Part shown: positions 1-37,162 of the stretch, piece by piece
Layout of the letters: each line of letters opens with the position of its first letter
Position numbering within the stretch: position 1 is the first letter of the stretch
DNA from: Blastopirellula marina
GTDB lineage: Bacteria > Planctomycetota > Planctomycetia > Pirellulales > Thermoguttaceae
DNA length: 37,162 nucleotides
Direction of reading: 5' to 3'
Assembly: GCA_020721945.1 (NCBI GenBank)
Contig: DYLT01000010.1
Span: 1 to 37,162, forward strand
Notes under the pieces: model-generated
Told to the model about the DNA's origin: nothing
Databases searched by the model: none
Seen by the model: only the letters and a program-made list of their open reading frames with translations
Program-made: the position numbers and the translations under genes

Positions 1-2
1 CG

Positions 3-230
3 ATTTGTCCGCTCGTTCTGAGTGAAGCCGCGTGCGTGTTTGACGCGGGGCGGCTGAAGGGGATCCTGGAGGAGTTGGGCGGGCAGTTGGAACCCGTCGG
101 ACAAGACGCCCGCTTGAAGCACGTCCAGAACACGCGGACCCTGGAGGTGGAAGGGGGACAGACGCGCTTTCGGCCAATACGCGCGTCTGTCCCCCTTACT
201 CCTCTACGGCGGGCCGAAGGGAGTCTGTAA
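3..230 (+). CDS. possible 3' end of an unrecognised gene (5' end outside window)
   Basis: An open frame enters from the left edge and runs to a TAA. Its first part has the strong G/C preference at third codon positions typical of real genes here. The reading includes a short helix-like stretch around ILEELGGQLE. I do not recognise the protein. The perfect palindrome at 151-197 lies inside this frame, so the last residues would be encoded by a repeat, which suggests either that the tail was extended by a repeat or that the true gene ended earlier. Minus-strand frames are also open over the first 150 bases, so strand and even coding status are uncertain. Confidence 0.25.
   Translation: MCPLVLSEAACVFDAGRLKGILEELGGQLEPVGQDARLKHVQNTRTLEVEGGQTRFRPIRASVPLTPLRRAEGSL
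151..197. repeat. perfect 17-bp inverted repeat, REP-like hairpin
   Basis: The arm at 151-167 (AAGGGGGACAGACGCGC) is exactly the reverse complement of 181-197, with a 13-base loop. There is no T-run beyond the A/T at the arm ends, so a simple terminator is unlikely. The look is that of a REP/palindromic mobile repeat such as those mobilised by RAYT transposases, but no transposase is in this window. From 231 to 434 I see no further gene or clear promoter ahead of the metalloprotease. Confidence 0.75.
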
Positions 231-434
231 CGAAGAGGCGTTCGTCGACGAGAGCAGCGTGACGACGGGGCATGCCCGGTAGGTGGCCCGGCGGTTTAGC
301 CACGCCCTGTCCGGCCCACCGAAGTCGCGCCCGAACCCGTGGCCGGATACGGTCCGGGGAAAGCGATTGACCGACACGGCGTCGGGATCTCACAATGGTG
401 TGGGAGGAGTGGCCCAGTGCCCAGAGGGTGCTTC

Positions 435-3206
435 ATGCGAATCGTCGGCGTGCGAGTGCTCGCTTTCTCGTGGTTGGCGGTTTCGTTGGCCGCTGTTTCG
501 CTCGAGGCGGCCGTGGTGGTCGTCGGCAACCGAAGCGAGAAGACCGTGCGGTTTACCCTCGTTGGGGGCTGGAGACCCCAAGAGCAATTCTCGCTAGCGC
601 CCGCCCGATTGATTCCGGTGCCAGTGCCTGACCGGGTGGAGATCCGCTTCGCGTCGGGCGGGTCCGACGTCCGACAGACGCTGGACCCGAACACGATCCA
701 CGAGTTCGTAGCCGACCGCGACGGGGTGAAGTTGCGGCCGTTGGATTTCGGGATGGTCGGCATTCCGCCCTCCGTGGCGCCGGCGCGTCCGGGGGGGCCG
801 CCCTCTCCGGTTGTGGTTCCCGTCAAGCTCGTCGCCGAGGAAGACCAGGCCGACGGCGAGGGGACGTGGGAACGCCAACTCCGCCGGCAGGTTGCCGCCG
901 CCTCGCAGTTCATCGAACTGTACTGCGGGGTGCGGTTTGAAGTCGTCGCGGTGGGGATCTGGAAGGCCACCAAACCGAAGTCCGACCCACGGCGGCTGTT
1001 GGACGACTTCCGCGAGAAAGTCTCTCCCGACCCGGGGTGGCTGGCGATCGGATTGGCCGGTCCCAACTACCGGATGCCCGAGCATCTCCGTCCGTTGGAG
1101 CGCGGACGGGAGCCGCTTTGTGGGCACGTGCTAGTGCCCGGCACGACGCGAACCCTGACCGAGGCCGCGCAACTCGAGCTGTTGGTCCACGAATTGGGGC
1201 ATTGGCTGGGGGCCGTCCACACCCGGGAACCGGATTCGATCATGCGGCCGCCCGCGGGCCGGCAAGCAGGCCGGCGCGAGGGCCAGTCGACGTTCGATCC
1301 GATGAACACCCTGGTGATGAACCTGTATGCCGATGAGCTTCGCGCCCGGCGTCCACCGAGCGTGGATGCCTTGTCGGGCGGGACGCGCGAACATCTGTAC
1401 GCCATCTACCTCGAAGCGGCCATGCGCTTGCCCACCGACCGCGAAATCACCCGGTATGCCGAACTGGTCCGCGAGCCGGTCTTGCCCGAGTTGCGGTACG
1501 TGGGCCAGTGGATGGATGGGACGCGGGCGACGGGCAGCTCCGTGGCCCCGTGGCACGAGACCAAGGCCTCGCCCAAACTCGCGGGGCGAGACTTGTTCGA
1601 CCCAACGAACCCCATCCGCTGGCTGGTCGATAACTCGGTTGCGCTGGTCCCGCCCGAATCCTGGGTCGAATTCATCGGCGGCGATTGCTTGCCGGGCCGG
1701 GTGGTGGGATTCCGCGATGGGCAGGAATCGCCTCGCGAGCGGCTCGCGCCGCATCTGCTGGTCGTGCCCCAGCAGCGGCTCGACACCCCCGATGCGGCCA
1801 CGCGGCCCTCGGTGCGGGTGACGACCTCCTGGGTTCGGCGCATCGTCTGGGAGCCCGTCGCCGACGAATACCGGCCGCGCACCCTGTTTTTCGCCGACGG
1901 ACGACAGCTCGATTTTCGCGCGTTGCGCTTTGCCGAGTCGTCGGTGCGATTGCTCCGCGAGGACGGGATCCGCGAGGTTCCTCTTGGGGAAATCGCCGAA
2001 CTGCACTTGGCTGTTTCAGACCCGTGGGAGGCGTATTTCGAACAGGTGACCGCGCTGGCTCCTGAGCCTGGTGCCAGGCTGGTGTGTTTGGAGACAGGAG
2101 GGGGGCTGCGGGTGACCAGCACGACCGAGCGGTTCCAGGCCACGGTGAATGGCCCAGCCGACAAGTCGTCAAGCTGGTATCACCTCGTCCACCCAGCTTG
2201 GAGCCTCGATGCCTTGTGGCTTGGGCACGACAGCATCCGGGTGCGCCAGTACTTCGCGCCTCACGAGGTGCCGCTCTCGCGGATCGAACCGAGCCGCAGC
2301 CGGCAGCAGTCCGACCTGGGCGGCACATGGCGGTGGCAAGCCGACCGCAACTGCGAAGGGGCCATTCTGGAGTGCGGCGGGACAGGATATCCGTGGGGCT
2401 TTGGCGTCCATGCCTCGTGCGAGCTGGAATTCCCTCTGCCGGCTGGGGTACGCGCGTTCCGCACGCGGCTCGGGTTGGATCAATTGGCCGGTAACGGCGG
2501 GTGCGTCCAAGCCCGGGTGCTGATCAATCCACCGGCCGCGCAGTCGCTCTACACCAGTGGGGTTATGGTGGGCTCGGCCGAGGTGGCCGACACGGGTCGT
2601 TTGGCCTTTGATCCGCAGAAGCCACCCACCGGCCTGATCCTACAGGTCGATGCGACACCTAAGACCCCCCCAGCTGGAGCGGATCCCCTGGATGTGCGCG
2701 ACGCCTTCAACTGGCTCGAACCGCTTGTCGAGTTGGATCCCGAGAGACTGCCGAGCGAACTGCTTCGACGCGGCCCGCGCATGATCCCATGTTGGCAGAA
2801 CTGGACCATGACCTCGGCGGATTCGCCCACGGCACGCTTGGTGAGCTTGTGGGACGAATACGGCGCCCAGCCTCGCGGTTACCGCCTGGCGGTGTCCGCG
2901 GCCCCGGGGCCGGTGCGGGTCTCGGGCAAGGTGACGCCTTGGCCATACCGCGACCGCCTGATGGTTTGCGTATGCCGGCCCCCCAACGTACCGGGCAGCA
3001 AACTCGAGGTGCGTGTCGATGGCAAGCCGCTGGGCTCCTTCGAGGTCCCGGTGCGTCAGTCGCCCGAGTTCCCCCCCTTGGTCTTCTCCGTGGCCGAGTA
3101 CCACGGGCGCGACGTGGCGATCGACCTGATCCAGTCGTCGGCCGACGAAAAAGCCGTGGTCGAGTGGCGTGCCATCTCGCTGGTCGGGCGGACCCAAGTG
3201 CCGTAG
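435..3206 (+). CDS. secreted zinc metalloprotease-like protein with NPCBM-like domain
   Basis: The 923-residue product starts with a signal peptide (MRIVGVRVLAFSWLAVSLAA), which decides this ATG over an in-frame one 96 bases upstream; AGAGGG precedes it. At about residues 252-262 lies HELGHWLGAVH, a full HExxHxxGxxH metzincin zinc site, followed by a Met near residue 270 (SIMRP) that fits a Met-turn. Around residues 629-700 a segment with GGTGYPWGFGVHASCELEF resembles the NPCBM carbohydrate-binding fold common in planctomycete secreted proteins. The region between is unassigned. A role in digesting extracellular glycoprotein or cell-surface material is inference. The zinc motif is certain; the exact protease family is not. 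Confidence 0.85.
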   Translation: MRIVGVRVLAFSWLAVSLAAVSLEAAVVVVGNRSEKTVRFTLVGGWRPQEQFSLAPARLIPVPVPDRVEIRFASGGSDVRQTLDPNTIHEFVADRDGVKLRPLDFGMVGIPPSVAPARPGGPPSPVVVPVKLVAEEDQADGEGTWERQLRRQVAAASQFIELYCGVRFEVVAVGIWKATKPKSDPRRLLDDFREKVSPDPGWLAIGLAGPNYRMPEHLRPLERGREPLCGHVLVPGTTRTLTEAAQLELLVHELGHWLGAVHTREPDSIMRPPAGRQAGRREGQSTFDPMNTLVMNLYADELRARRPPSVDALSGGTREHLYAIYLEAAMRLPTDREITRYAELVREPVLPELRYVGQWMDGTRATGSSVAPWHETKASPKLAGRDLFDPTNPIRWLVDNSVALVPPESWVEFIGGDCLPGRVVGFRDGQESPRERLAPHLLVVPQQRLDTPDAATRPSVRVTTSWVRRIVWEPVADEYRPRTLFFADGRQLDFRALRFAESSVRLLREDGIREVPLGEIAELHLAVSDPWEAYFEQVTALAPEPGARLVCLETGGGLRVTSTTERFQATVNGPADKSSSWYHLVHPAWSLDALWLGHDSIRVRQYFAPHEVPLSRIEPSRSRQQSDLGGTWRWQADRNCEGAILECGGTGYPWGFGVHASCELEFPLPAGVRAFRTRLGLDQLAGNGGCVQARVLINPPAAQSLYTSGVMVGSAEVADTGRLAFDPQKPPTGLILQVDATPKTPPAGADPLDVRDAFNWLEPLVELDPERLPSELLRRGPRMIPCWQNWTMTSADSPTARLVSLWDEYGAQPRGYRLAVSAAPGPVRVSGKVTPWPYRDRLMVCVCRPPNVPGSKLEVRVDGKPLGSFEVPVRQSPEFPPLVFSVAEYHGRDVAIDLIQSSADEKAVVEWRAISLVGRTQVP

Positions 3207-3207
3207 C

Positions 3208-3393
3208 CTATCGGTCCTCAATCCCCCACGCGGCGATGATCGTCTCGGCCCCAGGGGTGAGTTTGCGGATCTTCTCGCAAATCGCGGCCTTTTCGGAAAC
3301 CGTGGCCTTTTTCAGCCGGTTCGCCCACTGCGTCAGCTTCTTTTTGCGGTGACGCCGGCGCCGCAACTCCCGTTTTCGCTCGCTCATCGACAC
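3208..3393 (-). CDS. small basic protein, DUF6800-like
   Basis: This is a 61-residue, very basic protein beginning MSMSERKRELRRRRHRKKK and ending in a conserved-looking KLTPGAETIIAAWGIEDR segment. It resembles, from memory, a short planctomycete family annotated DUF6800; its function is unknown. AGGAG sits 7 bases before the GTG start used here; an in-frame ATG two codons later (position 3387) has poorer spacing. A good promoter lies upstream at 3438-3466. The stop is one base from the convergent metalloprotease stop. Nucleic-acid or ribosome binding is possible from charge alone. Confidence 0.75.
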   Translation of the reverse strand: MSMSERKRELRRRRHRKKKLTQWANRLKKATVSEKAAICEKIRKLTPGAETIIAAWGIEDR

Positions 3394-3437
3394 GGATCGA
3401 CTCCTCTGTGACGTTCGGTTGACCCAGGTAATCCCTC

Positions 3438-3466
3438 GTTATACGGAACCGCGTGCAGGCGGTCAA
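3438..3466 (-). promoter_or_regulatory. sigma70-type promoter for the small basic protein
   Basis: On the minus strand TTGACC (-35) and TATAAC (-10) are separated by exactly 17 bases, about 45 bases ahead of the GTG start. Each hexamer is one base off consensus. Confidence 0.6.
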
Positions 3467-3631
3467 TGCAGATGGCCGTACCGCGATCGAGCCCGAGGCA
3501 ACCGCCTCGTCTGGCATGTCGCGGCCCAATCGACTACACTGCGACCATCGTCGATGCCGATGCCCGCGCGCCGACTGGCACTGGGTAGCGGTGCGATGCC
3601 CCCATCGCGTGTCTTCCGGAGGAATGGAGCC

Positions 3632-4249
3632 ATGAAACGCATGCTGGCAGTCTTGGCCGCAGTATTCGGATTCACCTTCGTCATCCAGGCCGGGGAACCC
3701 CGGGTGCTCTTCGAGGACCGTTTCGACGGAAAGCTCGGTCAGGGTTGGACCTGGCTCCGCGAGAACCCCAAGACCTGGCGGTTTCAGGAGAGCGCCCTGG
3801 AGATTCGCGTCGAGCCCGGGGCCGGCGCCGACGTGAAGAACACCCTGCTCCGCAAGGCCCCCGACCGAAACCAGACGAAAATCGCCATCGAGGTCACGGT
3901 GACCTTCACCGCGCAACCGACGAAGCAGTTCGAGCAGGCGGGCATTACCTGGTATCAGGCCGGTGCGCCGAAGTTCAAGCTGGTCCACGAGGTGGTCGAC
4001 GGCCAGTTGATGATCATTCCCGGCAGGGCCCCCGCCCCGGAGAAGACCGTCCAGTTGCGGCTCGTGCTGGAAGGCGACAAGTATACGGCTCAATTCCGCG
4101 CCAACGCGCAGGGCGAGTTCAAGACCGCCGCGTCGGGCACGCTGCCCATCGCAGGGGAAGAGCAGGTCGGCATCCAGTGCTACCACGGACCCGCCGAGGA
4201 GGATCACTGGATCCGATTCGACGACTTCCGCATCCTCCAGCTTCCCTAG
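3632..4249 (+). CDS. secreted beta-sandwich (DUF1349/concanavalin-like) protein
   Basis: The 205-residue product has an N-terminal signal peptide (MKRMLAVLAAVFGFTFVIQA) followed by one compact domain. The start FEDRFDGKLGQGWTW, the central AGITWYQ and the end IRFDDFRIL follow the pattern of DUF1349/LamG-like concanavalin folds used as carbohydrate-binding or glycan-sensing modules. GGAGGA lies nine bases before the ATG, so the start is firm. It faces the Gfo/Idh gene convergently with 17 bases between stops. I infer a role outside the cytoplasm in glycan handling; no catalytic residues are evident. Confidence 0.8.
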   Translation: MKRMLAVLAAVFGFTFVIQAGEPRVLFEDRFDGKLGQGWTWLRENPKTWRFQESALEIRVEPGAGADVKNTLLRKAPDRNQTKIAIEVTVTFTAQPTKQFEQAGITWYQAGAPKFKLVHEVVDGQLMIIPGRAPAPEKTVQLRLVLEGDKYTAQFRANAQGEFKTAASGTLPIAGEEQVGIQCYHGPAEEDHWIRFDDFRILQLP

Positions 4250-4266
4250 ACCAGCGGCCGGGGCCC

Positions 4267-5610
4267 TCAGGCCAGGTACTCCTTGGGGAACTTCCAAGGC
4301 GCGCGATACTCGGGCACGGCAAGCCGCGCCGCCTCGTCGTCGCCGACGATCTGTTCCTTGGCTGGGTCAAAGCGGATCGACCGGCCCAAGCGCAGCGAGA
4401 GGTTCGCCAACACCAGCGGCACATCGACCCGGACGTGGTAGAACACGCTGCAACTGGGTTCCTGGCGGCTCTTGATCGCATGGAGCCACTCGCGTTCGTG
4501 GCCGGGCGAGGGAGGGATCGACGGCTTGGGTGGTTCGCGCCCCTTCATGCGGTCGCCCTCGGGCACGACCTTGAACATGCCATAGTTGCAGTACATGGTG
4601 CCGTCGACGCCGTGGAAGTAGATCCCCAGGCGGCGTTGCGGCACCGGGTTGCCGTGCAAATCGAACCCGTAGCTGTTGGCCAACATGCCCATCCAGGTCA
4701 TGGTCACCTCGGGGTACTTCCAGAGGACCTCCTGCACGTCGGGGGCGTCGCCGTCGTCCTTGATGACGAATCGGCCTCCGGTGCAACTGGTTTGGGTGGG
4801 ATAGCCCAGGCTGAGGGCCCAGACCGGCAGATCGATGATGTGGGGCGCCATGCCGGGCAGCCATCCGCCGCTATACGCCATAAACGAGCAGTGGTTGTAG
4901 GAATTGGCGGCGAGGATCGCGTTGTAGGGCCGCATCGGGCCGGGGCCGATCCATAGCTCCCAGTCGAGACCCGGCGGCGGCGTGGTATTGGGGTCCGTGC
5001 CCACGCCCTCGGGCCCCTGGTTCATCACGTTGAACGTTCGCACCACGCTGATCTTGCCCAGATAGCCCGCCTGAACCATCTCGACGATCCGGCGGTAGTT
5101 CTCCGAAGCGTGGATTTGCGTGCCGATCTGGCTGATGCGGCGGTGCTTCTTGACCGCGTTGCGCACGGCGAGGCTCTCGCCGAGGTGCAGCGTCATCGGC
5201 TTTTGGAGGTAAAGATCCTTGCCCGCCTCGCACGCCTGGATCGCCTGGAGGGCGTGCCAGTGGGGTGGCGAGGCGATGATCACGGCATCGACATCCTTGC
5301 GGTCGAGCACCTCGCGGTAGTCGTGGTGGGGCTTGCAGGTCTCCTTGAATTGGGCCGCCACGGCCTCGCGGCGCGCTTTCCACGGGTCGCAGGCCCCGAC
5401 GACGACCACGTCGGGCTGGTTCGCACACGCGCCGAGGTTGGCCCGACCCATTCCGCCGCAGCCAATCAGCGCCAGCCGGATCTTCTCGCTCGGCGCCGGC
5501 TTGCCCGGCTGCGCGAGCGCGCTGGCAGGAACCAACGGGGGGAGGGCCAGTCCGGCCGCTGCGGCCGCTCCGAGAAATCCGCGCCGAGACACACTGGCAG
5601 ATGGCACCAT
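4267..5610 (-). CDS. Gfo/Idh/MocA family oxidoreductase with Tat signal
   Basis: This is a 447-residue NAD(P)-dependent sugar oxidoreductase family member. It begins with a twin-arginine signal (SVSRRGFLGAAAAAG), then a Rossmann motif LIGCGGMG at about residues 48-55 and a C-terminal Gfo/Idh domain. The family EKP lysine motif is present as LQKP, so the lysine is kept but Glu is replaced by Gln. GAGGTG precedes the ATG by four bases. Only eight bases separate it from the upstream PmoA-like gene, so the two are probably co-transcribed. Such exported oxidoreductases are abundant in planctomycetes; the substrate cannot be deduced. Confidence 0.92.
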   Translation of the reverse strand: MVPSASVSRRGFLGAAAAAGLALPPLVPASALAQPGKPAPSEKIRLALIGCGGMGRANLGACANQPDVVVVGACDPWKARREAVAAQFKETCKPHHDYREVLDRKDVDAVIIASPPHWHALQAIQACEAGKDLYLQKPMTLHLGESLAVRNAVKKHRRISQIGTQIHASENYRRIVEMVQAGYLGKISVVRTFNVMNQGPEGVGTDPNTTPPPGLDWELWIGPGPMRPYNAILAANSYNHCSFMAYSGGWLPGMAPHIIDLPVWALSLGYPTQTSCTGGRFVIKDDGDAPDVQEVLWKYPEVTMTWMGMLANSYGFDLHGNPVPQRRLGIYFHGVDGTMYCNYGMFKVVPEGDRMKGREPPKPSIPPSPGHEREWLHAIKSRQEPSCSVFYHVRVDVPLVLANLSLRLGRSIRFDPAKEQIVGDDEAARLAVPEYRAPWKFPKEYLA

Positions 5611-5618
5611 GATTCACC

Positions 5619-6881
5619 TCATTGGGATAGCGATCTGGTTTCGAGAACGACCTTGGGTGGGCGCGCGTACGCGGCCCACACCTCGGCCAATGCCTTCTCC
5701 TCGGGAACGCCTGCATGGACCCACACCCGGTGCCGCAGCACCAGCGTCTGCCCCTTGGGCAACGGCACCTCGCGCTGGCCCGGGAACGCCGGCATGACGT
5801 AGTTGCAGTCGGGGTACTGGTGCAGATCGCTCGGGTACCCCGGGTTGGCCGGATGCTCGAAGATGGCGACCCCGCTGGGGCCCTTGGCCCCGGCGAACAC
5901 GCCCGAGTAGTCAAGCCACGAGCGCCGCGGGCTAAAGCCCGGGGCATCGACGTGGGCGGTGATCGTGCGCTGGTGGGCCGGCGCGCCGCGCAGTCCGAAC
6001 CCGCCGTAGCCCGCGTGCGGCCGGCCCCCGATGGCCACGCCGTCGGCCAGACCGGTCAACCGAACCTCGATATCCACGAACCGACCCGCGGGCCCTTGCC
6101 GGAAGGCTTGGATCGCGACCTCCTCGCGCACGATGGCGTCCTGGTCGCCCCACTTCCACACGTTCTCGACTTCCAAGGCGGCCAGGACCTCGCCGAAAGC
6201 GGCCTGCCGCCGCGCCACCGGACGCGACCACACCCCGCTGACCGCCCAGATGTCGCGAACCTCGTTCTTCCAGCGCGTGACCGGCCACGACCAACCCACG
6301 CCGCGATGGTGAGGATGGTCCTTGGGATAGTCGTCGGAAAGCACCTCGCCGTCCAGCCCATAGAGCGGATGGAGGTAATCGCCCCGGGCGTATCGCGGAT
6401 CGATTCCCTTGGGCACGGGCACGGTGGCGTGGTTGTAGCGGAGCACCGGCCGGTCCAACTCGGTGAACTCGTAGTAGTCGCCGCGCGCCAGCGAGACCCT
6501 CATGCGCGGCGCTGCCGGCGCGCCCGATTTCGCGCCATCGGCCGGAAGAACCCTCAGCCGAAAATACCGCACACCGGGTGGGCCCGCCGGCAGAATCCAC
6601 CACAAGGTCCCCGGTGTTGCGCCATCGCCCGGCGGCACGTACTGGATCCCGAAGGGCTCGCCGGCCGCCTCGCCCGACGGCTTGATTTCCTGCAAGGTGC
6701 AGGACACGGGTCGGCCCGGCGCCACGCCCAGCCGGTCGGCCGTGACTTCGACGCGGATCGGCGCGCCGCATCGAGCAGCCGCTCCGTCCGGATCGACGAC
6801 CGAGACCACCGTGTCGGCCGCCGGGGCGATCGACATTCCCACCACCAGCGCGCCGACCAGCAACAAGCCTCGAAACGGCAT
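5619..6881 (-). CDS. PmoA family protein (DUF6807-like), secreted
   Basis: The 420-residue product has a signal peptide (MPFRGLLLVGALVVGMSIAPA), then a roughly 100-residue beta-rich N-terminal region and the characteristic PmoA-family core, with HPLYGLDGEVLSDDYPKDHPHHRG at about residues 170-195 (histidine-rich) and PDCNYVMPAFPGQRE near the C-terminus. The name refers to an annotation family and does not imply methane oxidation. Planctomycetes and Bacteroidetes often carry this family beside Gfo/Idh oxidoreductases and sulfatases, as here. It is first in a two-gene unit with a promoter at 6925-6954. Its biochemical activity is not established to my knowledge. Confidence 0.88.
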   Translation of the reverse strand: MPFRGLLLVGALVVGMSIAPAADTVVSVVDPDGAAARCGAPIRVEVTADRLGVAPGRPVSCTLQEIKPSGEAAGEPFGIQYVPPGDGATPGTLWWILPAGPPGVRYFRLRVLPADGAKSGAPAAPRMRVSLARGDYYEFTELDRPVLRYNHATVPVPKGIDPRYARGDYLHPLYGLDGEVLSDDYPKDHPHHRGVGWSWPVTRWKNEVRDIWAVSGVWSRPVARRQAAFGEVLAALEVENVWKWGDQDAIVREEVAIQAFRQGPAGRFVDIEVRLTGLADGVAIGGRPHAGYGGFGLRGAPAHQRTITAHVDAPGFSPRRSWLDYSGVFAGAKGPSGVAIFEHPANPGYPSDLHQYPDCNYVMPAFPGQREVPLPKGQTLVLRHRVWVHAGVPEEKALAEVWAAYARPPKVVLETRSLSQ

Positions 6882-6924
6882 CTTCGACTCCTTGCATCAA
6901 CGGGTCACGGCGGGCAGCGTCCCC

Positions 6925-6954
6925 ATTATGGTCGAGGGCCACCGAGCGTGTAAA
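6925..6954 (-). promoter_or_regulatory. sigma70-type promoter for the PmoA/Gfo-Idh unit
   Basis: On the minus strand TTTACA and CATAAT are spaced by 18 bases, about 45 bases ahead of the PmoA-like start codon. Confidence 0.5.
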
Positions 6955-6981
6955 GCGAGGCGAACACGCGCGTGGCCGACC

Positions 6982-8169
6982 CTAGTGCCGCAGCACGTTG
7001 CGCAGGGCCCAGGCACCCCACGCAAACAGCACGACGTTTCCCGTCCAGACCAGCACCGGCGGGATGGTGCCGTTCTTGGCCCCGTTGATCCCGTAGATCA
7101 ACAGGGGGTAGTAGACGACGAGGATGGGGGCGAAGCAAAGAAAGAAGCTCGTCAGCGGTTCCGGCTTGCGGAGCCAGACGGCCATCGGCACGCCGACCCA
7201 GACGAAGAACAGGCAACTGAATCCGGTGGACCATCGCCGATAGGGTTCGAGGCGCAGGCGGAACAGCCGGCCGCGCATGTCGCGTAGGATGATGGCGTTT
7301 CGCTTCCACGTGTCGCCTGCCAGTTCGCCGAAGTCGCCGGTGAACAGCCGGCAGGCGGCCTCGGCCGCCGCGGCCTCCTGGAGTCGTGCGATGGCCCGCT
7401 CTTGTTCGGCGGCTTCCTCGGGAATCTGGCGGAGCGGGATGGCCGAAGGGCTGGAGGTCGCCTCGTCCGAGCCGCTGGCATCGGAAAGCGGGAGTTCGAC
7501 CGTGCGCGTGCCCAGAAAGCTGAACGTGGCACGGCCCTCGACGTCGATGGTTCCGTTGAGGAATTCGAGGCGAAGCACCCGCTCGCGGTGGTCGGTTTCG
7601 AGGCGAGCGCTCTCGGCGGTTACCGTGATGGGTGGGGTGCTGCCGCGGCGGGCAATGGAGACCGTCGGCCGAACCAGCGTCCGGTCGGATACCGCCTTGA
7701 CATTGATCGCCAGGCGCCGACCCGTGAACCGTCGCTCCACGCGCAACATGCCGTAAATGATGTCCTCGACCGACTCGATCACCACGCCCCGCACCCCGGC
7801 TCTCCCCCATGTCGGCGCGATGTCGTTGAGCCAGACCGTCACGAGACTCAACAGGACCGCAACGACCCACGCGGGCCAGATCACCACCAGGGGGGAAATG
7901 CCCGAGGCCTTCAACGCCACGATCTCGTTGAAACCCGACATCCGCGCATAGACCGTGGTGGCCGCCAAGAGCAACGTCACCGGGATGGCGAACCGCAGGG
8001 CATCGGGCAGGATGTACGGAAGGATCTTCAGCACCTCGGCCGGCGGCAAGCCTTGCGACACCGCCTCGCGCACGACGCCCACCAGCAAGATCGCCGTGGT
8101 CAGTCCAATCAGCGCAACGGAAAACACCTTGGCCAATTCGAGCAAAACGTAGCGCGTCATTCGGTGCAT
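6982..8169 (-). CDS. LptF/LptG family permease
   Basis: This is a 395-residue inner-membrane protein of the YjgP/YjgQ type. The N-terminal segment MTRYVLLELAKVFSVALIGL leads into three transmembrane helices, then a large soluble beta-rich domain (about residues 130-300), and three more helices at the C-terminus, the standard LptF/G layout. LptF/G with the LptB ATPase move lipopolysaccharide to the outer membrane, so this agrees with a diderm planctomycete envelope. No Lpt partner is adjacent. Two ATGs (8169 and 8160) are possible and neither has a convincing ribosome site. An acidic and serine-rich stretch near residues 225-245 is longer than usual. Confidence 0.85.
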   Translation of the reverse strand: MHRMTRYVLLELAKVFSVALIGLTTAILLVGVVREAVSQGLPPAEVLKILPYILPDALRFAIPVTLLLAATTVYARMSGFNEIVALKASGISPLVVIWPAWVVAVLLSLVTVWLNDIAPTWGRAGVRGVVIESVEDIIYGMLRVERRFTGRRLAINVKAVSDRTLVRPTVSIARRGSTPPITVTAESARLETDHRERVLRLEFLNGTIDVEGRATFSFLGTRTVELPLSDASGSDEATSSPSAIPLRQIPEEAAEQERAIARLQEAAAAEAACRLFTGDFGELAGDTWKRNAIILRDMRGRLFRLRLEPYRRWSTGFSCLFFVWVGVPMAVWLRKPEPLTSFFLCFAPILVVYYPLLIYGINGAKNGTIPPVLVWTGNVVLFAWGAWALRNVLRH

Positions 8170-8222
8170 GGCGGGCTAGTGTGGCCCGAAAAGCGCACCC
8201 GGGTCAAGGGCAGTACTTCCGC

Positions 8223-8251
8223 TTTACTTCAAGCGCCGAATCCCCGATACT
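8223..8251 (+). promoter_or_regulatory. sigma70-like promoter for the sugar isomerase gene
   Basis: TTTACT and GATACT are separated by 17 bases, about 20 bases ahead of the ATG; each hexamer matches consensus at four of six positions. Confidence 0.4.
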
Positions 8252-8272
8252 AGCCGCGGAGGAGTTGCAGGG

Positions 8273-9088
8273 ATGGCCCAGCTTTCCATCAATGAGACGA
8301 CCACCTATCGTTGGTCCTTTGAAGAGGACGTCACGGAATACCTCGCTGCGGGGATTCCGGCCATCGGGGTATGGCGTCAGAAACTCTCCGACTACGGCGA
8401 GGCGAAAGCGGCTGAACTCCTGGCCGAGACGGGCCTCAAGGCTTCCCACCTCTTCTGGGCGGGGGGCTTCACCGGGAGCGATGGCCGCTCGTTTCGCTCG
8501 TGCATCGAGGACGCAATCGAGGCCTTGCGCACCGCCCACGCCATCGGTGCCCAAACCCTCGTCGTCTACAGCGGGCCCCGGGGCGGACACACCTATAACC
8601 ACGCTCGACGCCTCTTCCGCGACGCGCTGGCCGAACTGGCACCCCTGGCCGACGAACTGGGGGTCACGTTGGCCGTCGAACCCATGCATCCGGGCTGCGC
8701 GGCGGAGTTCACGTTCTTGACCACGTTGGACGACGTGTTGGCAATCCTCGCCGCAGCGTGCCACCGGCGGGTCAAGATGGTCCTGGATACCTACCACGTC
8801 GGATGGGTTCCGGACTTGCCGCAACGAATCCCCTCAATCGTCAACCACATTGCCATCGTCCAACTGGGCGATGCTAAGTGCCCTCCGCAGGGCGAGCAAA
8901 ACCGTTGCCGGATTGGCGAAGGGGTGCTCCCTCTGAACGAGACGGTCGCCGCGCTGCAAGCCGCGGGCTACGATGGCTACTACGACGTTGAACTGTTGGG
9001 CGAAGACGTCGAGACGCTCGACTATCCGACCCTCCTGCACCACGCGAAGAACGCCTTCGAACATCTGGTGCGTTCGGCAGGCTCGTAA
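8273..9088 (+). CDS. sugar phosphate isomerase/epimerase (AP endonuclease 2 TIM barrel)
   Basis: The 271-residue cytoplasmic protein has the xylose-isomerase-like TIM-barrel pattern: AVEPMHP (metal-binding Glu at the end of a strand), VKMVLDTYHVGW (Asp/His ligands), IVQLGDAK, and a final YYDVELLGED with a metal-binding Glu. These four acidic/His sites are the usual divalent-metal cluster. GAGGAG precedes the ATG. Typical members interconvert ketoses or act in inositol or uronate catabolism; the precise sugar is unknown. It is followed after only five bases by the ArfB-like gene, so the two may share a transcript despite unrelated roles. Confidence 0.85.
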   Translation: MAQLSINETTTYRWSFEEDVTEYLAAGIPAIGVWRQKLSDYGEAKAAELLAETGLKASHLFWAGGFTGSDGRSFRSCIEDAIEALRTAHAIGAQTLVVYSGPRGGHTYNHARRLFRDALAELAPLADELGVTLAVEPMHPGCAAEFTFLTTLDDVLAILAAACHRRVKMVLDTYHVGWVPDLPQRIPSIVNHIAIVQLGDAKCPPQGEQNRCRIGEGVLPLNETVAALQAAGYDGYYDVELLGEDVETLDYPTLLHHAKNAFEHLVRSAGS

Positions 9089-9093
9089 GGGCG

Positions 9094-9546
9094 ATGGTAG
9101 CTTCCTCCTCCGGCCAGTCCGCGTTCCTGATCGTCACGCCCGCGTTGCGCATTGCCAGGACGGAGTTTTCCGTCACGTTCGTGCGCAGCGCAGGGCCGGG
9201 CGGACAGAACGTCAACAAGGTGTGCAGCAAGGCGGTGTTGCGGTGGCCGATCCGATCGAGCGCTGCCTTGCCCGAGACCGTCCGTGCCCGCTTGCTCGCC
9301 AAGCACCGCAATCGACTGACCGCCGAGGGCGATCTGTTAATCACCAGCCAGCGATACCGTGATGCGTCTCGAAACCTGGCAGATTGTCTGGGTAAGCTGC
9401 GGAAAATGGTTCAAGAGGCGGCTCGGCCGATCAAGTCGCGTCGCCTCACGCGTCCAACCCAGGGGTCGATTCGGCGCCGCTTGGAACAGAAGCACCGCCT
9501 TTCCCGGCGAAAACGGGGCCGGCATCTGGGTAACGACGATCTGTAG
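9094..9546 (+). CDS. arfB: ArfB-like peptidyl-tRNA hydrolase (ribosome rescue)
   Basis: This 150-residue protein has the class I release-factor domain with the catalytic GGQ at residues 36-38 (AGPGGQNVNKV) but lacks the codon-recognition domains of RF1/RF2. The C-terminus is a strongly basic tail (RRRLEQKHRLSRRKRGR), as in ArfB/YaeJ, where it enters the empty mRNA channel of a stalled ribosome so that the GGQ loop can release the nascent chain. Length is close to the family norm. The first 20 residues are not family-like, and a later start is possible, although no better in-frame start codon is obvious. Confidence 0.9.
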   Translation: MVASSSGQSAFLIVTPALRIARTEFSVTFVRSAGPGGQNVNKVCSKAVLRWPIRSSAALPETVRARLLAKHRNRLTAEGDLLITSQRYRDASRNLADCLGKLRKMVQEAARPIKSRRLTRPTQGSIRRRLEQKHRLSRRKRGRHLGNDDL

Positions 9547-9633
9547 CCGAGGCCGATAGCCACCTGGGGCCCAGAGACACTAGAATTAGGATGGAGCGTG
9601 CGTTCCGACACCTTCTAATGGGTGGTTTCGACA

Positions 9634-10383
9634 ATGGCGAAGAAGAAAGGTCGAGATATCGACGAGATCCTCCGGCAGTGGCCGTTTCAGCCCGGTGTGG
9701 TCTCGGCTCGAATCGTCCGCGCCAAGGATGGTCGCGAAGTGCTCCAAATGCGTGTCGAGATGGGCATCCTCCAGATGGAAACCGAGAACCGTCCCGATGG
9801 CGAGCGGCCCGGCGGCGCGGACACGTATCTGGATTTCGTGCGGCAGGAAACGGCTGGTCTTGGCCACACGGCCGTGCTGACGTCCGAGCAATGCGATGCG
9901 CTGGATCGCGAGTTCCTCCAGTACTACCATCGCAGGATATGCTGGCTGGCGCTGCGGCGGTTCGATCGCGCCGTCGAGGACGCGGACCACACGCTGGACC
10001 TGATGGACTTCGTGGCGGAACACTCCCCCAATCAGGAGTGGACGGTGTCTCATGAGCAATACCGGCCTTTTGTGCTCTTCCACCGGACTCAGGCGGCCGC
10101 GCTAGCGGAATTGGAGCGGGGGGGGCCCGAGGGAGCCATCGAGGAGATTACTCACGGCCTAGGCCAGATCCGGCGGGTATACACCGTGATGGACGCTGAG
10201 GATCGGTTTGACGAAGACCCTTTGGTCCAACAGTTGACGCAGTTGCAAGAGTGGATTCGCAAACAGTTCGGGGTACCCAAGACCTTGGCCGAACAACTGG
10301 AGGACGCAGTGGCTGCCGAGGAGTATGAGCTGGCCGCACGGATTCGCGACGAAATCGCCAAGCGACAAACGGGGGAGGTCTAG
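9634..10383 (+). CDS. UvrB/UvrC (UVR) motif-containing protein
   Basis: The 249-residue protein begins MAKKKGRDIDEILRQWPF and ends with a UVR helical hairpin at about residues 216-246 (LEDAVAAEEYELAARIRDEI). The middle is helical, with tetratricopeptide-like spacing (WLALRRFDRAVEDADHTLDLM), and is otherwise unassigned. UVR motifs mediate UvrB-UvrC contact but also occur in McsA/Clp adaptors and in planctomycete proteins of unknown role; nothing here points to a nuclease. A GTG four codons upstream is possible, but the ATG follows a GGGTGG element at a workable distance. Confidence 0.8.
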   Translation: MAKKKGRDIDEILRQWPFQPGVVSARIVRAKDGREVLQMRVEMGILQMETENRPDGERPGGADTYLDFVRQETAGLGHTAVLTSEQCDALDREFLQYYHRRICWLALRRFDRAVEDADHTLDLMDFVAEHSPNQEWTVSHEQYRPFVLFHRTQAAALAELERGGPEGAIEEITHGLGQIRRVYTVMDAEDRFDEDPLVQQLTQLQEWIRKQFGVPKTLAEQLEDAVAAEEYELAARIRDEIAKRQTGEV

Positions 10384-10416
10384 GCGCCACGGTCGCGACG
10401 GTATGATCGCCACGGG

Positions 10417-10434
10417 AACCCCTGTCTGGGGGTT
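10417..10434 (+). terminator. weak hairpin after the UVR-motif gene
   Basis: AACCCC and GGGGTT form a perfect 6-bp stem around a six-base loop, followed by ATT but no long T-run. It lies 34 bases after the stop codon, so it may end that transcript weakly. Confidence 0.3.
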
Positions 10435-10537
10435 ATTGCGGCCCCCGCTGTGGTGTTTGTCTTGCGTACGCTGTCTTGCGTGGCGAGCTAGAGTTGAAAG
10501 GATTAGCCCGATAGCCATTCTGCTTTGCCTGTTCCGT

Positions 10538-10566
10538 TTGTCGAGTGGTTCGGGCTTCGTTACAAT
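10538..10566 (+). promoter_or_regulatory. sigma70-type promoter of the hpf-PTS cluster
   Basis: TTGTCG and TACAAT are spaced by 17 bases; -10 matches five of six consensus positions. The predicted start would give a leader of about 55 bases ahead of the hibernation factor gene. Confidence 0.55.
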
Positions 10567-10626
10567 ATCCGACTTCCCTGTCGCCAAGGCAGCGGAGGAT
10601 GGAGATTCAGATAAGGAGCTGACTCG

Positions 10627-10980
10627 GTGCAGATCAGGATTTCGACCCGGCACGGCACAGTGGGCGACGAGACGCAATCGAAGATCACGGCCAAGGTGGA
10701 GAAGCTGACCCGGCTGTTCGAGCGGCTGACCGACATCGAGGTGACGATCGATTTGGAACGTCGCGACGAGCCCCTCGTCGAGTTGAAGGTGTCGGCCGAG
10801 CACCGGCACGACTTTGTTGCGCGCTACCAATCGGCCGACCTGCTCGGATCGGTCGACCAGGTGATGCACAAGGTCGAGCAGCAGCTCCGCAAGTACAAGC
10901 AGCGGGTTCAGGAGCACCACCGCAATTCCGGGCTGAAGAACCCGGAAATTGCGGGGGATCTGGGCCCCGTGACGAGTTGA
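10627..10980 (+). CDS. hpf: ribosome hibernation-promoting factor (HPF/RaiA family)
   Basis: The 117-residue product has the S30Ae/YfiA fold signature: MQIRISTRHGTVGDETQSKI at the start, a central LVELKVSAEHRHDFVA strand pair and the helix QVMHKVEQQLRKYKQRVQEH at the end. It binds the decoding centre of idle ribosomes. The length fits the short form, without the long C-terminal dimerisation domain. The start is GTG with AAGGAG seven bases upstream. It precedes ptsN-like, HPr and EI genes on the same strand, an arrangement recalling the rpoN-hpf-ptsN cluster of proteobacteria, though rpoN itself is absent here. Confidence 0.9.
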   Translation: MQIRISTRHGTVGDETQSKITAKVEKLTRLFERLTDIEVTIDLERRDEPLVELKVSAEHRHDFVARYQSADLLGSVDQVMHKVEQQLRKYKQRVQEHHRNSGLKNPEIAGDLGPVTS

Positions 10981-11065
10981 ACCAGGTGGCTTCTCGGCGG
11001 TTGCGGCCGTCTCAAGGAAGGTCGTTGCGGCGACTGCCCCGAAAGCGACGAGGAGAACTCCGTAC

Positions 11066-11542
11066 ATGAAGTTCGCGGACTTTATTAGTCCTGGGGCTAT
11101 CAACGCGGACCTGCGCGTTGACGGGAAGGAGGAAGTGATTCGGGAGATGGTCCAGGGTCTTCTCGATGCAGGCAAGATCCCGGCCAACGCGTTCGAGAGC
11201 ATCGTCCGGGCGATTTTGAACCGGGAAGAACTGGGGAGCACCGGGATCGGCCGCGGCGTTGCGGTCCCTCACACGAAGCACTCCAGCGTCGATCAGTTGG
11301 TCGGGACGGTCGCCGTGAGCACCGAAGGGGTCGATTTCGACGCCCTGGACGGCGAGAAGGTCCACCTGTTCTTCCTCCTGGTGTCTCCCCAGGACCGGCC
11401 GGGGGACCATCTCCGGGCCCTGGAGAACATCTCCCGGCAACTCCGGAACGACACCTTCTGCCGCTTCCTCAAGCAGGCCAAGTCGCCCGAAGAGATCCGG
11501 CAGTTGCTGGAAGAGGCCGACAACAACCAGTTCGGCGTGTGA
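11066..11542 (+). CDS. ptsN: PTS EIIA component, PtsN/fructose type
   Basis: This is a 158-residue single EIIA type-2 domain. The phosphoacceptor histidine is His69 in STGIGRGVAVPHTKH, the family signature, and the C-terminal half has the expected FFLLVSPQDRPGDHLRALENIS. No EIIB or EIIC domain is attached and none is nearby, which points to a regulatory EIIA-Ntr rather than a sugar transporter subunit. GAGGAG lies ten bases before the ATG. HPr and EI follow at short spacing, giving a complete phosphorelay from PEP to EIIA. Confidence 0.9.
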   Translation: MKFADFISPGAINADLRVDGKEEVIREMVQGLLDAGKIPANAFESIVRAILNREELGSTGIGRGVAVPHTKHSSVDQLVGTVAVSTEGVDFDALDGEKVHLFFLLVSPQDRPGDHLRALENISRQLRNDTFCRFLKQAKSPEEIRQLLEEADNNQFGV

Positions 11543-11584
11543 TGCTGCCTTGGAGCGAGGCCGGCCGCGGGGCCGGCGAGGACT

Positions 11585-11881
11585 ATGGACGATGCCAAGG
11601 CAAGCCGAACGGTGACCATCACCAACCACGCGGGGATGCACATCCGTCCCGTTTCGCTGGTGGCGAAGCTGGCCAACCGGTTTCGGGCGAAGGTCGAGGT
11701 GATCAAGGACAACCAGCGTGCCAATGCCAAGAGCGTGCTGGAAATGCTCTCGCTGGGTGGCCGCGAGGGAGAACAGTTCCTTCTGGAAGCCACGGGGGAG
11801 GATGCCGAGGAGGCCGTGGACGCGCTGGCCAGGCTGTTCGCCAATAAGTTCCACGAAGACGAGATGGACGGCCCAAGCTGA
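11585..11881 (+). CDS. ptsH: HPr family phosphocarrier protein
   Basis: The 98-residue protein carries NHAGMHIRPVSLVAKLA with the active-site His19 (HPr His15 equivalent) and NAKSVLEMLSLGG with Ser50 (Ser46 equivalent). The two sites keep the canonical 31-residue spacing. Retention of the regulatory serine implies an HPr kinase could act on it, but none is encoded in the window. There are 42 bases after the EIIA gene and nine before the EI gene, so the three are very likely one operon. The core carries MHIRPVS where classical HPr has LHARPA. Confidence 0.93.
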   Translation: MDDAKASRTVTITNHAGMHIRPVSLVAKLANRFRAKVEVIKDNQRANAKSVLEMLSLGGREGEQFLLEATGEDAEEAVDALARLFANKFHEDEMDGPS

Positions 11882-11890
11882 TCGCATAGG

Positions 11891-13624
11891 ATGATGCGGA
11901 AACTCCAAGGGATCGCGGTTTCGCCTGGCCTGGCCATCGGGGAAGCCCTCGTGTTCGACATCGAGGGGTTCAGTATCCCTCGACGCCTGGTCACGCGGGA
12001 GACCGTCCAGCAGGAGGTGGATCGCCTCCACAAGGCCTTGGCCGACGTGGGCGAGGAACTGGCCCGAAACCGCGATGCCATCAGCCGGGAATTGGGGGCC
12101 AAGTACGGCGCGATTTTCGAGGCCCACCTTCAGATCCTCCAGGACTCGGGCCTACGCAACGACCTCGAGGAACTCGTCCGGCAGAAGAACTACTCGCCCG
12201 AGTACGCGGTCAGCAGGGTGGTGCGCCGGTACGCCGAACTGCTTCAGAAAGTCCGCAGCCGCAACCTGGCCGACCTGTTCGACATCGAGAAGCGGCTCTT
12301 GCGCAACCTGTTGGGCCGACCCCGGGAGGATCTGTCGAACCTGCGGACGCCGGTCGTGCTGCTGGCCCACAATCTCGCGCCCAGCGACGCGGCCAATCTC
12401 GATCCGAACTATGTCAAGGGGTTCGTGACCGAGGTGGGGGGGCCGGGCAGTCACACGGCGATCATTGCCGGGGCCCTGGAGATTCCGGCGGTTGTCGGCA
12501 CGGGGCCGTTCTTGCAGGAAATCACGAGCGGGACGAAGGTGATCGTCGACGGCCACGAGGGAGTCGTCGTCCTGGATCCGGAGGACGAGGCGCTGGCCCG
12601 GTTCGAGCGCGAGGCGGCCGCCCGCCGCTTTCGGGCGGCCCGGCTCGAAACCCTTCGCGACCTGCCCGCCGTCACCGCCTGCGGCACGCGCGTGGAACTC
12701 TATGGCAACATCGAGTTTCCCGACGAAGTCCAGCATTGCGCCGACCGCGGGGCCGACGGCATCGGCCTGTACCGTACCGAGTTCCTCTACCTCGGCGCGC
12801 AGCGCGAGCCGGACGAGGAGGACCACTTTCGGGCGTACTCGAAGGTCGTGCAATCGATGCGCAGCAAGCCCGTGACCATCCGCACGTTCGACCTCGGCGC
12901 CGACAAAGTCCCCCACCTCCCGGACCCCGAAGACGAACGCAATCCTTTCCTCGGCCTGCGCAGCATCCGGCTTTCGCTCCGGCACCTGCCGATGTTCCGG
13001 CGGCAATTGCGCGCGATTCTCCGGGCCAGCGCGCTGGGGCAGGTGCGGGTGATGTTCCCCTTGATCTCCACGATCCTCGAACTCCGCCACGCCAAGATGA
13101 TCCTCGCCGACGTGATGGAGGACCTCGAGGAGCACGGGGTGCCGTTCAACCGCAATTTGCCGGTCGGCATGATGGTCGAGGTGCCCTCCGCCGTGATCCT
13201 GATCGACCTGTTCGTCGACGAGGTTGATTTCCTGAGCATCGGCACGAACGACTTGATCCAGTACACGCTGGCGGTCGACCGCAGCAACAAGGATGTGGTG
13301 GGGCTCTATAACGCGTCGGACCCGGCGATCCTCAAGCTCATCCGGATGACCATCGACGCGGCTCGGCGCAAAGCGGTGCCCACGGACCTCTGCGGCCAGA
13401 TGAGCGCGAGCCCCACGTACACGATGCTGCTGTTGGGCATGGGGCTGCGGCAACTCAGCGTGCCGCCCAGCGCGATCCCCGAGATCAAGAAGATCTGCCG
13501 CAGCGTAACGATCGAACAATGCGAGGCGGTCGCCCGACGGGCCCTCACCCTCGAGACCGCGCGCGACGTGAAAAGCTACCTGCGGGGCGAACTGAAGAAG
13601 TGCGTCCCCGACTTGGTGCCATGA
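11891..13624 (+). CDS. ptsI: PEP-protein phosphotransferase, PTS enzyme I
   Basis: At 577 residues this is a full-length enzyme I that takes phosphate from PEP to HPr. Visible are the phospho-histidine motif EVGGPGSHTAII (His188), the PEP-binding barrel motifs GIGLYRTEFLYLG, TIRTFDLGADK and MMVEVPSA, the signature FLSIGTNDLIQYTLAVDR, and the C-terminal catalytic cysteine region PTDLCGQM. There is no N-terminal GAF domain, so it is not the PtsP form of enterobacteria. It completes the EIIA-HPr-EI phosphorelay of this operon. No substrate-specific EIIC permease is seen. Confidence 0.95.
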   Translation: MMRKLQGIAVSPGLAIGEALVFDIEGFSIPRRLVTRETVQQEVDRLHKALADVGEELARNRDAISRELGAKYGAIFEAHLQILQDSGLRNDLEELVRQKNYSPEYAVSRVVRRYAELLQKVRSRNLADLFDIEKRLLRNLLGRPREDLSNLRTPVVLLAHNLAPSDAANLDPNYVKGFVTEVGGPGSHTAIIAGALEIPAVVGTGPFLQEITSGTKVIVDGHEGVVVLDPEDEALARFEREAAARRFRAARLETLRDLPAVTACGTRVELYGNIEFPDEVQHCADRGADGIGLYRTEFLYLGAQREPDEEDHFRAYSKVVQSMRSKPVTIRTFDLGADKVPHLPDPEDERNPFLGLRSIRLSLRHLPMFRRQLRAILRASALGQVRVMFPLISTILELRHAKMILADVMEDLEEHGVPFNRNLPVGMMVEVPSAVILIDLFVDEVDFLSIGTNDLIQYTLAVDRSNKDVVGLYNASDPAILKLIRMTIDAARRKAVPTDLCGQMSASPTYTMLLLGMGLRQLSVPPSAIPEIKKICRSVTIEQCEAVARRALTLETARDVKSYLRGELKKCVPDLVP

Positions 13625-13639
13625 ATCACCGTTTTTCCG

Positions 13640-13669
13640 GACCCCGCCGCCCACGGCAGGGGCGGGGTC
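13640..13669 (+). terminator. GC-rich hairpin between ptsI and the DUF2344 gene
   Basis: GACCCCGCC at 13640-13648 pairs exactly with GGCGGGGTC at 13661-13669 around a 12-base loop. No T-run follows on the plus strand, so it may attenuate or punctuate rather than fully terminate. Confidence 0.4.
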
Positions 13670-13679
13670 GAACGAACCG

Positions 13680-14309
13680 ATGGTTCGACAACGAGTGCGT
13701 ATTCGCTTTCGCAAACAGGGCGACCTGCGTTGGGTCGGACACCGGGACCTCGTCCGCTCCCTGGAGCGGTTGTTCCGACGCGCCGGCCTGGCCCTGGCCA
13801 TGAGCGAGGGGTTCCACCCCAAGCCGCGGATGAGCTTTCCTTCCGCGCTGGCCGTCGGAATCGAAGGACTGGACGAAATCATGGAACTGGAACTGGCCGA
13901 ACCGTGCGATGGCGAGAGCCTGTTGGCGCGGCTGCGCGCGCACGCGGGGCCGGGGCTCGCGTTCACGTCCGTCGAGGTCCTTCCGCCCGGCGCGCGCAAG
14001 GCGCAGTGGCACAGCGCGACCTACGAAGTCGCCCTGCCCGCGGAACGCTGTCCCGAGACAGCCCGGCGGATCGACCGGCTCCTGGCCGATCCGTCCTGTC
14101 CTGTCGCGCGGGCGCCCGGGCGCGATCCGGTCGATCTCCGGCAGTCGCTCCTCGAATTGGCCCTCGGCGGCCGCGTGCTGCGCATGCGGCTGGCGGCAAG
14201 GCGCCAAGGGGGAGCGGGACCGCGGGAGGTTCTGGCCGGGCTCGGCTTGGACGACCTCGAACGCCAGGGCGCCTGCATCCTGCGGACCCGCGTGGAGGTC
14301 CAGCCATGA
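13680..14309 (+). CDS. DUF2344 (TIGR03936-type) radical-SAM-associated protein
   Basis: The 209-residue product opens VRIRFRKQGDLRWVGHRDLVRSLERLFRR and has FHPKPRMSFPSALAVGIEG, both diagnostic of the DUF2344 family. In many bacteria this is fused or adjacent to a YgiQ-like radical SAM protein and is found just ahead of an Rne/Rng ribonuclease gene, as here. No radical SAM gene is in the window, so the domain stands alone. Its molecular function is not settled; tRNA or ribosome-related roles have been suggested from context. The central and C-terminal parts are Arg- and Ala-rich and poorly conserved-looking. Confidence 0.85.
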   Translation: MVRQRVRIRFRKQGDLRWVGHRDLVRSLERLFRRAGLALAMSEGFHPKPRMSFPSALAVGIEGLDEIMELELAEPCDGESLLARLRAHAGPGLAFTSVEVLPPGARKAQWHSATYEVALPAERCPETARRIDRLLADPSCPVARAPGRDPVDLRQSLLELALGGRVLRMRLAARRQGGAGPREVLAGLGLDDLERQGACILRTRVEVQP

Positions 14310-14366
14310 GCGCCTGCTGGTTGCGAATGCGCACTCGCCGACCTTGCCGTTTGGGAAGGCGATTCC

Positions 14367-15968
14367 ATGAAGCAGGAAATGTTGATCAATGTCTCGCAGC
14401 CCGAGGAGTGCCGCATCGCCGTCGTTGAGGACGGCGTGCTCGAGGAACTCTACGTCGAGCGCACCGGCCAGGATAGCTACGTCGGAAACATCTACAAAGG
14501 CGTCGTCGTCAACCTGGAGCCCAGCATCCAGGCAGCCTTCGTCGATTTCGGCGTCGGGCGCAACGGGTTCCTCCACATCAGCGACGTCGAGCCGCAGTAT
14601 TTCCGCCAGGGCGGGTACGACCCCGACCGCCCCATCGAGCCCAACGGCGCGTCGCGGCGCGGGCGCGACAACGACGCCGGCCCGGAACGCCGCCGGCGGC
14701 ATCGACCGGGCAACCGTCCCCGCGTCAAACCCCCCATCCAGGAAATCCTCCGCCGCGGCGACGAGATCCTCGTGCAAGTCATCAAGGAGGGGATGGGCAC
14801 CAAGGGGCCTACCCTGTCGACCTACATCAGCATCCCCGGCCGCTATGTGGTCCTCATGCCGGCCCTCGGGCGCATGGGCATTTCCCGCAAAATCGAAGAC
14901 GACGAAACCCGCCGCCGCCTGCGCGACATCATGACCGAACTCAACCCGCCCAAGGGCCTCGGGTTCATCGTCCGCACGGCAGGGTCGGATCGCACCAAGA
15001 AAGAACTCTCCCGCGACCTCGCCTACCTCCTGCGCCTGTGGAAGGTGATCGTGCGCCGGCTCAAGAAACAGCCGGCTCCCTCGGTGATCTACGAAGAAAG
15101 CGACATGATCATCCGCACCATCCGCGACATCTTCACCGGCGACGTGGACGCCATCTACATCGACGAGCCGACCGCCTACGAGCGGGCACGCGAATTCCTC
15201 CAACTGGTCATGCCCCGCTACGTCAGCCGGCTCCAACTCTACGAGGGCAAAGACCCCCTGTTCCATAAGTACCACCTGGAAGACGAAATCGCCAAGATCC
15301 ATGAGCGCCAGGTGCCGTTGAAGTCGGGCGGATCGATCGTCATCGACCAGACCGAGGCCCTCGTGGCCATCGACGTCAACAGCGGCAACTTCCGCGCCGA
15401 CGACAACGCCGAGGAAACCGCCTACCAGATGAACCTCCTGGCCGCGAAAGAAATCGCCCGACAAATCCGACTCCGGGATCTGGGTGGCGTGATCGTCAAC
15501 GACTTCATCGACATGCGCAAGGAAAAACACCGCCGCGGGGTGGAACGGGCCTTGCGCGATGCCGTGAAAAGGGACCGGGCACGCACCAAGATCCTCCGCA
15601 CCAGCCCGTTCGGGCTGATCGAGATGACCCGCCAGAGGGTGCGGCCCAGCCTCAAGAAGAGCATCTTTCGCGATTGCCCTTCATGCCGCGGGACCGGTGT
15701 GGTCAAGACCGCCGAGAGCATGTGCCTCGATGTCATGCGCAGTCTGATCCTCACAGCCCAAGTGCCCGAAGTTGCCCAAATTGTCATCACAGTGGCCGAC
15801 GATGTTGCCGAGCAGCTCAACAACCGCAAGCGACGCGACATCGTGCGCATCGAAGAGGAAACCAAGAAGTCGGTGCAAATCGTTGGTGCTAAAGGCGTTT
15901 CGCCAGAGCACCTTGTCATCGAGTGCCGCGACGCCGAAGGCCGCGAGGTTCGATTTCCCCGCACCTAG
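14367..15968 (+). CDS. rng: Rne/Rng family ribonuclease (RNase G/E)
   Basis: This 533-residue endoribonuclease has the S1 domain (about residues 36-165), the RNase H-like and 5'-sensor regions, and the catalytic DNase I-like part with Asp336 in AIDVNSG and Asp379 in IVNDFID, the two metal-binding aspartates. The Zn-link CPSC (Cys437, Cys440) is intact, so tetramer formation is expected. Within the S1 domain, roughly residues 88-122 form an Arg/Pro-rich insertion. There is no long C-terminal degradosome scaffold, so it is closer to RNase G in size. It matures rRNA and decays mRNA in the cytoplasm. Confidence 0.95.
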   Translation: MKQEMLINVSQPEECRIAVVEDGVLEELYVERTGQDSYVGNIYKGVVVNLEPSIQAAFVDFGVGRNGFLHISDVEPQYFRQGGYDPDRPIEPNGASRRGRDNDAGPERRRRHRPGNRPRVKPPIQEILRRGDEILVQVIKEGMGTKGPTLSTYISIPGRYVVLMPALGRMGISRKIEDDETRRRLRDIMTELNPPKGLGFIVRTAGSDRTKKELSRDLAYLLRLWKVIVRRLKKQPAPSVIYEESDMIIRTIRDIFTGDVDAIYIDEPTAYERAREFLQLVMPRYVSRLQLYEGKDPLFHKYHLEDEIAKIHERQVPLKSGGSIVIDQTEALVAIDVNSGNFRADDNAEETAYQMNLLAAKEIARQIRLRDLGGVIVNDFIDMRKEKHRRGVERALRDAVKRDRARTKILRTSPFGLIEMTRQRVRPSLKKSIFRDCPSCRGTGVVKTAESMCLDVMRSLILTAQVPEVAQIVITVADDVAEQLNNRKRRDIVRIEEETKKSVQIVGAKGVSPEHLVIECRDAEGREVRFPRT

Positions 15969-16065
15969 CCCTTGAAGGACTCCGCCCCAGTCCGATAGAT
16001 TACACCGCTGGCAAGCAGGGAACACGGAGCCTGGAGCAGGGAGTTGGGAGCCTGCTCGGAATACG

Positions 16066-16192
16066 AACCCGACGCGCTGGCAAGCATCGTAGCCCGACGC
16101 GCAAGTAACCATAGTAACCCGACGCGCAAGCGAGGGCCACCAACCAACGTCCCAGCGAGGGCGCAACTCCATCCCTCGCTGGCGCTTCGGGT
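16066..16192. repeat. cluster of planctomycete-style CCCGACGCGC / CCCTCGCTGGCGC repeats
   Basis: Between rng and rplU the motif (A)CCCGACGCGC occurs directly three times (starting near 16067, 16092 and 16118). The 20-mer at 16117-16136 is the near-perfect inverse (two mismatches) of 16173-16192, making a long potential hairpin over the rplU leader. A further CCAGCGAGGGCGC copy lies at about 16152. I recall very similar dispersed CCCTCGCTGGCGCTTCGGGT elements from Pirellulales genomes. No gene is seen in 15969-16248. Confidence 0.7.
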
Positions 16193-16248
16193 TGGTATGA
16201 GGCGTACCAAGCCTGACCGCAAGCGGCTAGAAAAGACGGGTCCAAGTC

Positions 16249-16563
16249 ATGATGTATGCGATTATTGAAGACGGCGGACGACAGTACAGAGTCGAAGAGG
16301 GGCAAGTCATCGAGGTCGATTACCGCGACGTACCCAGCGGCCAGTCGATCACCTTCGACCGGGTGTTCGCCGTGCGCGACGATCAGGGGTTGCGCCTTGG
16401 TCAGCCTACCCTGCATGGGGCCCACGTCACGGCCGAGGTCGTCGGCGCGATGCAAGGACCCAAGCTGGTCCTACAGAAGTTCCGACGCCGCAAGACGATG
16501 CGCCGCAAGACAGGCCACCGTCAGATCCACACGCGCGTGAAGATCGCGAAAATCAACGCGTGA
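16249..16563 (+). CDS. rplU: 50S ribosomal protein L21
   Basis: The 104-residue protein matches L21 throughout: MYAIIEDGGRQYRVEEGQVIEVD at the start, a central ITFDRVFAV, and the RNA-binding KFRRRKTMRRKTGHRQIHTRVKI near the end. Two adjacent ATGs are present and the second could be used. L21 binds 23S rRNA domain VI during subunit assembly. In most bacteria rpmA (L27) follows directly; here a hairpin and a convergent catabolic gene follow instead. The leader holds the repeat cluster, so its regulation may be affected by that structure. Confidence 0.97.
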   Translation: MMYAIIEDGGRQYRVEEGQVIEVDYRDVPSGQSITFDRVFAVRDDQGLRLGQPTLHGAHVTAEVVGAMQGPKLVLQKFRRRKTMRRKTGHRQIHTRVKIAKINA

Positions 16564-16586
16564 TTGCCGGAGGGTCCCAAGCGCGA

Positions 16587-16607
16587 GCAACGCCCAACGG
16601 GCGTTGC
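16587..16607. terminator. hairpin terminator between rplU and the FAH gene
   Basis: GCAACGCCC and GGGCGTTGC form a perfect 9-bp stem with a three-base AAC loop. It lies between convergent genes, 24 bases after the rplU stop, with a TTTTT tract about 20 bases further on. It could serve both directions. Confidence 0.5.
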
Positions 16608-16650
16608 GCCGTGGTCCGCTGGTGGTTTTTCGTCGCTGCGTGCCCCTGGG

Positions 16651-17454
16651 CTACGCTTCCTCTTCGACCGGGTTGACGAGGGCCCCGATCTTCTCGATTT
16701 CGACGGTCACTTGGTCGCCGGGTTTGAGCCACCGGGGCGGCTTGCGCGCGAAACCCACGCCGTGCGGCGTGCCCGTCAGGATCACCGTGCCCGGCAAGAG
16801 CGTCGTGCTGCCGCTGAGAAAGGCGATCAAGGCGGGCACGTCGAAGATCATATCGTCGGTGTTCCAGTCCTGGAGTGTCTGGCCGTTGATCGAGAGCTTG
16901 ATGGCCAGGGCGTTGGGGTTGGGGATTTCGTCGGGCGTCACCAGGCACGGGCCGAGCGGAGCGAACGTGTCGAAGGTCTTACCGCGGCACCACTGGCTGC
17001 CGCCCCATCGGCCTTGCCAGTCGCGGGCGCTGACGTCGTTGGCGCACGTATAGCCAAGCACGTACTCGAGGGCCCGCTCGCGCGAGACGTTCTTGCACCG
17101 CCGCCCGAGGACCACCGCCAGCTCGCACTCGTAATCGACTTCGTCGCTTCGCAGGTGTCGCGGCAGCACGATCGGATCGCCCGGGTTCTGCACGGCGCTG
17201 GTGGCCTTCATGAAGAGCACGGGAAACTGGGGGATCGGGGCTTTGCCCTCCTCGGCGTGCCGCCGGTAGTTCAGGCCGATGCAGAAGACGTCCACGGGCG
17301 CGACGGGGGCCAGGAGCTTCTCGACCCTAGCCGGTCGGTCGGTGACCGCGTGCTCGCCGAACACGTCGCCGGCGATCTCCTGCGCGGCGCCGTCCGGGCG
17401 CTGCACGCCATAGCGGATCTGGTGGTCGGGATCGAGGTAACGGATGATGCGCAT
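16651..17454 (-). CDS. fumarylacetoacetate hydrolase (FAH) family protein
   Basis: The 267-residue product has the FAH C-terminal fold: VFCIGLNYRRHAEE, a metal-binding acidic cluster in DYECELAVVLGR, VLGYTCANDVSARDWQ, KTFDTFAPLGP and the end motif PGTVILTGTPHGVG. Such enzymes cleave or hydrate C-C bonds in 2-keto-3-deoxy or diketo acids, including sugar acids from L-fucose or L-rhamnose. The ATG is placed by AAGGAG eleven bases upstream; the longer open frame beyond it only shadows the SDR gene. It follows the truncated SDR by 26 bases, in an apparent operon. Confidence 0.9.
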   Translation of the reverse strand: MRIIRYLDPDHQIRYGVQRPDGAAQEIAGDVFGEHAVTDRPARVEKLLAPVAPVDVFCIGLNYRRHAEEGKAPIPQFPVLFMKATSAVQNPGDPIVLPRHLRSDEVDYECELAVVLGRRCKNVSRERALEYVLGYTCANDVSARDWQGRWGGSQWCRGKTFDTFAPLGPCLVTPDEIPNPNALAIKLSINGQTLQDWNTDDMIFDVPALIAFLSGSTTLLPGTVILTGTPHGVGFARKPPRWLKPGDQVTVEIEKIGALVNPVEEEA

Positions 17455-17480
17455 GGTGCTTGGTTCTCCTTTAGCGCCTC

Positions 17481-17906
17481 TCAGAACTCGCGGGCGTAGC
17501 CGGCCGTCCACCCGCCATCCACGGTGAGGATGTGGCCGTGCGCGTACGTGTTCTCGGGATCGGCCAGGAAATCGACCGCGAGGATCGGGTCCCAAGCCTC
17601 GCGTGGATACTCGTCGATCGTCACCCGGTGTGCCAGGGTGTTGATGCCGGCGTTGTTGACCAGGATGTCCAGCCGGCCGAATTCGTCGACCCCCCGCTCG
17701 ATGATCCCTTGCACCTGGCTGGGGTTGGTCACGTCGAGGGTCATCGCCACGCCGCCGGGCGATTTCTGCGCGGCGCGGGCGGCATCGGCCACGTCGGTAT
17801 GAACGACGCGCGACCCATTGGCGGCCAGACGGTCGGCGATCGCCTCGCCGATGCCCCGGGCCGCGCCGGTCACCAGACTGACCCTTCCCGACAGATCGGC
17901 TTTCAC
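17481..17906 (-). pseudogene. SDR dehydrogenase with internal deletion of the catalytic core
   Basis: The 141-residue product begins as a normal classical SDR: the cofactor motif TGAARGIG at residues 13-20, the NNAG motif at 84-87 and a normal stretch to about residue 111 (WDPILAVD). It then jumps straight to FLADPENTYAHGHILTVDGGW, which is the normal SDR C-terminus. Roughly 100 residues including the catalytic Ser and YxxxK are missing, with the frame preserved. The protein could bind NAD but should not catalyse. The GTG start overlaps the stop of the upstream gene (GTGA), which indicates translational coupling. The intact ancestor was probably a sugar or sugar-acid dehydrogenase. Confidence 0.8.
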
Positions 17907-18166
17907 GATCTTGGCCTCTCCCGGACAAGAACGAACGGGCGCCCAAGGCCACCGACGATGCGGCCCAAGAGCGCCGCGGCCGTTTGCGGGGACGTGGTCA
18001 CGGCCCGCAGCACGTCGGCCTCGACGATCCGTCCGCCGGGTCCGGTGCCTCGGACCAAGGCCGGGTCGATCGCCCGTGGGCGCATGGCCCGCCGGGCACG
18101 CGGCGAGGCGACGATCTGCCCGCGACGACGATCGGAAGTGGCGTCCTGGCGCAAGATACTGCTCAC
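17903..18166 (-). CDS. orphan E3-binding (peripheral subunit-binding) domain protein
   Basis: This is an 87-residue product whose residues 18-56 (IVASPRARRAM...VRGTGPGGRIVEADV) match the peripheral subunit-binding domain found in E2 acyltransferases of 2-oxoacid dehydrogenase complexes. There is no lipoyl domain and no acyltransferase domain, and no E1 or E3 gene nearby. It may be a relic of an E2 gene or a small stand-alone adaptor. The start is a GTG 31 bases after the VCBS gene, with only a weak ribosome site. Its stop overlaps the SDR start by four bases. Function unknown. Confidence 0.65.
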   Translation of the reverse strand: MSSILRQDATSDRRRGQIVASPRARRAMRPRAIDPALVRGTGPGGRIVEADVLRAVTTSPQTAAALLGRIVGGLGRPFVLVRERPRS

Positions 18167-18197
18167 CGGGCCTGGAAAACCTCGTTCACGCCCGACG

Positions 18198-19391
18198 CTA
18201 ACGTCCCGGCTGGCTCAAATGGACGAACGTCCCCTTCTTGTTGCCCACGATCACGTCGGGCGTGCCGTCGGCGTTGAGGTCGGCGGCGGCCACCTGGGTG
18301 CCCACCCCTGAATCGTCGTGGATCACGTGGGGAATGAACGCGACACCCCGCTCGCCCCGCCGCAGCTCGAACCACAACACCAATGCCGGCGCGTCGGGCT
18401 CGGCATCGCCCTTGGGGCCGTGGGCCCAGAATCGCTTGCCGGTCACCACGTCGGCCAACCCATCGCCGTTCATATCGACCAGATCCAGCGCATGGAGCTG
18501 GCTCACGCGGAAGGCATTGGATTTGAGGTCGGGCTTGGGCGAGAGAATCACGTGCTCTTTCCACGCGATCTTGCCCTCGGCTCCGCGGACCTGCTCGTGC
18601 CAGACCAGCCCGTACTGGTGGCAGTGCCACGCCGCGATCACGTCGGCCAGCTTGTCGCCGTTGACGTCGTAAACGAGCATCTGCGCGCCGGCCTCGGCGA
18701 ACTTGTACGGGTGGCGCGGCCAAAGCTTACCGTCGTCCTGGGCGGGGTGTTCCCACCAGCAGGCCGACTCGATGATGTCCACCCGGCCGTCGCCGTTGAC
18801 ATCGCCGAAGCCGATCCCGTGCGTGTACTTGTGGTAGTTGCCCTTGGGCGTGACCGCATGGAAGACCCACGGTTGGTCGGGTTTGGCCGGATCGTACGTG
18901 CCGTAGCCCAGGTAGCCGTCGATGTTGTAGGCGAGGTCGGGCCGGCCGTCGCCGTTGATGTCGCCCCACATCGGCGACTCGTTGCCCACGTTCTTCAGGG
19001 CAGGGTGCGCCTTCCAACGCCCCTCCTTGCCGGCCGGGTTCTCGTACCACGAGGCGTCCTGCCCAGGCCAGGGCACGTAGAGCACGTCGGTCCAGCCGTC
19101 GCCGTTGAAGTCGCCGGTGAACGTGAGGAAGTTGTCCGAGTAGTTCTTGGGATCGAACTCCTTGGGCTCGCGGATCTCGTGCTTTTTCTGGAACTCGGGG
19201 CCTTCGTACCAGAACGGACCGGAGACCACGTCGCGCTTGCCGTCCTTGTTGAAGTCGCCGTAATAGGCCCCCTCGCAGTAGAACTTGTCGGTCAAGCGCA
19301 GCGTCTTGAACCGGGGCGCGGGTTTGTCGGCGGCCAGTCCCGTGGCGCCAACCAGAGCCAGAATCACGAGCGTCAGGATGGTTCGTCGCAT
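18198..19391 (-). CDS. secreted FG-GAP/VCBS repeat protein
   Basis: The 397-residue product has a signal peptide (MRRTILTLVILALVGATGLA) and seven Asp-rich calcium-binding repeats of the type GDxNxDGxxDxx, for example GDFNKDGKRDVV, GDINGDGRPDLA and ADLNADGTPDVI, spaced as in an integrin-like beta-propeller. Between them are WYEN/WWEHP-type aromatic motifs common in planctomycete VCBS proteins. It is probably periplasmic or extracellular and may bind glycans or partners; no enzyme site is seen. It is the first gene of the minus-strand group that runs on to the E3-binding, SDR and FAH genes. A TATACT at 19465-19470 (minus) is a possible -10 element. Confidence 0.9.
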   Translation of the reverse strand: MRRTILTLVILALVGATGLAADKPAPRFKTLRLTDKFYCEGAYYGDFNKDGKRDVVSGPFWYEGPEFQKKHEIREPKEFDPKNYSDNFLTFTGDFNGDGWTDVLYVPWPGQDASWYENPAGKEGRWKAHPALKNVGNESPMWGDINGDGRPDLAYNIDGYLGYGTYDPAKPDQPWVFHAVTPKGNYHKYTHGIGFGDVNGDGRVDIIESACWWEHPAQDDGKLWPRHPYKFAEAGAQMLVYDVNGDKLADVIAAWHCHQYGLVWHEQVRGAEGKIAWKEHVILSPKPDLKSNAFRVSQLHALDLVDMNGDGLADVVTGKRFWAHGPKGDAEPDAPALVLWFELRRGERGVAFIPHVIHDDSGVGTQVAAADLNADGTPDVIVGNKKGTFVHLSQPGR

Positions 19392-19530
19392 GGATGCTTC
19401 TCCCGTATACGGTCACGCAGCAAGAAGGCCGCCCGGCCGAGGCGCGGACGGTGCATTACCTGCGCAGTATAGCCCGGGAAGCGAAAGCGTGCCACGGGGC
19501 CTCCCCCACGCCCGCACGCCGCATGTTGGG

Positions 19531-19560
19531 TTGACACGCCAACGGCGGCCTGCCCATATT
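19531..19560 (+). promoter_or_regulatory. sigma70-type promoter for the giant membrane protein
   Basis: A consensus TTGACA is followed after 18 bases by CATATT. The predicted start site lies about 80 bases ahead of the ATG at 19645, in the 253-base divergent intergenic region. Confidence 0.55.
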
Positions 19561-19644
19561 GCAGAACCGTCGCCTTGGGGTCGGACGAGGCTGGTCCAGA
19601 CCGACGTTGGATGGGCGCAATCTCTTTTCTCGCAGGCGCATGAC

Positions 19645-22600
19645 ATGACCACGACGAGCGGTTCGCCCCTGACCGATCCGACCGAGGCTTGGCAGCGCCG
19701 CGTCGACGAGGCGGCGCAGAACCCGGCGGCCGGGTGGCGCGAACGGCTCGATCTGGTGCGGCAGGGCATCGTGCTGCGCCGGCAGTGGGACCTGGTCGAC
19801 CGGTATTCGCCCCGCCGGCGGGAACTCGTGCAGCGCCTGGCCGCTGCCCAGACGCAATGCCACCAGGCCTTGATCTGCGTGGCGTCTGCGGAGGGGCCGG
19901 AGAAACGCGCGCTGGAAGACGAACTCGTGCGTCAGGCGCGCGACGACGATCTCTGGCTGGCCGGATTGCTCGCCGACTTGGACCAGCCGGCCGATGCGGC
20001 CGCGTTCGCCTTGGCGTGTTTTCGCGACGACCTCCACTGGCTTTCGACCCAGGCCGCCGTGCTCGACGGCGCCCCGCAAACCGATTTGCTCGGCCGGATC
20101 CTATTGGAGCAGGAGGCCATCGAGCAACAACTGGGCCGGGGAAACGGCCCGAAATCGTCATCGGCGGTCGGACCCGGGTGCCCTGCGCCAAACGACGAAC
20201 GGCTCCGCGCCGCGGCCGCGCGGCTGCGTTCGTTGGCGCTGGCACGTCAGGCCGAGGCGTTTCTGGGCCAGCCCGACCCAGCCGATTGCGGCGGCTGGTA
20301 CCGGGCCTGGCAGTCGGCCAGCCGGCTCAGCGCCCGGTTGATCGCGGAAGCGCCGGCTGTTCCGGCCGGCGCGGCCGGGGCCGATCTCGGCGAGGGACTC
20401 TCCGCCGAGACGATCGAGGCCGTGGCCAGGCGCCGCGCCCGGGCGGGGGCCAAGTGGAAACGACATCTCGAATCACTTCCGGCGGACGAAGCGAGGGAAT
20501 GGCTTCGCCAGACCGTCGAAGATCTGACGGATCGGGCCGGCGAATCCCTCGCTTTCCTCGAGGAGCAAACGCTTTCGGCGGCCGTCCGGAACCTGGAAAC
20601 CCTGCGCGAGGATACGCAGACCTGCCTGGACGTGCTCGCCGGGCGCGGCGATTCCCAGACCCGTCCCCTGCACCGCACCCTGCGGCGTCGGCAGAAGGCC
20701 ATCGAGGCCGAGCTTCAAGAGCGGCGTCTGGCGTGGCGCATGGAGGGTCTGTTGGGTCGCCGGGCGGTCGCGGCGATCGAGCGGTTCATGCTCTTTCTGC
20801 TCGTCCTCTTCATGATCCTGCTTGCGGTGGAAGGTCCGCTGTTGCGATACGAGGCGGCGCGGTTGGGGGTTGCGCCCGGCGAGCTGACCGGCGGCGCCAT
20901 CGAGATGGTCCTTGCCTGGGTCGATGTGGTCGTTTGTGCCGCGTTCCTCGGCGAGTTCGGGCTGAAAATGGCCCTGGCCCAGGGCCGATGGCTGTACTTC
21001 CGGCGGAACTGGCTGACCGGGCTGTTGCCGGCGATCCCGTTCGGCTTTCTCGCCTATGCCACGCACCATGTGGCGCTGGCGGTCGAAGGCGAGTGGGTGG
21101 TGTTGGTGCGGCTCCTGCGCTACCTGCGATTGTCGCGTGTGGCCCAATGGCTGCGCGTCGCGCGGCCCTTCTTGCGCATGGCCCGCCTCGTCGGGTTCTT
21201 GCTCTGGGCGTCCGACCGGCTGGCGCGCCGGCTCAGTCCGCTATTGAACCGAAGCGTGGTGCTGTTCGGTCGGGCATCGCTGGAGGAGCTGAACACGCCC
21301 CACCGCGCGGCCCTGGCGGGCCTTCGCGCGCGGCTCTTCGAAAGGACCTCCGAGGTGGCCGAGGCGCTGGCACCGTCGGCACGATGCGCGATCGTCCAGG
21401 CCCGCATCGACGATCTGGTTGCCATGCTCGATGCGCCGGGGGCTGCGGCCACGTTCCTACCCGAGGCCGCGACGAACGGCTTGAACCGGGAGATCCCCCT
21501 GGAGGACGTCGTGGTCGAGTTGCTCTCGGCCACGCCGGCCAGCGTGGCCAATCGCGTTGGCCGGAGTCTGGCCCACAGCATCGCCAGTTGGTGCCGCGCC
21601 TTCGATGTCCTGGGCGTGCGGCGCCTGCCGGTGGTCCGCGACCTGGTCGCGGCCGGACGCCTGGCCAGCCCCTACGAGGCCACGGCGCAGGCGGCCAACC
21701 GCCTCGGGCTCGTGTTGCAGCGGATGTTGGAGCGAATTTACTGGTTCGCCGATCTGTACGGCACCGTGACCGCGCCCCAACTGGTCGATTCGATCGGCGA
21801 GTGGATGATCAAGGGGACAGCTCCGCCTGCCCGGCGGTTCTTGCTTTGGGGTACGCTGTTTCTGGTGTTCTCGTATCTGGTGGGCCACCTCCCCCATCCC
21901 GCGCTGCTCGACGATGTCGCCGAATTCGCCGGTCGGATCCTCGGAACCCCGCTGGTCGTCTTGGGCACGCTTTGCCTGGTCCCCCTCGTGATCGGATTGT
22001 GGTTCCGCCAGATCGCCAGCGAAGCGACCGACTTTTACACCAAGGTGGCCGAGGCCCAATTCCTCGCCGCCACCAAGAACGCGCGCCGCCGGCTGGCGGG
22101 TCCGTGGCGGGCGATAGTCCACCGCCGCGTGCTGGCCCCGGAGGCCGAACTGGCCGGCCTTGCGGCTTCGCCCGACCACCTCGAGCCCCTCCGGCAGACC
22201 GTCGAACGACTCTTCGACGACTATCTCGAGGGGGCCCCGTTCCACCGCAGCGACACGCGGTTGACGACCCAACTGCTTGGCAACCTCGACCTCTTGACGC
22301 TCTACCACGCACGGCTTCGGTATGGACGGCGGCAACTGAAACGGTTGCGCCGCCTGGACCTGTCGGCTGCACGGGGATCGCTCCGCGGGCCGTATCTGTG
22401 GTTCCAGTTCATCTCGCGGAGCCTTGCCCAGCAAACCGCCAAGCTGGTGGTCGATTACAACGCCTTTGCCATTCCCTTGACGCGCCTTGCGACGGCCAGC
22501 AACGAGCAAATCCGCGACTACGTGGCATGGCTTGGCCGGCGCGCGCGATGCTCGATCGACCACGACCGTCTCCCGCGTGCCGTGCGAGACCGTCTTGAGG

Positions 22601-23938
22601 CCGTTCCGCCCGGGCCACCGCCTGCACCGGACGCGAAGGCCCGTCGGCGCGCGGGCTTTCAGGGAAGCGATTTCACGGCGCTCCACTTCCTTTCGAACGA
22701 TGCCGAGTTGGTCAGCCAGGTGCGCCGCCGCTACGGCGACCTGGTGGCCGATCTCGTGTGCCGCGACCGGCGGGACAACGTCCGCCGGGTGTTCCGGGCG
22801 TACCCGCTCCACCATCGGCCCAAGGAACAGCGGACCTTCAATCCCCTGTCGTTCTACCAGCGCCACCTGGCCGGCGGCTGGGTGCTTTTGTTTCCAGCCA
22901 AGGTGCTTTGGTGGCTGTCGCTGCTTATGGGGCGCGCCGTGCGCCTGGTGGCGTCCGGGGTGCGCGAGGTGCTCCATCCCCGCGCGGCGGACGTGCCGGC
23001 CTTGGACGACGCCGACCCCCTGTCCGTCGCCATCCGCAAGATCCACCGCATGCGCAAGCCGCTGTTCATGGAGTGCCTGGCGATGCGGGCGGAGTTCGAT
23101 CCGGAGTACCTGGGCGCGCTCGTGCCCGGTTCGCCCGGACTGCACACTAGCGCCGTTCCGATCGAGGACGACCTGGAGCTGATCGGGGCGGGGCCGCGAA
23201 CGGCGGCATGTCGCGCGCTTGGCGGCCCAGCGCCGCCGCCAGCTCCTCGATTTCCGGTACTGGCTCAGGCGGCTGGAGTTGGACAAGCGGCGGATCGAAA
23301 GCCCAGCGTCTGCCGGGACCCCAACCGCCCAGCGGCCGGAGGTGCTCCCTGGCGCGACTCCGGACGCGGAAACCCCATCCCGGCCTGCCGAGGTCGCCCC
23401 GGAGTCGCTCCGCGCCATGGCCTTGGCCTTCGTCGTCGACGACCAGGGCGCGAGGACGGCCTTGGAAGCCACGCGTCTGTTGGAGCGGGCCTTCGAGGAG
23501 ACCGCCCTCGACCATTCCATGCCGCGAGGATCGCCCTCGCATTGGGGGCCGATCCGCCGGCGCCTCGGGCCGGTGGCGCGCCGGTGGCTTGGGCCGCTGG
23601 TGCGTCCCTTGCTTTGGCAGCGGCGTCGCTTCGCCCGGCTGGTGGATCGCCTCTTCCGGCAGCCGGCCTTTGCCGCGATCGAGCCGAGCCGCCGCGACCT
23701 CTGCGGCCGCCTGGCATGGCGACAGGCCGCGCTTCGCAAGGCCGTGCGCCGCCTGGCGGGCACGAAGGCGCCGCCGAATCCCGTGGCCTCGGCCCGCGCC
23801 GTCCTCGAGGCCGCCGGCCGCGATCCGGCGACCTGGACGCGCCAGCTCGTCGTGCTGCGCGCCGTGCAAACGTTGAGCGTGTTGGACCTGAGGGCGTACT
23901 GCGACCTGGTGGCTGAACTGGGGGACTACGTGTCTTGA
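19645..23938 (+). CDS. giant membrane protein with voltage-sensor-like module, frameshifted
   Basis: If one base is removed in the G-rich run at 23185-23193 this encodes about 1430 residues; as given, the first frame continues as a low-complexity shadow to 23916. The N-terminal 370 residues look helical and soluble. Around residues 380-521 four hydrophobic segments resemble S1-S4 of a voltage sensor, the last with arginines every third residue (VRLLRYLRLSR). No K+/Na+ selectivity-filter motif follows. Further transmembrane segments lie near residues 731-749, 765-787 and 1079-1103. The final 240 residues are coded in the shifted frame, with normal codon bias to the TGA. I do not recognise the family. 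The shift may be a sequencing error, since it sits in GGGGCGGGG. Confidence 0.75.
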
Positions 23939-24086
23939 CGTCGCGGCCTGCGGTTGACCAGAATGAACCGGACTTTCCCGGCATACCCGTTCCGCGGCGC
24001 GCGATGCCGGCGTGCGAAGCCTTGGCGCGAGCGACGCGGACGGAGTGCCCCCATCCCGCCGAAACCGCATCCCCGAAAGGAACGCC

Positions 24087-25415
24087 ATGCAGTTCTCCCG
24101 CCGCACGTTGCTTACGCGGGCCGCAGTCGCCGCGGCCGCCCCGTTCGCTCTCCCCTCGCACATCTGGTCGGCCGAGACGAAGCCCAACTCGCGTTTGACC
24201 ATGGGGTTCATCGGCATGGGCACGCAGAACCGAGGGCTCTTGGGCGGATTTCTGGGCCAGGAAACCCAGGTGCTGGCCGTCTGCGACGTGGACACCACGC
24301 GCCGTAACGCCGCGAAACAGCGCGTCGACGAGTACTACGCCAAGCAGCCCGGTCAGAAGGGCTCGTGCGCGGCCTACAACGATTTCCGCGACCTGCTGGC
24401 GCGCAAAGACATCGACGCGGTCTCGATCGCCACACCCGACCACTGGCACGCGATCATCACCCTGGCCGCGCTGCGCGCCGGCAAGGACGTGTACTGCGAG
24501 AAGCCGCTGACCCACAACATCCACGAGGCGGTCGAGGTGATTCGCGCGGTCGACGCCAACGGCCGCGTGCTCCAGACCGGCTCGATGCAGCGCTCGTCGA
24601 AGGAGTTCCGCGTCGCGTGCGAACTGGTGCAAAACGGCGTCATCGGCAAGATTCATAAGGTCGAGTGCAGCTTCGGCGACCCAGGCATCCCCTGCGACCT
24701 GCCCGAAGAGCCCATGGAGCCTGGCCTCGACTGGAACCTCTGGGTCGGGCCGGCGCCGATGCGCGGTTACAACTCGGTCCTCAGCCCGCGGGGCGTGCAC
24801 CATCACTTTCCCAACTGGCGGGCCTACCGCGAGTTCGGCGGCGGGATGGTCACCGACTGGGGCGCCCACCATCTCGACATCGCCCAGTGGGGGCTCGGCA
24901 TGGACTCCAGCGGCCCGGTCGCGGCTGTCCCAACGCCCAAGCCGGGCGCCAAACGCGGGGCCACGCTGGTCTACGCCAACGGCGTCGTGGTCGAGCACAA
25001 GGACGGGTTCGGGGTCCACTTCTACGGGGCTGAGGGCGAAGTGCTCGTCAACCGAGGCCGGTTCGTGCTCAAACGCGACGGCAAGACCCTCTTCTCGTTC
25101 ACCGGCCAGGAGAAGAAGACCTCATGCGCGGCCGAAGTGCAGAAGGCCGAACGCGAGTTCCTCAAAGACGCCAAGATCAAACTGTACGATAGCCGCAACC
25201 ACCTCTCCGACTTCATGCAGTGCGTCAAGTCGCGCACCAAACCCATCACCAGCGAGCAGGTCGGCGGCCGCTCGGCCATTTGCTGCCACCTGATGAACCT
25301 GACCTATTGGTACGCCCAGAAGCTCGCGTGGGACCCGGCCACGTTCACCTTCACCGGCGGCACGGGCGACCCGGCGTGGCTCACCCGAAACTACCGCAGC
25401 CCGTGGAAGGTCTGA
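24087..25415 (+). CDS. Gfo/Idh/MocA family oxidoreductase with Tat signal (second copy)
   Basis: This 442-residue relative of the oxidoreductase at 4267-5610 has a twin-arginine leader (MQFSRRTLLTRAAVAAAA), the Rossmann motif GFIGMGTQNRG, the intact catalytic-lysine motif YCEKPLTHN, and a C-terminal signature GGGMVTDWGAHHLDIAQWGLG. The usual NAD(P) chemistry on a sugar or inositol substrate is expected, in the periplasm if exported folded. GAAAGGA lies just before the ATG. It ends only five bases from the stop of the convergent sulfatase gene. The similarity to the first copy is at family level, so this is not a recent duplication. Confidence 0.93.
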   Translation: MQFSRRTLLTRAAVAAAAPFALPSHIWSAETKPNSRLTMGFIGMGTQNRGLLGGFLGQETQVLAVCDVDTTRRNAAKQRVDEYYAKQPGQKGSCAAYNDFRDLLARKDIDAVSIATPDHWHAIITLAALRAGKDVYCEKPLTHNIHEAVEVIRAVDANGRVLQTGSMQRSSKEFRVACELVQNGVIGKIHKVECSFGDPGIPCDLPEEPMEPGLDWNLWVGPAPMRGYNSVLSPRGVHHHFPNWRAYREFGGGMVTDWGAHHLDIAQWGLGMDSSGPVAAVPTPKPGAKRGATLVYANGVVVEHKDGFGVHFYGAEGEVLVNRGRFVLKRDGKTLFSFTGQEKKTSCAAEVQKAEREFLKDAKIKLYDSRNHLSDFMQCVKSRTKPITSEQVGGRSAICCHLMNLTYWYAQKLAWDPATFTFTGGTGDPAWLTRNYRSPWKV

Positions 25416-25420
25416 TCGCC

Positions 25421-27163
25421 TTACCGGGCGGTTGGCTGGGGCGGCGCGCCCAGGGCCCGCTTGGGTTTCGACTTGGCCTTGGGCTTGGGCTTGGCCGGCG
25501 ACTTCGTCCGTTCCGGCACGTTGGCCTGCTGGCGGAACTGGTCGTCGCATTGGCGCCAAAGCGCTTCGAGTTGTCGGACCTGGTCGGGATGGGCCGCGGC
25601 GAGGTTCTTGGTCTCGCTGCGGTCCGTCCGGAGGTCGTACAGTTCCCAAGGGCCTTCCTCGTTCTTGGTGCCGGCGGACACGAGTTTCCAATCGCCCACG
25701 CGGATCGCGCGGTTCGTCATGTGGTGCCAGTACAGGTACTCGCGCGGGATGGAAACGTCGGCCGCCAGCGCCGGGACGAGGCTTCGGCCCGGTAAGGGAG
25801 GTGGCGTCGCGCCCTTCCAGGGACCGCCGGCGTCCGCCCCGGCCAGCTCGAGCACGGTCGGCACGAGGTCGATGAAATGGCCCGGCGTGTGCCGCAGTTC
25901 GCCCTGGGCGCGGAGTCCGGCGGGCCAGTGGACGACCAGCGGCGAGGCGATGCCGCCTTCGTGGACCCAGTGCTTGTGGAGGCGGAAGGGTGTGTTGGCC
26001 GCCGTGGACCAGCCCGGCCCGAGGCACAGATAGCTCTTGGCCGAACCCGCCGGGGCGCTGGGGTCGTGGCCGTCGCCGCGGATGATCTGCTCGGCGCTGG
26101 CCCCGTTGTCCGAGACGAACAACACCACGGTGTTTTCGAACGCCTTCATGGCTCGAATCTGGTCGAGCACGCGGCCCAGTTCGCGATCCATGCGGTCGAT
26201 CATGGCCGCGTGGATTGCCATCTTGGTGGCTTGGAACCGTTTCTGCACGTCTGAGAGATCGTTCCAGGCGACCGCGCGCCCCACCTCGCCGGAACCGATC
26301 TGCTTGACGAGATCCGCCTCCGCGAAGTTCCAGAACGGAATGGCCTCCGGCTCACGCGGCGGCATCTCGCACCGCACGAGCCCCATGTGGCGCAAGCGTT
26401 CGAAACGCTTGGCACGCAGGGCATCCCAGCCTTCGAGGAACCGGTCGCGGTAGCGGTCGATGTCTTCCTGCGGCGCCTGGAGCGGGAAGTGCGGCGAGGT
26501 GAAGGCCAGGTACAGCACAAACGGCTTGCCGGCGTGGTTGGCCGCATGCTGCTTGAGGAACTCGATGCCGTAGTTGGCGATGGCGGTGGCGGCATAGAAG
26601 TTCGATCCGTCGGGGACCGGTGGCAGGCGCTGGTCGTCCAAGAGGGCTTTCTTGGGCGCGAAGAAGCGGTCGTGGTCCTCCAGGCAATACGAGCGATCGA
26701 AGCCGCCATCGGCCACGGGCCGCCGCGCCCCCATCAGATGCCACTTGCCCGAGTGGTAACACCGGTAGCCCCGCGGCTTCAGATAATGGGGCATCACGCG
26801 GCACCAGTCGGGAAGCCTTCCCTGGGGCGGGTCCATGCGCACCTGCTGCGCGTAATAGCCCGTCAGGATGCACGTGCGCGACGGCCAACAGCGGGCCGTC
26901 GAATACATCTGCGTGAACCGCAGCCCGCCGGCGGCCAGCCGATCGACGTTGGGCGTCTGAATCTCGCCGCCGTAGCAGCCGGCGTCGGAATAGCCCATGT
27001 CGTCGGCCACGCAAATCAGGAAGTTCGGCTTCTCGGCCGAAGCACGGCGCGGCGGCGCCGCCGCCGTCGACCGGAGGTCTACGGCCAGCGCCCCAAGGAC
27101 CAGCGCCGCGATCGCGCGCAACGCGCGCGGCCGCGAGTCAGAACACGACGGATGATGCTTCAT
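25421..27163 (-). CDS. type I (formylglycine) sulfatase
   Basis: The 580-residue secreted enzyme has an N-terminal hydrophobic segment, then NFLICVADDMGYSDAGCYGG with the metal-binding Asp pair, and the activation motif C-W-P-S-R at residues 92-96, where the cysteine is converted to formylglycine by a separate enzyme not seen here. SGKWHL and VLFVSDNGAS give the further active-site Lys/His and Asp/Asn. The C-terminus is a lysine/proline-rich tail of about 30 residues that is not part of the fold. It follows the transporter gene by 38 bases, so the pair is likely co-transcribed. It probably acts on sulfated glycans; the substrate is unknown. Confidence 0.95.
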   Translation of the reverse strand: MKHHPSCSDSRPRALRAIAALVLGALAVDLRSTAAAPPRRASAEKPNFLICVADDMGYSDAGCYGGEIQTPNVDRLAAGGLRFTQMYSTARCWPSRTCILTGYYAQQVRMDPPQGRLPDWCRVMPHYLKPRGYRCYHSGKWHLMGARRPVADGGFDRSYCLEDHDRFFAPKKALLDDQRLPPVPDGSNFYAATAIANYGIEFLKQHAANHAGKPFVLYLAFTSPHFPLQAPQEDIDRYRDRFLEGWDALRAKRFERLRHMGLVRCEMPPREPEAIPFWNFAEADLVKQIGSGEVGRAVAWNDLSDVQKRFQATKMAIHAAMIDRMDRELGRVLDQIRAMKAFENTVVLFVSDNGASAEQIIRGDGHDPSAPAGSAKSYLCLGPGWSTAANTPFRLHKHWVHEGGIASPLVVHWPAGLRAQGELRHTPGHFIDLVPTVLELAGADAGGPWKGATPPPLPGRSLVPALAADVSIPREYLYWHHMTNRAIRVGDWKLVSAGTKNEEGPWELYDLRTDRSETKNLAAAHPDQVRQLEALWRQCDDQFRQQANVPERTKSPAKPKPKAKSKPKRALGAPPQPTAR

Positions 27164-27201
27164 GGCGGTTTAGGCCCGCGCGCTCGAGCGGACCCCTCCT
27201 G

Positions 27202-28389
27202 CTACTTGGGTACATTGCCCTGAAAAACCGTGGCTAAGGCGATGGTGCCGGCCAGCACGACGACCAGCGGCACGGCCCAGATCTTCGGCCACTGGAACTT
27301 CTCGCCTTCCTTGAACCGGTCCATGGCGATGCCGGCCATCTGGGTCCCGAGGAAAAGGCCCACGCCGGTGGTCGCGGCGAAGATCAACGCCTGGATCGAG
27401 CTTCGGATGTCTGCCGGAGCGACCTTGTCGGCGTAAACCTGCCCAACAATCATGAACATCACGTAGGCCAACCCGTGGAGCACCTGAGAGACGACGATCA
27501 ACGCCCGCGGCGCCAGCGATGCGTAGACCAGGTAGAGCACCAGCCAGCAACCGGCCCCCACGGTGAGCGTCCACTTGAAACCGAGGTCGCCGAGCACGGG
27601 CCCCAGGGCGAACAGGGTGGCGATGGCCTGGGCGGCCTGAGCCATGGCCATCGAGGCGGGAACGGCCTTGCCCGAGATCTGGCGGTCCATCATGTAGCGG
27701 GCCGAGCCGAGGAAGTAGAACTGCATCATCCCGGACACGACGAGCGAGATCACGATGAACACCAAGAAGTCGAACTGCTGAAGCATCCCGAAGGTCTTCA
27801 GGATGGGGATTTCGCCCGTGGCTTTCGGCTCCGAGGGCGGCAACAAGAGGCAGCAGGCGGCGGTCACCAGCGAAAGCACGCCGGCCAGCACGAGGCAGTC
27901 GCTGCCATCGCCCTCGCCCTTGCGCAGCAGGCGCCACCCGCTGAGGAAGTAGCCGACCAGCGCCCAGGCCACCGGAGCCCAGATGAACACCTTGGCCTGC
28001 GTGTCGCCGTCCTTGACGTAGTTGAACAAGGCCGAGTTGACCAAGGGCAAGGTGGCGGCGTAGCAGAGCGAATAGCCGAGCATCACCACGAAGAGGCTGG
28101 CAAACGACGTGCGCTTGATCGCCAGGAACATCAAAATGGCCCCGAGGAAATGCGCCGCGGCGAGAATCCACTCGACGTTGAAGTACTTGTCGGCCAGTTG
28201 CCCGGCCACCAAGGGCGAGACGATGCAGGCGATGGGCAAGGTGGCGTAGATCCAGCCGGTTTGCTTGCCCGACATCTTCAAGGGCCCCAAGAGCCGCGCG
28301 GCCAAGACCGGGGCCCACGCGCCCCACACCGCGTACTCGAGGAACATCACCACGCTCAACGGAATGTAGATATCCCAACCGACGCTCAC
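27202..28389 (-). CDS. MFS transporter, NupG (nucleoside:H+ symporter)-like
   Basis: The 395-residue integral membrane protein has about 12 hydrophobic helices and starts SVGWDIYIPLSVVMFLEYAVWGAWAPVLAARL, the usual opening of the NupG/XapB-like group that planctomycetes carry in many copies beside sulfatases and oxidoreductases. The GTG start is fixed by GAGGAGG five bases upstream; the much longer open frame beyond it is not coding. Physiological substrate is probably a nucleoside or a sugar-like breakdown product, by context. Two soluble loops (after helix 6 and at the C-terminus) are short, as in the family. Confidence 0.88.
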   Translation of the reverse strand: MSVGWDIYIPLSVVMFLEYAVWGAWAPVLAARLLGPLKMSGKQTGWIYATLPIACIVSPLVAGQLADKYFNVEWILAAAHFLGAILMFLAIKRTSFASLFVVMLGYSLCYAATLPLVNSALFNYVKDGDTQAKVFIWAPVAWALVGYFLSGWRLLRKGEGDGSDCLVLAGVLSLVTAACCLLLPPSEPKATGEIPILKTFGMLQQFDFLVFIVISLVVSGMMQFYFLGSARYMMDRQISGKAVPASMAMAQAAQAIATLFALGPVLGDLGFKWTLTVGAGCWLVLYLVYASLAPRALIVVSQVLHGLAYVMFMIVGQVYADKVAPADIRSSIQALIFAATTGVGLFLGTQMAGIAMDRFKEGEKFQWPKIWAVPLVVVLAGTIALATVFQGNVPK

Positions 28390-28480
28390 AGGAACCTCCT
28401 CACCGCAGTGGTCACGGGGATCTCGAACTCGGCAGAGCGCCGGCGCGCCCTCCGCCGGGGAAGACCGCACGACGGAGGCT

Positions 28481-28509
28481 AGGCTAACCCACGCCGGAGG
28501 GCATGTCAA
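28481..28509 (-). promoter_or_regulatory. sigma70-like promoter for the transporter/sulfatase unit
   Basis: On the minus strand a perfect TTGACA is followed after 17 bases by TAGCCT. It is about 92 bases from the GTG start and faces away from the promoter at 28522-28551. Confidence 0.45.
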
Positions 28510-28521
28510 GCCGCACGAGAC

Positions 28522-28551
28522 TTGCCAGCCGGGGCGCCGGCGGGCTAGGAT
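28522..28551 (+). promoter_or_regulatory. sigma70-like promoter for the amidohydrolase gene
   Basis: TTGCCA and TAGGAT are spaced by 18 bases, divergent to the transporter promoter. The 28390-28710 intergenic region otherwise contains only these promoters and the palindromic element at 28579. Confidence 0.4.
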
Positions 28552-28578
28552 GATTCCCCAAGGTCGAACATCCGCCAC

Positions 28579-28599
28579 GAAAACACCCGGGTGCTCGCG
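28579..28599. repeat. palindrome-bearing element, copy 1
   Basis: GAAAACACCCGGGTGCTCGCG has a central 10-bp palindrome CACCCGGGTG. A copy with two mismatches, also with a central palindrome, is found at 33044-33064. It lies in the leader of the amidohydrolase gene and might be an operator or a dispersed repeat. Confidence 0.4.
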
Positions 28600-28710
28600 G
28601 AGCAAATCTCCACCTTCGTCGGTGGCGAAGCAGGGATTTGACGCAGCACGCCACCGGGCGAGACTTCCCGCCGCGGTCGAGGAGGCCCGGCGCGACGGAG
28701 GAACCGTCCG

Positions 28711-29715
28711 ATGATGCCCTTTCCCACCTCTACTCGCCGCGACTTCGTGCGTTCGTCCGCGGCGGGCTGCGCAGCGCTGGCCGCGCAGGCCCTGTTGGCC
28801 GCGGAGCCGAAGCCCATGTCCGACGCCCCGGTGCTGCCGATCGTCGATACCCACCAGCATCTTTGGGACCTCGCGCGCCTGAGGCTGCCCTGGCTCGATT
28901 CGGCCGGGCCGCTGAAGCGCAGCTACCTGATGAGCGACTATCTGGAGGCCACCGCCGGCCTGCACGTGGTCCAAGCGGTGTACATGGAAGTGGACGTCGC
29001 CGCCGACCAGAAACTGGCCGAGGCCGAGTGGATTGTCGGAATCTGCCAGCGCCGAGAAGGCCCGACCCGCGCCGCGGTCATCGGCGGCCTGGTGGGCACG
29101 GACGAGTTCCCGCCGTACATCCAGCGGTTCAAGGGAAGCTTGTTCGTCAAGGGCGTGCGCCACTTGCTGTTCCGGCCCGAGACCCGTGGCGGCCGCTGCC
29201 TCGACAAGACCTTTGTCGAGCACGTGCGCCTGCTGGGCGAGTTGGGCATGAGTTTCGACATCTGCATGGCGGCGGAGGAGTTGGCCGATGGCGTCAAGCT
29301 GGTCGATGCGTGCCCTGGCACGCGGTTCATCCTCGACCATTGCGGCAACGCCGATGTGAAACGGTTCATCGCCTCGGCAACCGACGCCTCGGCCCGGCGC
29401 TACACAGACCAGTGGCGGCGCGACATCGCCGCGATGGCCTCGCGCAAGAATGTCGTCTGCAAGATCTCGGGCATCGTGGCCAGCGCCCCGAAAGACCAAT
29501 GGCGCGCCGAGGACCTGGCCCCGATCGTCGAGCACTGCCTGGCAACCTTCGGCCCCGACCGAGTGATGTTCGGCGGCGATTGGCCGGTGTGCACCCGGGC
29601 GGCGACCTACCGGCAGTGGGTCGAGGCCCTGCGCCAGATCGTGCGCGCGCGGAGCGAAGCCGACAACCGGAGACTGTTCGCCGAGAACGCCCTCCGGTTC
29701 TACGGCCTGGCGTAG
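28711..29715 (+). CDS. amidohydrolase family 2 protein (sugar lactonase type) with Tat-like signal
   Basis: The 334-residue product starts with a twin-arginine leader (STRRDFVRSSAAGC), followed by the metal-binding VDTHQHLWD at residues 45-53 (His48, His50), the RHLLF, ILDHCGN and MFGGDWPVC motifs typical of the COG3618 amidohydrolases that include L-fuconolactonase and L-rhamnonolactonase. GAGGAA precedes the ATG. It is divergent from the transporter/sulfatase unit, and with the FAH and SDR genes at 16651-17906 would fit non-phosphorylating deoxysugar breakdown, although it is not in the same operon. A Tat leader on a lactonase is unusual outside planctomycetes. Confidence 0.88.
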   Translation: MMPFPTSTRRDFVRSSAAGCAALAAQALLAAEPKPMSDAPVLPIVDTHQHLWDLARLRLPWLDSAGPLKRSYLMSDYLEATAGLHVVQAVYMEVDVAADQKLAEAEWIVGICQRREGPTRAAVIGGLVGTDEFPPYIQRFKGSLFVKGVRHLLFRPETRGGRCLDKTFVEHVRLLGELGMSFDICMAAEELADGVKLVDACPGTRFILDHCGNADVKRFIASATDASARRYTDQWRRDIAAMASRKNVVCKISGIVASAPKDQWRAEDLAPIVEHCLATFGPDRVMFGGDWPVCTRAATYRQWVEALRQIVRARSEADNRRLFAENALRFYGLA

Positions 29716-29757
29716 ACCTCGCCGTGCCTCCGTTAGCGACCCACGTGAGGACGGTGC

Positions 29758-29890
29758 TATACTTCTTTATTATGGCTTCGCTTGGGACCCGCGATAAGGG
29801 AATCCAAGGGGGCGTGTTCCCCCTTCGGTTCCATGAATCGGCCCCAACCTGTTGTCGTGCAGGCCCTTGGGGGCATTGGCCTTGCACGAC
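29758..29890 (+). promoter_or_regulatory. TATACT box and two hairpins ahead of the YbhN-like gene
   Basis: A TATACT (-10-like) at 29758-29763 has only a weak -35 (TTAGCG, 19 bases upstream). Downstream are a perfect 7-bp hairpin (29806-29825, AAGGGGG/CCCCCTT) and a larger stem with one bulge (29854-29890, GTCGTGCA...TGCACGAC). The 29716-29963 region thus looks like a structured leader; no riboswitch class is recognised. Confidence 0.4.
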
Positions 29891-29963
29891 TGGCCTCGCG
29901 TCCCTATAACAGGGCAAGCGACCCCGTGCCTGCCCGAGTCGACACCATCCGACGTCTGCCTCC

Positions 29964-31103
29964 GTGTTCCGCAAAGCCCTCCGCATCGTCCGCGCCCTGG
30001 TGATCGCCCTGATCTACGTGGCGGCGGTCTGGGCCTTGTACTATACGTTCCGCGACTTCTCGTGGGCGCAGTTCCGGGCCGATATCCAGGAACGATCGTT
30101 CTTCGGATGGCGTTTGGCCGCAGCCGTGGCGCTGGTCGCGCTGAACTACGTCTTCCTTCTCGGATACGACTTCCTCGCGATCCGTTACATCGGCCGACCG
30201 CTGCCGTTTCGAAGGCTCTGGCTGGCATCGTTCATCGGGCACGTCAGCAGCTTCAACTTCGGTGCGATCCTCGGCGGCTCGTCGATGCGGTATCGCTTCT
30301 ACTCGGCCTGGGGATTCACCACGCTTGAGGTGCTTCAACTGATCGCGGTATTGGGCATCACCTTTTGGATGGGGGCCATGTTGTTGGCGGGTGTGGTGTT
30401 CGTTACTGCACCGTTGGAGGTACCTCCCAACGTGGTTGCCGGCATCCCCGACTGGCTGCGCCCCGGCGTCATGCCCTTTCTTAACCACCTGCCCTCGTTC
30501 GGGGTCGTTCTGCTGGCCGTGGTCGTGGGGTACGTGCTGTTGTGTTGGGTGCGGCGGCAGCCCTTGAACGTGTTTGGTTCCCAGATCCCCCTGCCCCCGC
30601 CCATGATGACGATCGGCCAATTGGCCGTCTCTTGCGCCGATCTGATGGTCGCCTCGACCATCCTCTGGCTGTTGTTGAAATCCCCCGGCGACGTGCCCTA
30701 CCTCCAGTGCTTGGGCATCTTCTTATTGGCAATGGTGCTTTCGGTCATCACGCACGTGCCGGGCGGCATCGGCATCCTCGAAGCCACGGTCGTGTTCTTT
30801 CTTCCTGGCGAACACAGCGCCGTGCTTCTCTACCGGGGCGTCTACTACCTGTTGCCCTTGGCGGTGGCGGGCGTGCTGTTGTTGGGATTCGAGATCGTCG
30901 TGGGTCGCGAGTTTCTCAAGCGACTTGCCGCCGAAGCGACGGAACTCGACGGCCTCGACGAGGGCCATCAAGCGGACCGACATCCTGCTCCGTCGGGCCA
31001 AAACGCCGACGATCTGCACGGCAAGCTCGACAAGCCCAACGGCGAGCCTGCACGCACCGAGCCCGACAGTACCCCGACCCCATCGCAAAGAACGCCCCAC
31101 TAG
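29964..31103 (+). CDS. YbhN/UPF0104-type membrane protein (LPG synthase TM-region family)
   Basis: The 379-residue integral membrane protein has around eight hydrophobic helices and the family motifs SFNFGAILGGSSMRYRFY at about residues 93-113 and VITHVPGGIGILEATVVFF at about 259-277, as in the flippase-like region of MprF and in YbhN. It lacks the soluble aminoacyl-transferase domain of MprF, so lysyl-PG synthesis is not implied; lipid transport or flipping is more likely. The last 55 residues are hydrophilic and Pro/Thr-rich. The start is GTG without a visible ribosome site, so the leader structure upstream may matter. Confidence 0.85.
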   Translation: MFRKALRIVRALVIALIYVAAVWALYYTFRDFSWAQFRADIQERSFFGWRLAAAVALVALNYVFLLGYDFLAIRYIGRPLPFRRLWLASFIGHVSSFNFGAILGGSSMRYRFYSAWGFTTLEVLQLIAVLGITFWMGAMLLAGVVFVTAPLEVPPNVVAGIPDWLRPGVMPFLNHLPSFGVVLLAVVVGYVLLCWVRRQPLNVFGSQIPLPPPMMTIGQLAVSCADLMVASTILWLLLKSPGDVPYLQCLGIFLLAMVLSVITHVPGGIGILEATVVFFLPGEHSAVLLYRGVYYLLPLAVAGVLLLGFEIVVGREFLKRLAAEATELDGLDEGHQADRHPAPSGQNADDLHGKLDKPNGEPARTEPDSTPTPSQRTPH

Positions 31104-31152
31104 CGGCAGGTCCATCGCAGCGCAACGCAAGAGCCGTGCGCGCTACGGCCCG

Positions 31153-31335
31153 CTATTGCTGCTTGCCGGCATCGTCGATGCTCCGGCGAAGATCGTTCTG
31201 AATCTCGTTCATCCCCTTCTTGAACTCGGAGATGCCGCTCCCGAGCGACCGCATCACCGAGGGCAGGCGGTTGCCAAACAAGAGCAGCGCGACGACGCAG
31301 ACGATCAAAAGCTCTTGGGTCCCGATGCCGAACAT
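31153..31335 (-). CDS. tatA: twin-arginine translocase TatA/TatE
   Basis: The 60-residue protein shows the TatA layout: a short N-terminal transmembrane helix (GTQELLIVCVVALLLFGNRLP, with the conserved FG at its end), then an amphipathic helix (MRSLGSGISEFKKGMNEI) and a short hydrophilic tail. AAGGAG lies eight bases before the ATG, so the longer upstream frame is not used. TatA forms the pore for folded twin-arginine proteins, of which this window encodes at least three. No tatB or tatC is adjacent. At 60 residues it is at the short end of the family. Confidence 0.93.
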   Translation of the reverse strand: MFGIGTQELLIVCVVALLLFGNRLPSVMRSLGSGISEFKKGMNEIQNDLRRSIDDAGKQQ

Positions 31336-31532
31336 CGCAATATCTCCTTCGCTGGCGAGCGCGCCTTGGTCGACACAATAGCCTACCAATCTAGGGTACC
31401 CCGTTTCGCGCTGGCGAACAAGGCGCGAGACGGCAAGCTCTCGCCGAATCTTGCGATCCGGGAATGCCTCCGCGGGAGGGGGTGCCCCGTCTTCTTGCCC
31501 CCGTCGATGAATGGCCTCCCACCCCGTCCACG

Positions 31533-32678
31533 CTACGAGCGGCCCTTCAATCCGCGCTGGATGGCCCTCCGGCTGATCGGGATGACATCGACGCGCGGCT
31601 TGCGTGCGTCCCAGACCGACCCGGCGGGGTCGCTCGTGGGGAAAAAGGTGAAGCGGATCACGTACAACCCGAGTTTCAGTTTCCGGGAAGCGTACTGGGG
31701 CTCGCCCATCGCGGCGACGATCGTCTCCAGCTCGTTGGCCATCCAGTGGGTCGCCAAGCTGCTGAAGCCGCCGCAAGCGACCTCGGCCTGGGCCAGCGGG
31801 GGGCGGTAGGCATAGAACAAGAAGGCGGCATCGCTGACATGCGGGTCGCACTCGACACTTGCCCACGAGCCGTCGGCGGTCTCGTAGTAGATCCCCGGGG
31901 CGACCGAGGAGGTGTCATCGCCCAGGACCAGTCCGCCGCAGCACGAGGGTGGTTGGGGATCGGTGTCGCGCCACCGGAAGAAGAGCGGGCAGCGGCGATC
32001 CCGGGCGCGCGCCCAGCGGTCGCGGCAACGAAACGGCGTCAGCGCGAACGCCCTGGCGAACATCAGCTCGACTAGGGTGTTCACCTTAGGGCTGCCGAGC
32101 GCCACCACGCCCGCGTGCCGGTCGTCGCGGTGGGCCTCGTAAAAGTCCTGGGCCTCGCGGCAAATGGCCGGCCACGCCTCGCCCGGATCCTGCGGCGTGG
32201 TCCTGCGCATCGGCGCGCGGAGCAGGCAGAAACTCGGAAAGGGACGCCGCTCCGCGGCACCCTCGCGACGCGCCGAGCGCGAGCCATCGGCCAATTGAGC
32301 CCGCGCGATCTGCGAGAGCATCCTGCCTTGCAGTTGCGCATCGGTCGACATGACGTACTCCGAACCGGCCCATTCCCGCGACATGCGCGCGCCCAGGCAG
32401 AAGGTCAACTGCTGGGCATCGGCCAGCACGTCCCAGAGTGGTTCGGGCTCGGGTGCGAACAACGCTCCCACGAGCGACCTCACGTCGGCCCCGTGCTTCT
32501 CGGCCAGATACGTGGCCAAGCGCGCCAGCGTGTCCAGCGCGATGTACTTCACGCGGTTGTGGAGCAATGCCGCCACCGTGTGGCGTTCAATGCCCGTCGC
32601 GTGGCAAATCTCGTTGACGATCCCGCGCTGGGCGGCCTTGGGACCGAGGAGTTCGGATAAGCGCACCGAAAGCTTCAT
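31533..32678 (-). CDS. HTH-domain protein with unrecognised C-terminal region
   Basis: The 381-residue product starts with a Cro/C1-type helix-turn-helix (about residues 6-62: VNEICHATGIERHTVAALLHN... LARLATYLAEKHGA). The remaining 300 residues include a glycine-containing VVALGSPKVNTLVELMFARAF at about 191-211 and CGGFSSLATHWMANEL at about 302-317, which could be parts of a nucleotide- or sugar-binding Rossmann-like fold; I cannot name it. Cysteines at 246-247 and elsewhere show no clear zinc pattern. GGAGGTG precedes the ATG by four bases. It is transcribed away from the winged-helix and ubiquitin-like genes and may be their regulator or sensor. Confidence 0.75.
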   Translation of the reverse strand: MKLSVRLSELLGPKAAQRGIVNEICHATGIERHTVAALLHNRVKYIALDTLARLATYLAEKHGADVRSLVGALFAPEPEPLWDVLADAQQLTFCLGARMSREWAGSEYVMSTDAQLQGRMLSQIARAQLADGSRSARREGAAERRPFPSFCLLRAPMRRTTPQDPGEAWPAICREAQDFYEAHRDDRHAGVVALGSPKVNTLVELMFARAFALTPFRCRDRWARARDRRCPLFFRWRDTDPQPPSCCGGLVLGDDTSSVAPGIYYETADGSWASVECDPHVSDAAFLFYAYRPPLAQAEVACGGFSSLATHWMANELETIVAAMGEPQYASRKLKLGLYVIRFTFFPTSDPAGSVWDARKPRVDVIPISRRAIQRGLKGRS

Positions 32679-32759
32679 CAGGCACCTCCGGGACCGGAGT
32701 GGGGGATCGCGCCTCGCGGCAGGCGTCCTTGCCGCCGTGGAATCGGTCTGGCAGGAAGA

Positions 32760-32815
32760 ACATCTTCCCATACGGGAACCGACCCCGCCCGAACCACCGA
32801 CCTTCGGGAAGATGT
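32760..32815. repeat. inverted repeat in the divergent HTH intergenic region
   Basis: ACATCTTCCC at 32760-32769 is the exact inverse of GGGAAGATGT at 32806-32815, 36 bases apart. CGTGGAATCGG also recurs directly at 32736 and 32854. The whole 32679-33343 stretch (665 bases) has no supported gene on either strand; it contains this element, the hairpin at 32999 and the palindrome at 33044. Confidence 0.5.
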
Positions 32816-32998
32816 CTTGCCCAACGCACACGACCCGCAACCCTTCCTCTTGGCGTGGAATCGGCGGAAATGTTCGAGGAATTCGCCAAGAATCGGCATA
32901 CTGCGCAGGTGCCGCGCCCGAAAGACCACACCAGGGGTCGAGAATCGCCAACGGGCTGCGGCGTGCCGGCCCAGGACACTGGAAAAATATCCGCCATT

Positions 32999-33017
32999 CG
33001 GCCACTTGACGTGGCCG
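32999..33017. promoter_or_regulatory. perfect 7-bp inverted repeat, operator-like
   Basis: CGGCCAC and GTGGCCG flank a five-base TTGAC loop, so the site includes a TTGACG hexamer that could be a -35 box on the plus strand. No good -10 follows at 17 bases. It may be a binding site for the HTH or winged-helix protein. Confidence 0.35.
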
Positions 33018-33043
33018 TCCGCATCGGATAGGCAGGGACACAG

Positions 33044-33064
33044 GAAAACACCGGTGTGCTCGCG
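33044..33064. repeat. palindrome-bearing element, copy 2
   Basis: GAAAACACCGGTGTGCTCGCG differs from 28579-28599 at two positions, both within the centre, and still forms a 10-bp palindrome (ACACCGGTGT). Confidence 0.4.
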
Positions 33065-33343
33065 CTGGGGACCTGGTGGGCGAGGACCGCACCTTGCATC
33101 GAGTTCGTCGCCGATCGCCAGCCCCCGGGAGGTCCCACCATTAATCTAGCCGGATGCACCAGGCCGGTAAAGACCCGCATCCTTCGGCCCGCTTCTCGAA
33201 TACGGCCAAGTAGCACCCCGAGGGCGCAAGAGGCGCATGATCCAGCCGGGGCGAGCGTAGGACATGCTGGCCCCGCCGCGGCGTGGCGGCCGCACGTTCC
33301 GCCGCGCCAGGTTTGTTTCCGTCGCACGAAAGGAGGGTGACCC

Positions 33344-33820
33344 ATGCATATCGCGCCGTCCACCAGCGCGCGGCCCGCGCCGATGCTTCGCCTGCCTGCC
33401 GGCCCCGGTCAAGGAGGGTTTCTGATCTTGGATCTCGAAGGGCGCGACGGTCAGCGCGTCGAGGTCGTCGTCAAGCTCGATGCCCGTCTCGTCCACGTGG
33501 TGCTCGCCCTCCGGTCGGTGATGGAGGCGGAACAGAACGCGTCTTGGCCCGCTCGGGGTTGGTGCTCCGCCTCGATCTTGTGCCAGATGGTCGAGGCCCA
33601 GACCCAGTATCGCATCAGCGAAAAGGCGGTTCGCAATTACATCTCGCAGATTCGCACGCGCATCGTTCGCGCCGTGCGTGGGGTCGCCGACAAGCTCAAC
33701 AACCCCTTGCCTCCCCACCTGTTGATCGAAGGAAAGCGGGGCCTCGGGGTTCGGTTGGCCACCGACCGCCTCCAGGTCGTCCTGCCGGCGGAGTTCCTGC
33801 GTGCCTCCCTGTCCGGCTGA
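33344..33820 (+). CDS. winged-helix-like putative regulator
   Basis: The 158-residue protein has a beta-rich N-terminal part (GFLILDLEGRDGQRVEVVVKLDARLVHVV) and a C-terminal half whose EKAVRNYISQIRTRIVRAVRG...HLLIEGKRGLGVRL resembles the recognition helix and wing of an OmpR/PhoB-type DNA-binding domain, though no receiver domain is present. A near-perfect ribosome site (AAAGGAGGGTG) sits four bases before the ATG. It is the first plus-strand gene ahead of the ubiquitin-like locus, 264 bases from the next gene, and could control that locus. The family assignment is by pattern only. Confidence 0.65.
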   Translation: MHIAPSTSARPAPMLRLPAGPGQGGFLILDLEGRDGQRVEVVVKLDARLVHVVLALRSVMEAEQNASWPARGWCSASILCQMVEAQTQYRISEKAVRNYISQIRTRIVRAVRGVADKLNNPLPPHLLIEGKRGLGVRLATDRLQVVLPAEFLRASLSG

Positions 33821-33845
33821 GCCGGCTGGCGTCGTTCGTGGGGCG

Positions 33846-33885
33846 GTCGCCGCAGCGGCGACTGGGGAAACACCTGGGGAAACAC
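33846..33885. repeat. palindrome followed by 12-bp tandem repeat
   Basis: GTCGCCGC-A-GCGGCGAC is a perfect 8-bp inverted repeat (33846-33862). It runs straight into two exact copies of CTGGGGAAACAC (33862-33873 and 33874-33885), followed by a diverged CTGAGG. The 33821-34084 gap has no gene. It may terminate the upstream gene or hold operator sites for the next one. Confidence 0.5.
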
Positions 33886-34084
33886 CTGAGGTATTCCTTT
33901 TCAGGCGATCGGGCGTATCGTAAAGGTGGCCTTGCGGCGGTTGTCCGGATCGGGCGACCCCGCCTCGGCAGCGGTCGCTGTTGCCGAGCTGGGGACTGGC
34001 TCGTGGTTCGACTCCTCGCGGGCCGAAAACCGTGCCTCTCCTTTACGCCCGAGAAAGACTGGAGAACACGAAGGGAGGCCCGCG

Positions 34085-34663
34085 ATGCGGTTGGCAGTCT
34101 GGCAGGCGCGCGGGCGCAACGAGCCGTCCGCGGTCGAGGGAACCGGCCCGTGGTGGATCTCGGCGACGGGGGTCTGTGCCGTGGACGAAGCCCAAGCCTC
34201 GCTCGATGGCGCGATCCTTTTGCCTGGCGACTCCGAAGGGCTCGCGTTGCTGGTGACTTCCGAACCGCTCGAAGGCCGCCTGGCGCGCAACGGTCAACCG
34301 CTGCCTGCGGGGATCGAGGTGCTGCGCCACGGCGATCGGTTGGAGCTCGGCGACCTGCGCGTTTGGGTGTCGGCGGCGGCGGTTCCGATCGAGGCCGCCT
34401 ACGACCCGGGCCTCCACGGCGACGAAGCATTCTGTGCCCGCACGCGAAGCAGGCTGCGTGTGGGCGAGCCGATCGTGATTTGTCCGGGCACGGAATCGAC
34501 GCCGTGCGGGGCGCTGTACAAGGCCGAGGCGTGGGCCTTGGGCCGCCGGTGCCACCAGTGCGGCCGCGCCCCCGGCGCCGCGGCATGGAAGCCTCCTGGA
34601 CTCGACAAGGAGACCTACCGTGACCTCGTCCGCCTCGCCATCGACCCGCGCCCCGGCGATTGA
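34085..34663 (+). CDS. FHA-like / RING-like zinc-finger protein
   Basis: The 192-residue protein has an N-terminal beta-rich part ending in ARNGQPLPAGIEVLRHGDRLELGDLRVWVS (about residues 67-96), which follows the end of an FHA fold (N-G ... G-D-x-L-x-L-G). It is followed by a cysteine cluster: Cys117, Cys133, Cys141, Cys156 and Cys159, in CPGTESTPCGALYKAEAW...CHQCG, laid out like prokaryotic RING/treble-clef fingers, but with the usual first-knuckle partner and the His ligand missing. GGGAGG precedes the ATG. Its 3' end overlaps the E1-like gene by 44 bases. An E3-like role is a plausible inference, not shown. Confidence 0.6.
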   Translation: MRLAVWQARGRNEPSAVEGTGPWWISATGVCAVDEAQASLDGAILLPGDSEGLALLVTSEPLEGRLARNGQPLPAGIEVLRHGDRLELGDLRVWVSAAAVPIEAAYDPGLHGDEAFCARTRSRLRVGEPIVICPGTESTPCGALYKAEAWALGRRCHQCGRAPGAAAWKPPGLDKETYRDLVRLAIDPRPGD

Positions 34664-35798
34664 GCCGCGCTTCGCAAGACTGGTCGAAAGCGCCACGCTT
34701 TCGGGCGGTGCGTTCGGGAACTGGCGTCGAACCAGGCTGGTGCAACTCGGCGCTGGCCATTTGGGCAGCCGGTTGGCCCCGGAGATTGTCCGCAGCGGCG
34801 CCTCGGTGTCGATCTACGACCCCGAGTCGGTCTCGCCGGAGAACCTCGGCACGCAGGCGTTCTCGTGCGTGGGGCTTAACAAGGCGGTCGCGGTTTGCCA
34901 AGCGTGCGAGCAGATTCGCCCCGGTGCCGCCCAGGCCCGCCCCTATGACGTGCGGCACGCCGGCGTCGGCGAGCTGGCCGCTGCCGACGGCATCCTCGAC
35001 TGTACCGACGACGCTCGTCTGGAGTGGATGCTGACCGAGATCTCCAACGGGCTGGCGATTCCCCTGTTCCGGCTGGCGATCGAGGGATCGGGCGAGCATA
35101 ACCAGGGGCGAGTCCAGGTCTCCCACGGCGGCGGCGGCGGAGCGTGCCGCCTGTGCTCGAAGACCCCGGACCAGGTTCTCCGACTCGCAACGCGCACCCC
35201 GTGTCCCGGGGCTGGAGGCGACGACCGCGGTCCCACGCGGGCCGGGGCCGCGGTCGGCCTGGCGGTCGTCGGCGCGGCTCTGTTGTTGTTGCAGCGGTAC
35301 TTTGGCGGGCACAAGCGCGACGGCGTGCTTGACGCCCACGTGCTTGTCGATCTCGATTCCTTCCAGCTCGTGGCGATGCGCGAGCCGCGCCGCGAGACAT
35401 GCGTGTCGGGTCATGTGCGCTGGGACCTCGTGCGCACGGACCGCGACGCGCGCCAGACGACCTTCGGCGAGTTGTTCGACCTGGCCGAGTTCGAGTGGGG
35501 CTGCCGCGTCGAATCCCTCGAATTCTACCGGCACCCGATCTGCGGCTCGGCACGCTGCGAGTGCGGGGCCGAGGCGACGGCGTTCGCCACGCGCTGGGCC
35601 GCGGCGCCGTCATGCGCGGCGTGCGGCGGCGCCATGCACTGGCAAACCCACACCGGAAAGGACCGCTGGTCGCGCGCCCAAGCGCGGCAGGCTGGAATTC
35701 TCGACCGTACCGCGGCGGAACTCGGGTTGCCGTTGCGCGGAGCCATGCTGGTGGCGCGCGCGGGCGGCAAGACGCCCCTGCGGTTGGTACTGCAATGA
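34620..35798 (+). CDS. ThiF/E1-like adenylating enzyme
   Basis: The 392-residue protein has the E1 nucleotide-binding motif LVQLGAGHLGS (residues 40-50), the acidic strand end at Asp67 and the ENLGTQAF motif (residues 74-81), Lys88, and DCTDD at 127-131, as in ThiF/MoeB/Uba enzymes that adenylate the C-terminus of a ubiquitin-like protein. Cys195 in TPCPG may be the thioester cysteine. A Cys176-Cys179 pair and a C-terminal four-cysteine cluster (308, 313 or 315, 332, 335) suggest zinc binding. The GTG start has AAGGAG seven bases upstream and overlaps the zinc-finger gene, so translation is coupled. Confidence 0.85.
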   Translation: MTSSASPSTRAPAIEPRFARLVESATLSGGAFGNWRRTRLVQLGAGHLGSRLAPEIVRSGASVSIYDPESVSPENLGTQAFSCVGLNKAVAVCQACEQIRPGAAQARPYDVRHAGVGELAAADGILDCTDDARLEWMLTEISNGLAIPLFRLAIEGSGEHNQGRVQVSHGGGGGACRLCSKTPDQVLRLATRTPCPGAGGDDRGPTRAGAAVGLAVVGAALLLLQRYFGGHKRDGVLDAHVLVDLDSFQLVAMREPRRETCVSGHVRWDLVRTDRDARQTTFGELFDLAEFEWGCRVESLEFYRHPICGSARCECGAEATAFATRWAAAPSCAACGGAMHWQTHTGKDRWSRAQARQAGILDRTAAELGLPLRGAMLVARAGGKTPLRLVLQ

Positions 35799-35836
35799 AA
35801 TGCGAACCAGGCACCCAACACGACCAGGAGCCGGCC

Positions 35837-36454
35837 ATGGAAAGAACCCCGAACGCACGGCGAGACGAGTTGCCGCGGCGCCTGTTCGAGGCGATGCTGG
35901 CGGTCTCGCGCGACGGACGCCCGCTCGAGGAGGACACGCCCGCGGTGCGCGTCACCCGCGAGTTTCTCGCCAACAACTGGGCCCGGGCGCGCGATGGCCT
36001 CTTGGCCAAAACGCGCCTGATCGAGGTCCAACCGGAAATGTCGGCCGCGCCGCGCGTGTTCCGTTTCGCCATGCACCGCCCGTACAAACGCAAGGGCGCC
36101 GACGGCCGCGTCGAACTGGTCCCCGGCCCAATCCTCGGCACGGTGTTCTACCGGCACGATCTGTTCACCTGCGACGACGACGTGCCGACCGTGGCCGTGG
36201 CCTTGCACGACCGGGATACGTTCCACGCCAACTTCTCCCGGCGATACGGCTTGCTGTGCCTGGGCGCGGTCGGCGAGTTGGGTGGCGCGGGCGGTGGCCC
36301 GATTCCCTTGGATCGCCTGCTGGAACACGTGTACCGCATCATGAGTTACGCCAACTTCCGCGTGACCCACCCCGCCGATCTCGAGGCCGCACGCTACTTC
36401 GCCGCCGATCCCGACGCCCTGTGCGGCCTGGAGCACGTCGAACCCTTGTACTGA
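35837..36454 (+). CDS. E2-like (UBC-fold) conjugating protein
   Basis: The 205-residue product has the order expected of an E2: helical N-terminus, beta strands around residues 70-125, then H130-A-N132 ... L140-C141-L-G, equivalent to HPN and the catalytic cysteine eight to ten residues later, followed by a helix (LDRLLEHVYRIMSYANF) and a C-terminal HPADLEAARYF like the E2 LNxxAA element. The HPN proline is alanine. CAGGAG six bases before the ATG favours this start, though an in-frame ATG at 35795 overlaps the E1 stop (ATGA). Together with the neighbours this supports a conjugation pathway. Confidence 0.7.
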   Translation: MERTPNARRDELPRRLFEAMLAVSRDGRPLEEDTPAVRVTREFLANNWARARDGLLAKTRLIEVQPEMSAAPRVFRFAMHRPYKRKGADGRVELVPGPILGTVFYRHDLFTCDDDVPTVAVALHDRDTFHANFSRRYGLLCLGAVGELGGAGGGPIPLDRLLEHVYRIMSYANFRVTHPADLEAARYFAADPDALCGLEHVEPLY

Positions 36455-36525
36455 CCCCACGCGGGGGCACCTGGTCGTTGTGTTCGCGGACCGTTATTCC
36501 CATCAACCCATTGCGGAGATCCGAC

Positions 36526-37158
36526 ATGGCCCACGCGGCGCTTGAAGACCGGAGGACCGCCGAGCGGCACGCGCGGCCGCCAGAACGATGGCTCGCCCGC
36601 CAGACTTCGAGGCTCGACGAAGCACTTCGTTCCATCCGGGGGCTTACGATGAAGGACGAACAGGCCGGGACGCTGGCGGCCGGCTCCCTGCTGGCCGACC
36701 TTCGGATCGAGCCCCACCAGTGGATCCGCGTCGACGCCGTCCTCGAGTCGCCCCCGGGACCTTGGGATGCCCTGCGCGTCAACCATTGGCTTCCCGGGAA
36801 TCTGCGGTACGCGCACGCCGCGGGCCGCATGGCGTTGGTGGCTGAGACCATGATCGATGGCGTCGCGCATCTGGCCGAAAGCCTTGGCGAGATCCGCCAG
36901 GGGCTCCGGTCGGCCGCACGCAGCGGCCACGGGCCGATGGCCGGCCCGCCCGCGGCGATGCGGCAAGACGACCTGGCCGTCGACCGCCAGGCATTGGCTT
37001 CGGCGCTCGAACGACTGCCGTTTGGCGAGCAGGGGCTGGTCGAGCGGGAAGGGACGTCGGAGGCCGGCTCCGCGTGGGAGATTCGGCCCCGTGTGGCGGG
37101 TGAACCGGTCGCGGTGCTGCTCGAGTACCTAGCCCATGTTCAGTCTCGCGCTCCGTAA
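36526..37158 (+). CDS. unrecognised protein of the ubiquitin-like locus
   Basis: The 210-residue protein has no clear domain match. Residues 50-125 contain WIRVDAVLESPPGPWDALRVN...WLPGNLRYAHAAG followed by an amphipathic stretch; the pattern reminds me weakly of CesT/YbjN-type chaperone folds. A second, shorter beta/helix unit lies at 165-205. There is no C-terminal Gly-Gly, so it is not an obvious ubiquitin-like modifier, and no JAMM metal motif. GCGGAG precedes the ATG at normal spacing. It is 71 bases after the E2-like gene on the same strand and so likely in the operon; it could be a partner or substrate. Confidence 0.6.
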   Translation: MAHAALEDRRTAERHARPPERWLARQTSRLDEALRSIRGLTMKDEQAGTLAAGSLLADLRIEPHQWIRVDAVLESPPGPWDALRVNHWLPGNLRYAHAAGRMALVAETMIDGVAHLAESLGEIRQGLRSAARSGHGPMAGPPAAMRQDDLAVDRQALASALERLPFGEQGLVEREGTSEAGSAWEIRPRVAGEPVAVLLEYLAHVQSRAP

Positions 37159-37162
37159 GTCC

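Follow-up and report, generated by a model that had tools for sequence, protein, structure and literature searches.

A ten-gene planctomycete operon that probably combines ubiquitin-like and Pup-like protein tagging

Four genes at the right end of a 37,162-bp stretch of Blastopirellula marina DNA, the window analysed here, probably open a ten-gene dual-tag operon with a ubiquitin-like (Ubl) branch and a chemically unrelated Pup branch. The full order is RING/FHA, E1, E2, TY-chaperone, Ubl, JAMM, ATPase, Dop, Pup and PafA, and we are nearly certain that the operon exists as described. An initial annotation of the window had proposed a ubiquitin-like conjugation operon of bacterial type that includes a RING-like partner; this assignment is borne out by PDB matches of an E2 profile and by the genes staying together in homologues. 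Its four-gene view of the operon's extent covered only half: the Ubl conjugation genes stood, and the remainder proved to be a pupylation module of Mpa-like ATPase, Dop, Pup and PafA.

The four closely spaced open reading frames first described are all present on the plus strand. The first (34085..34663, 192 aa) encodes a predicted E3 with an FHA-like N-terminal part, assigned by reading only, and a degenerate Prok-RING_1-like RING in which C133, C141, C156 and C159 are kept (one of two zinc sites), as is C117. The second (34620..35798, 392 aa, GTG start) encodes an E1-like ThiF-fold adenylating enzyme with a C-terminal zinc-binding region; its E1-like character agrees with a Pfam ThiF match (4.6e-14) and with the presence of GAGHLG, D67, ENLGTQ and DCTDD. 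The noted 44-base overlap with the first gene is real if translation starts at the GTG at 34620, and the corresponding start in a same-genus relative is also GTG. The third gene (35837..36454, 205 aa) encodes an E2-like (UBC) enzyme with an HAN...C arrangement and candidate catalytic Cys141; the E2-type pattern suspected from the window holds, with H130-x-N132 and C141 unchanged across eight E2 homologues. The fourth, called at 36526-37158 (210 aa, plus strand), is a TY-chaperone-like gene of the TY-Chap1 family that the contig end truncates; its genuine part spans 36526..37126. Chance grouping of the four genes is excluded by conservation of their order in 12 genomes. The helix-turn-helix-like gene just upstream, at 33344-33820, was weighed as a candidate regulator of the operon and rejected, as it adjoins the operon only in a same-genus genome; it otherwise gave one weak match (3.7e-7) on another contig of genome G249.

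The window spans contig C2 of its assembly (genome G000) from end to end, and its right edge therefore cuts the operon. A same-genus relative, the metagenome-assembled genome Thermoguttaceae bacterium A05DMB26 (locus L006), has an E1 87% identical to that of the window and runs 5 kb past the point matching the window end. Searching the window's own genome with L006 DNA identified contig C502, which is 87–92% identical and picks up 21 nt past the final window base alignable to L006. The last ~36 window bases (37127..37162) align to neither L006 nor C502 and are likely an assembly artefact; since they have no match to L006, the stop codon at 37158 that closes the fourth gene is an artefact of the contig end. 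The gene continues on C502 at 8646-8942 (minus strand), and the complete gene is ~306 aa, like its 306-aa homologue; the complete homologue P0008 matches TY-Chap1 at 3.8e-4. The idea that the fourth gene replaces the modifier or deconjugase is thus withdrawn in favour of a truncated TY-chaperone-like gene. Its counterpart, that both lie past the right edge, was correct: a Gly-ended Ubl and a JAMM are found on C502 and, unbroken, in relatives. In L023 coordinates, all on the minus strand, C502 encodes a YukD-like Ubl (8257-8529, 90 aa, ending VMPEVAAG), a JAMM peptidase (7151-8182, Prok-JAB 3.8e-4), an Mpa/ARC-like AAA+ ATPase (5351-7096, AAA 2.6e-13, with a hint of a proteasomal-ATPase OB domain), a Dop-like enzyme (3707-5320, Pup_ligase 1.7e-40), a Pup-like protein (3427-3633, 68 aa, ending RRRNSSGQ) and a PafA-like ligase with a C-terminal extension that gives weak TPR matches (1069-3423, Pup_ligase 5.2e-39).

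At least 12 planctomycete genomes, drawn from several classes, share the operon order, as expected if homologues keep the genes together. Eight genomes (G323, G614, G552, G610, G078, G075, G109 and G072) share the identical ten-gene order. G706 matches this order except that the profile did not pick up a TY gene. In G249 and in the window's genome the operon lies on two mutually fitting contigs, and in L006 (genome G001) it breaks off before PafA. Across 392 Planctomycetota genomes, Pup_ligase was found in 37 and the E1 profile in 18, and an ATPase search revealed strong orthologues in three more genomes with the same genes in the same order. All seven of the strongest E1 matches (>170 bits; G000, G249, G078, G323, G075, G109 and G072) lie in loci with the Pup pair, contiguously in five and over two contigs in G000 and G249. 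A second sample, drawn from the same class and overlapping in part with the 392, comprised 368 genomes; its strong E1 matches again belonged to hybrid loci (5/5), three of them new (G614, G552 and G706) and each of these followed ~5–9 kb downstream by a same-strand Pup_ligase pair. Weak E1 matches in close relatives (L025-L033) were discarded, no other component adjoining. Overall, the hybrid operon occurs sporadically, in about 1–2% of sampled genomes, a distribution that would fit a candidate accessory role in stress or defence.

Conserved residues and profile searches characterize the Ubl branch. E1 positions G44, G46, G49, D67, N75, Q79 and D130 are invariant in orthologues, and the candidate catalytic Cys195 (TPCPG) is invariant in seven. 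The E2 motif is mostly HPN among the eight homologues and HAN in the window, and the E2 profile has 39 PDB matches at E=1 or below, every one an enzyme that conjugates ubiquitin or NEDD8 (best 4.3e-6). Single E2, Ubl and Pup-like proteins had no Pfam match, with matches obtained only by multi-sequence profiles, and AlphaFold2 models of E2 (two-sequence alignment, pLDDT 40) and Ubl (single sequence, pLDDT 48) were unusable. With the Ubl profile, the stand-alone operons yield Ubls of the YukD family (best 4e-8); these satisfy the Pfam YukD model, and some also match ubiquitin or SUMO-like families weakly. A widened version of the profile reaches PDB entries for Ubls and SAMP1 at E 0.014–0.03. 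For the window's clade, a YukD-like identity is suggested by this chain of profile matches, not by structure. An A-G pair near the Ubl C terminus is invariant in sixteen sequences, some of which carry short tails (AKSALH after AG, RRSALS after AGG) that would need removal by a JAMM. The JAMM residues E193, H264, H266, S289 and D292 (E...HxH...SxxD) are invariant in seven sequences. The RING is complete with two zinc sites in G075, G109 and G072, and the window clade keeps one; the G075 and G072 orthologues, with all zinc ligands kept, match Prok-RING_1 at 3.7e-6 and 2.1e-4, respectively.

Eleven weaker E1 matches (L068-L078) define stand-alone Ubl operons, in which E1 occurs with Ubl, JAMM and/or E2, and sometimes RING; none of the 11 has Dop, Pup, PafA or a convincing ATPase in the stretch fetched. 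An E1 tree that did not yet include G614, G552, G706 and G610 groups the hybrid E1s as a single clade apart from the stand-alone E1s, with support of 0.987. An ordinary ThiF/MoeB cofactor enzyme with unrelated neighbours, a reading that initially drew on matches to Pfam ThiF and to both MoeB and ThiF models, was refuted by the neighbourhood survey and has become exceedingly improbable for the window's E1-like gene: E2 and JAMM genes adjoin E1 in the homologous loci examined, most of which also have a Gly-ended Ubl or a RING, the protein scores 32.5 bits against a ThiF equivalog cut-off of 275 bits, and the genome has two other, stronger ThiF-family genes.

The best NCBIfam model for the ATPase is pup_AAA, at 5.6e-36 over almost its full length and up to 2.7e-88 in orthologues, and the protein fits the coiled coil, OB and AAA build of Mpa/ARC ATPases. 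The Dop-like protein scores 111 bits with the Dop model versus 74 with the PafA model, and the PafA-like protein 110 bits with PafA versus 63 with Dop, assignments with which PDB sequence matches agree. Active-site acidic and HxN residues are conserved in both, the first acidic residue being Asp (DxE) in the Dop-like protein versus ExE in PafA. No Pup_ligase other than this pair was found in G000, G078, G249, G323 and G075. A Pup-like gene sits at the Dop/PafA junction in the loci covering that junction. Neither Pfam nor NCBIfam has a match for its products, whose last two residues are GQ or GE in all loci but one: GGQ or GGE in divergent loci and SGQ, SGE, PGE or PGQ in the window clade, the window's own Pup ending SGQ, not GGQ. 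The exception is the hybrid operon of G610 (L083), whose Pup-like protein ends RQRSAQ. Two different Pup-like genes lie in tandem between Dop and PafA in G614 (L079, 1727-1933 and 2016-2369), both ending PGQ. In G295 (L067, 7408-9255), a hybrid-type PafA (profile 1.2e-118) stands alone behind a short ORF whose product ends YSSGE. Neither E1 nor Dop or ATPase was detected in the vicinity, and the two genes may form a minimal tagging pair with a single enzyme. At L039 (3-300), a PafA ORF at the contig edge runs, by reading, into a metallo-beta-lactamase-like stretch, possibly a chimera at the contig end.

A GQYL-type C-terminal end docks Mpa on the 20S proteasome, and none of the ATPase C termini examined (RAVAS, RAESA, KLHTA, GAER and VSAA) is of this type. 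The 20S model PF00227 had no match in G078, G249, G075, G072 or G109 and a single match, HslV, in each of G000, G001 and G323; these eight of the twelve operon-bearing genomes, the ones searched, are drafts of 90–98% completeness in which absence from a single genome is no proof. With no 20S found in these genomes and the examined ATPase ends lacking the docking motif, disassembly or remodelling of tagged proteins is likely, rather than proteasomal degradation.

From the observed genes, their order, motifs, family links and co-inheritance, we infer enzymatic activities, joint action on the same substrates and a biological role as follows. By homology, the JAMM peptidase would trim the Ubl precursor, where tailed, to its terminal Gly, which E1 would adenylate before taking the Ubl onto Cys195 and passing it to Cys141 of E2. 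The FHA/RING protein would act as E3, its FHA-like part possibly choosing phosphorylated partners, and tag removal may also fall to the JAMM. In the Pup branch, the Dop-like enzyme would deamidate the C-terminal Gln of Pup and could remove Pup, and the PafA-like enzyme would join the C-terminal Glu of Pup to lysines. The Mpa/ARC-like AAA+ ring would then unfold or pull apart tagged proteins for the predicted disassembly or remodelling. Judged from sequence, it is likely that both conjugation branches are active, and the prospect that Ubl and Pup tags act through one unfoldase is close to evenly balanced. Counting against the dual-tag reading, the window-clade RING lacks one zinc site, the Ubl fold of that clade is reached through a chain of profile matches, and in the window's own proteins HAN and SGQ replace HPN in E2 and GGQ in Pup.

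A shared operon is not proof of shared substrates. The two pathways might be independent and held in one operon for co-regulation only, for example as a stress regulon, with separate Ubl and Pup substrates and an ATPase serving Pup alone. Stand-alone Ubl operons in 11 sampled genomes and Pup ligases without E1 in others indicate that each half can work alone; however, even highly divergent loci preserve the order, hybrid E1s fall in one clade, several genes overlap or abut and the TY-chaperone gene sits between E2 and Ubl, and we regard co-regulation only as unlikely. In CBASS, Cap2 conjugates CD-NTase. By analogy, the E1/E2/Ubl/JAMM half could mainly regulate the Pup machinery (ATPase, Dop, PafA or Pup), a rather improbable arrangement for which FHA/RING and JAMM would allow regulated, reversible control and for which bacterial E1-E2 pairs modifying a same-operon partner offer precedent in CBASS (PMC10097602).

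The dual-tag operon can be placed among known systems. Burroughs, Iyer and Aravind reportedly described in 2011 bacterial operons of Prok-RING, E1, E2, YukD-like Ubl and JAB; all five component families are common to the hybrid operon, as are the Ubl C-terminal AG and a Prok-RING_1-family RING, to which the hybrid adds the Mpa-like ATPase, Dop, Pup, PafA and TY-chaperone in a fixed order with one E1 clade. The Pup-proteasome loci of Actinobacteria likewise have neighbouring Mpa/ARC ATPase, Dop, Pup ending G-Q/E and PafA genes, whereas the hybrid is joined to an E1-E2-Ubl-JAMM module, with no 20S found in the genomes searched and no docking motif at the ATPase ends. The same four neighbours are shared with UBact, the Pup-like system of other phyla. 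BilABCD, Bub operons and CBASS Cap2/Cap3 have in common with the hybrid a bacterial E1, E2 and JAMM whose known or predicted target is a Ubl or a C-terminal tail; unlike them, it has a separate single-adenylation-domain E1, a one-domain Ubl, a RING partner and a Pup module. In contrast to the fused E1-E2 Cap2 and CD-NTase of type II CBASS, E1 and E2 are separate and no CD-NTase is among the operon genes. BilABCD is described as a four-gene operon with a two-domain Ubl and an E1 with inactive and active adenylation domains (PMC11354881), and differs from the ten genes, ~90-aa Ubl and 392-aa E1 with one ThiF match found here. For Planctomycetes, a published survey lists Dop/PafA homologues only as single copies (PMC7947786), and the passages of Iyer et al. 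2008 covered here link a Pup ligase of the planctomycete Rhodopirellula to a membrane-protein gene, not E1/E2 (PMC2588565). Each half is of a known kind. The portions of the literature searched held no earlier description of the combination of Ubl and Pup; Burroughs et al. 2011, the likeliest place, lay outside that search, and priority is not established. We put forward only tentatively that this is a previously undescribed dual-tag machine, in which E1-E2-RING thioester and glutamine-synthetase-fold ligase conjugation evolved together in Planctomycetota to serve one proteasome-free Mpa-like unfoldase.

Tagging of the ubiquitin type and of the Pup type is a textbook case of separate solutions reached by convergence, and the two systems are normally met apart. 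Their retention in one operon across divergent bacteria makes the question of shared substrates directly testable. It also offers a test of how an Mpa-type motor is used where no proteasome is present and of what purpose bacterial E1-E2-RING pathways serve, and provides a compact gene set for testing a bacterial RING as a true E3.
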